A stretch of 38,879 nt of DNA from a virus. Within the stretch, counting starts at the first letter, position 1. Each line of letters starts with the position of its first letter. The notes beneath the pieces are model-generated. The model saw only the letters and a program-made list of their open reading frames with translations, made no database searches and was not told the origin of the DNA. The position numbers and the translations under genes were made by a program. The stretch spans positions 1 to 38,879 of the IMG/VR virus record IMGVR_UViG_3300043398_000133; one strand, written 5' to 3'. Shown piece by piece: positions 1 through 38,879 of this stretch.

Positions 1-345
1 ATGGCCACGCTGGGCGACAACGCCACGCTGGGCGACAACGCCACGCTGGGCGACGGGGCCACGCTGGGCAACATGGCCACGCTGGGCGACAACGCCACGC
101 TGGGCGACAACGCCACGCTGGGCGACGGGGCCACGCTGGGCAACATGGCCACGCTGGGCGACAACGCCACGCTGGGCGACAACGCCACGCTGGGCGACGG
201 GGCCACGCTGGGCAACATGGCCACGCTGGGCGACAACGCCACGCTGGGCGACAACGCCACGCTGGGCGACGACGCCACGCTGGGCAACTGGGCCACGCTG
301 GGCAACGAAGCCACGCTGGGCGACTGGGCCGCGCTGGGCAAACGA
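1..345 (+). repeat. 18-bp tandem repeat tract with a 72-bp higher-order period
   Basis: Nineteen in-frame copies of the 18-bp unit gccacgctgggcgacaac. The first four codons are invariant; only codons 5 (gac/aac) and 6 (aac, gac, ggg, gaa, tgg, atg) vary, apart from the last, degenerate unit. Bases 1-271 also follow a strict 72-bp period (four hexapeptides), so three identical 72-bp blocks lie back to back. Such nucleotide identity points to recent slippage or unequal recombination rather than protein-level selection alone. Confidence 0.95.
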
Positions 346-633
346 CTAACAGCCGAGGGCGTGAAAGTCCGCGCGCTCATGACGATGGCAAACGTGGATG
401 GCTCGGGTCGCCGTGTCCATATCTACGTGCACACCGAGGGCATCCTGATTCGTGCCGGATGCTTCAGGGGGACGATTGATGAGTTTTGCCAAAAGGCGGC
501 GCACGAGGGAAAAACACGGTATGCCCGCGTTATCCGTGCGACGGCAGAGGCACTTGCCCAAGACGCAGACGAAAAAGGCGACATGGGCGGCTGGGATGAA
601 CAAATTGAACAAACGGAAGGAAACACACCATGA
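1..633 (+). CDS. Hexapeptide-repeat (left-handed beta-helix) phage protein, 3' part
   Basis: This is the C-terminal part of a gene cut by the window edge; the first ATG is really the last codon of an ATLGNM repeat, not a start. From codon 2 there are 19 consecutive six-residue units (ATLGDN type, last one AALGKR). They fit the [LIV]-G-x-x-[STAV]-x hexapeptide rule of left-handed beta-helices, about six 18-residue coils. A non-repeat C-terminal domain of about 95 residues follows, with GCFRGTIDEF and a charged helical tail. From memory, phage repeat proteins often end in a GCF-x-GT-x-x-EF module. The 5' part is at the other end of the window (38438 onward). The stop overlaps the next start (ATGA). 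The molecular role is unknown; such folds serve as structural or binding scaffolds or as acyltransferases, and no acyltransferase catalytic site is evident. Confidence 0.8.
   Translation: MATLGDNATLGDNATLGDGATLGNMATLGDNATLGDNATLGDGATLGNMATLGDNATLGDNATLGDGATLGNMATLGDNATLGDNATLGDDATLGNWATLGNEATLGDWAALGKRLTAEGVKVRALMTMANVDGSGRRVHIYVHTEGILIRAGCFRGTIDEFCQKAAHEGKTRYARVIRATAEALAQDADEKGDMGGWDEQIEQTEGNTP
184..310 (+). repeat. 127-bp exact copy of the last 127 bases of the window
   Basis: Positions 184-310 are identical to 38753-38879, with the match ending one base upstream at 183/38752. The reading frame is the same in both. It lies inside the hexapeptide tract, so it may be a real repeat copy or the point at which an assembler could no longer resolve the tract. 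It does not coincide with position 1, so it is not a simple circular-contig overlap. Confidence 0.9.
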
Positions 634-1136
634 AGATGCACATTGGAACCAAGCAAGTGACCGCCATGCCCATGACCCGGCTGGCCTACAACGAATACCG
701 AGGCTGGACACTGCCCGCCGACGAGAACGGCGCAGATGAGGGCTACCTTGTCGAATACCTGGACGGCGGCAAGCCGAACCACCCCAGCCACGCCGGGTAC
801 ATCAGCTGGAGCCCGAAGGCCCAATTCGATGTGGCCTACCGGCCCACCACCGGCATGACGTTTGGCCTGGCTATCGAGGCACTGAAGGCGGGCAAGCGCG
901 TATCGCGCGCTGGTTGGAATGGCAAGGGCATGTGGCTGATTCTGATTCCCGGCACGCCGACCGCACAACTGCGGGATGGCACGCCTTACCGAACTGCAAC
1001 AGGCATGGAAAGCTGCGAAATTCTTCCGCACATTGACATGTGGACTGTGAATTCACAAGGCCGCCGCGCAATGCTGCCTGGATGGCTTGCCAGCCAAACC
1101 GACATGCTGGCCGACGACTGGCAGATTGTGGAGTGA
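630..1136 (+). CDS. Phage protein with N-terminal conserved domain and C-terminal DUF2829
   Basis: A 168-aa protein of two modules. Residues 1-74 match a module I recall from many phages (PMTRLAYNEYRGW, then PADENGADEGYLVEYLDGG, then YISWSPK); its function is unknown. Residues 76-168 look like DUF2829 (MTFGLAIEALKAGKRVSRAGW, ending in MLADDWQIVE), also of unknown function and common beside phage recombination and ssb genes. The ATG overlaps the stop of the repeat protein by 4 nt, implying translational coupling, and ssb starts 3 nt after the stop. No catalytic motif is visible. Confidence 0.85.
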   Translation: MKMHIGTKQVTAMPMTRLAYNEYRGWTLPADENGADEGYLVEYLDGGKPNHPSHAGYISWSPKAQFDVAYRPTTGMTFGLAIEALKAGKRVSRAGWNGKGMWLILIPGTPTAQLRDGTPYRTATGMESCEILPHIDMWTVNSQGRRAMLPGWLASQTDMLADDWQIVE

Positions 1137-1138
1137 CC

Positions 1139-1657
1139 ATGGCATCAGTGAACAAAGTCATCCTACTGGGCAACTGTGGCCGCGACCCTGAGCTGCGCTA
1201 CATGCCTGACGGCAAGGCAGCCACCAGCATCAGCATTGCCACCAGCACCAAGCGCAAGAACCGCGAAACCGGCGAGGTCACAGAGGACACCCAGTGGCAC
1301 CGGGTCCAGTTCTTTGACCGCCTTGCCGAGATCGTGGGCGAGTACGTGAAGAAGGGCAGCCCGGTTTACATCGAGGGCCGCCTGAAGTACGGCAAGTACA
1401 CCGACCGCGAAAGCGGGCAGGAAAAAAACACCTGCGACATTGTGGCGACCGAGCTGCAATTGCTTGGCGCGCGCGACCAGCAAGATGGGCAGCACCAAGC
1501 ACCGGCACAGCCACGCCAACAGCAACCCCAGGCACAGGGCGGATACCGAAGCAGCGCACCTCGCCAGGCTCCACAGAACCCGGTGCCACGCACACCAGCA
1601 CCGGCCCCTGGCGGTGGCAGTGGGTTTGATGACATGGACTCGGATATACCCTTTTAA
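1139..1657 (+). CDS. ssb: Single-stranded DNA-binding protein
   Basis: A 172-aa SSB. Residues 1-110 form the OB fold (VNKVILLGNCGRDPELRY, then WHRVQFFDRLAEI and YVKKGSPVYIEG). A flexible Gln/Pro/Gly-rich linker follows, and the acidic tip DDMDSDIPF recruits partner proteins. It would coat ssDNA during phage replication and the RecT-exonuclease recombination encoded upstream. The ATG at 1139 is preferred over an in-frame upstream start because it begins the conserved SSB N-terminus and follows GTGGAG at a suitable distance. A second, truncated SSB-like N-terminus lies at 38438. Confidence 0.97.
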   Translation: MASVNKVILLGNCGRDPELRYMPDGKAATSISIATSTKRKNRETGEVTEDTQWHRVQFFDRLAEIVGEYVKKGSPVYIEGRLKYGKYTDRESGQEKNTCDIVATELQLLGARDQQDGQHQAPAQPRQQQPQAQGGYRSSAPRQAPQNPVPRTPAPAPGGGSGFDDMDSDIPF

Positions 1658-1666
1658 GAGGTGGTC

Positions 1667-2098
1667 ATGTTTTGCAAGAAATGCAACGCAGAAAAAGTGG
1701 AGTCGGATTTCTACTCCAGCAACAAGACGCGCTGCAAAGAGTGCGTCAAGGCATCGGTCATCAAGCACCGTACCGAAAACATTGAGCGGTTCCGAGAGTA
1801 CGACCGGATGCGTGGATCAATGCCGCACCGGGTAGCAGCCCGCAAGGAGTATCAGAAAACCCCAGCTTTTGCAGAAAGCCATGAGGCCGCTGTGAAGCGA
1901 TGGCAGGCAAAACACCCAGAACGCAGAGCAGCCCAGCGCGCTGTTGGCAATGCGATGCGAGACGGGAAACTGCAAAAGCAGCCATGCTGGGCTTGCGGCG
2001 ACGAAGCGGAGGCGCACCACCCCGACTACAGCCGACCTTTGGACGTGGTTTGGCTTTGCAACCCTCACCACAGAGAAGTGCATGCCATGGCGGCATGA
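1667..2098 (+). CDS. Zinc-binding, HNH-like phage protein
   Basis: A 143-aa protein with two putative zinc sites. An N-terminal ribbon uses C3-x2-C6 and C23-x2-C26. A C-terminal cluster uses C107-x2-C110, HH at 117-118, C131, HH at 134-135 and H139 (AHHPDYSRPLDVVWLC). This resembles the compact HNH/zinc-ribbon modules found scattered in phages. It could be a nicking endonuclease or a DNA-binding protein; activity is not proven by the motif. The ATG at 1667 is chosen because AGGTGG precedes it; an in-frame GTG at 1661 would overlap that ribosome site. An intrinsic terminator follows the stop. Confidence 0.75.
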   Translation: MFCKKCNAEKVESDFYSSNKTRCKECVKASVIKHRTENIERFREYDRMRGSMPHRVAARKEYQKTPAFAESHEAAVKRWQAKHPERRAAQRAVGNAMRDGKLQKQPCWACGDEAEAHHPDYSRPLDVVWLCNPHHREVHAMAA

Positions 2099-2120
2099 CA
2101 GCCGCCCACCCCACACAACA

Positions 2121-2143
2121 GCCCGCCCAGCGCGGGCTTTTTT
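2121..2143 (+). terminator. Intrinsic terminator inside the early operon
   Basis: Stem GCCCGC (2121-2126) pairs with GCGGGC (2132-2137) across a 5-nt loop, followed directly by six T. It lies 23 nt after the HNH-like gene and only 10 nt before the next start codon, so the downstream genes need readthrough or antitermination. It is nearly identical in architecture to the terminator at 36905-36927. Confidence 0.85.
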
Positions 2144-2153
2144 ACGCCCAAAA

Positions 2154-2483
2154 ATGAGCCACCTACCTCGCATCTACGTGTCCGGGCCAATGACTGGCCT
2201 GCCGTACAACAACACCCAGGCATTCAACGCCGCCTATGTCGCCCTGCGCGAAGCTGGGTACACCGTTTTCAACCCAGTCAACAACGGGGTGCCCGAAAAC
2301 GCCCAGTGGACAACCCAAATGCGGGCCGACATTGCCGGGCTCATGGGTTGCCATGGCCTGTGCTACTTGCCAGGCTGGTCTGACAGCCGAGGCGCGAAGC
2401 TGGAAATCCAGATCGCCACCGAGCTTGAAATCACCTGCGCCCCATTGGAATTTTGGCTTGAGCACGCGAAGGCATCCACATGA
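2154..2483 (+). CDS. DUF4406 protein (nucleoside deoxyribosyltransferase-like fold)
   Basis: A 109-aa protein beginning SHLPRIYVSGPMTGLP, with FNPVNN, MRADIAGLMGC and LPGWSDSRGAKLE. This is the signature of DUF4406, related in fold to nucleoside 2-deoxyribosyltransferases; a nucleotide-metabolism role fits the dut gene nearby but is inferred. The ATG follows the T-run of an intrinsic terminator, and there is no Shine-Dalgarno sequence. The longer in-frame start at 1944 lies inside the previous gene and is rejected. Confidence 0.85.
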   Translation: MSHLPRIYVSGPMTGLPYNNTQAFNAAYVALREAGYTVFNPVNNGVPENAQWTTQMRADIAGLMGCHGLCYLPGWSDSRGAKLEIQIATELEITCAPLEFWLEHAKAST

Positions 2484-3469
2484 CCGCAAAAGACACGAAA
2501 CAGGGCACCGCTGGGGCGCGAGTGCTGGCCTACGTCAAGCGCAACCCAGGCCAAAACGCCGAGAGCATCTATGCTGGCATGAGCGGGATTGAGCGGCTGA
2601 CCATCATCCGCACGCTGGAGTACCTGAAATCAACCGGGGCAGTCAAGGCCGAGAAGCATGGCCGAGTGCTGCTGTGGTTCGTTGACGATGCGCAAAAGCA
2701 GGTCGAATCTGATGTTGCGACAAGCCCGACGCGAAACATCTGGACCACGTACACCCCACCCAAGGACGAAGTGGTGCGCCCTGGTGCGCTGGACCACGAA
2801 GAGGCGAAGAGCAGACGCGGCGACATGCTGGTGCCCCACCAGCCGCCCATCCCCATGTGCGTTGGCAAGCTGGCCAACACAGTCAGCCACACGGCGGCCA
2901 CGCTTGGGAGTGGTAAGCGAAAAGCCGAACCAAGGCCGGTAGCGAGGCGGAAGCAGGAGCGAAAGCCGCCGCCGAAGGCCGCGACCCAGCAGGTCAAGGC
3001 GTTCCAGCGGCTGCACGGGCCAGAAACGATTGAGCGGGTGATCGCACTGCGAAAAGCTGGGCTGAGCTACCCAGCCATCGGGGCGGAAACTGGCGTGTCC
3101 ATCTCGCAGGTGCAGCGCTGGTGCAAAGCCTCAGCAGGCAACCCGGACAACACACGGCTGATGCCGCGAGCAGCCCCACCAACGGCGGCCATCACGGAGG
3201 TCTGCCTGCTGATGGCCGAGCAGATTGACCCAGGCCTGCCAGCAGTGGTGCGCGAGGCGAAGCTGGGGCTGTCGCGTTGCCGCGTGCGCAAGTTGTCGCT
3301 TGGCCGGTATGGGCTGGACGGCCCGGCGCGGCAGGACATTGCCGCCGTGGTGGACATGCACGACCAGCTGCTTGAGCTTTGCACGCCGCTGCAGCTTTCA
3401 AACGCCATGAAGTCGGTCATTGCCCGCATCGACGCGGGCGAGACTTTTGAAGTATCCACCGCAGGATAA
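2480..3469 (+). CDS. Putative DNA-binding protein with two helix-turn-helix regions
   Basis: A 329-aa protein. Residues about 8-70 look like a winged helix (VLAYVKRNPGQNAESIYAG, then LEYLKSTGAVKAEK). A basic Pro-rich linker follows. Residues about 180-215 form a resolvase-type HTH (RVIALRKAGLSYPAIG, then GVSISQVQRWCK). The C-terminal 110 residues are unrecognised and helical. Its start overlaps the DUF4406 stop by 4 nt. It is likely a phage regulator; no target site was identified. Confidence 0.7.
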   Translation: MTAKDTKQGTAGARVLAYVKRNPGQNAESIYAGMSGIERLTIIRTLEYLKSTGAVKAEKHGRVLLWFVDDAQKQVESDVATSPTRNIWTTYTPPKDEVVRPGALDHEEAKSRRGDMLVPHQPPIPMCVGKLANTVSHTAATLGSGKRKAEPRPVARRKQERKPPPKAATQQVKAFQRLHGPETIERVIALRKAGLSYPAIGAETGVSISQVQRWCKASAGNPDNTRLMPRAAPPTAAITEVCLLMAEQIDPGLPAVVREAKLGLSRCRVRKLSLGRYGLDGPARQDIAAVVDMHDQLLELCTPLQLSNAMKSVIARIDAGETFEVSTAG

Positions 3470-3526
3470 ATGCGGATACATGAGCAACCAACACAACACC
3501 AGCAAGCGCTGGATGGGGAAAACACC

Positions 3527-3988
3527 ATGAAACTGAGAATCTGCAAATTGCACCCTGACGCCCAGGTGCCCAAGTACCAAACCGACGGCGCTGCGTGCTT
3601 TGACTTGCACGCGGCCATGGTCAACGGTGCGGCCAGCATTGGCGACGTGGTTTACCCCGGCCACCCGGTGTTGTGCGACACGGGCCTGGCGTTTGAAGTG
3701 CCGCCCGGCTACATGCTGCAAATCCGCAGCCGGTCGGGCCTGGCCATCAAACACGGCATCGAGGCCTTCCACGGCACGATTGACAGCGACTACCGGGGGT
3801 CTGTGCAGGTGCTGCTGACGTGCCCACACCTGGACGATGACACCCCACCGGTGAAGATCAACCCAGGCGACCGCATTGCCCAGGCGTGCCTGGTGGCCGT
3901 GCCCAGGGTGGAGTTTGTCGTGGCCGAACAGCTTGGGCTGACTGAGCGAGGCGGCGGGGGCTTTGGCTCGACTGGGGTTGCGGCATGA
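3527..3988 (+). CDS. dut: dUTP diphosphatase (dUTPase)
   Basis: A 153-aa trimeric-type dUTPase that hydrolyses dUTP to dUMP and PPi, keeping uracil out of phage DNA. All five motifs are present in order: DGAACFDLHA (20-29), RSRSGLA (67-73), GTIDSDYRG (83-91, with the catalytic Asp), GDRIAQA (114-120) and the glycine-rich arm RGGGGFGSTG (141-150). The ATG at 3527 follows a GGGG-rich ribosome site. An in-frame ATG at 3470 would add 19 residues absent from typical dUTPases. Confidence 0.97.
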   Translation: MKLRICKLHPDAQVPKYQTDGAACFDLHAAMVNGAASIGDVVYPGHPVLCDTGLAFEVPPGYMLQIRSRSGLAIKHGIEAFHGTIDSDYRGSVQVLLTCPHLDDDTPPVKINPGDRIAQACLVAVPRVEFVVAEQLGLTERGGGGFGSTGVAA

Positions 3989-4143
3989 CCCCACAACAAA
4001 TGCTGCAAATCATGCGCACCCTGTCTGCCCTTGAAAGCTGGTCGTGGGCAGTGAAAGAGCCCATCCCGTCATGGATGGCTGAGCAGGTTGGCGAGAGTGT
4101 TGCGATGCTTGAAAAAGCGATTTTGGAAGGGGTGAAGGAATGA
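3985..4143 (+). CDS. Small phage protein, 52 aa, unknown function
   Basis: The ORF begins MTPQQMLQIMRTLSALESW and ends MLEKAILEGVKE. It is predicted helical. The start overlaps the dut stop by 4 nt (ATGA) and the stop overlaps the next start, the usual packing of real small phage genes. It is too short for motif assignment. Confidence 0.65.
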   Translation: MTPQQMLQIMRTLSALESWSWAVKEPIPSWMAEQVGESVAMLEKAILEGVKE

Positions 4144-4247
4144 CCCAAGCAGACATAGACAACATAGATTGCAACCAGATTTGGTATGTGTTTCGATTGG
4201 CAATCCTTGTGCCTAAAGCTAAACGCAACAAGGAGACCTCAAAATGA
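4140..4247 (+). CDS. Very small ORF, 35 aa
   Basis: Starts MTQADIDNIDCNQIWYVF and ends KRNKETSK. It is linked by 4-nt overlaps to both neighbours, and its 3' end carries AAGGAG, the ribosome site of the next gene. It may be a genuine coupling peptide or only a leader for the next gene. The codons are less GC-rich than in the neighbours. Confidence 0.4.
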   Translation: MTQADIDNIDCNQIWYVFRLAILVPKAKRNKETSK

Positions 4248-4543
4248 GCGCCGCACAACACGCATGCGACCACTGCCCGGAAGCAGAAAAGCGAAGGGCC
4301 GCACAAATTGAAAACGAGGCGCTGAAGGAGCGGCTGGCCCGCGCTGGTCTGGAGCAGCACCGCGCCGTGCAGGCCGCTGTGCTGGCTGAGCGTGAGGCGT
4401 GCGCGGTGGTGTGCGATGCCGAGGCTGCCGGGGCGCTGGACAACTGGCGCGGCGACGTGCCGTCAAACCAGCCGTTCTGGAATGGTGCTGAGCAGCTTGT
4501 CTCGGGTTGCGCCGCCGCCATCCGCGACCGAGGTGCCGCATGA
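4244..4543 (+). CDS. Small coiled-coil phage protein, 99 aa
   Basis: Residues 12-55 are a charged heptad-like helix (EAEKRRAAQIENEALKERL) followed by AVLAEREACAVVCDAEAAG, a module I recall from many phage accessory proteins. The C-terminus is GCAAAIRDRGAA. Cys at 8 and 11 (CDHC) could bind metal. A strong AAGGAG lies 8 nt upstream. Function unknown. Confidence 0.7.
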   Translation: MSAAQHACDHCPEAEKRRAAQIENEALKERLARAGLEQHRAVQAAVLAEREACAVVCDAEAAGALDNWRGDVPSNQPFWNGAEQLVSGCAAAIRDRGAA

Positions 4544-4707
4544 CCACAAAACTCATCACATTGGTCCTGAGCGCAGAGCACTTGCACACCACCCGAAAAG
4601 CGCTGGTGAAGCAGTTGCAACGGGCAAAAGAAAAAAAAGACGAACCAGAAGCACAGCGGGCCAAGGCCTTGCTGGATTTGATTGATTTGAAGCTGGAGAT
4701 GGCATGA
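4540..4707 (+). CDS. Small helical phage protein, 55 aa
   Basis: MTTKLITLVLSAEHLH followed by a Lys/Glu-rich helix. It starts at an ATGA overlap with the preceding gene and ends in an ATGA overlap with the next. Function unknown. Confidence 0.6.
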   Translation: MTTKLITLVLSAEHLHTTRKALVKQLQRAKEKKDEPEAQRAKALLDLIDLKLEMA

Positions 4708-5069
4708 GCGCACAACACACACCGGGGCGGCTTCGCTACGACTACAAGCCGGGATACTGCGGCGAACTGCTGGCACAAAACAACTCAATCTGTTCATTCA
4801 ACAACGAACCATCGAAAGACAACGCCCGCCGCTTGGTGGCTTGCTGGAATGCTTGCGCCGGTCTGCCTACCTAGAAGCTGGAGATTGCACCAGTTTTCGA
4901 CGTGGACATGGAGGCCAAGCGGCACCTGGAATCTGTTGAGGCCCAACGCGACGAACTGCTGGCCGCTTTGAAGCACATCGAAGGCGTTGCAATGGCTGAT
5001 GAATGCCGAGACTTACCCGGCATTGTGAAAACGGCCCGCGCAGCAATTCAGAAAGCGGAGGGGAAATGA
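4704..5069 (+). pseudogene. Conserved small phage gene interrupted by an in-frame TAG at 4872-4874
   Basis: Translation from 4704 gives 56 residues (MSAQHTPGRLRYDYK, ending NARRLVACWNACAGLPT) and stops at TAG. The same frame continues at once (KLEIAPVFDVDMEAKRHLES, then ALKHIEGVAMADECRDLPG) for 64 more codons to TGA at 5067, which overlaps the next start by 4 nt. From memory, the NARRLVACWNACAG module is normally followed by a downstream helical part, so a single nonsense change seems to have split one 121-residue protein. Alternatives are amber suppression in the host, or two separate products; no good ribosome site precedes an ATG just after the TAG. Confidence 0.65.
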
Positions 5070-5386
5070 GCAAAACCGAAAAACTCGCCCTGCTTGCTGA
5101 ATGGGCAGACGAAATCCAGAAGGCAGAAGCCGTCATTGCCCCCATATCCGAAGTGCTGGGGCTGTCGGTGGAGTGCCCAATCCACACCGCGATGTGGGCT
5201 CTGCAAGCGGCCTACACCAAGGCCGTGGGCAAGCTGGTGGGCGACCCCGCCGAATGGCTGAGCTGGTACGCCCACGAAAACGACTTCGGGCGCAAGGCGT
5301 ATGAGGCTGGCCTGACGGGCGACATGCGGCCCATCAAAGACGTGGACGATTTGTTGTGGGTGATGGAGGTGGAAGGTGGCAAGTAA
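5066..5386 (+). CDS. Phage protein of unknown function, 106 aa
   Basis: Starts MSKTEKLALLAEWADEIQ and includes ECPIHTAMWALQAAYTKAVG and WLSWYAHENDFGRKAYEAG. It is soluble and mostly helical. GGAGGGG lies just upstream of the ATG at 5066, preferred over the in-frame ATG at 5003, which falls inside the previous frame. Its 3' end overlaps the next gene. No motif is recognised. Confidence 0.7.
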   Translation: MSKTEKLALLAEWADEIQKAEAVIAPISEVLGLSVECPIHTAMWALQAAYTKAVGKLVGDPAEWLSWYAHENDFGRKAYEAGLTGDMRPIKDVDDLLWVMEVEGGK

Positions 5387-5834
5387 ACCCGACAAGGTGG
5401 CAAGCGCCACTTACCACCTTCATTTGAATGAAGCCCAAGCGCGTGCCATTAGCCACGCTTGCGAGGTGCTGGCCAGGCTGGGCATGGGCCAGCTCCGAGA
5501 TGCGCTGGAGTGCCTGCCGCTTAAAGAGTACGCGCCCGATGGTTTTTTTGATGACATTGAAGGCATCGCCCACATACTCAACAAGCACACCACCCTACAC
5601 CATGGCCCGGGACGTTACCACGGCATAAGCAGCGCCGAAACCAGCCCCGAAAGCAAAACAGCGTGGGACGTGTACCAAGTCATTCGCCACAGGCTGGCGT
5701 GGGATGCGGCCCAGGCCAAAGGGCACCCCGGCGAGGGAGAAGCACCGCCGCCAGCGTGGTCTGTGATTTACGACCAACCGCACAAGACAAGTGCCGAGCC
5801 ACTGGCCCGGATTGAAAAGTGCGGAGAATCATAA
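5376..5834 (+). CDS. Phage protein of unknown function, 152 aa, last gene of the rightward operon
   Basis: Starts at GTG 5376 behind GGAGGTGG, overlapping the previous stop by 11 nt. Residues 12-50 (YHLHLNEAQARAISHACEVLARLGMGQL) resemble small helical phage proteins; the rest (FFDDIEGIAHILNKHTTL, then AWDVYQVIRHRLAWD) is unassigned. It converges with the lysis cassette, ending 12 nt before the end of Rz. No intrinsic terminator is visible between the two operons. Confidence 0.65.
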   Translation: MASKPDKVASATYHLHLNEAQARAISHACEVLARLGMGQLRDALECLPLKEYAPDGFFDDIEGIAHILNKHTTLHHGPGRYHGISSAETSPESKTAWDVYQVIRHRLAWDAAQAKGHPGEGEAPPPAWSVIYDQPHKTSAEPLARIEKCGES

Positions 5835-5846
5835 TCAGACGTTGCG

Positions 5847-6308
5847 CTAAGGCTTCGCTGAAGGCCACGCCTCCAGCAGCATCAGTGTGTCGGCTGCGTG
5901 CCCATCAGCCGCTTTTGCCATGTCCGTAATAGCTCCTGCGCACTGAGCGAATAGCTCACGGGCGGGGTCTGTGTGGACACCTGGGGAGGATTGTGGATTG
6001 CTGGGCACGCACACGGGGGCGGTGTTTGCGATTGTGTCGCGCAGCCTACCAAGAGCATCACGGGCACCAGCAGCATCATTGGCCAGCGCTGTTTGACGGG
6101 CGGCGTGTTGCTTGGCTGCTTTGTCGGCTTGCGCTTGGAGTTTGATGGTGTCTGCATATGCCTTCTCCATTGCCCTGGCTTGGGCGGTTGCATATTCGGT
6201 TTTCAGTTGGGAAATCTGTGCGTCCATGCGCCAGCCCTGAACTTGCCAAGCCCCGGCAAACGCGATGGCGGCGCTGGCAATACCTGTGAATGCATAGGTG
6301 TAGATCAC
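5847..6308 (-). CDS. Rz: i-spanin (Rz-like)
   Basis: A 153-aa type II membrane protein. The N-terminal transmembrane helix (about residues 5-24, FTGIASAAIAFAGAW) is followed by a long periplasmic coiled coil (QISQLKTEYATAQARAMEKA, then ADKAAKQHAARQTA), the standard Rz layout. It would pair with Rz1 across the periplasm and fuse the membranes at the end of lysis, which implies a Gram-negative host. It starts at GTG in a GTGA overlap with the upstream gene. The Rz1 frame is nested inside it. Confidence 0.9.
   Translation of the reverse strand: MIYTYAFTGIASAAIAFAGAWQVQGWRMDAQISQLKTEYATAQARAMEKAYADTIKLQAQADKAAKQHAARQTALANDAAGARDALGRLRDTIANTAPVCVPSNPQSSPGVHTDPARELFAQCAGAITDMAKAADGHAADTLMLLEAWPSAKP
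5882..6193 (-). CDS. Rz1: o-spanin lipoprotein (Rz1-like), nested in Rz
   Basis: Read in another frame wholly within Rz. It carries a lipobox MLLVGC, Cys51 of the longest frame, giving a mature lipoprotein of about 53 residues rich in Pro (TPPPCACPAIHNPPQ). This is the classic Rz1 arrangement. The true start is uncertain: the ATG at 6193, the ATG at 6157 or the ATG pair at 6079 would all give an N-region plus hydrophobic stretch. It acts in the outer membrane inner leaflet as partner of Rz. Confidence 0.85.
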   Translation of the reverse strand: MQPPKPGQWRRHMQTPSNSKRKPTKQPSNTPPVKQRWPMMLLVPVMLLVGCATQSQTPPPCACPAIHNPPQVSTQTPPVSYSLSAQELLRTWQKRLMGTQPTH

Positions 6309-6502
6309 CGCATCACCCCACGAATAATTGAGTCGTCCGCATCAGGCAGCGGGATTTCCTCCAGCCCTTTCAGCTCCTGCAGCGCATCGGCGTGCTGCTC
6401 TTTTGCGGTGCGGGTTCGCATGCGCATGTAGGCTGCATCGGTGGTCTTGCGCACATACTCGCGGCGGGCCAGCTCAATACGTCCGCGCTTCCAGTCGTTC
6501 AT
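6305..6502 (-). CDS. Small phage protein between endolysin and spanin, 65 aa
   Basis: Starts MNDWKRGRIELARREYVRKT and ends LPDADDSIIRGVMR. It is highly charged and helical, with no membrane segment, so it is not a holin. It is coupled by 4-nt overlaps to both neighbours in the lysis cassette. Function unknown. Confidence 0.7.
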   Translation of the reverse strand: MNDWKRGRIELARREYVRKTTDAAYMRMRTRTAKEQHADALQELKGLEEIPLPDADDSIIRGVMR

Positions 6503-6963
6503 GCCAGCTCCACAATCCCAGGCTTCACGCCTGAATCGGTGATCGTCAAAATCCGGTTGATCGGCTTATCCACTGGGTCGATGGACAGGTGCACCCACTG
6601 CTTGCCAGCCACGCCCTCAAGCAGCAACTGCCCCACCCCAAGCGTGCTGACGTGTGGCGCAATCGCTGAAGCCACTTGGTACGCATTGCCGAACCTGGGG
6701 GCCACAATGTCAGCAGCCATTCCCTTGAGGTGGTCAGAACTGGTGCGGCCACCCACAGCCTTGTTCACGGCAGGACTGCGGTACGCACTGGCGACAGTGA
6801 TCGGAACACCAAGCAAGGCCCGCACACGCTCCAGCATTTCGGCCAGCTTGGTCAACTGGTAAAGCGCCGGCCCATCTGGCACGTTGCGCAGGCCAAGGCG
6901 GGCTGCCGTTGTGCTGGACGTCAGCTCAGCAAAGGTGAAATGCTCGCTCAATTTGTCAGACAT
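6499..6963 (-). CDS. Endolysin, peptidase M15 family
   Basis: A 154-aa D-Ala-D-Ala-type zinc peptidase that cleaves peptidoglycan cross-links. Zinc and catalytic residues are visible in SDHLKGMAADI (His78, Asp85) and QWVHLSID (His125). The surrounding ITVASAYRSPAVNKAVGG is typical of phage M15 endolysins. There is no signal peptide or SAR helix, so export needs a holin. It is preceded by two membrane-protein genes and followed by the spanin pair. Confidence 0.92.
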   Translation of the reverse strand: MSDKLSEHFTFAELTSSTTAARLGLRNVPDGPALYQLTKLAEMLERVRALLGVPITVASAYRSPAVNKAVGGRTSSDHLKGMAADIVAPRFGNAYQVASAIAPHVSTLGVGQLLLEGVAGKQWVHLSIDPVDKPINRILTITDSGVKPGIVELA

Positions 6964-7288
6964 GGCTGCCTACCGAATCAGATGCACGGCGACGTCGCAT
7001 GGATCGGTACTCAGTCTTTACGAACTGGTAGGGCACCTCCTGCCGCCAATGATGCGATGTGATCATCTGGACAAACACCACTGCGCCCAGAAGCGAAATT
7101 TCGTACATGGTTGGCTGGTAGTCCCATGCGATGGGTGCAGCCATGCCCATGCACGACACAATTCCCAGGATAAAAAACGCGAACCTCACATCGGCTTTGA
7201 TCTTGCTGTCAGTTTTCACCGCCCGGCAGAACATCGTGAAAAACAGTGCGGCGCACAGAATTTCGTGGGCAAAGATGTGTGTGTTCAT
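6956..7288 (-). CDS. Three-helix membrane protein, holin candidate
   Basis: A 110-aa protein with hydrophobic segments at about 5-22, 34-55 and 61-79 and a strongly basic tail (RSMRRRRASD), a holin-like layout. It lies directly upstream of the endolysin with an 8-nt overlap. I cannot say whether this or the 125-aa neighbour is the main holin; one may be an antiholin. Confidence 0.7.
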   Translation of the reverse strand: MNTHIFAHEILCAALFFTMFCRAVKTDSKIKADVRFAFFILGIVSCMGMAAPIAWDYQPTMYEISLLGAVVFVQMITSHHWRQEVPYQFVKTEYRSMRRRRASDSVGSHV

Positions 7289-7662
7289 GGCTTGGTTCCT
7301 GCGCGGTTAAGCAAAGCAGACAGAGCAGCGCCAACAGCGTCAAAAACAGGCCGCCACCCATTACCTAAAGCACCGATTGCGAAGGCAACAGGGGCCAGGC
7401 TTTCCACCGAACGCACCCCGATCCATTGATCCAGCAGGCCCGCCAGGAATGCCGTGAGCAGCAGTGCGGTGAGCGTGCAGCGCAGCAGCAGCCAGGCCCC
7501 GGCCAACTTGCTGGAAGTCTCTGCCGCGCTCAATGGCCACATGGCACCGCTCAGGGCCGCAAAGGCAATGAGGGCGTATGGGCCAGCCATGGGGCCGAGC
7601 AGGGAAACAGAAAGGGCCGTGAGGCCAAAGGCGGTTGCTGACGTTGAAGCGGGGTCTGCCAC
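7285..7662 (-). CDS. Hydrophobic phage membrane protein, holin candidate
   Basis: A 125-aa protein with about three membrane segments: residues ~22-45 (MAGPYALIAFAALSGAMW), ~52-78 (LLLRCTLTALLLTAFLAGLL) and a weaker one at ~86-98. It begins at GTG with a weak AGGG site. It overlaps the next membrane-protein gene by 4 nt. Its place at the head of the lysis genes supports a holin role. Confidence 0.72.
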   Translation of the reverse strand: MADPASTSATAFGLTALSVSLLGPMAGPYALIAFAALSGAMWPLSAAETSSKLAGAWLLLRCTLTALLLTAFLAGLLDQWIGVRSVESLAPVAFAIGALGNGWRPVFDAVGAALSALLNRAGTKP

Positions 7663-7680
7663 GGTTTTGCCCTGGAGTCG

Positions 7681-7917
7681 TTATCTGAAGGTCTTGGGGT
7701 ACTGCTGACGGTGAACCTCGGACAGATAGGCATCAAGACAATGGTCTTTCTGCCAAAAGAAGATCAGGTTTATGAGCGGGCGAAACACCACCCCGAACCA
7801 CCTTCCATCCCGCCACGCACGGTGGGCACGGGATGAAAGTGTTTCGTCTGCACTGCCAAGCAACAGGGCGTTGAATAACTGGTCGATGGCGATCAGCAAG
7901 TTCAGTATGTAGGCCAT
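7681..7917 (-). CDS. Small phage protein of unknown function, 78 aa
   Basis: Begins MAYILNLLIAIDQLFNALL, then SADETLSSRAHRA and FRPLINLIFFWQKDHC. From memory, similar proteins sit next to lysis genes in many proteobacterial phages. The amphipathic or hydrophobic N-terminus suggests membrane association. A hairpin (stem CTCGCT/AGCGAG, 7920-7940) lies immediately upstream of its start on this strand. Confidence 0.75.
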   Translation of the reverse strand: MAYILNLLIAIDQLFNALLLGSADETLSSRAHRAWRDGRWFGVVFRPLINLIFFWQKDHCLDAYLSEVHRQQYPKTFR

Positions 7918-7985
7918 TCACTCGCTCGAAAATGAAGCGAGTTTCGCTAGGCGTTTACCAAATCAGCCGGGATAATCCACCCCCT

Positions 7986-8078
7986 ATGGAATACATCGAC
8001 TTCATGTTTTGGAAGCTGATCGTCTTGGCGATCTTGGCTTTCATTTACGGGTTCGTCACCTTCTTCACTGGGCGATAA
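7986..8078 (+). CDS. Possible 30-aa membrane peptide
   Basis: A plus-strand ORF, MEYIDFMFWKLIVLAILAFI followed by YGFVTFFTGR, a single predicted transmembrane helix with charged ends. It lies in the only gap of this minus-strand block and overlaps the end of the 806-aa gene by 14 nt. No clear ribosome site is seen, so evidence is its composition and position only. Confidence 0.4.
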   Translation: MEYIDFMFWKLIVLAILAFIYGFVTFFTGR

Positions 8079-10485
8079 GCACGGGCGCAGCTTTTGCCAA
8101 TCCGCTTGCCAATTTGGCGCGGTTTGCGGCGGTCAACCCTGGCACCGAGCGCGATTTCATGCTCAATAATTCACCAAGGGCTTGGTTGAGCGCATCAGGG
8201 TCAGCCAGCAGCCCGCCCAGCTTTTCCGCGTTCTTTTTGCGCCCTGTTTCTTTCAAGCCTTCAAGCGTTGGCCCTGCCACCGACTTCAACACCGGCAAGC
8301 GGTTTGCCATGAAGTTGACCAGTGGGTTTTCCAGCAAGCCCGCAGACAATGCGGAATTGATGTTTTGCATGGTGTTTGAGCCAGTCGCCATGCCAAGACG
8401 CGCCGCCTTGTCGGTGGCCTCCAGCACCGAGCCGATCTCACGGACAACGGCCTGATCTGATTCGCCCAACAGCCCACCAAGGCCGCCCGAGTGAGACCGC
8501 GCCCAGTTGTTGAACTTGGCGTTCGTCAAGTTGCCCAATGCATCGGTGTTTTGTGCTGCGCTCGTTGTGATGTAGCGCTTCATGTCATCAGCCAGCCCGG
8601 CGGTGCCACCAATCAAGCGATTGAACGATGCGGCGTCATCAGCTTGTGACCGAAGCGAATTGAAGAACAGGCGAGGAATCTCCGCCCCCTGCGCCGCCGC
8701 CTGGCCATCACCCCCACGCGCAAAGATGCGGGACTGTGGCCCGGTGTTGAACTGCGCCTTCTTGGCCGCGTGTGCTGCCGTGGCTTCGCGCCACGCATTC
8801 ACCATGTCGGCTGGGAAATAGTCCCCAGCCTGGCCGCCGCCAGCCGCCACGCGATTGACCGCCTCGTCAATCTGCTTTTTCATGCCGTTGAGGGCTGCAA
8901 GCTCATTGCCACGACCAGCACGGGAAGCAATCTCGTCTGCTGCACTTGCAATGGAGGAGCGTAGGTTTTGAAGCTCTTTGAAGCTGACTGGCACAGGCAC
9001 CTGCAAAGCACCTTCTGGCATATCCCCCATGGATTGATTGCGCATGGCCGCAAAGCGAGATTTACCGCCGCCCATGGCCACGTCATCACCACCAGAACGT
9101 AGCATGTCCAAAAGTGTGGCCGGGTCATCGTTAGGCGTGAATCCACGCTGGTGCATGGATTCGGCCAATTTGTCGATGGACTGCCCCTTGTTGGCGTTGG
9201 TCAAGCGGCCAAGGCCCATTTGCTTCAAGTCATCAATCTCACCCCTCAGCCCCAGACTTGAAAGCGACTTGGGATTAATGCCACCGGCTTGCTTGACGGC
9301 TTGCAGCAGGGTTTGTTCGCGGGCCACCTTCTCGGGTTTTAGAGCTTCAACGGTCTCTGTGCCGATGGCCTTTGCCGTACCGATGGCCTCGTTTGCCTTG
9401 GAACCCATACCGAAGATGCCACGCCCCAGGTATTTGGCTTGCTCTGCTTCCATTTGGGCAATTGGAAGGTTGAAGCGGGCTTCACCGAATGGGTCAACGT
9501 TTTCAAACATTTGGCCCACTTGCCGGGACTTTGCAGCCTCCCCAGCTTTGGCGAACTGGCTGATCGAATTGCCCACGTCCTGCGCGACGTTTTGCACTGT
9601 GTCGCCAACAGGTGCCAACCGGTTCAATGCCGACTGCATGGCCTGCTGCTGCGCTGTCAGCCTTTGCCCGATGGTGTTGTCACCGATGTTTTGCAGACTG
9701 CGCTGAAGCTGCGAAACGCCTTCGGTTTGCAGGATTTGGGGCACCGTCAGGTCGACCCCAATGTTTGAGGGCCGAGGTGTGGACAGCGCCGCACGGATGG
9801 CCTCGATCTCATCCTTGGTTTTTGCACCAGCAATGCTTGCGATCTTGCGGGCCTGAGCGGCGTTTTCAGACAAAAATGCCTCGTTCACCTTCCCGGCGAC
9901 CTTGCTACCGAGCACGCCAGCACCCTTGACGACAGGAGGAAGGGCCGCGCCAATGGCCGCGCCCATGCCCATGTCGTCATGGTTGACCAGTGCAGCCGAG
10001 GCCCCACCAGTGATCGCCCCGCCCGCCATGCGCGTGGCCATGTTGGCCCCAGGTGCGAACATGCCACCAGAAGCAACCGCAGAGGCCAGCTTTGGCGCAA
10101 AGGCAAGCCCCCGAGCCAGTTGACCACCTACACCAGCAGTGCCAGCAATCTCTGCACCGATTTTTCCCGCACCGTAGGCCAATGAATCTGTATCAGCGCC
10201 CATGGTTTGCAGGGCATCGTCCATACCCGAACGGCGGTCATCCCGCCCAATGAAGCTATTTTGGATGCCAGCAGCCCGAGCCGCTGCGTCAATGGGGGCC
10301 AACAGGGTTGCGCCAATGGAGCCAGCACCGCGCACCGCCCCAGCAAGCAAATTGCCTGCCGTGCTGCTTTCTTTCTTGGCCGGGATGCTAAGAAAGTTCT
10401 TTTTGATGGCCGCTTCAATCTCACCGGCGGCCATGCCGTCTGGGAACTCAATGCGGCTTCCGTTGACTTCGACGATTTGAGGCAT
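8065..10485 (-). CDS. Large virion protein, putative DNA ejection (internal) protein
   Basis: An 806-aa protein. The N-terminal 35 residues (VEVNGSRIEFPDGMAAGEIE) form a short motif I recall from phage internal virion proteins. It is followed by Gly/Ala-rich amphipathic stretches (AGNLLAGAVRGAGSIGATLL, then GGMFAPGANMATRMAGGA) and a long helical region. This composition, and a place after the head-closure genes and before lysis in a phage with no tape-measure gene, suggest a podovirus ejection protein that crosses the host envelope. No enzymatic motif such as a transglycosylase was found. Confidence 0.65.
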   Translation of the reverse strand: MPQIVEVNGSRIEFPDGMAAGEIEAAIKKNFLSIPAKKESSTAGNLLAGAVRGAGSIGATLLAPIDAAARAAGIQNSFIGRDDRRSGMDDALQTMGADTDSLAYGAGKIGAEIAGTAGVGGQLARGLAFAPKLASAVASGGMFAPGANMATRMAGGAITGGASAALVNHDDMGMGAAIGAALPPVVKGAGVLGSKVAGKVNEAFLSENAAQARKIASIAGAKTKDEIEAIRAALSTPRPSNIGVDLTVPQILQTEGVSQLQRSLQNIGDNTIGQRLTAQQQAMQSALNRLAPVGDTVQNVAQDVGNSISQFAKAGEAAKSRQVGQMFENVDPFGEARFNLPIAQMEAEQAKYLGRGIFGMGSKANEAIGTAKAIGTETVEALKPEKVAREQTLLQAVKQAGGINPKSLSSLGLRGEIDDLKQMGLGRLTNANKGQSIDKLAESMHQRGFTPNDDPATLLDMLRSGGDDVAMGGGKSRFAAMRNQSMGDMPEGALQVPVPVSFKELQNLRSSIASAADEIASRAGRGNELAALNGMKKQIDEAVNRVAAGGGQAGDYFPADMVNAWREATAAHAAKKAQFNTGPQSRIFARGGDGQAAAQGAEIPRLFFNSLRSQADDAASFNRLIGGTAGLADDMKRYITTSAAQNTDALGNLTNAKFNNWARSHSGGLGGLLGESDQAVVREIGSVLEATDKAARLGMATGSNTMQNINSALSAGLLENPLVNFMANRLPVLKSVAGPTLEGLKETGRKKNAEKLGGLLADPDALNQALGELLSMKSRSVPGLTAANRAKLASGLAKAAPVLIAQ

Positions 10486-11696
10486 CAGCGGCTTTCCAGT
10501 TTCCCGGTGGCGGGGTTGAAAACGAAGTTCACACCAGACGCAGGCCGAGCAGGCGCAGCATCCCCGGCATAACGCCGCTGAATCTCCTCAATCTGAACCA
10601 GGGCAGCCAACTTGCGTTCTTGCGGGATGCCTGGGTCTCCGATGACACCGGCCATTTGCTTGTAAAGCGCCACATCTTTGTCGGACTGTGGACCGCTCAT
10701 CTTTGGCATCTTGGACACCAACGCACCCTCAAGCGCCTGAAGTTGGCCAATAGCCGTGTCACCCTGCGTGGACTGCCCAATAAACCGCATGGCTGCATCA
10801 ACGCCCTGGCCGAAGCCGCTGCCAGTGGCCTGGGGAATGACCTTGCGGGCTTGCTCAATCAGGTTGAGGGCTTCCACCGCATCCTTTTGGGCAACCGGAG
10901 CCATGGCGTTCACCGCTTGCCCTGGCTGCATGTTTTTGGGCGGCATCACCCACATGCCATCTTTGAACTGAGGCTTGCCAGCATCAGCGCCGCCAGCCAT
11001 GTCAAAAGCAAGGCGCTGGCGTGCGTTCGCGTTGTTCGCCCACGCCACGGCATTGGATGCTTGGGCGTCAGGCGACATGCTTTTGCCCAGTGCTGCTTTT
11101 TCTTGCAGCGAATACGGGTCAAGCGCAACCACTTTGCCGCCCAGGTCTTGCATAACCGGTGCGCGGAACTGCGCCATGCCATCGCCTACTTTTTGACCAA
11201 ATTCGTCCACCTGGTACTCGTACTCTTTGCCATCAGGCCCCATGCCTTTGACGGTGCGGGCGACCTTGGAGCGCCCCAGGTTTTGCGATTCGGCCAGTTG
11301 CTTCAGGCGCTCAAACGGCACGCCCATGGCTGAAAGCTGTTGGAAGTTGACCGGCTGTGTTTGGCCGATGTTTTGCGCCTTGGCCATCGTTGGGCCTTGT
11401 GCATCCCCCTGAATCGCCTGCGTGCCTGTGGTGGGCAAAAAGGCAGATTGAACAAGTCGTTCGATATTGGACTGCTGTTCGCGCTGGGCTTTTTCGCGGG
11501 CCATTTCATCCCGCCTCCAGCCCATTTGTTCGTCGATCAAGGCCTGACGTTTTGCGCTTGCCATCGTTTCCTGATAGCCACCCAAACCGCGCCCAAGGGC
11601 CTGGCCGAAGTTGCCACCGCCCAACAAGCCAGCAGCCAGGTTAAGCACCGCCTGCGTTTTGGGGTCGTCAAAAGAATCGCCAAGTAATCCAGCCAT
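10485..11696 (-). CDS. Virion protein, putative ejection protein
   Basis: A 403-aa Ala/Gln/Gly-rich protein. The N-terminus (KTQAVLNLAAGLLGGGNFGQ) is amphipathic, the middle (MSPDAQASNAVAWANNANAR) is helical, and it ends NFVFNPATGKLESR. The start/stop junction shares one base with the 806-aa gene, indicating coupled expression. The function is inferred from position only. Confidence 0.6.
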   Translation of the reverse strand: MAGLLGDSFDDPKTQAVLNLAAGLLGGGNFGQALGRGLGGYQETMASAKRQALIDEQMGWRRDEMAREKAQREQQSNIERLVQSAFLPTTGTQAIQGDAQGPTMAKAQNIGQTQPVNFQQLSAMGVPFERLKQLAESQNLGRSKVARTVKGMGPDGKEYEYQVDEFGQKVGDGMAQFRAPVMQDLGGKVVALDPYSLQEKAALGKSMSPDAQASNAVAWANNANARQRLAFDMAGGADAGKPQFKDGMWVMPPKNMQPGQAVNAMAPVAQKDAVEALNLIEQARKVIPQATGSGFGQGVDAAMRFIGQSTQGDTAIGQLQALEGALVSKMPKMSGPQSDKDVALYKQMAGVIGDPGIPQERKLAALVQIEEIQRRYAGDAAPARPASGVNFVFNPATGKLESR

Positions 11697-11705
11697 TTTG
11701 CCCCC

Positions 11706-12611
11706 TTACCATCCACCGATTGAGCCGCTACCGTAGTAGCTGCCATAACCACCGTCACGTCCGTCGCCACCGCCGAACATGGCGCGGTCAGCCGCTGCAA
11801 TGCTGTCTGGGCTGGAGAACGTGCGGACGTTGCCGTCAGAATCGCTTGTGGTGCCAATGCCCAGGTTTGCCAGCGGCTGAGAGGCGGCGAGCTTGTTGCC
11901 AGCATCACCCATTGCGTCAGCTTGTTTTCCAGCAAAGTGAGAGCCGCCTGCACCAAGCAGTCCGGCCAATGATGGAAAGAACATTCGCAAAGTTGGGTTT
12001 TCGCTCGCAGCCATCGCAGCCAATGCAGCGCTCACCATGTCGTTGCTGATACCCTGACCGCCGGGGGTTGAAATGTTGCCACCCCCCCCGGATTGGACAG
12101 AGTTTGAGCCTCCACCTGTCACCGGCATGGCGCTCTGCAAAGATGAAACCGAAGCCATAGGAGCCTCAGGGCGCGCCACGGGTGGCGCTGCCTGAGTGGG
12201 TGTGTATTGATAGCCAACGGTGGCTTGCGGGGCTGTTTGCTGCTGTTGCCGGGCCTGCGTGAACGGGTTGCCGGCAACACCCCGGCTCATCATGCCCATG
12301 CCTTGGTCCATCATGGCCTGATAGCTGTTTGTGTATTGGGGCGACTTCAGGTAGTTGAGCCGCATGTCCAGACCTTGCCGCTGCACATCGTTCAACCCAC
12401 CTTGGCCCATTTGCTGCTTGTACACGCTTGCTGCATCGCCCAGCAAACCACCAGAGCCATTCGCGCCGTAGATGTATTGAGCAACTCGCGGATCTATTTG
12501 ATTTGATGTTTGGCTGGCACTGCTGCCCTTGTTGGACGAACCAGCAAGCAGGCCAAGCCCGGCCCCAATCAAAGAGCCCGTGTTCCCCATCAATCCGTCA
12601 AGTATTCCCAT
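11706..12611 (-). CDS. Virion structural protein, Gly/Gln-rich
   Basis: A 301-aa protein starting MGILDGLMGNTGSLIGAGLG, with a hydrophobic Gly-rich N-terminus. QIDPRVAQYIYGANGSGG and a low-complexity Gln/Gly/Ser middle follow. Similar sets of three consecutive glycine- and glutamine-rich proteins occur between the neck and ejection genes of podoviruses. The exact role is unknown. Confidence 0.6.
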   Translation of the reverse strand: MGILDGLMGNTGSLIGAGLGLLAGSSNKGSSASQTSNQIDPRVAQYIYGANGSGGLLGDAASVYKQQMGQGGLNDVQRQGLDMRLNYLKSPQYTNSYQAMMDQGMGMMSRGVAGNPFTQARQQQQTAPQATVGYQYTPTQAAPPVARPEAPMASVSSLQSAMPVTGGGSNSVQSGGGGNISTPGGQGISNDMVSAALAAMAASENPTLRMFFPSLAGLLGAGGSHFAGKQADAMGDAGNKLAASQPLANLGIGTTSDSDGNVRTFSSPDSIAAADRAMFGGGDGRDGGYGSYYGSGSIGGW

Positions 12612-12621
12612 GATTTATCCC

Positions 12622-13542
12622 TCAGAAAAGCCGACCAAGCTGGGCGCCCATTGCAGCGCCGCCAAGGGCTTGCGCCCATGGGTTTGTGCCTTGGCTGGTT
12701 GTTGATGTGGCACCGTATCCGGTGTAAGGAGTCGCGGCAGAGTTGAAATTACCCATCGTCTGCCAAGGAGCGCTTTGATACTGCGACCCAATGTCATAAA
12801 CGCCCGAACCTTGGTTCAGATACCCTTGATTTGCAGCCTGCGACAACTGGGAGCCAAGACCCATCTGCTGCATGTCTTGACCACGTTGCGCGGTGTAGAA
12901 ATTGTTCTGCGAGTTCTGGGCGTTGAGGCCAAGGTTTCCGAGACCAAGGTTGTAGGAGTTCTGCGCCTGTGTGTAACCAAGACCAAGATTCCCAACACCA
13001 AGGCTGTATGAGTTATCAAGGCTCTGCTGTTGCAGAGCGCGATTCATCGAGTTGGTGAAATCGCCGTAGTACATGTTCGTCAGGGAGTTCGACAGCCCCT
13101 GATTCGCATCATTCAGCGCGTTTGCTTCAACCACACCTTGCCGTGAACCACCAAACCCACCAGCAGCTTGCGCACCGCTTTGGATGCTGGGCATGATGTT
13201 GCGCTGAAGGTTTTGATTGACTTGGTTTGTGATGGACGTTGCCATCTGCCCAAGGTAGGGGTTTGGCGTGTACCCAGGACTTCCGCTGCTTTGAGTCGAT
13301 GACTGTGGCGCAGACTGCGCGGGCTGGTACTGCTGCGGCTGTGGTTGTTGCGTCTGCTGTTGCTGTTGCTGTGGCAGTCCTGCTTGAACATATCGAGAGG
13401 CAATCTCCCCAAAGTCCCCACCAGTGACCCGCGCCATGTCGCTGATCGTCACGCCGTTTTGATCCATCGCAGCCCGCATCTGTGCGTCTGTGGCCCCGTT
13501 GTTGTTGAATAACCAGTTGGCAATGTCTTGGTCTTTGTTCAT
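12622..13542 (-). CDS. Virion structural protein, Gln-rich with NLGLG repeats
   Basis: A 306-aa protein. The ATG at 13542 (MNKDQDIANWLFNNNGATD) follows GGGGTGAAC and is preferred over an in-frame start at 13611 that would overlap the upstream gene. A polyglutamine region at ~60-90 precedes a repetitive Asn/Gln/Gly section (LGVGNLGLGYTQAQNSYN, then LGLGNLGLNAQNS) that looks like a fibrous or beta-rich segment. It ends with a Gly/Ala helix. Probably a virion or ejectosome component. Confidence 0.6.
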   Translation of the reverse strand: MNKDQDIANWLFNNNGATDAQMRAAMDQNGVTISDMARVTGGDFGEIASRYVQAGLPQQQQQQTQQPQPQQYQPAQSAPQSSTQSSGSPGYTPNPYLGQMATSITNQVNQNLQRNIMPSIQSGAQAAGGFGGSRQGVVEANALNDANQGLSNSLTNMYYGDFTNSMNRALQQQSLDNSYSLGVGNLGLGYTQAQNSYNLGLGNLGLNAQNSQNNFYTAQRGQDMQQMGLGSQLSQAANQGYLNQGSGVYDIGSQYQSAPWQTMGNFNSAATPYTGYGATSTTSQGTNPWAQALGGAAMGAQLGRLF

Positions 13543-13544
13543 GT

Positions 13545-13769
13545 TCACCCCAAAAAGCGCCACGATCCAGCGCGGTATCCGTAAAACCCAGCACCAGAGC
13601 CAGGATTCCAATTTGTGCCGTTGGCCATTACCACCATGCCTTCTCGGGGCTTGAGCGGTGCAACTGCCAGAGGTGTCAGAAAAAGCGCTGCATTGGGGCT
13701 TTGCATCGCTTGCGAGATGCTTCCCAGTTCCCGTTCAACGGGTTGCCCTGTTGGCACGTATTGCCCCAT
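13545..13769 (-). CDS. Small virion-region protein, 74 aa
   Basis: Starts MGQYVPTGQPVERELGSISQ and ends GFYGYRAGSWRFLG. The ATG overlaps the stop of the 509-aa gene (TGATG), and the longer frame upstream lies inside that gene and is not used. The sequence REGMVVMANGTNWNPGSG looks like a compact beta domain. Function unknown. Confidence 0.65.
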   Translation of the reverse strand: MGQYVPTGQPVERELGSISQAMQSPNAALFLTPLAVAPLKPREGMVVMANGTNWNPGSGAGFYGYRAGSWRFLG

Positions 13770-15298
13770 CAGTAAGCCCCCGAAATCACAACGTCCATGT
13801 CGTAGCTTTTCAGCCTGTGCGGTTGATTGTCCAAAGCGGTAAACCGCACCGCCAGGAATCGACCCGTGGCAAATCCGTCCACTTTTGTCTGTGAGCCGAC
13901 GACGAATGTCATGGGAGCCGACCAAATGGGTGGGCGGTTTGCGTCCATGCTTGCGCCGATCTCCACCTTGATTTGTGCACCATTTGGAGCATCAAACCGC
14001 GGGTGTATTCCCCTGATCGTTTTGATTGCTTGCGGATCGTCCAATGTGATGCCTGTGCGCTCGATGTACGAGCCGAAAGCAGTCCCGGCGAAGGTCGTCC
14101 CAGCGTCGGCCATGCTGATTTTGTTGTTTGCATCAACAATCAACAGGCGTGCATCTGCCGGGGTGAATTCGGTCTGGTTCCAGAGTGATATTTCCTCATC
14201 CCATCCCAGGCTTGAAGAACTCCAGAGGTCTGTTCCTGCGTAATCGACTTGACCAGTCGCGGCATGTCGGAATGCCGAAAGTTCGCGGAATGACCAGCTT
14301 TTTTCAATCCAGTTCCAGACAGCGGCCCTGGTGCACTCGCTATCCCCTGCTTCGGGATAACAGACCCATACCTCGTTCTTTGATGGGTTTGCCACCACGA
14401 ACGAAAGCCCGTAGTTCACCGAGTCAATCGTGCTGAAGATGTGCCGCCTGACCTGAGCATTTGCAATGGATGCAGGACCTTGGCCAGAGTGCAAAACCAC
14501 ATCGCCAGGGCACAACACAACATGCCCCATGGGTGTGATTGCAGCGCAATTGCTTGTCAGCATTCCAACTTCGCCTGGGAGCCGCTGGAATCGGAAGATA
14601 TACGGCTGACCAATGAAGGTCTGCGCGAACATCGCACGTTCTTTGTAGATGATGTTGGTATCACCCAATGGCAAGCAATCGACGATGTTTGAAGACTCTT
14701 CGGCCAGATCAATCTCACCAGCATCCTTGGTCACATCGGTGTGATCCCAAGATGTTGGAATAGCACCTGGCACCGCAGCAGCAGACCACTTGACCATATT
14801 GCGGTAACGAGTGCCGCTCTTGTCAATGTCCAAGGCTATCAAGTAGTTCTTGAATGGCCGGACGATCTTGGCCGTCATGCCAGCAGTCCACCCGGTCAGG
14901 CTTGCCAGTGTTCCGGTACCACCCCAAAACATTGGCACATCTTTGCCGTTGTTCAGCACGAAAACGCCGTTCAGTGAGCCGCTGTTCCAGTAGTCTGTAA
15001 CGCCTCCCGTTGGGGCAGTTCCGGTGATGTTTGTCCGTGTCGTACCGTCATCAGCGTAAACAGCAGACAACCCGGCATGAACCCAGAAACGTTTACCGTT
15101 GGCTTGATAGGGTGCGATGTGATACGGGCTGACAGACGTTGATGTGAATATCTGAGTCTGCCCCTTGAATCGCTCTGCACAGTTGTCGCGGAAACGTACA
15201 TTCAGACCGCCAGACCATGCGTTAATTGGAAGTTCATGCGCTGGGAGGTCTAGGACGATGCCTGCCTGGCCTACGTTTGGGACTTTGACGATTGCCAT
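13769..15298 (-). CDS. Neck/head-closure protein, P22 gp10-like (putative)
   Basis: A 509-aa, beta-rich protein (GQAGIVLDLPAHELPINAWS, FRDNCAERFKG, MFAQTFIGQPYIFRFQRLPG, VWNWIEKSWSFREL) with repeated aromatic/Gly blades suggesting a propeller. P22 gp10, the packaged-DNA stabilisation protein, has similar size and genomic position behind portal and adaptor genes. I infer a role in closing the portal and receiving the tail fibre. The assignment rests on architecture and synteny, not a decisive motif. Confidence 0.6.
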   Translation of the reverse strand: MAIVKVPNVGQAGIVLDLPAHELPINAWSGGLNVRFRDNCAERFKGQTQIFTSTSVSPYHIAPYQANGKRFWVHAGLSAVYADDGTTRTNITGTAPTGGVTDYWNSGSLNGVFVLNNGKDVPMFWGGTGTLASLTGWTAGMTAKIVRPFKNYLIALDIDKSGTRYRNMVKWSAAAVPGAIPTSWDHTDVTKDAGEIDLAEESSNIVDCLPLGDTNIIYKERAMFAQTFIGQPYIFRFQRLPGEVGMLTSNCAAITPMGHVVLCPGDVVLHSGQGPASIANAQVRRHIFSTIDSVNYGLSFVVANPSKNEVWVCYPEAGDSECTRAAVWNWIEKSWSFRELSAFRHAATGQVDYAGTDLWSSSSLGWDEEISLWNQTEFTPADARLLIVDANNKISMADAGTTFAGTAFGSYIERTGITLDDPQAIKTIRGIHPRFDAPNGAQIKVEIGASMDANRPPIWSAPMTFVVGSQTKVDGFATGRFLAVRFTALDNQPHRLKSYDMDVVISGAY

Positions 15299-15324
15299 GA
15301 TTTACTGGAATTTCCGCAAATAAG

Positions 15325-15687
15325 TCATGCCGGCCACTCCATCACGGGCAGCATGTCAATCAATGCCTGCGTGGTTTCGGGCAATGGGCGAACGCCAGCC
15401 TGTACCTCTGCCATCAGCTCATAGGCCACGCTGTTGCAGGTGTCGCACCAGGTCGCAAATGCCACGCCTTCGGCCTGAAATGGGCCGGGGAAGCCTGCGC
15501 GCACCATGCAGGTGATGCGGTTGTCGTAGCGGCGGGCCTGTGCTGTGGCGTCCAGGTGTGCGGTGAGTGCGCGGTCAAAGTCTTCGAGGGCTGGCGGCAC
15601 AGGCGCCTGCGATTGCAAAAACTCTGCGACCTCTTCGGGCGACATGGGCACAGGGCCGTCGATGGTGGCTTTTGTGTATCGGGTCAT
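15325..15687 (-). CDS. Tail-fibre-associated protein (assembly/chaperone-like)
   Basis: A 120-aa protein directly downstream of the tail fibre gene. ALTAHLDATAQARRYDNRIT and FQAEGVAFATWCDTCNSVAY are typical of small proteins paired with phage tail fibres. It probably helps the fibre fold or assemble; this is an inference from position and recalled family resemblance. Confidence 0.65.
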   Translation of the reverse strand: MTRYTKATIDGPVPMSPEEVAEFLQSQAPVPPALEDFDRALTAHLDATAQARRYDNRITCMVRAGFPGPFQAEGVAFATWCDTCNSVAYELMAEVQAGVRPLPETTQALIDMLPVMEWPA

Positions 15688-15695
15688 GCTGTGCC

Positions 15696-16754
15696 TTATG
15701 AGTTTTTGATGCCGTAGACACGCAGAACGCCGCTGACGTTGCCAGAGGCGGCGTAAAGTCGAACACCTTGGAACGTTCCTGCAACACCTGAACGGTCAGC
15801 CATGCCGCGAACGCGCCCGGTTGCCAGCGCCGCTGTCACCGTTTCACTGACCACAGACCACTCCAATGTTTTGTTATCAGGGGTGCGGAAAATTGTCATG
15901 CTCAGGTTGGCTTTCCAACGGTCAAGCGCGCCCGCACCCTCAGTGATGGGTATGAATGTTGTTGATGTGCTGTTTGTGAATGTCAGTGATGCCGCGCCAG
16001 TGGTGCCGACTTCTCGGAAGTATTGGTAATTGCTTCCTGCCCATATACCGCCCACTTGCATCCTTGAATAAATTGCCCCGTTTGCATCAGTTTTGGCATA
16101 CACCCACCCCATGACCACAATGCGGTCATAGGTAGCACCCCACGTATCCAGCCCGGTGATGTCAATGGTTGCCACGTCTGTGCCTGTGACAACCGCCAGC
16201 GGAGTGATGGCCGATGACAATGCAATGTCACCTGACCCCAGCAGCGATGCGCCGCCAATGGTTTTGATGTTGGAGCCGCTGACCAGCGTGGTCTGCTTTG
16301 TCGCCAGTTCAGTGCTGGTTTTTGTGCTGCTCCACACGCTTGTGAGTGCAGTTGCACCATCACTGATGGAGATTCCAGAACCCACAACAACGTCACCAGA
16401 ACCAACCAACGAAGCACCATTCACAGTCTTGATGCCTGTGATGTCCAGCTTGGCATCCAAAGCGGTCTGAGTGGCCGTTGAAATGGGCTTATTAAGGTCG
16501 CTGGTGTTGTCAGCATTGGACAGTCCGACTTGTGCCTTTGTGGTGCTGTGCGGGTTGTCCGTCCTGGCTGGGTGAGTTGCTGCGCCATTCAATTCTGTGT
16601 GCGTAGCAGTAACCGCCCCAGTTACGCCAGGGAATGTGGTCTTGATCGCTGACTTGATGTTGCGAATGTGATCATCGCCCTCAGAACGGGGGTCTGTGGC
16701 CGCTGGGAATGTTGCGTCCAGCGTGTTGATGGTGGTGACGATTTCGACGCTCAT
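15696..16754 (-). CDS. Tail fibre protein
   Basis: A 352-aa protein. The N-terminus (ATFPAATDPRSEGDDHIRNI then ATHTELNGA) is the common virion-attachment segment of phage fibres. The shaft carries two copies of a NGASLVGSGD/GGASLLGSGD repeat at ~115-170 and Ser/Thr-rich trimer-type sequence. The C-terminal ~140 residues (RIVVMGWVYAKTDANGAIYS) should be the receptor-binding head. Its start overlaps the adaptor stop by 4 nt. Confidence 0.8.
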   Translation of the reverse strand: MSVEIVTTINTLDATFPAATDPRSEGDDHIRNIKSAIKTTFPGVTGAVTATHTELNGAATHPARTDNPHSTTKAQVGLSNADNTSDLNKPISTATQTALDAKLDITGIKTVNGASLVGSGDVVVGSGISISDGATALTSVWSSTKTSTELATKQTTLVSGSNIKTIGGASLLGSGDIALSSAITPLAVVTGTDVATIDITGLDTWGATYDRIVVMGWVYAKTDANGAIYSRMQVGGIWAGSNYQYFREVGTTGAASLTFTNSTSTTFIPITEGAGALDRWKANLSMTIFRTPDNKTLEWSVVSETVTAALATGRVRGMADRSGVAGTFQGVRLYAASGNVSGVLRVYGIKNS

Positions 16755-17350
16755 ACGGCGTTCCTCACTTTGATTTGCAGGGAGCCAGATGCGGGAATGC
16801 CTTTGCGCTCTGCCATGCGGCGAACGGAATCAGTCGCCGCAGTGACCAGGGTTTGCAGCTTCACGCCTTCGGTGTCGTCCCGTATGTACTTGGCACCCTC
16901 AAGACAGGAGGCGTACAGGTACAAATCAGGGGCGTTGGCCAGCAGCCAATTCGATGTGTTGGTGTCGCTCAGTGCACCCATACCCGGCAGGTAGTGCAGC
17001 GTGTACGCCTGGCCGTCCGAAGTGCCGTAGATGCGGAGCTTTCCGGCCTCAAACGTGTAGTAGCCCGGGGCCTCTTGCACTTCCGTGCCAACGTTGGCCA
17101 GGGCGAGGTATTCCAGATTCCGGGTAACGCCGCCAGCAGTGACGGTGAGCTTTTGCAGCGTGCCGAAGTCAGCGGGTAGCACGGCATACCCGCCCACGGT
17201 CACGCCTGTGGTGATCACTTCCGTCTCAGGCGGGGAAATCTCGCGGAACAACGAACCTTCGGCCAGTTGGATGAAGGTGGGAATGACCGCAGCCAAGTCG
17301 GTGCGGTGCAAATAGGTGGCGACATTCGCCTGAAGTTCTGAATACGTCAT
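16751..17350 (-). CDS. Head-tail adaptor protein
   Basis: A 199-aa protein. Begins MTYSELQANVATYLHRTDLA, followed by FIQLAEGSLFREISPPETE and GYAVLPADFGTLQKLTV, the pattern of phage adaptor proteins that dock below the portal ring. The C-terminal helix GAKYIRDDTEGVKLQTLVTA also fits. It is coupled to the gene upstream (4-nt overlap) and to the fibre downstream. Confidence 0.8.
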   Translation of the reverse strand: MTYSELQANVATYLHRTDLAAVIPTFIQLAEGSLFREISPPETEVITTGVTVGGYAVLPADFGTLQKLTVTAGGVTRNLEYLALANVGTEVQEAPGYYTFEAGKLRIYGTSDGQAYTLHYLPGMGALSDTNTSNWLLANAPDLYLYASCLEGAKYIRDDTEGVKLQTLVTAATDSVRRMAERKGIPASGSLQIKVRNAV

Positions 17351-17673
17351 GGCTTCAGGAACTTGTCAAACGTCACAAAGCCGGTATTGGCTTTGAGGTA
17401 TTGCAGGACAGCAGCGCGGCGTTCGTCTTGGTTTTTGAAGCGGCTGAGAATATCGTTGTAGATGCCAATGGGGATGGTCCCCACCTTGCGCATTTCGCCC
17501 CAGCGATCACCAGCGGTGGCAATTCGTTCGGCTTTGGCGGCCTCCAGAATGGGCTGTGCGTCAAAGGTTTGCTTCTTGACAACCTCGTCACCCTGAAAAA
17601 TCAGTTCCGTGTGGATGCCGTGGCGGTTGTAGCCTTCATCCAGCTTGAACGACTCGCTAAGTCCCTTCGCCAT
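17347..17673 (-). CDS. Phage head-region protein, 108 aa
   Basis: Starts at the ATG at 17673 behind GGAGTTGGG; an in-frame start at 17739 would run into the terminator and is rejected. Contains NRHGIHTELIFQGDEVVKKQ and DRWGEMRKVGTIPIGIYND. From memory it resembles small proteins found between capsid and adaptor genes in podoviruses. Function unknown. A conserved upstream sequence (GTCTACCA) lies in its leader. Confidence 0.75.
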   Translation of the reverse strand: MAKGLSESFKLDEGYNRHGIHTELIFQGDEVVKKQTFDAQPILEAAKAERIATAGDRWGEMRKVGTIPIGIYNDILSRFKNQDERRAAVLQYLKANTGFVTFDKFLKP

Positions 17674-17725
17674 GTCCCAACTCCTTGCAGTTGGTAAGGC
17701 ATTTTTGTCATTGGTAGACGGACGC

Positions 17726-17755
17726 AAAAAAGCCCCCAAGGCGAACCGTGGGGGC
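17726..17755 (-). terminator. Intrinsic terminator after the capsid gene
   Basis: On the minus strand the stem GCCCCCA (17755-17749) pairs with TGGGGGC (17738-17732), followed by six T (17731-17726). It lies 20 nt after the major capsid stop, so it probably trims transcription after the most abundant product while allowing partial readthrough to the adaptor and tail genes. Confidence 0.9.
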
Positions 17756-17775
17756 TTCCGTTGGGCGACTGCTTA

Positions 17776-18741
17776 TCAGGCGGTCAAGTTGCTGATCTTG
17801 GCGCAAGCCTTGGGTGCACGCAGGGCCAGGCCGCAGTCCACGGTGATCAGGATTTTGTCGCTGTCGCCGGTCTTGGCCAGTTCTTCGGTCTTGAAGCCGT
17901 CGAGGAAAGCCATGTCGATGTAATCGGTATTCAGCAAGTGAACATCGGTGGCACCACTCATCAAGTAGTGGGGGACGATCTCCAGCGCACCGAAGTCGGA
18001 CACGTACACGTCAGCAGCGCCGATCACTGTGCCCTGGTTCTTGCCCTTCACATCAACGCGGTTCACAGCGATACCCGTGAACGCGCTGAACGTGGCCTTG
18101 TGGCTGGGGGACATGACCACCATGGACGCGACGCCGCCGGAGTTGGTGTAGACGTTCTGGCATGCGGTTTTCAGCAGCGCTTCGGTGAAGGTGCGGTTCG
18201 TGCCAGCAGTCACGGCGGTGGTGGGTGCACCAGTGGTCCACGATGCGGTTGCGCCAGCACCGTTGTGCAGGGCGTTGGCGTAGGACTGCACACCCAAACC
18301 GGCAGACTTGCCAGCCACGGAAGTGGTGGGCGCCACGGCGGCGTTGTTGGACAACACCATGGCTTCCATGTCGCGCTTCAGTTCAAGCATGGCCTGGGCC
18401 TTGATGTAGGCCAGTTCATTGCCACGACCAGCCTTTTTCACCAGGTTTGCACGGCGAGACACGCCCTTCACTTTCGTGAAGATTTGCATGTAGTTGCCGA
18501 CGCGCTCGGTGGGGGTCTGGGCTTGCAGGGTTGCGTCATCACCGTCGATGGCGGCGTTGTCAGCAGAGGCTGCGGCCAGGCTGTCGCGCTGCCATTCGTG
18601 GTAAGTGTTGGTCGCGGTGGTGCGGCCAATGCTGGACACCACGGGGGTCTCGGTGGGCGAGGTGTTGAAGATCTTGTCGATCAAGTCCTCGCGGTCACCC
18701 TTGAGGGAGGCTTTTTGGTACAGGTTTGATGGGACGGCCAT
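17776..18741 (-). CDS. Major capsid protein (SU10/DUF5309-type)
   Basis: A 321-aa protein. Begins MAVPSNLYQKASLKGDREDL, then FNTSPTETPVVSSIGRTTAT and NTYHEWQRDSLAAAS, the recognisable start of DUF5309/SU10-like HK97-fold capsid proteins. GVSRRANLVKKAGRGNELAY and YVSDFGALEIVPHYLM also fit. It builds the icosahedral shell on the scaffold encoded just upstream. An intrinsic terminator follows, in line with high expression. There is no fused protease; the scaffold is separate. Confidence 0.92.
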   Translation of the reverse strand: MAVPSNLYQKASLKGDREDLIDKIFNTSPTETPVVSSIGRTTATNTYHEWQRDSLAAASADNAAIDGDDATLQAQTPTERVGNYMQIFTKVKGVSRRANLVKKAGRGNELAYIKAQAMLELKRDMEAMVLSNNAAVAPTTSVAGKSAGLGVQSYANALHNGAGATASWTTGAPTTAVTAGTNRTFTEALLKTACQNVYTNSGGVASMVVMSPSHKATFSAFTGIAVNRVDVKGKNQGTVIGAADVYVSDFGALEIVPHYLMSGATDVHLLNTDYIDMAFLDGFKTEELAKTGDSDKILITVDCGLALRAPKACAKISNLTA

Positions 18742-18761
18742 GATGGTTCCTTTGAATCAAA

Positions 18762-19739
18762 TTAACGGAGATATGCAGCGAGGTCGTTCAGCTTGGCGCG
18801 GCCACTTTGGAATTTGGAGTCCATGGCTTTGCGCTGACGAACTTCAGCCGCAGGGGCTTGTTTTGCAGGCATGCGGGGCGCTTCGGTCACCTTGCGGGTA
18901 ACTTCGGGCTTTTGTGCCTTCAGTTGCTGGTAAGCGGTTGCATCACGCATCAGCTTGACCAGTCGGTGGTCATAGACGTTTGCCAGTTCTTCGGGGGTAA
19001 ACCCGTAGGTCTTGCTGGCGCCTTCGTAAATTTTCGCCAGCTTGGGCTTGTCGATTTTTTCCTTCTCCAGCTCTTGCCAGGTGCGCTGGAACTGCTGCTG
19101 CAACGTTTGTTGTTGACGCTGCTGGGCTTCCATCGCAGCGCGTTGACGCTCGGCGTTCAACTGCTGGTCAAGACCTTGGAGAAAACCGCCAATCTGCTTC
19201 TGGCGCTGAACCTCTGCCACCCATGCAGCCGGGTCGCGCTGGGCGAGTTCTGCAAGTTCGGCTTCGGTCTTGAGGCCCGCCATTTGTGCAACTGCTGCGC
19301 GTGCGGCCTCAGCCTGCTGCATGTACTGGGTGCGAACCTCGTCGTGTTTGGACTTGAGAAATTCAACCGCCTGGCTTTCGCGCTGGGCCAGCTCTTGTGT
19401 CTTGCGGGTGTAATCAGCTTGGCGCTGATAGCCCTTCACAAGCTCTGTTTCGTCGATTTCAACCGTCGTTTCGGTTCCGTCCTCTGCCTTGATAGGAACG
19501 GCAATCTTTCGCTCACTTGGAGGCTTGGCGTTTTCCTCGTCGTCTGATTCGTCATCAGATTCGGATTCGTCCTCTGCGGCGTTTGCTTCCTCTTCCGTGT
19601 CGCCTTCTTCGGCGGTGGAATCGTCAGCGGTCAATTCGGCTTCATCTTCCTCTTGCTCGGGTGCCTCGCCGGGCGTGTCCGAAAGGAACTCAGCCAGTCC
19701 ATTCAAACCGGAGTCGAGTGCTTGCGCGTGTTCGCTCAT
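18762..19739 (-). CDS. Scaffolding protein
   Basis: A 325-aa protein. Residues ~25-75 are extremely acidic (repeated EEDE and DESDDE). Residues 80-110 (IDETELVKGYQRQADYTRKT) form a motif often seen in podovirus scaffolds. The rest is a long Gln/Ala-rich coiled coil, with a basic C-terminus (FQSGRAKLNDLAAYLR) suited to capsid binding. It lies directly before the capsid gene, as expected. Confidence 0.88.
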   Translation of the reverse strand: MSEHAQALDSGLNGLAEFLSDTPGEAPEQEEDEAELTADDSTAEEGDTEEEANAAEDESESDDESDDEENAKPPSERKIAVPIKAEDGTETTVEIDETELVKGYQRQADYTRKTQELAQRESQAVEFLKSKHDEVRTQYMQQAEAARAAVAQMAGLKTEAELAELAQRDPAAWVAEVQRQKQIGGFLQGLDQQLNAERQRAAMEAQQRQQQTLQQQFQRTWQELEKEKIDKPKLAKIYEGASKTYGFTPEELANVYDHRLVKLMRDATAYQQLKAQKPEVTRKVTEAPRMPAKQAPAAEVRQRKAMDSKFQSGRAKLNDLAAYLR

Positions 19740-19821
19740 GTGTGGTTTCCAATCAAAACCACCCCCTCAAAACACCAAGGGCGGCTGCGGCGTATCGCTA
19801 CGGACGCTGAAGGCTGGGTGT

Positions 19822-20121
19822 TCAGCCGAGAACCTTGCGGACAAACTGCCGGGCTTTTGGCTCGTTTCGCAGCTTGTCTAATTCAATCTGACGCTGTGCA
19901 AACTTGCCGGATTCGATCATTCCGATCAACAGGCTTTCAAACTTGTCTGTCAGTTTGGCGAGTTGAAGCAGGAGGGTTTGGCCCTCTTGGTCACGAATCG
20001 GGCAGGCTTTCCACTGCTCCAGCACGCTTGTTTTCAGGGACTGCATGGCCAGCTTGAATGCCTCGTTGTCGAGCACTTGCGCCGCCTCTTGGCCTCTCAA
20101 AACTTGCTGCTGTTCAGTCAT
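19822..20121 (-). CDS. Phage protein of unknown function, 99 aa, upstream of scaffold
   Basis: MTEQQQVLRGQEAAQVLDN followed by FKLAMQSLKTSVLEQWKACP and KLTDKFESLLIGMIESGKFA, a helical protein like the small proteins found before scaffold genes in podoviruses. The start is probably the ATG at 20121, overlapping the previous stop; an in-frame ATG at 20130 is possible. Neither has a clear ribosome site, so coupling to the upstream gene is likely. An 82-nt gap follows before the scaffold start. Confidence 0.72.
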   Translation of the reverse strand: MTEQQQVLRGQEAAQVLDNEAFKLAMQSLKTSVLEQWKACPIRDQEGQTLLLQLAKLTDKFESLLIGMIESGKFAQRQIELDKLRNEPKARQFVRKVLG

Positions 20122-20485
20122 TCGGTGCATTGTCAAATTTGGTAGACGGTCGATCCAGCTTGCGCCGTCCGGCATCTGCAATCACAGCCCCCGCGCAGAA
20201 CGCCTCGCACTCGTCCCGCGTGGGCGGTACAAGGTCAGGCCAGCGGGTGGCGTAGTCGGCAGAGACCACTTGGTGCAGCGCTTCGGGCAGTGCGAGCAGT
20301 TGCAAGGCTTGGTCCTTGAATGCTGGGGTGCATGGCGTGCTGGTGGTGTACTCGGCGGCATCGTCCAGCTTGGGGCCGTAGCTCAGATGCCCGCCCACAT
20401 CAGGGTCAAGCGCACGGGCGATGGCGCACGCGGTGTCGTACAGCGCGGCGGGCACAGTGATGGTCAGGCGCTCGATGTAGCTCAT
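20114..20485 (-). CDS. Phage protein of unknown function, 123 aa
   Basis: Starts MSYIERLTITVPAALYDTAC; GGHLSYGP and YTTSTPCTPAFKDQALQLLA are distinctive, and DYATRWPDLVPPTRDECEAF precedes the C-terminus. From memory, similar proteins occur next to tail or fibre genes. The start at 20485 follows AAGGGAAAG, and the longer frame to 20593 is the shadow of the fibre gene. No domain is recognised. Confidence 0.7.
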   Translation of the reverse strand: MSYIERLTITVPAALYDTACAIARALDPDVGGHLSYGPKLDDAAEYTTSTPCTPAFKDQALQLLALPEALHQVVSADYATRWPDLVPPTRDECEAFCAGAVIADAGRRKLDRPSTKFDNAPND

Positions 20486-20556
20486 TTCTTTCCCTTGAGG
20501 TAGGCGGCAGACACACCGCCGATGAAGCCGATCAGCAGGGCAATGGCGATGGTCAC
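20482..20556 (-). CDS. 24-aa membrane peptide, translationally coupled
   Basis: GTG start (20556) overlaps the stop of the lectin-like gene as GTGA, and its own stop overlaps the next ATG as ATGA, filling this gap exactly. The peptide (MTIAIALLIGFIGGVSAAYL then KGKK) is one transmembrane helix with a basic tail. GCAGGGG lies about 8-10 nt upstream. It may be real, a coupling leader, or chance. Confidence 0.5.
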   Translation of the reverse strand: MTIAIALLIGFIGGVSAAYLKGKK

Positions 20557-21860
20557 AGTGTTTGCCCCTGCAAGCTGCCAATCCACTTTTCAATCAACAA
20601 CGCATCAGCGTCGGAAACGACACCCTTGCATATCACCGCCACAGTAATTTTCTCGTTGCCGGGTAACAGCGGGTCGTTGGCTGTGCCGCTGAGGCTGATG
20701 CCAATAGATGTACTTGCAATGGTCGTGTTGGTAACGGATGTCGCGCCTGATTGAGCCACCGCACCATTCACACGCAGACTGACAGAAGTACCGGCCTTGC
20801 GTGCAGATATAACCAACGGGGTTCCAGCCGTAACAGCCGACCCGGTAAGCGTTGTAGATACACCACCCTCCCAGTAAGCAAGAGGGGTGCCAGATGACAT
20901 GAACAACCCGTTTGCACAGCTTGTTGGTGTGCCACTCGGGCCACGCGATGCAACCACTGCCTGCACCCCTGTTATCGTTGTTGGTACTACCCCAGCGCAT
21001 ACAAAGCCATCATCGTTTGCAGCGGTGAATACTGGTTGTGACAGTTGCAGGAAGTCGTTTGAGCCGTCAAAGCTGATGACTTTTTTACCCTGAGCGTTGA
21101 TGACCACCATCGGCTTGCTTGCTGTGGTGGCCTGGGTGGCGTGGTTGCTGCCAATGCGGTCATTCACACGACCAATCACATCACCCACCGCAGTCACTGG
21201 CGTGGTGCCTGTGCTGTCGATGAATGTGCCGCGAGTAACCAGGACTGATTGAGTGGTGTAGGCGGTGGCTACGCTGCCCAATTCCAGCTTGTAGCCGGTG
21301 ACTTTGAAAGTGCTGTTGTTGTTGCTGGCGTATTTGACGATGCCGAAGTTGCTTATCGCGCCAGAAGAAACCCACGTACCGCTTACGCGATAGTTGCCGT
21401 CCGGTTGAAGTTGTACCGTGAGAAGCGTTGGGTTAATGACCGAACCACCAAAGACCAAGGCAAAGGTATTTGCACTGGTTGAGCCGTCATTGACTACCGC
21501 AAAAGTCGGTGCAGCCCCATCATCCATTCGGACAATCACGGACAAGGTATACGTCAGGCCGTTCGTGTGAGTGAAATTCTTGTAAGCGTAGCTCCCGGTT
21601 ACCCCATCGTGGCCAAACGCAATCGCGTTGTCATACCCGGTCATGCTTGCCAGCGTGAGCAACCCACCGCGAGTTGTCGCATCAGCCAATCCACCAGCAA
21701 ACTCCGGCGCACTCAGCAAGTTCGGCGCACCGTCGCCCAGCACGTTGTCTGGCAGGCCGATGACTGTGGCACCTAGGCGGCGGAGGGTGCTGATGGCGCG
21801 CTGGGCAAGAGTGAGTGCGCCGCCGTACTCAAGCCCAAGCCCAAGACTGAGGCTGTTCAT
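20553..21860 (-). CDS. Fibre/appendage protein with lectin-like C-terminal domain
   Basis: A 435-aa protein. The N-terminus (MNSLSLGLGLEYGGALTLAQ) is an attachment-type segment. Residues ~60-225 form a beta-rich carbohydrate-binding-like domain (YKNFTHTNGLTYTLSVIVRM, then YRVSGTWVSSGAISNFGIVK). Residues ~250-430 look like a concanavalin/LamG-type sandwich (VISFDGSNDFLQLSQPVF, then SLRVNGAVAQSG) ending ADALLIEKWIGSLQGQTL, a frequent phage fibre terminus. It probably binds host surface glycans. Confidence 0.72.
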   Translation of the reverse strand: MNSLSLGLGLEYGGALTLAQRAISTLRRLGATVIGLPDNVLGDGAPNLLSAPEFAGGLADATTRGGLLTLASMTGYDNAIAFGHDGVTGSYAYKNFTHTNGLTYTLSVIVRMDDGAAPTFAVVNDGSTSANTFALVFGGSVINPTLLTVQLQPDGNYRVSGTWVSSGAISNFGIVKYASNNNSTFKVTGYKLELGSVATAYTTQSVLVTRGTFIDSTGTTPVTAVGDVIGRVNDRIGSNHATQATTASKPMVVINAQGKKVISFDGSNDFLQLSQPVFTAANDDGFVCAGVVPTTITGVQAVVASRGPSGTPTSCANGLFMSSGTPLAYWEGGVSTTLTGSAVTAGTPLVISARKAGTSVSLRVNGAVAQSGATSVTNTTIASTSIGISLSGTANDPLLPGNEKITVAVICKGVVSDADALLIEKWIGSLQGQTL

Positions 21861-22102
21861 GCGTACATTGCGACCAGATCAGTCGCAGTGGTGCCGGTTG
21901 CCAAAATCCGTTTGGCCTCCACGTTAAGCGGATAGCCACCTGGCACGTTTTTCAGGATGACAGAGCCACCCATTGGCTGGGTGCGAACTGCAATGTCCCC
22001 ACCCGTCCCTACCCAGACAGCGGTGCATACGCCATCGGGCAAATCCGTCGAATCGCTTGGTGTGATGGCTGCGAGGTTGTAAGCGCCTTTGCTCATGGTC
22101 AT
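21857..22102 (-). CDS. Spike base protein (RCAP_Rcc01079-like)
   Basis: An 81-aa protein with GAYNLAAITPSDSTDLPDGV, then VKVP-like NVPGGYPLNVEAKRILATG and TTATDLVAMYA. This matches my memory of the small spike-base family described in gene transfer agents and found in many phages. An AGGA site suggests that translation may start at the second ATG (22096); the first overlaps the portal stop. It probably connects fibres or spikes to the head. Confidence 0.8.
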   Translation of the reverse strand: MTMSKGAYNLAAITPSDSTDLPDGVCTAVWVGTGGDIAVRTQPMGGSVILKNVPGGYPLNVEAKRILATGTTATDLVAMYA

Positions 22103-24324
22103 TCCTGTGTAAAGCTGGTTGAGAGGTCTGCGGCTGCGTTTTGCTGTGCAGCCATGTCGGCTTGGGTGATGGCGGTGTTTGCGCTGATCTGGGCCTTTTG
22201 GAGATCGGCGGCAATATTCATTTCTTCCAACTGGCGGGTAAACATCAGTTGGGTTTCATGCTTCCAGCGCTCAAACTCCATGCGCTGTTGCTCGGCCTGG
22301 GCCTGCATGTGCGCCTTTATGGTTTCACGCTCTGAATCTCGGGCGTCGTTGGCCGCTTGCAACTCAAGCTGTGCCCGTGTTGCCTGCAACTGGGCGTCGG
22401 CCTTCAGTTGTTCTTTCTCGCGGTCAATCTGGGCCTGCGCTTGGAACTTCTGAATGTCGGCCTGCAACTGCGCCTGCGTTTTTTGCGCATCGGCTTGCAG
22501 CTTCAATTGCTCCAACTGCAAAGGCAAAGGCGGCTGCGGAGGCTGTGGGGGCTGCTTGGAAGGGTCTTGCACGAACGATTGAACGTCCTTGAAGCCAGCG
22601 TTCTCGATCACCTTCACGGCGGTCTGGTACAGGTGCTTTGGCGTGGCGATGCCGAAGCCCATGGCGGCCTGTTGCATCTGCCAAATGCTCATCAGGCTCT
22701 GCGTCTGGGCCATGCGATCACCAGTGCCCAAGCCAACATGAATGGTCATGTCGTAGCTGTCGCGCCATTCGTTGGGGTCGTATTCCACGAACTCGTCACG
22801 CAACCGGAAAGCGAGCTTTTCCATGTCGCCATCGGTCAGCAGCTTCAGAATGCCCTTGAAAATGGGCTTCAGCAGAATCTCAGCGGCAATGCGGGCGATC
22901 AACTCAATGCGCTGCTGTGCGGCGCTCTGGTCAATCTGGCGGCCTGTGGCGGTGTTGTTCAGGCTGTCAGGGTTGAGGCCCATCGAGGTGCGAGACACGC
23001 CCGTGCGGTTCTCGCGCATGCCCTGGACGTACTCCAGCATGGGCATTGAAGCCCCGGCAGCAAACGGGGTGACTTGCTCTGTTACGGCGTTGGGGTCGCG
23101 TTGACGAATGATGCCGCCTGCCCGCGAGTCCAACAGGTCATCAATGTTGGCCAGGGGCGACCAGTTGGCGTCCGTCAGCACCTTGGTGCGCGGGTTGTTG
23201 GTCAGGTACAGGTTATTCAGCGTCTGGCGCAGCAGCTCGGTGTGCAGCTTCTGCAGGTCAGACACCGCATCAGCCATGCTCATGCCGTCCCAACGGTGCG
23301 TGTTCAGAATGGGGCTGAATGTGGCAATTGGGACGTGGGAGACAACCTCTTTGCGCAGTATCTTTTCGCGCAGTCGGTAAATCTCCAGCCGCTCGGCCAC
23401 ACCGTCACCGTCTGCATCCACTTCCACGTACTCAATGCGCAGCCAACCCTCGGCCATGCTGTCATCTTGCCCATGGTCATCACCCCAGGCAGTGCCAACG
23501 GTGGTCATGGCGTCCTGCTGGTTGATCTTGCTCAGACGGAAATCAGCGTCAGCAGAGTAGTCGGCCTGGTCTGAAGCGCGCAGATCGTCGGCGGTGACGT
23601 TCTTGAAGCCCATCAGATTTAAGTCTGTCAGGGTGACAGGCATCAACCGGGCGACATAGGGGCATTCGTCCAGCAATGGCGAAGTCCAGTCGCGATCAAC
23701 CAGCAAATCTTCTGGCGAGAATGCCTCGACCTTGATAGTCTGCTTTTTCTCCGTGCGCTTGATGCGGCCCGAGAACACCTCAACAGGCATTCCGAACTGA
23801 TCTGGGACAACTTGGGGTTCTGAAATCTCACCAATCTCTGCCCCATCCTCCTGGAGCATCATCGCCAGCATCTCGGACGTTGCGCCCTTGAATGGAACGC
23901 TGTAAACGCATTCCTTCGTCTCTTTGCGCCAGTTGACCGCGCAGTTGCGCACGGTAAGCGCGTCCTTCAGTGCCGTGTACAACACCAGGAAACCGTTGTT
24001 CTGGCGGTAGAACACGTAGTTGCAAGCATCGGTGGCTTGCTCTGCGGGCTTCACATCGGCCTCGCGTGATGGCTCAAATGAAACGGCTTTGTCGGTGCTG
24101 GTGAACACCTTGAGCAGCGCGGGCAGAATCCACTCCACTGTGTCCTGCACGTCACTGGCGACCACCTGGGATTCGCCATCGGTCTCGTTGCCGTAGGGCA
24201 TGCGGTGGTATTCCCGCATCAGCACTTCACGCTGTTGGCCCAGGTCGCCGTGCACGTAATCTGCCGCAGCCTCTTCTTTGCGCCGCAGCAGGTCTAGCAG
24301 GTCATCGTCCGTCATCTTCGCCAT
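22099..24324 (-). CDS. Portal protein (P22-type)
   Basis: A 741-aa protein, close to the P22 portal (725 aa). LREKILRKEVVSHVPIATFS, SMADAVSDLQKLHTELLRQ and NRTGVSRTSMGLNPDSLNN are typical of the family. The C-terminal ~150 residues are a Gln/Ala-rich coiled coil with a PPQPPQPP hinge at ~580, matching the long barrel of P22-type portals. It forms the dodecameric DNA gate. A 134-nt gap with two weak hairpins separates it from the terminase gene. Confidence 0.93.
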   Translation of the reverse strand: MAKMTDDDLLDLLRRKEEAAADYVHGDLGQQREVLMREYHRMPYGNETDGESQVVASDVQDTVEWILPALLKVFTSTDKAVSFEPSREADVKPAEQATDACNYVFYRQNNGFLVLYTALKDALTVRNCAVNWRKETKECVYSVPFKGATSEMLAMMLQEDGAEIGEISEPQVVPDQFGMPVEVFSGRIKRTEKKQTIKVEAFSPEDLLVDRDWTSPLLDECPYVARLMPVTLTDLNLMGFKNVTADDLRASDQADYSADADFRLSKINQQDAMTTVGTAWGDDHGQDDSMAEGWLRIEYVEVDADGDGVAERLEIYRLREKILRKEVVSHVPIATFSPILNTHRWDGMSMADAVSDLQKLHTELLRQTLNNLYLTNNPRTKVLTDANWSPLANIDDLLDSRAGGIIRQRDPNAVTEQVTPFAAGASMPMLEYVQGMRENRTGVSRTSMGLNPDSLNNTATGRQIDQSAAQQRIELIARIAAEILLKPIFKGILKLLTDGDMEKLAFRLRDEFVEYDPNEWRDSYDMTIHVGLGTGDRMAQTQSLMSIWQMQQAAMGFGIATPKHLYQTAVKVIENAGFKDVQSFVQDPSKQPPQPPQPPLPLQLEQLKLQADAQKTQAQLQADIQKFQAQAQIDREKEQLKADAQLQATRAQLELQAANDARDSERETIKAHMQAQAEQQRMEFERWKHETQLMFTRQLEEMNIAADLQKAQISANTAITQADMAAQQNAAADLSTSFTQE

Positions 24325-24458
24325 CTTGTGCCCTCAGTTGGTGGGCATTGTTCAAGCTGGTAGACGATGAATAAGGCACCGTCTTTCCGGTGTGTCACCT
24401 CGGCATTACTGCCGCCCTTATTAGGGGCTGATCGAGCGAGGTTCCCCGTTGGCTCTTG
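24325..24458 (-). other. Terminase-portal intergenic region with hairpins and conserved leader motif
   Basis: On the minus strand this gap holds a CGGCA-TTAC-TGCCG hairpin, then CACCG-GAAAGA-CGGTG followed by CCTTATT (a weak terminator-like element). Then comes CGTCTACCA, TTGAACAATGCC and ACCAACTG just before the portal start. The last part closely matches the leader upstream of the gene at 17673. It is likely a promoter or RNA-processing region; no gene fits. Confidence 0.5.
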
Positions 24459-25778
24459 TCAGGCAACAAACTTGCGCTTGTAGGCAATGGGCTTTGCAAT
24501 GGTGGACGCAGCGCCAACAGCCTCGTAGACCACGCACATCAGGCCGAATGAATCAGCGCCGTGTGATGCCCAATCATGCTCAGGGCCAAGGCCGATCTCG
24601 CGGTTCTCGTCACGCTTCTCGTGGTACCAGCCCACAGCCTCAAGACCCGCCGAACATCCGGCCTCGTCCATGTAGATGCTGGGCCACGCTCTTTGTGCCG
24701 ACCTCACCCGCATCATGGCCGCGCCCTTGCCCTGGTTGGGCACCACCTCCACCGGGTAGCCTGCCGACTCAAACGCCTTGCGGTAGCTCACATCGAACAC
24801 CGCGTCTTGCTTGTCGCCGTCATGGGGCAGCCAGATCGTCGTGTTGCCCCCCAGGTATCCGCTCGACCTCAGCCACTCCATGTGCGCTGATGCAGGCTGG
24901 CCCACGGCTTCGTAATACTTGAGAACGCGCATTTCCCTGCCGATGAACTGGCACACCCAAATGGTGAACGCATCAGCCCGCTGACCGGTGCCGCCAATGT
25001 CACAGAAGGCCCGATAGCTGATGATGGGATCAGGCCCAACCCGGCCAATCCGTCCCTCTGCCCGCGCCTGGGTGATGCTCTTGGCGTAGTATGCACCCTC
25101 CACCGCCCCAACGTAGTCGCCCTCCCAGATGTGCTCGTACTGGTCAGGGCGCTCTGCCATGTCTCGCATGCGTTCGCGCTCCAACTTGGCCGGGAACTTT
25201 GGGTTGTCGCGCCAATTGAGCTCCACCATTTTGATAAGCGGGTCACTCGCAAACCTGAATCGCTTTTCCACCGGGGCCTTCTTGCGCTTCGGGTTCCACG
25301 TCACCCACAGCTCGGCGTTCCAGCCCTCGCCCTCCTCCCGCAGCGTTGGTATCAGCGTGTTCCATGCCTCGTCGGTCACTGGCTCGGCTTCGTCAACCCA
25401 GCAAATCAGGATTCGCCCCTTGGACTTCACTGAAGCAATGTTGCGATCCAGGCCGACGAACACGAACTCGATGCGCCCGTCTTTGGACTTCACGAAGTTG
25501 GTGCCGATCTCGTAATACTCGGTCAGCCAGGGGTCGTCCTGAATCGCCCGCTTGATCTCCTCCAACGAGGAATCACTCAGCGAGTTCATGAACTGCCGGC
25601 CGCACAGCAGAATGCCGCGCTGCCCAGCCTCGCCAAAGATGCGCCCCTGCGTGCAAAGCATGGTGGCGAAGGTGCGGGTCTTGCCGCTGCCCCTGCCGCC
25701 GTGTGCGCCCCTTACGTCTGCCCGGCCATCAAAGACTTTCAGCAGCTTTGCAGGGATTGCAATCTGCTTAGTCGTCAC
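24459..25778 (-). CDS. terL: Terminase large subunit
   Basis: A 439-aa packaging ATPase-nuclease. Walker A GGRGSGKT at residues 27-34, Walker B ILICWVDEAE at ~123-132, motif VTWNPKRK at ~159, and nuclease-start RAFCDIGGTGQ with Asp260. The later IWLPHDGDK and HDWASHGADSF complete the nuclease region. It resembles the PBSX/Terminase_3 group. The start is taken as the GTG at 25778, overlapping the small subunit; an in-frame TTG at 25799 is possible. Confidence 0.95.
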   Translation of the reverse strand: MTTKQIAIPAKLLKVFDGRADVRGAHGGRGSGKTRTFATMLCTQGRIFGEAGQRGILLCGRQFMNSLSDSSLEEIKRAIQDDPWLTEYYEIGTNFVKSKDGRIEFVFVGLDRNIASVKSKGRILICWVDEAEPVTDEAWNTLIPTLREEGEGWNAELWVTWNPKRKKAPVEKRFRFASDPLIKMVELNWRDNPKFPAKLERERMRDMAERPDQYEHIWEGDYVGAVEGAYYAKSITQARAEGRIGRVGPDPIISYRAFCDIGGTGQRADAFTIWVCQFIGREMRVLKYYEAVGQPASAHMEWLRSSGYLGGNTTIWLPHDGDKQDAVFDVSYRKAFESAGYPVEVVPNQGKGAAMMRVRSAQRAWPSIYMDEAGCSAGLEAVGWYHEKRDENREIGLGPEHDWASHGADSFGLMCVVYEAVGAASTIAKPIAYKRKFVA

Positions 25779-26082
25779 CGCGCATCGCCACCAGTTCAAT
25801 ACGGGTCACGGTCTGGATTGCCCCGCCATCCGGGCCAGTCACGGCCATGGGCAGCACCTTGCCCACCAGGCCGAGGAAAGCAGATGCAGTGCGTGGGTCT
25901 TGTGCGCGTTGTTGCAGGTACTCGACCCCGCCAGCGCCTTCCAGGGCTTGCAGGATCATGTCCTTGATTGCCATCGTGTTCTTGTTTGGAACGCCGGCCG
26001 GGCGACCCGGGCCTGGCCTGCCTTCCGCGGCCGCCTTGGCAACGCCAGACAGCTTTCCATTGGTTTTTTTTACCGTTGTCAT
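25768..26082 (-). CDS. terS: Terminase small subunit
   Basis: A 104-aa DNA-recognition subunit. It has a basic AT-hook-like GRPGPGRPAGVPNKNTMAIK, then MILQALEGAGGVEYLQQRA and FLGLVGKVLPMAVTG, the usual pattern of small terminase proteins in this kind of phage. It overlaps the large-subunit start by 11 nt. It would choose the packaging site; no cos or pac site was identified here. Confidence 0.85.
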   Translation of the reverse strand: MTTVKKTNGKLSGVAKAAAEGRPGPGRPAGVPNKNTMAIKDMILQALEGAGGVEYLQQRAQDPRTASAFLGLVGKVLPMAVTGPDGGAIQTVTRIELVAMRGDD

Positions 26083-26085
26083 TTG

Positions 26086-26412
26086 TCAGTCCTTTCGGGT
26101 GTTGACCAATGCTTGAGTGTCCACAGCGGTAGACACATCAAATATTGACCTCACCCCCATCAAACACGGAGCAACCTGCCCAAATCGCCCCGGCAATTGG
26201 TAGACACTCCTGCCTTGTGCATCCTGAATCCGAACGATTGCGCCGATGTACGCCAGATTCCGCAATGCCGAATCGACCTTGCCCCTTGATAGCTTGGTGT
26301 ATTCGACAATCTCATTTTTGCTGCGCTGATCGTTTTCCACTGCCATCAGACAAACGCGCATTGCACTTGCTGGCCGGGTGAACTTGACTAGGGTTACGCC
26401 TTTTTTAAGCAT
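26086..26412 (-). CDS. Putative winged-helix DNA-binding protein, 108 aa
   Basis: Residues ~12-75 read as a winged helix: MRVCLMAVENDQRSKNEIVE, YTKLSRGKVDSALRNLAYI, then a beta wing IVRIQDAQGRSVYQLPG. Its place just ahead of the terminase genes suggests a late-gene regulator, but no target is known. It ends 3 nt before the small terminase start. Confidence 0.65.
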   Translation of the reverse strand: MLKKGVTLVKFTRPASAMRVCLMAVENDQRSKNEIVEYTKLSRGKVDSALRNLAYIGAIVRIQDAQGRSVYQLPGRFGQVAPCLMGVRSIFDVSTAVDTQALVNTRKD

Positions 26413-26613
26413 TCATGCCTTTCTGTGTTTGCAACCGTCACACCCCTTGTCGGCTTGGCCGAGGGTGGTTTTGGTGTATTGGCATGTGGTTGCCATGCGG
26501 AAGGGAACAGCCACCATGCGCGGGGTGCGGCTCACTCCATCCATGTACCAGCCGTCTTGGACCGGTGTGATGGTTTTGAATGGGGCGCGGTTGTGGCAGC
26601 CGTTCAAAACCAT
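26413..26613 (-). CDS. Small Cys-containing phage protein, 66 aa
   Basis: MVLNGCHNRAPFKTITPVQD followed by MVAVPFRMATTCQYT and QADKGCDGCKHRK. The C-x2-C near the end plus earlier Cys suggest a small zinc site. The ATG overlaps the previous gene's end by 10 nt. From memory, similar proteins sit beside NinB in related phages. Function unknown. Confidence 0.65.
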   Translation of the reverse strand: MVLNGCHNRAPFKTITPVQDGWYMDGVSRTPRMVAVPFRMATTCQYTKTTLGQADKGCDGCKHRKA

Positions 26614-26819
26614 TTCTGGTCATCCGACTTTGCGTCGATCTCTTCAATCGCCCGCTGGCAGTACACGGCAGCGTCCAGCAATTCCTCCAGCTGGTGCTGG
26701 AGCCACTGGCGCAGGATCAGCGGGTTGTCGGCCACGGTCTGTCCATATTTCGCAATGCCCAATTTCTGGCGCTCGGCAATCATTGCGATCACCCGGGCCT
26801 CAGTTCCTGTTGCGCTCAT
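26604..26819 (-). CDS. Small MazG-like phage protein, 71 aa
   Basis: ERQKLGIAKYGQTVADNPLI then WLQHQLEELLDAAVYCQRAI form a two-helix pattern with acidic residues like the all-alpha NTP pyrophosphohydrolase (MazG-type) fold. At 71 aa it is shorter than an active MazG domain and the full metal-binding E-x2-E...E-x2-D set is not convincing, so enzymatic activity is uncertain. Confidence 0.6.
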   Translation of the reverse strand: MSATGTEARVIAMIAERQKLGIAKYGQTVADNPLILRQWLQHQLEELLDAAVYCQRAIEEIDAKSDDQKWF

Positions 26820-27241
26820 CGAATCTCCCCAGTTTCCATATCAACCCCCAACAGAACACCGCGCTCTGCTGCAAAGGCCTCAATCAGTGTTTGCAAGTCG
26901 CACATCTCAGCTTTGGTCATGCGGCTGGTGGACTGGCCCAAAACCACGATGCCCCCATCAATCCCAGGAACTGCCCGGGTTTTTTGCAGGGAAGCCGTAA
27001 AAATGTGCTTCCAGTCCTCTGGCGAAAGGGTTTGGCCGTACCACTCGACCTGCTTGGACACCTCGGTCAACATGGCCCAAAGGCGGCGGTTTTGTGGGTC
27101 GCTGCGCTTTTCAGGCTTGACCTCAAGCACCAGGCGATGACCGGCAATCAGCATGGGCTTGGCATACTCTGACCAAGCGCGCAAAAGTGCTTGGTGGCCT
27201 TGCTGGGCGTTCCAGAGTGGAAGGGTCAGGCGTTCAGCCAT
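26816..27241 (-). CDS. ninB: NinB recombination protein
   Basis: A 141-aa protein with RLVLEVKPEKRSDPQNRRLW, MLTEVSKQVEWYGQTLSPED, then STSRMTKAEMCDLQTLIEAF, the clear signature of lambda NinB (Orf), a recombination mediator that helps load recombinase onto SSB-coated DNA. The ATG at 27241 follows GGAG with good spacing. It neighbours NinG, as in lambdoid nin regions. Confidence 0.93.
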   Translation of the reverse strand: MAERLTLPLWNAQQGHQALLRAWSEYAKPMLIAGHRLVLEVKPEKRSDPQNRRLWAMLTEVSKQVEWYGQTLSPEDWKHIFTASLQKTRAVPGIDGGIVVLGQSTSRMTKAEMCDLQTLIEAFAAERGVLLGVDMETGEIR

Positions 27242-27803
27242 TGGCACGCTCCAACTCTCGGGCCATTGCCGTGTACTTGGCTTTGATGGCTTTCAGGTCA
27301 TCAATGGTGTAGTTGCGAGGTGTCTGGTCCGCCTCCAATGCCTCCAAAGCATCCATGCCGATGCGCTCACGCAATCCAAACCTGAAGCCAAGCACGTTCC
27401 CCGAATCAAATCGGTTGCACTGCTTGCGCTGCGCGTGGACATTGCGCTCATCAAATCGAAGATGCGGTGCACTTCCTCGACTGCGGTAATGGCCTGCATC
27501 CACAGCGCCGCCGGGTATGTTTTCCCCCATTGGCAGCCCACAGCAGATGCAAGGTTTGCCAGCATCCCGCAAGCGGATATACCTGTTGAAAGCGGCTTGG
27601 GCCTCCTTGATGTAGTCGCCCTTGGTTTTCAGCTTCTCCAGCTTGGCCTTGGTTTCCTTGCGCTCGGCGGTCTTTGCACTGATTGCGGCCTTGGCCTTCT
27701 TTATGGCCACAATGGAAAGCGCACAGGCGGTGGTGCACACGGACTGCATGGGCTTGGTGGGGGTGAACTCAGCGCGGCACACCTTGCACTTTTTGGGCCT
27801 CAT
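27234..27803 (-). CDS. ninG: NinG (Rap-like) recombination protein
   Basis: A 189-aa protein. An N-terminal zinc ribbon uses C6-x2-C9 and C23-x3-C27; a Lys/Ala-rich helix follows. Then come CICCGLPMGENIPGGAVDAGH and a region HLRFDERNVHAQRKQCNRF that belong to the NinG family. Lambda Rap/NinG is a Holliday-junction resolvase. This, with NinB and the RecT-exonuclease pair, completes a phage recombination set. Confidence 0.93.
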   Translation of the reverse strand: MRPKKCKVCRAEFTPTKPMQSVCTTACALSIVAIKKAKAAISAKTAERKETKAKLEKLKTKGDYIKEAQAAFNRYIRLRDAGKPCICCGLPMGENIPGGAVDAGHYRSRGSAPHLRFDERNVHAQRKQCNRFDSGNVLGFRFGLRERIGMDALEALEADQTPRNYTIDDLKAIKAKYTAMARELERANG

Positions 27804-27913
27804 GCCATGAGCCCCTCAAATGGGTGTGCCCGGCGCAACCCCGGCGTCTTGATGCCCCAGGTGCCGGCGGTCAAATACCGGCGGCGGGGTGGGAAATCGT
27901 CCAAGTCGTCCAC
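27800..27913 (-). CDS. Possible 37-aa protein before ninG
   Basis: A GTG start at 27913, one base after the previous stop, reads MDDLDDFPPRRRYLTAGTWG, then IKTPGLRRAHPFEGLMA, ending in an ATGA overlap with ninG. A longer frame (99 aa to 28099) exists, but its first half is the shadow of the preceding gene. Accepted only for its tight fit between genes. Confidence 0.4.
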   Translation of the reverse strand: MDDLDDFPPRRRYLTAGTWGIKTPGLRRAHPFEGLMA

Positions 27914-27914
27914 G

Positions 27915-28112
27915 TCACCGTGGTCCGGGCTTCGCACTGGCTTTGGCTGCGTCAATCCGCTTGCGGACTTCCGCGCGGAGCCCGGCGTAAAGCCCGCACT
28001 TGTCCTGCTCAAGCTCTGCGACCTGGTGGCGGCAGTAGTCCCACCATCCGGGTTCAAGGGCAAGTTCGGCGTAATGGGCTGCGGCACGTTCAAATTCATG
28101 TTGGCTGTCCAT
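27915..28112 (-). CDS. Small phage protein, 65 aa, near nin genes
   Basis: MDSQHEFERAAAHYAELAL, then WWDYCRHQVAELEQDKCGLY and GLRAEVRKRIDAAKA, a helical protein of a type I recall between replication and ninB/ninG genes. The ATG at 28112 overlaps the previous gene. The frame upstream of it is a shadow. Confidence 0.65.
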   Translation of the reverse strand: MDSQHEFERAAAHYAELALEPGWWDYCRHQVAELEQDKCGLYAGLRAEVRKRIDAAKASAKPGPR

Positions 28113-28293
28113 TGCGGCTTTCACTGGCGAGGACCAGGACCAAGCGGGCGCGCTCAAGGTCATGTGCGCTGACGGGCTTCTTTGTGGCTTTGGCGTCCAC
28201 CGTGCGGTGCGCCCAGCCAATCAGGTCGCGGCGGGCGTTGCCTTGCAGCTCAGCGCGGATGGCGGCTACCAGGGGTTCGGGCCACTTACGCAT
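28096..28293 (-). CDS. Small phage protein, 65 aa, downstream of P-like gene
   Basis: MRKWPEPLVAAIRAELQGNA, then RRDLIGWAHRTVDAKATKKP, a basic helical protein. The start overlaps the replication gene's stop by 8 nt. The longer frame upstream is a shadow of that gene. Function unknown. Confidence 0.65.
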   Translation of the reverse strand: MRKWPEPLVAAIRAELQGNARRDLIGWAHRTVDAKATKKPVSAHDLERARLVLVLASESRNGQPT

Positions 28294-28801
28294 GAGCCAA
28301 TGCCTCCTTGGCAAAGCGCACCACCGTTGGCGAACGCTTGTCGCCAGCGGCCACGCCAGCAAGGATTCGTCGCGCCCAGTCACGGCCATCTCCGACTGCA
28401 TCAAATGCGACCTGCGCCAGCGTTTGCTTTGGGGCGGGCAGGGCGGGTAAGCCTTGCTCTTCGGCAAAGGTTTTGCGAGGTGCCATGGACCGGCAAACCG
28501 CCTCAAACTGCGGCAGGTTTGGCGGGAACTCGGGGTAGAGCAGCGTGTAGCGCTTTGCTGCGGCTTCAACCACGTCGGGGGTGAACTCTTTGAGGCCGTG
28601 TGCCCACACCATCATCGCGGAGCGGATGCCCTTGTCTTTGCCGTCCGCGTCACGCTCGCCGCTGGAAAATTTCGCAATGAAGGGGTTGCCGTATGCGCCG
28701 TGCAGCAGCATGAACAGCTTGCGGATGTGGGCCTGGTCGGGCTGCTGGGGCTTGGCCTGAGCAGAGGCGACCGTGGTGGCGACATTGGAAAAATCAGACA
28801 T
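28286..28801 (-). CDS. Replication protein P-like (helicase-loader type)
   Basis: A 171-aa protein. HIRKLFMLLHGAYGNPFIAK, GIRSAMMVWAHGLKEFTPDV and LLYPEFPPNLPQFEAVCRSM are typical of the lambda P-like proteins of many proteobacterial phages, which recruit the host DnaB helicase to the origin. The ATG at 28801 follows GGAG. It sits directly downstream of the O-like initiator, as in lambda O-P. Confidence 0.8.
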   Translation of the reverse strand: MSDFSNVATTVASAQAKPQQPDQAHIRKLFMLLHGAYGNPFIAKFSSGERDADGKDKGIRSAMMVWAHGLKEFTPDVVEAAAKRYTLLYPEFPPNLPQFEAVCRSMAPRKTFAEEQGLPALPAPKQTLAQVAFDAVGDGRDWARRILAGVAAGDKRSPTVVRFAKEALAHA

Positions 28802-29558
28802 GGGTGGCTCCGTCAAAAATGGCGGCAGCACCGCCCTCGATCATTTGCTGCCGGGCGGTTTTGAAACCGTTGTGGTGGCCGTGCTGGCGGCGTTCGTTGT
28901 CGGTCAGCCAAGAGGCCTCCAGGCCTTGCGACCCCCTGGCGCACCAGATGCCCAAGAACCGGTCCAGCGGAAGCCCGGCCTTGGCCGATTCGCTGATGGC
29001 CGACTTCAGGACCGTTTCCGTCACGGGCGCTTTTTTGGCCTTGCGGAGTTGCAGCCAGTCGGCCCAGGTTTGTTCGGCCACTTCGGCAGGTTTTGCGACC
29101 TTGGGGGGGGTGGGTGCGCGCTTGCGCGTATCCCCCTCTTCTGGTTCTTGGTTAATGGTTATTGGTTCTTGGTTAGGTGGCGGTTCGTTTTGTTTTTGAG
29201 GCGTCGCGTTCACGGTTCGTGCACGATTCGTTGACGACTCCTTGCGCTTGGCCTCACGCTCTTGTGCAATTCGTGCGTTGGTCGTGGATTTTTCGTGGTA
29301 CTCCGCAATCTCTTCTTGGATGCGTTTTTGGACGTAGCGACCATCCTCAAGGGTGAAGAATTTGCGCAAAACGAACTCCACGGCCTCAACTTCGGCGGTG
29401 GAACTGGCCCAGGTCCAATCAATGGCCTCTTCAAGCGTGGGGAACTGTTCACGGTCGTAGCACGCATCTATCAAGAGCGTGTACGAACCGTGCTGAAGCA
29501 TGGACAAACGGCCAGCTTTTTTGGCGTAGTCGCCCAGGTTTCGTTTGTAGTAGTGCAT
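28794..29558 (-). CDS. Replication initiator with DUF1376 domain (O-like)
   Basis: A 254-aa protein. Residues 1-95 are DUF1376 (MHYYKRNLGDYAKKAGRLSM, then LIDACYDREQFPTLEEAI), common in phage origin-binding proteins. A low-complexity linker with NQEPITINQEP (~130-140) encodes two 13-bp DNA repeats. The C-terminal ~90 residues (TWADWLQLRKAKKAPVTETV, then WLTDNERRQHGHHNGF) resemble the helicase-contact part of such initiators. It probably binds the origin inside its own gene. Confidence 0.82.
   Translation of the reverse strand: MHYYKRNLGDYAKKAGRLSMLQHGSYTLLIDACYDREQFPTLEEAIDWTWASSTAEVEAVEFVLRKFFTLEDGRYVQKRIQEEIAEYHEKSTTNARIAQEREAKRKESSTNRARTVNATPQKQNEPPPNQEPITINQEPEEGDTRKRAPTPPKVAKPAEVAEQTWADWLQLRKAKKAPVTETVLKSAISESAKAGLPLDRFLGIWCARGSQGLEASWLTDNERRQHGHHNGFKTARQQMIEGGAAAIFDGATHV
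29142..29175. repeat. Candidate origin iterons in the O-like gene
   Basis: Two exact copies of tggttcttggtta (29142-29154 and 29163-29175), two helical turns apart (21 bp), in an AT-richer stretch of an otherwise GC-rich gene. Lambdoid phages carry their origin iterons inside gene O in the linker region; the placement here is the same. Only two full copies are seen, fewer than lambda's four. Confidence 0.5.
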
Positions 29559-29851
29559 TACGCAGCCCTCCAGCCAAGTGCCAGCGTCCCATTGCCCATC
29601 ACGCGCCTGTATGCCTCGCCTGAGCGAACAATCGCGCCGTCACGGGCGGCTTGGTTGAAGATTTGCCCCCAGTGCCGCAAGTCGGTGCTGGCGATGCCCT
29701 TCTTCATGGCTGCCAGGGTCACCTCTTCCGCGCTGAAGGACTTGGCGCCCATGCGCTTGGCGTAGGCCAGCAGAAAGCCCATGGCGTCCTTCTCAAAGCG
29801 GTCCACGGCCATGGCCGGGGTGCCGAATAGGTCGGGTTGTTTGCGTGTCAT
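29558..29851 (-). CDS. Small phage protein before replication genes, 97 aa
   Basis: MTRKQPDLFGTPAMAVDRFE, then FSAEEVTLAAMKKGIASTDL and RVMGNGTLALGWRAA. The central part looks like a winged helix (AEEVTLAAMKKG...DLRHWGQIFNQAARDGAIV). Similar proteins precede O-like genes in related phages. The role is unknown, possibly DNA-binding. Confidence 0.65.
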   Translation of the reverse strand: MTRKQPDLFGTPAMAVDRFEKDAMGFLLAYAKRMGAKSFSAEEVTLAAMKKGIASTDLRHWGQIFNQAARDGAIVRSGEAYRRVMGNGTLALGWRAA

Positions 29852-30102
29852 CAGCGGCCCCCGTGAAAAGGAGATGCGGGTAAACCACGGCTGACCGGGT
29901 ATTCCTCGCCATCGGCTGTGCGTGGCGCGAAGATGGACTCAAGCGCGCGGAAATGCTTTTCGCGCTCTTCAATCGCCCGGAGAACCAAATGCCTTACCCA
30001 GTCGCTGTTCCCGTCGCTGCCGTCAAGCAGTGCAAGACCGGTGATTCGGGCTGCCGTTTCGTCGGTCACCTTGATGGTGATGGCGTGGTCGAGCTTGCTC
30101 AT
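29851..30102 (-). CDS. Small phage protein, possibly ribbon-helix-helix, 83 aa
   Basis: MSKLDHAITIKVTDETAARI, then SDWVRHLVLRAIEEREKHFR: a beta strand followed by two helices, the ribbon-helix-helix (CopG/Arc) pattern. It is the second to third gene after cro and may be a CII-like or Arc-like early regulator. The start follows directly on the previous stop (TGAATG). Confidence 0.65.
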   Translation of the reverse strand: MSKLDHAITIKVTDETAARITGLALLDGSDGNSDWVRHLVLRAIEEREKHFRALESIFAPRTADGEEYPVSRGLPASPFHGGR

Positions 30103-30246
30103 TCAGAAAACCCCCGTAGGCCGCACCAGCCCATCAGCCCCAATGGGGGCGATTGCGCAGTGCGGGGTGGTGTCAGTCCCTGCGGTCCAGTAGGAGACTT
30201 GGCTGCAAGGCGTGGTGCGGCCTATGGGCCGGGGAAAGTGGTGCAT
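30103..30246 (-). CDS. Possible 47-aa protein after cro
   Basis: MHHFPRPIGRTTPCSQVSYW, then APIGADGLVRPTGVF. It exactly fills the gap between cro and the next gene, starting 3 nt after the cro stop and ending one base before the next ATG. Its DNA contains a perfect 12-bp inverted repeat (30117-30128 with 30213-30224), so the RNA structure rather than the peptide could be what is conserved. Confidence 0.5.
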   Translation of the reverse strand: MHHFPRPIGRTTPCSQVSYWTAGTDTTPHCAIAPIGADGLVRPTGVF

Positions 30247-30249
30247 GGC

Positions 30250-30432
30250 TCAAGCCACCTCTTTTGGGGGTTTGGATGTTTTGAACCACCGAGGGCGGAT
30301 TGCCTTCAGCTGCCAAATTCGAGCGTCGGGAATTTGCTCGCCCCACTGGGACACAGCCCCGGGCGTAATGCCGAGCAGCTTTGCCAGATTTGCAGAGCTG
30401 CCGGCGTGTTTGATTGCGTCTTGCGTCTTCAT
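30250..30432 (-). CDS. Cro-like repressor
   Basis: A 60-aa HTH protein: DAIKHAGSSANLAKLLGITP, GAVSQWGEQIPDARIWQLKA, the YdaS/Cro-type pattern. It is transcribed divergently from the CI-like gene across a 68-nt operator region. It should turn down cI and commit the phage to lytic growth. The ATG lies only about 7 nt after the predicted -10 box, so its mRNA may be almost leaderless. Confidence 0.88.
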   Translation of the reverse strand: MKTQDAIKHAGSSANLAKLLGITPGAVSQWGEQIPDARIWQLKAIRPRWFKTSKPPKEVA

Positions 30433-30438
30433 TCCTCA

Positions 30439-30467
30439 ACTTTAGCACACTAAATCAAGAGTGAAAA
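30439..30467 (-). promoter_or_regulatory. Promoter of cro and the leftward operon
   Basis: On the minus strand: -35 TTTTCA (30467-30462), 17-bp spacer, -10 TAAAGT (30444-30439). The operator TTTAGCACACTAAAT (30441-30455) covers the -10 box, so bound repressor would block it. The predicted start falls at about the cro ATG. Confidence 0.6.
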
Positions 30468-30494
30468 GCTCACTAAATAAATAGCTGGCTAAAT
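30441..30494. promoter_or_regulatory. Operator cluster O1-O2-O3 between cro and cI
   Basis: Three sites related to TTTAGNNNNCTAAA: O1 TTTAGCACACTAAAT (30441-30455), O2 AAAAGCTCACTAAAT (30464-30478) and O3 AATAGCTGGCTAAAT (30480-30494). O1 recurs exactly, inverted, at 32109-32123. Spacing of 23 and 16 bp places the dimers for cooperative binding, as in lambda OR. Confidence 0.75.
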
Positions 30495-30501
30495 ACACGC
30501 A
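30490..30501 (+). promoter_or_regulatory. cI promoter (PRM-like), leaderless
   Basis: -10 TAAATA at 30490-30495 puts the transcription start at about 30501-30502, the A of the cI ATG. No ribosome site precedes the ATG and no good -35 exists 17 bp upstream. This is the lambda PRM situation: leaderless mRNA and dependence on activation by bound repressor at O2. Confidence 0.5.
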
Positions 30502-31184
30502 TGACCACCATGGCAGAACGAATCAGTGAGGCGATTGACGCTTCTGGCAAGCAGAGCCATGAGATCGCTGTTGCATGCGGCGTGACACCGGCTTCTGTTA
30601 CCCATTGGAAAAACGGCTCCACAAAAAGCCTAAAAGCTGTGACTGCTCAAAAATTTAGCGAGGTCACTGGCTACAGAGAGAAATGGTTGACCTCTGGCGT
30701 GGGCCCGAAAAAAGAAGAGGTTGTTGATGAGCCGTCCAACGTCAAGCCACTGGTCAGCAAAGCCAAGGTTCCGGTTATTTCATGGATTCAAGCTGGGGAG
30801 CTTTCAGACGTGCTTGACACGATTTATCCGGGGGAGGTTGAGCGCTGGGTAGATGCCCAGACTGTCACGCCAACCAGAAATGCATTCGCCTTGGTGGTTT
30901 CTGGCGACTCTATGCAGAACAAACAGGGGCTGAGCAAACACAACTTCCCCCCTGGCACGGTCCTTATCGTTGACCCAGAGCGGGCATGTGGTGCAGGCGA
31001 CTTCGTGATTGCCAAAGACGTGGCTACCCAACAAGCCAGCTTCAAGCAACTGGTGATGGATGGTGGGCGGTGGTATCTCAAGCCCATCAACAGCCAGTAC
31101 CCCACCATTGAGATTGACGACCCCGACCTGCGCGTGATCGGGCGTGTTGTGGAAGCAACCTATCCACCCATCAAGCTGATATGA
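30501..31184 (+). CDS. CI-type repressor, HTH plus S24 peptidase
   Basis: A 227-aa protein. Residues 5-48 form the HTH (SHEIAVACGVTPASVTHWKN). The autocleavage site Ala98-Gly99 lies in SWIQAGEL. The S24 domain carries Ser137 (VVSGDSMQ) and a candidate Lys182 (SFKQLV). These are the parts needed for RecA-stimulated self-cleavage, so the phage should be SOS-inducible. It would bind the TTTAGNNNNCTAAA operators at 30.44 and 32.1 kb. The start at 30501 fits a leaderless transcript; an in-frame ATG at 30510 is possible. Confidence 0.95.
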   Translation: MTTMAERISEAIDASGKQSHEIAVACGVTPASVTHWKNGSTKSLKAVTAQKFSEVTGYREKWLTSGVGPKKEEVVDEPSNVKPLVSKAKVPVISWIQAGELSDVLDTIYPGEVERWVDAQTVTPTRNAFALVVSGDSMQNKQGLSKHNFPPGTVLIVDPERACGAGDFVIAKDVATQQASFKQLVMDGGRWYLKPINSQYPTIEIDDPDLRVIGRVVEATYPPIKLI

Positions 31185-31576
31185 AATTTTTGCTGGCTTT
31201 GACTTTGACTCTGCCATGCGTGGCATTTGCAGAAAACTACGCCGAGTGTCTATTGGCTGGAGCGAAGCAGGCAAAAACACAGCCAACACTTGGAGCAGTG
31301 TTCCGGGAGTGCAACGGAAAGTATCCAGACCAATACCGTGGCGTGGTGGTCGGCTCTGGGAATAAAAAATGGTCGCCCTTCTCCCAAACAGCAGACCAGT
31401 GCACGATTAAACAAACGGCAGATATTGCATTCCCGCAGGCGGCCTATGTTGCCTCTAAGGCCTGTTGCTGCTTGTACGGGTCCACACAAAACCCATGCTG
31501 GGGCAACAATGAAAACATGGTTTGGCTTGTGAATAGTGCAGGGCAGGCAACTTGCCATACGCATGAGACTCGATAG
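31181..31576 (+). CDS. Secreted Cys-rich protein in the cI operon
   Basis: A 131-aa protein with a clear signal peptide (MKFLLALTLTLPCVAFA, cleavage about residue 17). The mature part has eight Cys, including a CCC cluster (ASKACCCLYG) and NPCWGNNEN, suggesting disulfides in the periplasm. The ATG overlaps the repressor stop by 4 nt, so it is made in the lysogen. Lysogeny-expressed exported proteins often alter host surface or block superinfection; that role is inferred. No family recognised. Confidence 0.75.
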   Translation: MKFLLALTLTLPCVAFAENYAECLLAGAKQAKTQPTLGAVFRECNGKYPDQYRGVVVGSGNKKWSPFSQTADQCTIKQTADIAFPQAAYVASKACCCLYGSTQNPCWGNNENMVWLVNSAGQATCHTHETR

Positions 31577-31581
31577 GTGAA

Positions 31582-31788
31582 ATGACTGCCAAGTACCTTG
31601 CACAAGCCTTTGACCAAGCCGGGGAAGAGGTTGCACGCCTGACGACGACAGCCGCCAGTGCGGAAGATGCCCGCGCTGAGTTACGCAGGCTGCTGTTTGC
31701 CGGCGCAGCAGAGACAGGTGCGCCCGTTCATCAACTGGCGCTGATCGTGACCAAAATTTACTCAGACAAGCCTGCCGATAAGGATTGA
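31582..31788 (+). CDS. Small protein of the cI operon, 68 aa
   Basis: MTAKYLAQAFDQAGEEVARL, then EDARAELRRLLFAGAAETGA, an Ala-rich helical protein. It starts 6 nt after the secreted-protein stop behind AGGTGA. Its 3' end overlaps the convergent HicB-like gene by 31 nt. Function unknown. Confidence 0.55.
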   Translation: MTAKYLAQAFDQAGEEVARLTTTAASAEDARAELRRLLFAGAAETGAPVHQLALIVTKIYSDKPADKD

Positions 31789-31991
31789 CGGCCCTTTTCC
31801 GCGAGGGCATTCATGTAGCCCATCATGGTTCCGTCATGCTCGCCGCATAACTTGAAGTCAAAGAGCTTTGACACTGCCTCTGCCTTTGTTGCACCAAAGA
31901 CAGCATAGGAAACATCTTCGGTGTTGACCGCCGCCTCCCACAGCCCATCAGGCATTCGTTTGATGTGAATGGTGACTGTTTCGTCTGACAT
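31758..31991 (-). CDS. HicB/DUF1902-like small protein, 77 aa
   Basis: MSDETVTIHIKRMPDGLWEA, then YAVFGATKAEAVSKLFDFKL gives the beta-beta-alpha pattern of HicB-type antitoxin folds (partial RNase H-like). No HicA toxin is adjacent. The ATG at 31991 follows AGGAC and is preferred over 32018. It converges on the cI operon and has a promoter (TTGAGC, 18 bp, TAAAAT) within the second operator cluster, so it should be repressor-controlled. Confidence 0.6.
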   Translation of the reverse strand: MSDETVTIHIKRMPDGLWEAAVNTEDVSYAVFGATKAEAVSKLFDFKLCGEHDGTMMGYMNALAEKGRQSLSAGLSE

Positions 31992-32009
31992 TGCTTTGTC
32001 CTGGTTGAT

Positions 32010-32033
32010 ACCGCCCATCGAGGCGGTTTTTTT
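32010..32033 (+). terminator. Intrinsic terminator of the cI operon
   Basis: ACCGCC (32010-32015), 6-nt loop, GGCGGT (32022-32027), then a run of T to 32033. It ends rightward transcripts from cI after they cross the HicB-like gene antisense, and isolates the early promoter beyond. Confidence 0.88.
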
Positions 32034-32079
32034 ACGCCTGCTTCTCTGCCAACCTTCGGGGTTTACCCTGAATCAGTAA

Positions 32080-32109
32080 ATTTTATTTAGTTTACTTTAC
32101 TGCGCTCAA
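32080..32109 (-). promoter_or_regulatory. Leftward promoter of the HicB-like gene
   Basis: -35 TTGAGC (32109-32104), 18-bp spacer, -10 TAAAAT (32085-32080) on the minus strand. The operator at 32086-32099 lies in the spacer, so the CI-like protein should repress it. Confidence 0.45.
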
Positions 32110-32123
32110 TTTAGTGTGCTAAA
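32086..32123 (+). promoter_or_regulatory. Second operator cluster and rightward early promoter (PL-like)
   Basis: Sites TTTAGTTTACTTTA (32086-32099) and TTTAGTGTGCTAAA (32110-32123), 24 bp apart; with its preceding A the second is the exact inverse of O1 near cro. The promoter is TTTACT (32096-32101), 18 bp, TAAAGT (32120-32125), with start at about 32132. The -10 is covered by the operator exactly as at cro. Confidence 0.7.
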
Positions 32124-32132
32124 GTATGACCC

Positions 32133-32363
32133 ATGCCGCAAACAAAGCGGCATCGGGCCAAGGTGATCGAGCTTTGCACCCCGTTGCGTATGTGTTCCGG
32201 GGCACTCAAACAGACCGGTGAGGCAAAGCGGAAGCCAAAAAAAGCAAACCGCGACGGCAGAAATGCCACGTTGGGCCGGGGTTGTCAGTGCAAGGCTGCA
32301 ACCAGGTCGGTGGGTACCCCCAACGTCATCCCTTCGGGGTCATCAAAACACGGCGGCAGATAG
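32133..32363 (+). CDS. Possible leaderless basic peptide, 76 aa
   Basis: The ATG coincides with the predicted transcription start of the early promoter. The product is strongly basic (PQTKRHRAKVIEL, then GEAKRKPKKANRDGRN), a composition reminiscent of arginine-rich N-type antiterminators. Against it: the ATG forms one arm of a perfect hairpin, there is no ribosome site, and the C-terminal half is low-quality. Both coding and noncoding readings remain open. Confidence 0.3.
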   Translation: MPQTKRHRAKVIELCTPLRMCSGALKQTGEAKRKPKKANRDGRNATLGRGCQCKAATRSVGTPNVIPSGSSKHGGR

Positions 32364-32628
32364 TGATCTGCCACAAGCGCAGCCAGTGCGCGGCCTGAGC
32401 CCAGCAATGGGGAGACGCAGGCCACCCCTCAAACGAGGGGCATCAAGCAAGCGTCTGGATTGGGCGCTTACTTGATGACCGGCAAGAGCGTGTGCGGAAT
32501 TAGCCACGGCGCGCAAAAAACCACTTTCCATCAAAAGGAACCGTGCGTTGAAGAAAAGCAAAGCCCTGCTTCATGGGCAGCTTGTCGGGCATCAACCAAA
32601 CCTCCCTGAGCTGCTTCGGCAGCTTTTC

Positions 32629-32659
32629 GCCCCCGGCTTCAAACACCGGGGGCTTTTTT
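32629..32659 (+). terminator. Strong intrinsic terminator at the end of the early leader
   Basis: GCCCCCGG (32629-32636), 9-nt loop, CCGGGGGC (32646-32653), then six T (32654-32659). It precedes the first convincing early gene by 17 nt. Expression of the whole right operon therefore depends on readthrough. Confidence 0.92.
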
Positions 32660-32676
32660 CTTTCTGGAGCCGAGAC

Positions 32677-32991
32677 ATGGACCCGCGCCACTTCCACGTT
32701 GCCGAACTTGTGCCCACCGGGTTTCGCACACCGCCAGTGCTTGATGCGCTGGTGCCACTGGTAGCCCCGCCTGAAGCCGGGCACACCTACCGAACTCAGT
32801 GCGAGGTCAGCCCCGGCGTTTGGCTGACGGTTGACTGGGCAGAAAACGAGGACGACGGCTTTTACCTGCACAGCGTGTGGGCTGGTCCCGTTGAGATGCA
32901 CCGCTCCGAGATGCTGGAAGGCTGGGCGGTGGACAAGTGCTATGCGGCTGTCGAACAGCATGCGGCCGAGTCGCGGGAGGAATGCGAATGA
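32677..32991 (+). CDS. Phage protein of unknown function, 104 aa, first convincing early gene
   Basis: MDPRHFHVAELVPTGFRTPP, then CEVSPGVWLTVDWAENEDDG and FYLHSVWAGPVEMHRSEML. It begins behind GGAG at 32677; the in-frame extension to TTG 32548 runs through the terminator and is rejected. Compact alpha/beta protein, no recognised domain. Confidence 0.65.
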   Translation: MDPRHFHVAELVPTGFRTPPVLDALVPLVAPPEAGHTYRTQCEVSPGVWLTVDWAENEDDGFYLHSVWAGPVEMHRSEMLEGWAVDKCYAAVEQHAAESREECE

Positions 32992-33218
32992 CACAACGAA
33001 TCTTCAACCTGCTGCTGGCGGCTGCCTTTCTGGGCCTATTCGTCGGTGCCCAACTGCTCGACCCGCAGGACTTTGAGAGCGATGCCGTTAAGGAGCGCCG
33101 CGAGTGGCTGGCCCACGCCAGGGCATGCCAGACAAAGTACGGCGGCCTGCAGGCCAGCGCCGAGTACGACGGCGACCAACTTGTGTGCGTAACCCGGCGC
33201 GGGGAGGTGCTGCGATGA
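32988..33218 (+). CDS. Small membrane-anchored phage protein, 76 aa
   Basis: MTQRIFNLLLAAAFLGLFVG is an N-terminal transmembrane anchor; the rest (EWLAHARACQTKYGGLQASA, then DQLVCVTRRGEVLR) is probably periplasmic with two Cys. The ATG overlaps the previous stop by 4 nt and GGAGG lies upstream. I recall similar short proteins in other phages. Function unknown. Confidence 0.7.
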   Translation: MTQRIFNLLLAAAFLGLFVGAQLLDPQDFESDAVKERREWLAHARACQTKYGGLQASAEYDGDQLVCVTRRGEVLR

Positions 33219-33760
33219 ACTGCAATGAACATAACTCACCGCTGACTGTAAAAGTTTTGCGCCATAAAGGCCGTCAGTCAGCCGGAGATAGAACAAGAAC
33301 ACATGGAATGTCCGGCACGGCAATTTATTCAATTTGGGACAGCATGATTCAGCGCTGTTACAACCAAAACCGCAGGGATTTTAAATCTTATGGCGCAAAC
33401 GGCGTAACTGTTTGCGAAAAGTGGCGCGCAAGTTTTATCGAATTTTTCAATGACATGGGCCACAGGCCTGATGGTATGTCGCTGGACCGAATAAACCCCG
33501 AAAAAGGCTATTCGCCCGATAACTGCCGGTGGGCCACAACAAGGCAGCAGGCTAGAAATAGAAGGGTGAACAGAATGCTAACCCACGATGGGAAAACAAT
33601 GTGCCTACAAGAATGGGCGGAAGAAGTTGGAATAAACAACATCACTCTTCAGTCCAGACTTGCAAAAAACTGGACTGTCGAACGAGCGCTTACTCAGCCC
33701 GTTGCGCGCATTTATTCGCACCAGAAAAACAGAAAGCCATCGAATAAAGGAGTGGATTAA
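33215..33760 (+). CDS. HNH homing-type endonuclease
   Basis: A 181-aa protein. Residues 35-117 have the HNH layout of free-standing phage endonucleases: SGTAIYSIWDSMIQRCYN, FKSYGANGVTVCEKW, MSLDRINPEKGYSPDNCRWA. Residues 121-160 (MCLQEWAEEVGINNITLQSR, then WTVERALT) look like a NUMOD/HTH DNA-binding tail. The DNA is clearly more AT-rich than its neighbours, a sign of recent transfer. Overlaps at both ends show it is integrated in the operon. Confidence 0.85.
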   Translation: MNCNEHNSPLTVKVLRHKGRQSAGDRTRTHGMSGTAIYSIWDSMIQRCYNQNRRDFKSYGANGVTVCEKWRASFIEFFNDMGHRPDGMSLDRINPEKGYSPDNCRWATTRQQARNRRVNRMLTHDGKTMCLQEWAEEVGINNITLQSRLAKNWTVERALTQPVARIYSHQKNRKPSNKGVD

Positions 33761-34035
33761 TGAACCCTCAATGCGATGATTTTTGTTACAGCAATGGGTG
33801 CACACAAGCTGCCAATTGTCCGGCCCGCGTAACAACTGCAAATCCAGTTGCAGGAATGGCCGCATCAGCAGCACTGACACCGCTAGAGCCAACCGCACCC
33901 ACCGCGCCACTGACTGACCACGACGAAGCCGACGACGCTGCGCTGATGTACGGAATCAGCGTGCTGGTGGCGATTGTTTCTTGCGTTTTCACGCTGGGCT
34001 TTCTGGCGGGCTACATCACCCACCGATTTTTTTAA
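33760..34035 (+). CDS. Small membrane protein with N-terminal Cys, 91 aa
   Basis: MNPQCDDFCYSNGCTQAANC has four Cys within 20 residues. A Pro/Thr/Ala linker follows, then a C-terminal transmembrane helix (ALMYGISVLVAIVSCVFTLG to YITHRFF). It begins at a TAATG junction with the endonuclease. Function unknown. Confidence 0.65.
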   Translation: MNPQCDDFCYSNGCTQAANCPARVTTANPVAGMAASAALTPLEPTAPTAPLTDHDEADDAALMYGISVLVAIVSCVFTLGFLAGYITHRFF

Positions 34036-34045
34036 GGAGCAAAAC

Positions 34046-35218
34046 ATGGAACTTTTGGACATTGAAGAAGTGGGCACCACCGCCCTTCCCCCCGCCGAGC
34101 GCGCCGCCCTGGCGCTGGACAGTGGAAAAGCAGAGCGCCACCTGACCGAGTTGGCCACCAAGCACGCCAGCATCACGCTGGTGAAAGACAAGGCAGGCCG
34201 CGAGCAGGCCCACGGCGCAGCCATGGAGTTGACCCGCGCACGCACCGCCGTTGAGCGTGCAGCCAAAGAAGCCCGCGAGGATGCGACCAAGTTTTCCAAG
34301 GCCGTGATTGCCGAGGCTGCCCGCCTGGTGGCCATCGTTGAGCCGGAAGAAACCCGCCTGAAAGCGGTGCGCGATGCGTGGGACGCTGAGCAGGCCCGCA
34401 TCAAGGCCGAAGCCGAGGCCAAGGAGCGCGCCCGCGTGCTGGCCATCACCGAGCGCATTGCGGCCATCAAGAGCTACGTGGTGCTGGCCAACAACTGCCG
34501 CACCAGTGAGCGCGTGGCCGACCTGCAAACCAAGTTGGCCGGTGTGGAGCTGTTGGACTTTGAAGAGTTTGCCGACGAAGCAGGCTTCGCCTATGCCGAT
34601 GCCACTGCGCACCTGGCTGACGTGCTGGCTGACCGCAAAGCCCAAGAAGCCCAGCAAGCCCGCATCAAGGCCGAGCAAGAAGCCGAATCCGCCCGCCTGA
34701 AGGCCGAGCGCGAAGAGCTGGCCCGCCAGCAGGCCGAGGCCGCCGCAGCCATCAAGAAGCAGCAGGACGAGCTGGCCGCACAGCGCGAAGCAGCGGCAGC
34801 CGAAGCCAGGCGCGTGGCCGACGAAGCCCGTGCCCAGGCCGAAGCCGCAGAGGCCCGCGTGCGCGCCGCCGCCGAGGAGATGGCCGCCCAGCGTGCCGAG
34901 CTGGAGCGCATGCGCGCCGAGCTGGAGGCCAAGAGCAAGCCCGCCGCCGAGCCCATGCTGACTGAGGCGGCGCGACTTGTTGACATGGTTTCAGGCATTG
35001 GTGGCGCTGTCGATGCGGTTGACGGCCCATATTTCCCGGCAGACCCCGAGCCAGCTCCGGTAGCAGCCGAGCCAGCCCCGGTAGTTGCCCACCTGCCGCC
35101 CGCCCCGGTCGCCAGCGCAATCGTGCTGGCTGTTGCCTCGTACTGGGACACCGACAACAAGACCGCCGCGCGCTGGATTACCGAGCGTGCAGCGGAAATC
35201 GAAAGCCTGAAAGGTTGA
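34046..35218 (+). CDS. Long coiled-coil phage protein before recT
   Basis: A 390-aa protein. Residues 30-110 and 120-310 are charged Ala/Glu/Arg-rich coiled coil (ARIKAEAEAKERARVLAITE and similar). A Pro/Ala-rich linker (AAEPAPVVAHLPPAPVA) leads to a short C-terminal domain (WDTDNKTAARWITERAAEI). A perfect AAGGAG precedes the ATG. Similar proteins sit before phage recT genes and may organise or anchor recombination proteins. The function is inferred only from position. Confidence 0.7.
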   Translation: MELLDIEEVGTTALPPAERAALALDSGKAERHLTELATKHASITLVKDKAGREQAHGAAMELTRARTAVERAAKEAREDATKFSKAVIAEAARLVAIVEPEETRLKAVRDAWDAEQARIKAEAEAKERARVLAITERIAAIKSYVVLANNCRTSERVADLQTKLAGVELLDFEEFADEAGFAYADATAHLADVLADRKAQEAQQARIKAEQEAESARLKAEREELARQQAEAAAAIKKQQDELAAQREAAAAEARRVADEARAQAEAAEARVRAAAEEMAAQRAELERMRAELEAKSKPAAEPMLTEAARLVDMVSGIGGAVDAVDGPYFPADPEPAPVAAEPAPVVAHLPPAPVASAIVLAVASYWDTDNKTAARWITERAAEIESLKG

Positions 35219-35220
35219 CC

Positions 35221-36165
35221 ATGGGACACGAAATCGCAACTGCAAAGCAGTTTGACCTGAGCCCCCAGTCGTTTGACCAAGCGCTGACCCTCAGCCAGTA
35301 CCTGGCCGACAGCGACATGGTGCCCAAGGACTTCAAGAGCAAGCCCGGCAACTGTCTGGTGGCCATCCAGTGGGGCATGGAGCTCGGGCTGAAGCCGTTG
35401 CAAGCCATGCAGAACCTGGCCGTGATCAACGGGCGGCCCAGCCTGTGGGGTGATGCCGTCATCGCCCTGGTGCGCAGCAGCCCCGCGTGTGAGTGGGTCA
35501 TCGAGACGCAAACCGAGGACATGGCCACCTGCCGGGTGAAGCGCCGGGGAGAGCCCGAGCAGGAGCGCACCTTCAGCCGCGCCGATGCCAAGCTGGCCGG
35601 GCTGCTGGGCAAGCAAGGGCCATGGGCGCAGTACCCCAAGCGGATGATGCAGATGCGCGCCCGCGCCTTCGCCATGCGCGACGTGTTCCCCGACGTGCTG
35701 CGCGGCCTGCCGGTGGCCGAGGAAGTGATGGACCTGCCCAAAGACATGGGCCAGGCCCATGAGCTGCCCAAGTGGACGGAGGCCAACTACGAGGCCGCCG
35801 ACAAGGCCAGCCGCGAGGGCGTGAAGGCCTACCAGGCTTTTTGGGTGACGTTGCCCGCCAACGACCGCAAGGTGTTGGTGGCCACGCAAGAGCACGAAAA
35901 GTTCAAGGCCGTGGCCATGGCCGCAGACAAGTCGCGCACCGTGGACGACGCCCGCACCGTGGACGCCCCGGCCAAGCCCGCCGCCCAGCAGCAGCCCGCC
36001 ACCAAGACTTTCGAGGAGGTCATGGCCATGCTGTGCCAGGCGACCACCGAGGATGCGCTGTACGTTGCTGGCGACTGGGTGAACGCCATCCAAGACGCCG
36101 AGCAGGTGCAAATGCTCAACGACAAATTTGACGAGAAGCTGGCAGAAATGCGAGGTGCCCAATGA
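35221..36165 (+). CDS. recT: RecT-family single-strand annealing recombinase
   Basis: A 314-aa protein. YLADSDMVPKDFKSKPGNC, IQWGMELGLKPLQAMQNLAV and INGRPSLWGDAVIALVRSSP are the hallmark RecT segment, and KRMMQMRARAFAMRDVFPDV follows. It anneals complementary strands exposed by the exonuclease encoded next. The ATG at 35221 is 2 nt after the preceding stop, behind AAAGG. The C-terminal 90 residues are a Lys/Ala linker plus a small helical domain. Confidence 0.93.
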   Translation: MGHEIATAKQFDLSPQSFDQALTLSQYLADSDMVPKDFKSKPGNCLVAIQWGMELGLKPLQAMQNLAVINGRPSLWGDAVIALVRSSPACEWVIETQTEDMATCRVKRRGEPEQERTFSRADAKLAGLLGKQGPWAQYPKRMMQMRARAFAMRDVFPDVLRGLPVAEEVMDLPKDMGQAHELPKWTEANYEAADKASREGVKAYQAFWVTLPANDRKVLVATQEHEKFKAVAMAADKSRTVDDARTVDAPAKPAAQQQPATKTFEEVMAMLCQATTEDALYVAGDWVNAIQDAEQVQMLNDKFDEKLAEMRGAQ

Positions 36166-36788
36166 TTCACCACCAACACGAACAAGGCTCAGAAGAGTGG
36201 TTGGCCGCTCGCCGGGGCCTTATTACCGGAAGCATGTTCAAAGTGGCCCGCGACCGGCTGAAGAACGGCAGCCCGTCCAAGCAGTGCCAGCAGTACGCCA
36301 TGGACTTGGCCCGCGAGCGCTGCGGTGGCAAGTCGCCCGACAAGTTCCAGAGCTACCACATGCGCGTGGGCTCTGAGCAAGAGGCTGCCGCCCGCGCCGC
36401 CTACGAAGCCGCCACCGGCAACCTGGTGGAAGAGGTGGGGTTTTTTGCTGACGAGGCTGGGCAGTTCGGGTTGTCGCCAGATGGCCTGATCGGCACCGAT
36501 GGCGTGCTCGAAATCAAAACCATGGTGTCCAGCGACACACTTTTCACTGCGGTGGTGGCTGAAGATGTGAGCGAATACATGGACCAGTGCCTGGGCTATC
36601 TGTGGATGCTGGGCCGAGAGTGGGTAGACCTGGTGCTGTGGGCGCCCGACCTGGAGCACATCCACATCAAGCGCATCACCAAGGCCGACTACACCGGCCA
36701 CATCGAATCGCTGGAGAAAGACCTGTTGGAGTTTGCCCAGACCGTGCGCCTGTACGAGTCGAAGCTGCGCCGGGTGCTGGCCGCCTGA
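36162..36788 (+). CDS. YqaJ-family exonuclease, partner of RecT
   Basis: A 208-aa PD-(D/E)XK exonuclease. [20 protein letters not shown] at 10-29, [20 protein letters not shown] at 65-84, and catalytic [19 protein letters not shown] with Asp107, Glu117 and Lys119. It resects double-stranded ends for RecT, like lambda exonuclease with Beta. The start overlaps the recT stop by 4 nt. Confidence 0.93.
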
Positions 36789-36807
36789 CAGTTTTGGGGG
36801 AAAGCGG

Positions 36808-36945
36808 ATGCTGGCCAGCCCCTACCCTGTGCAGAAACTGCGGTTCGACGCTACTGCCACAGGATGCAGCACCAGACGCAGCGAGTACCCCACCCATTCA
36901 CCCAGCCCGCACCCAGCGGGCTTTTTTGCGCCCGAACATGATTAA
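36808..36945 (+). CDS. Doubtful small ORF before rdgC, 45 aa
   Basis: [20 protein letters not shown], then [11 protein letters not shown]. It has GGGGGA upstream, but the last third is only the translated terminator hairpin. It overlaps the next start by 8 nt. Recorded because the 149-nt gap holds nothing else but the terminator. Confidence 0.2.
36905..36927 (+). terminator. Intrinsic terminator upstream of rdgC
   Basis: GCCCGC (36905-36910), 5-nt loop, GCGGGC (36916-36921), six T (36922-36927). The rdgC-like ATG is only 10 nt beyond the T-run. It is the same module, with nearly the same sequence, as 2121-2143. Confidence 0.88.
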
Positions 36946-38062
36946 AAACGCCACCATTTACCGGCTTGCTGAGCCGATGACTGTCGTGCACCACGACCTC
37001 GACCAGCTGAATTTCGCCCCCACGCTGCCCACCCAGCAGAAATCGTTGGGCTGGGTGCCGCCCGCCGATGACAGCGATGCGCTGGTGCATTTCAACAGCG
37101 GTGCCCGAGTCATGCGCCTGCGGGTTGAAACCCGCACCGTGCCCGCCGCCACGATTGCGGAGCATGTCGCCCAGATGTGCAAGGCCATCGAGCAGGCCAC
37201 GGGCCGCAAGCCCGGCAAAAAGGAAAAGCGCGACCTGAAGGAAGAAGCGCTCACCACCCTGCTGCCCCACGCCTTCCCCAAGCAAAAGGACGTGCTGTGC
37301 ATCCTGGATGGCCGGTGGCTGATTCTGGACACCACCAGCCCAGGTCTGCTTGACGATGCCATCACGGCCTTGGTTAAGTGCTTGGACGGATTGGTGGTAG
37401 AGCAGGTGCAAACCAACGACTCGCCCGCCGTGGCCATGGCCGAATGGCTGCACGGTGATACAGCCCCAGACGGGTTCAGCTTCGGCAATGCGTGCGAGCT
37501 GAAAGCCCGTGACGAGTCCAGTGCCAAGGTACGGTACACCAACCACTACCTGCTGACCGACGAAGTGAAAACCCACCTGGCCCAAGGCAAGCTGCCCACC
37601 AGCTTGGCCATGGAGTTTGACGACCGCGTGGCATTCACGCTGACCGACACCCTGCAGCTGAAAAAAATCGACTTTGGCGACAAGGTGATGGAAGAGGCCC
37701 GCTCGCATGACCGTAACCCCGGCGACCTTGAAGGCTCCATGGCCATCGCCATTGGCGAGTTCCGGCCCCTGCTGGGCGAGTTGGTCGCTGCCTTGGGTGG
37801 GCACGCGGAGCCCCGGGCGCCAGCCAACCCCGTGACGCCACCGGCCGAGTACTTCGATGGCGACAAAGACCCCATGTACGACAAGGCTGTGAAAGTGGTA
37901 CTTAAAAACCGCAAAGCCAGCATCTCGCTGGTGCAGCGCCACCTGCAGATTGGCTACAACCGCGCCGCCCGGCTGCTGGAGGCCATGGAAAAGGCAGGCG
38001 TCGTCAGCCGAATGGGCGCCAGCGGCCACGGAGAAGTGCTCCAGAAATCACCAACAGCCTGA
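36938..38062 (+). CDS. rdgC: RdgC-like protein fused to an FtsK-gamma domain
   Basis: A 374-aa protein. Residues 1-300 follow RdgC, the toroidal DNA-binding protein that limits RecA ([39 protein letters not shown], then [20 protein letters not shown]). After a linker, residues 311-369 ([46 protein letters not shown]) are an unmistakable FtsK-gamma winged helix, which in FtsK reads KOPS sequences and touches XerD. Ordinary RdgC is about 300 aa and lacks this tail. The ATG at 36938 follows a terminator with no ribosome site; the longer upstream frame is the shadow of the exonuclease. Confidence 0.9.
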
Positions 38063-38075
38063 AAGGCAAAACACC

Positions 38076-38441
38076 ATGACCGACAACCAAATTGAACAAG
38101 AAATCCAGGCCAAGGGCCTGACCGCCCCCCGCGTCACGCCTGCTGACATTGAGGAGAACATCGAGGCCGAGTTTTTCTTCACCGCTGGCGACGGCGTGTA
38201 CGCCGCAACTGGAATAGTTGCGGATGCACTGCCAATCATTGGCGGCCCACTGAAGCTCCTGACATTCTGCGTCTTGGTGCTGCGCAACGGCTTCACAGTC
38301 ACAGGCGAAAGCGCCTGCGCCAGCCCTGAAAACTTCGACGCCGAGGTGGGCCGCAAGATTGCCCGCGCCAACGCCATCAACAAGGTGTGGCCGCTCATGG
38401 GCTACGAGTTGCGCAGCAAGCTGGCAGAGGTGCAGCCATGA
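38076..38441 (+). CDS. N4 gp49/Sf6 gp66-family protein
   Basis: A 121-aa protein. PADIEENIEAEFFFTAGDGV, then LLTFCVLVLRNGFTVTGESA and NFDAEVGRKIARANAINKVW are diagnostic of the phage gp49/gp66 family, whose function is unknown. The ATG at 38076 is the conserved start. Its stop overlaps the start of the SSB-like repeat gene by 4 nt. Confidence 0.9.
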   Translation: MTDNQIEQEIQAKGLTAPRVTPADIEENIEAEFFFTAGDGVYAATGIVADALPIIGGPLKLLTFCVLVLRNGFTVTGESACASPENFDAEVGRKIARANAINKVWPLMGYELRSKLAEVQP

Positions 38442-38879
38442 AACTGATAGGCATGGCCCGCCTGGGCCGCGACCCGGAAATGCGCTACCTGGGCGACAAC
38501 GCCACGCTGGGCGACAACGCCACGCTGGGCGACGAAGCCACGCTGGGCGACAACGCCACGCTGGGCGACGACGCCACGCTGGGCGACGACGCCACGCTGG
38601 GCGACAACGCCACGCTGGGCAACAGGGCCACGCTGGGCGACTGGGCCACGCTGGGCAACTGGGCCACGCTGGGCAACGAAGCCACGCTGGGCGACGGGGC
38701 CACGCTGGGCGACGACGCCACGCTGGGCAACTGGGCCACGCTGGGCAACGAAGCCACGCTGGGCGACGGGGCCACGCTGGGCAACATGGCCACGCTGGGC
38801 GACAACGCCACGCTGGGCGACAACGCCACGCTGGGCGACGACGCCACGCTGGGCAACTGGGCCACGCTGGGCAACGAAG
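38438..38879 (+). CDS. SSB-like N-terminus fused to hexapeptide repeats, 5' part
   Basis: The gene runs off the window and joins the frame at 1-633 (same repeat, same frame). Residues 1-17 (MKLIGMARLGRDPEMRY) match the start of SSB proteins, with GRDPE-x-RY shared with this phage's own ssb. Exactly where SSB would continue with a P-D-G turn, the sequence becomes LGDN and then 21 ATLG-x-x units. It looks like a captured ssb start supplying initiation signals for the beta-helix. No OB fold remains, so it should not act as an SSB. Confidence 0.8.
   Translation, partial: MKLIGMARLGRDPEMRYLGDNATLGDNATLGDEATLGDNATLGDDATLGDDATLGDNATLGNRATLGDWATLGNWATLGNEATLGDGATLGDDATLGNWATLGNEATLGDGATLGNMATLGDNATLGDNATLGDDATLGNWATLGNE
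38489..38879 (+). repeat. 18-bp tandem repeat tract, right end
   Basis: A partial unit and 21 full 18-bp units, all gcc acg ctg ggc followed by gac or aac and one variable codon (aac, gac, gaa, ggg, tgg, atg, agg). Continues the tract at 1-345. The last 127 bases equal 184-310, so the true total copy number cannot be read from this sequence. Confidence 0.95.

Follow-up and report, generated by a model that had tools for sequence, protein, structure and literature searches.

The early operon of the phage represented by the window opens with a non-coding, + strand RNA leader of ~530 nt that folds into a series of stems and an H-type pseudoknot, and that may act in processive antitermination. 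The window, the whole stretch of DNA analysed, corresponds to a virus record in IMG/VR, 38,879 bases long. A sequence-only reading had proposed that this operon begins with a large structured RNA, and folding, compensatory changes in the closest relative, covariation across a leader family, and a held-out covariance model all bear the proposal out. The pseudoknot, the homologues, and an Rfam fragment of the family were absent from that reading.

Position of the leader in the early operon

The leader lies between a predicted promoter and an intrinsic terminator, with a CI-like repressor gene ~950 nt from the promoter and recombination genes farther along the same operon. Gene calls are simple open reading frame picks, and the start and end of the leader are predictions. 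The main features are listed below, where L093 is the nearest leader relative.

30432–30250, strand opposite to the leader: cro, preceded by the same operator as the leader
30501–31184, +: CI-like repressor (PHROG transcriptional repressor, 1.8e-43), upstream of the leader on the same strand
32096–32101 and 32120–32125, +: predicted sigma-70 promoter of an early pL-type operon, -35 TTTACT and -10 TAAAGT with an 18-nt spacer
32110–32123, no strand assigned: operator palindrome TTTAGTGTGCTAAA, sequence-based, overlapping the -10
about 32131–32133, +: predicted +1 of the early promoter, placed by aligning this promoter with those of 23 homologous leaders
~32130–32660, +: leader, non-coding structured RNA, the promoter-to-terminator span before the recT/exo operon
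32677–32991, +: first operon gene, 104 aa, unknown function, 88% identical in L093
downstream of the leader in the operon, +: HNH endonuclease
35215–36165, +: RecT-like annealing protein, same operon as the leader
36162–36788, +: exonuclease, same operon as the leader

Most of the 23 aligned homologous promoters have a clear TTGAC/-10 at equal distance. The operator region is repeated in inverted orientation, with a second copy of TTTAGTGTGCTAAA at 30441–30454, before cro. This layout of repressor, cro, and two operators is the lambda pL/pR arrangement, with the leader at pL. The pR side of the window carries no leader, and a second one there is ruled out by cro, which begins right after its promoter; farther downstream on the pR strand, the search for a copy used the pseudoknot model only.

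Structural elements of the leader

The stems named in the sequence-only reading (the GCAA and UUCG tetraloops, the AAAC loop, and the long stem) are present between promoter and terminator, and the first stem, as had been claimed, starts at the predicted +1 or within ~3 nt of it.

32130–32157, +: P1, 5'-terminal hairpin CCC-ATGCCGC-(AAACAAA)-GCGGCAT-c-GGG, recurring hairpin CCCATGCCGC-AAACAAA-GCGGCATCGGG; exact or variant copies at +1 of other phages
32162–32180, +: P2, GGTG-ATCGAGCTTTG-CACC, common to class A leaders
32218–32252, +: H-type pseudoknot, GTGAGGC-loop-GCC-A-rich-tail, from permutation test, covariation, and held-out model
32222–32224 with 32234–32236, and 32228–32231 with 32249–32252, +: pseudoknot pairings, GGC with GCC and loop GCGG with CCGC
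32237–32248, +: A-rich linker of the pseudoknot
32268–32326, +: P3, stem ACGTTGGG/CCCAACGT around GGTTGTCAGTGCAAGGCTGCAACC; double-compensatory 32275–32319, GC to AU in L093; inner part resembling class A GGTCGCCAGTGCGAAGGCT (weak local match)
32330–32339, +: UUCG tetraloop hairpin CCC-TTCG-GGG, from sequence, kept in L093
32355–32372, +: hairpin GGCAGAT-AGTG-ATCTGCC, double-compensatory 32359–32368; related hairpin in L153
32377–32423, +: two adjoining stems, the second with a GCAA tetraloop, double-compensatory 32403–32408; similar block in L154
~32400–32411, +: GCAA tetraloop stem CCCA-GCAA-UGGG, with a UUCG-type loop instead in L093
32425–32440, +: AAAC-loop hairpin CCCCTC-AAAC-GAGGGG, from folding and the L093 comparison; similar hairpin in L150/L151
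32441–32477, +: long interrupted 15-bp stem (CATCAAG.AAGCGTC ... CTTGATG), from folding and the L093 comparison
32541–32571, +: second, weak match to the pseudoknot model, AAGAAAAGCAAAGCCCTGC, E=0.67, not significant alone
32609–32627, +: second UUCG hairpin (~32609–32624), GCTGC-TTCG-GCAGC followed by TTTT, terminator-like, from sequence
32629–32659, +: intrinsic terminator GCCCCCGG...CCGGGGGC-TTTTTT, directly 5' of the first gene

The whole leader folds at -220.7 kcal/mol, 3.8 SD below dinucleotide shuffles, with 0 of 100 as low. The earlier claim that structure here is far denser than in the rest of the window goes too far and is only partly borne out: the 150-nt folding windows at 32326 and 32401 rank 4th–5th of 517, and the remaining leader windows are average. 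Within the window, the most extreme local z-score for folding belongs to 38476–38879, a stretch of in-frame 18-nt repeats (GGCGAC.ACGCCACGCTG) with LGDNAT-like hexapeptides that runs off the contig end, and further low z-scores on the + strand (2026–2175, 16501–16950, and 35701–35925) apparently lie inside genes.

The leader is non-coding RNA

A comparison with L093, also from IMG/VR and 94% identical over ~465 nt of leader, distinguishes RNA from protein-coding sequence. The sequence-only reading had named homologues that keep a reading frame, without compensatory changes in the stems, as evidence to the contrary; in L093 the frames are broken by indels of 1, 1, and 2 nt and the stems are kept by three double-compensatory changes. 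Four further one-sided changes each give a + strand G-U pair in L093; on the opposite strand they would be A-C mismatches, and the changes fit the + strand only. The compensatory count used a structure derived from both phages and is therefore biased in favour of agreement. When the structure is predicted from the window sequence only, two double changes persist (P=0.009, random placement of the same substitutions), and broken pairs number 3 versus 5.4 expected, which is not significant. We conclude that the leader is a non-coding + strand RNA. Overlapping reading frames of 76 and 85 aa, together with the ordinary folding energy of some 150-nt leader windows, would suit coding DNA, or structure arising by chance from a high GC content, an account that we give almost no credence and that is already contradicted by the indels and compensatory pairs, by the double changes on the window-only fold, and by covariation across the family. 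Separately, ~178 nt (32417–32594) are free of any difference between the two phages while the rest of the leader differs by several percent, which suggests a recent module exchange.

A family of leaders with a covarying pseudoknot

Among the matches listed, about 70 distinct phage loci carry the 5' hairpin and pseudoknot. Exact P1 occurs in four other phages (L089, L090, L091, and L093), three of which carry different leader bodies, and in a fragment of the same phage; L007, L098, L101, and L124 have P1 variants. Further leaders were found as a cascade, by following shared body segments. The short motif GTGAGGC-N-GCCAAGAnnAnnAA occurs in at least 120 stretches of viral contigs, and among those listed roughly half to two thirds are real, judged by flanking sequence.

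The pseudoknot loop and tail change together, pairing GCGG with CCGC in the window and CUGGG with CCCAG, CAGGG with CCCUG, or GGUC with GACC in others. Loop-tail complementarity across 66 instances is 9.41, versus 6.84 ± 0.37 with tails permuted (z=6.9, 0/2000), and some of these instances probably match the pattern by chance, which dilutes the signal and does not inflate it. When the neighbouring stem and the pseudoknot are aligned together, covariation reaches 0.205 versus 0.078 ± 0.016 when shuffled (0/500), falling to 0.052 or less when the pairing is slid. A wider, less clean alignment gives 0.138 versus 0.077 ± 0.014, and 0.141 when slid by +1, because its register is one column out in places. 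Many loci were selected by a pattern on the pseudoknot's conserved letters, so the selection itself accounts for part of the conservation of those letters; it does not bear on the loop-tail pairing or on the held-out test on the window. In the latter, a covariance model built from 35 sequences, with the window's phage and L093 excluded, placed its best match in the window at 32216–32257 (27.1 bits, E=5e-4 over 38.9 kb), and its second, non-significant match (32541–32571) also falls inside the leader.

Beyond these elements, the window leader has the 5' hairpin, GGTGATCGAGC..GCACC, the pseudoknot, GGTTGTCAGTGCAAGGCT, and a hairpin-GAGACGC block in common with various relatives. The shared modules stand in different order, the shorter matches being individually weak, and the leaders as compared by sequence are best described as mosaics of interchangeable structured modules. 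Two tandem pseudoknots ~33 nt apart are seen in L158, L180, L181, L218, and L230. A second recurring element, CCATCNNNNNNN ... NNNNNNNGATGG (~75–200 nt), sits in the leader or downstream gaps of the pL operon in L093, L089, L090, L007, L122, L124, L152, and L154, often between GGGG and TGAATG, and is absent from the window. Its arms vary in sequence and keep perfect complementarity over at least 12 nt (CCATCACATCAG/CTGATGTGATGG, CCATCATTGAAG/CTTCAATGATGG, CCATCAGGGCAG/CTGCCCTGATGG, and others), in a search that itself required complementary arms; it looks like another covarying structured module.

Relation to known RNA families

Searching the window against Rfam at gathering and permissive thresholds returned sub-threshold matches only, chiefly terminator hairpins (anti-hemB, for instance, scored 30.7 bits versus 49.5 needed); a tRNA/tmRNA search of the window found none. 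RF02917 (Burkholderiales-2, 74 nt) has no match in the window at gathering score and matches the sibling leaders L190, L194, and L214, where it covers 74 nt just 5' of the pseudoknot on the strand opposite the promoter. Because promoters, pseudoknot, and G-U changes indicate that the other strand is transcribed, RF02917 appears to capture a fragment of the leader family, modelled on the wrong strand. The family is essentially undescribed before, Rfam holding that fragment only.

Genomic context and distribution

All 24 inspected leaders begin immediately 3' of a promoter-like sequence, mostly a clear TTGAC/-10. These promoters are embedded in operator palindromes that vary by phage, and the RNA is conserved. 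Among the non-redundant loci, 38 have more than 3 kb of upstream sequence, and 29 of these contain a CI-type repressor homologue, in every case (29/29) upstream of the leader and on the same strand, which is where lambda has pL/nutL and HK022 has putL. The family thus keeps to a single genomic position across many Burkholderiales phages. Wherever context is readable, the leader is in cis to the pL operon and lies just 5' of a start codon, and no free-standing copy was seen. recT/exo genes follow it in the window's phage, in L093, and in Bordetella avium phages, where the leader stands between repressor and exo/recT. In the last group, a doubtful antisense 'hypothetical protein' partly covers the leader; in Bordetella phage vB_BaM-IFTN2 (L270) this is vBBaMIFTN2_48 (6061–6357, -), annotated antisense to the leader and probably not a gene. 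We found no protein family common to all leader neighbourhoods.

In the GTDB family to which a Polaromonas genome belongs, 10 of 401 genomes carry the motif. Across 399 genomes of the phylum, matches with the A-rich linker were confined to two members of that same family, several others being discounted for want of the linker, and a reversed control pattern gave 0 matches; convincing matches among the genomes searched are confined to Burkholderiaceae. The window leader had no blastn match to phage and plasmid records. Among 50,697 phage records, sibling-leader queries retrieved only nine Bordetella avium phages (IFTN1-9) with the queries tried, other sibling queries giving no match. The genome-contig pattern matches L102–L117 were judged to be chance after inspection of L110 and L102. 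Two leaders in one phage were considered for the G229 and G275 pairs and rejected, as they lie on different contigs; the G009 pair (L149–L150) lies 69 kb apart on one contig, each leader adjoining its own repressor, and probably represents two prophages.

Possible functions of the leader

Processive antitermination best explains a CI-repressed folded leader followed by a terminator before the first gene and by later sense terminators, and we see an even chance that the leader is a cis-acting antitermination RNA, put/nut-like in role and not homologous to put. It would fold as RNA polymerase departs the derepressed pL promoter and remain attached to the elongation complex, either directly, like HK022 put, or via host Nus factors acting at boxA-like sites in some members. 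Polymerase would then read through the terminator of the leader and those farther along the operon, and recT/exo and other early genes would be expressed without N protein. A terminator follows the pseudoknot within 300 nt in 24 of 45 loci, and strong terminators farther inside the operons favour the sense strand (63 versus 31 antisense, p=0.011; at least one in 31 of 51 loci), an excess that is moderate, simply predicted, and could instead mark separate transcription units. The lack of a protein family shared by every leader favours either the RNA by itself or host factors. The put-like role raised by the sequence-only reading keeps the pL-side position and the sense terminators in its favour and loses any sequence relation to HK022 put; the greater size, several times that of put, the apparent lack of a pR counterpart to HK022 putR, and the lack of a canonical boxA in the window leader would also weigh against antitermination.

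Host factors enter through boxA-like sequences. G[CT]TCTT is present in 13 of 42 non-redundant leaders (5 on the antisense strand, 3.5 ± 1.8 when shuffled), and CTCTTTAACA, the core of the E. coli rrn boxA, in three leaders and in no antisense sequence; it would bring in NusB-S10. A universal boxA is rejected, the sequences being confined to this subset. The same sites are compatible with a protein-dependent nut-type site or attenuator, at which a phage or host protein switches termination, for instance to provide a second layer of immunity; the terminator directly 5' of the first gene fits such a switch, and the conserved AAACAAA loop and the pseudoknot could be binding sites. We regard this arrangement as distinctly unlikely given that no partner gene is common to all loci and that the window is devoid of boxA-like sequence. 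The end terminator could equally well release a separate RNA. Transcription would then mostly stop at 32660 and the ~530-nt product would target the host or a rival phage in trans, as a protein or RNA decoy or in anti-defence, with the operon fed by leak-through. An elaborate modular fold exceeding put in size, the strong 3' terminator, a 5' hairpin that could protect the RNA, and module shuffling between phages that may resemble a host-interaction arms race all fit this proposal; the leader's location in cis at the pL operon wherever context is readable, with no free-standing gene seen, and the need for another promoter or leak-through speak against it, and we rate it as unlikely. A 5' UTR that merely stabilizes mRNA or controls translation would account for a 5'-terminal hairpin at +1 across the family. 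A stabilizer, however, needs one hairpin rather than a conserved 500-nt multi-module fold with a pseudoknot, first genes vary between phages, and a terminator stands between leader and genes, all of which makes this role very improbable.

Returning to antitermination, we propose, with somewhat less than even confidence, that a large modular class of RNA, shuffled between Burkholderiales phages, makes RNA polymerase termination-resistant at the main early promoter, alone or with host Nus factors only. To our knowledge, no such RNA-only antitermination system has been described in Burkholderiales. If true, it would explain recombination and early gene expression without an evident N protein in these phages, and dozens of naturally occurring variants would be available for experiments on how RNA can reprogramme RNA polymerase by itself.

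Comparison with known systems

Two identities raised by the sequence-only reading fell away. A P4/P1-style immunity RNA is unsupported, as the window has no Rfam match and the RNA sits in a CI-repressed early leader; identity with GOLLD or ROOL is likewise unsupported in the absence of an Rfam match in the window. We know of no description of either at a CI-repressed early promoter with a terminator at the gene start. What the leader has in common with them is being large, ornate, and phage-associated (PMC12286853).

Lambda nutL shares the pL position. Lambda nut, however, has boxA, boxB, and the N protein, whereas the window has no canonical boxA and the family no common N-type neighbour, and the leader structure is far larger than that of nutL or an rrn leader. 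The proposed system would be an RNA-only counterpart of lambda N, much larger than put and with pseudoknots.

Nearly all that is known of RNA-only antitermination comes from a single phage element, HK022 put, which functions without a phage protein, begins pairing at nt 3 of the transcript, and contains a minor-groove RNA triplex (PMC9378689). Homology to put is rejected: 6% of shuffles reach the score of the best local alignment between the HK022 pL leader and that of the window. Put is ~70 nt with two stem-loops, whereas the window leader is ~530 nt with many stems and a pseudoknot, and put has a second copy, putR, in the pR transcript, whereas the leader has none. HK022 put confers terminator resistance on RNA polymerase by way of the beta' zinc-binding domain. 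The likeness to putL lies elsewhere: both form the 5' end of the pL early transcript, pair from the transcript start in the first stem, precede terminators, and have no evident phage protein, and the A-rich H-type pseudoknot could form a triplex analogous to that of HK022 put.
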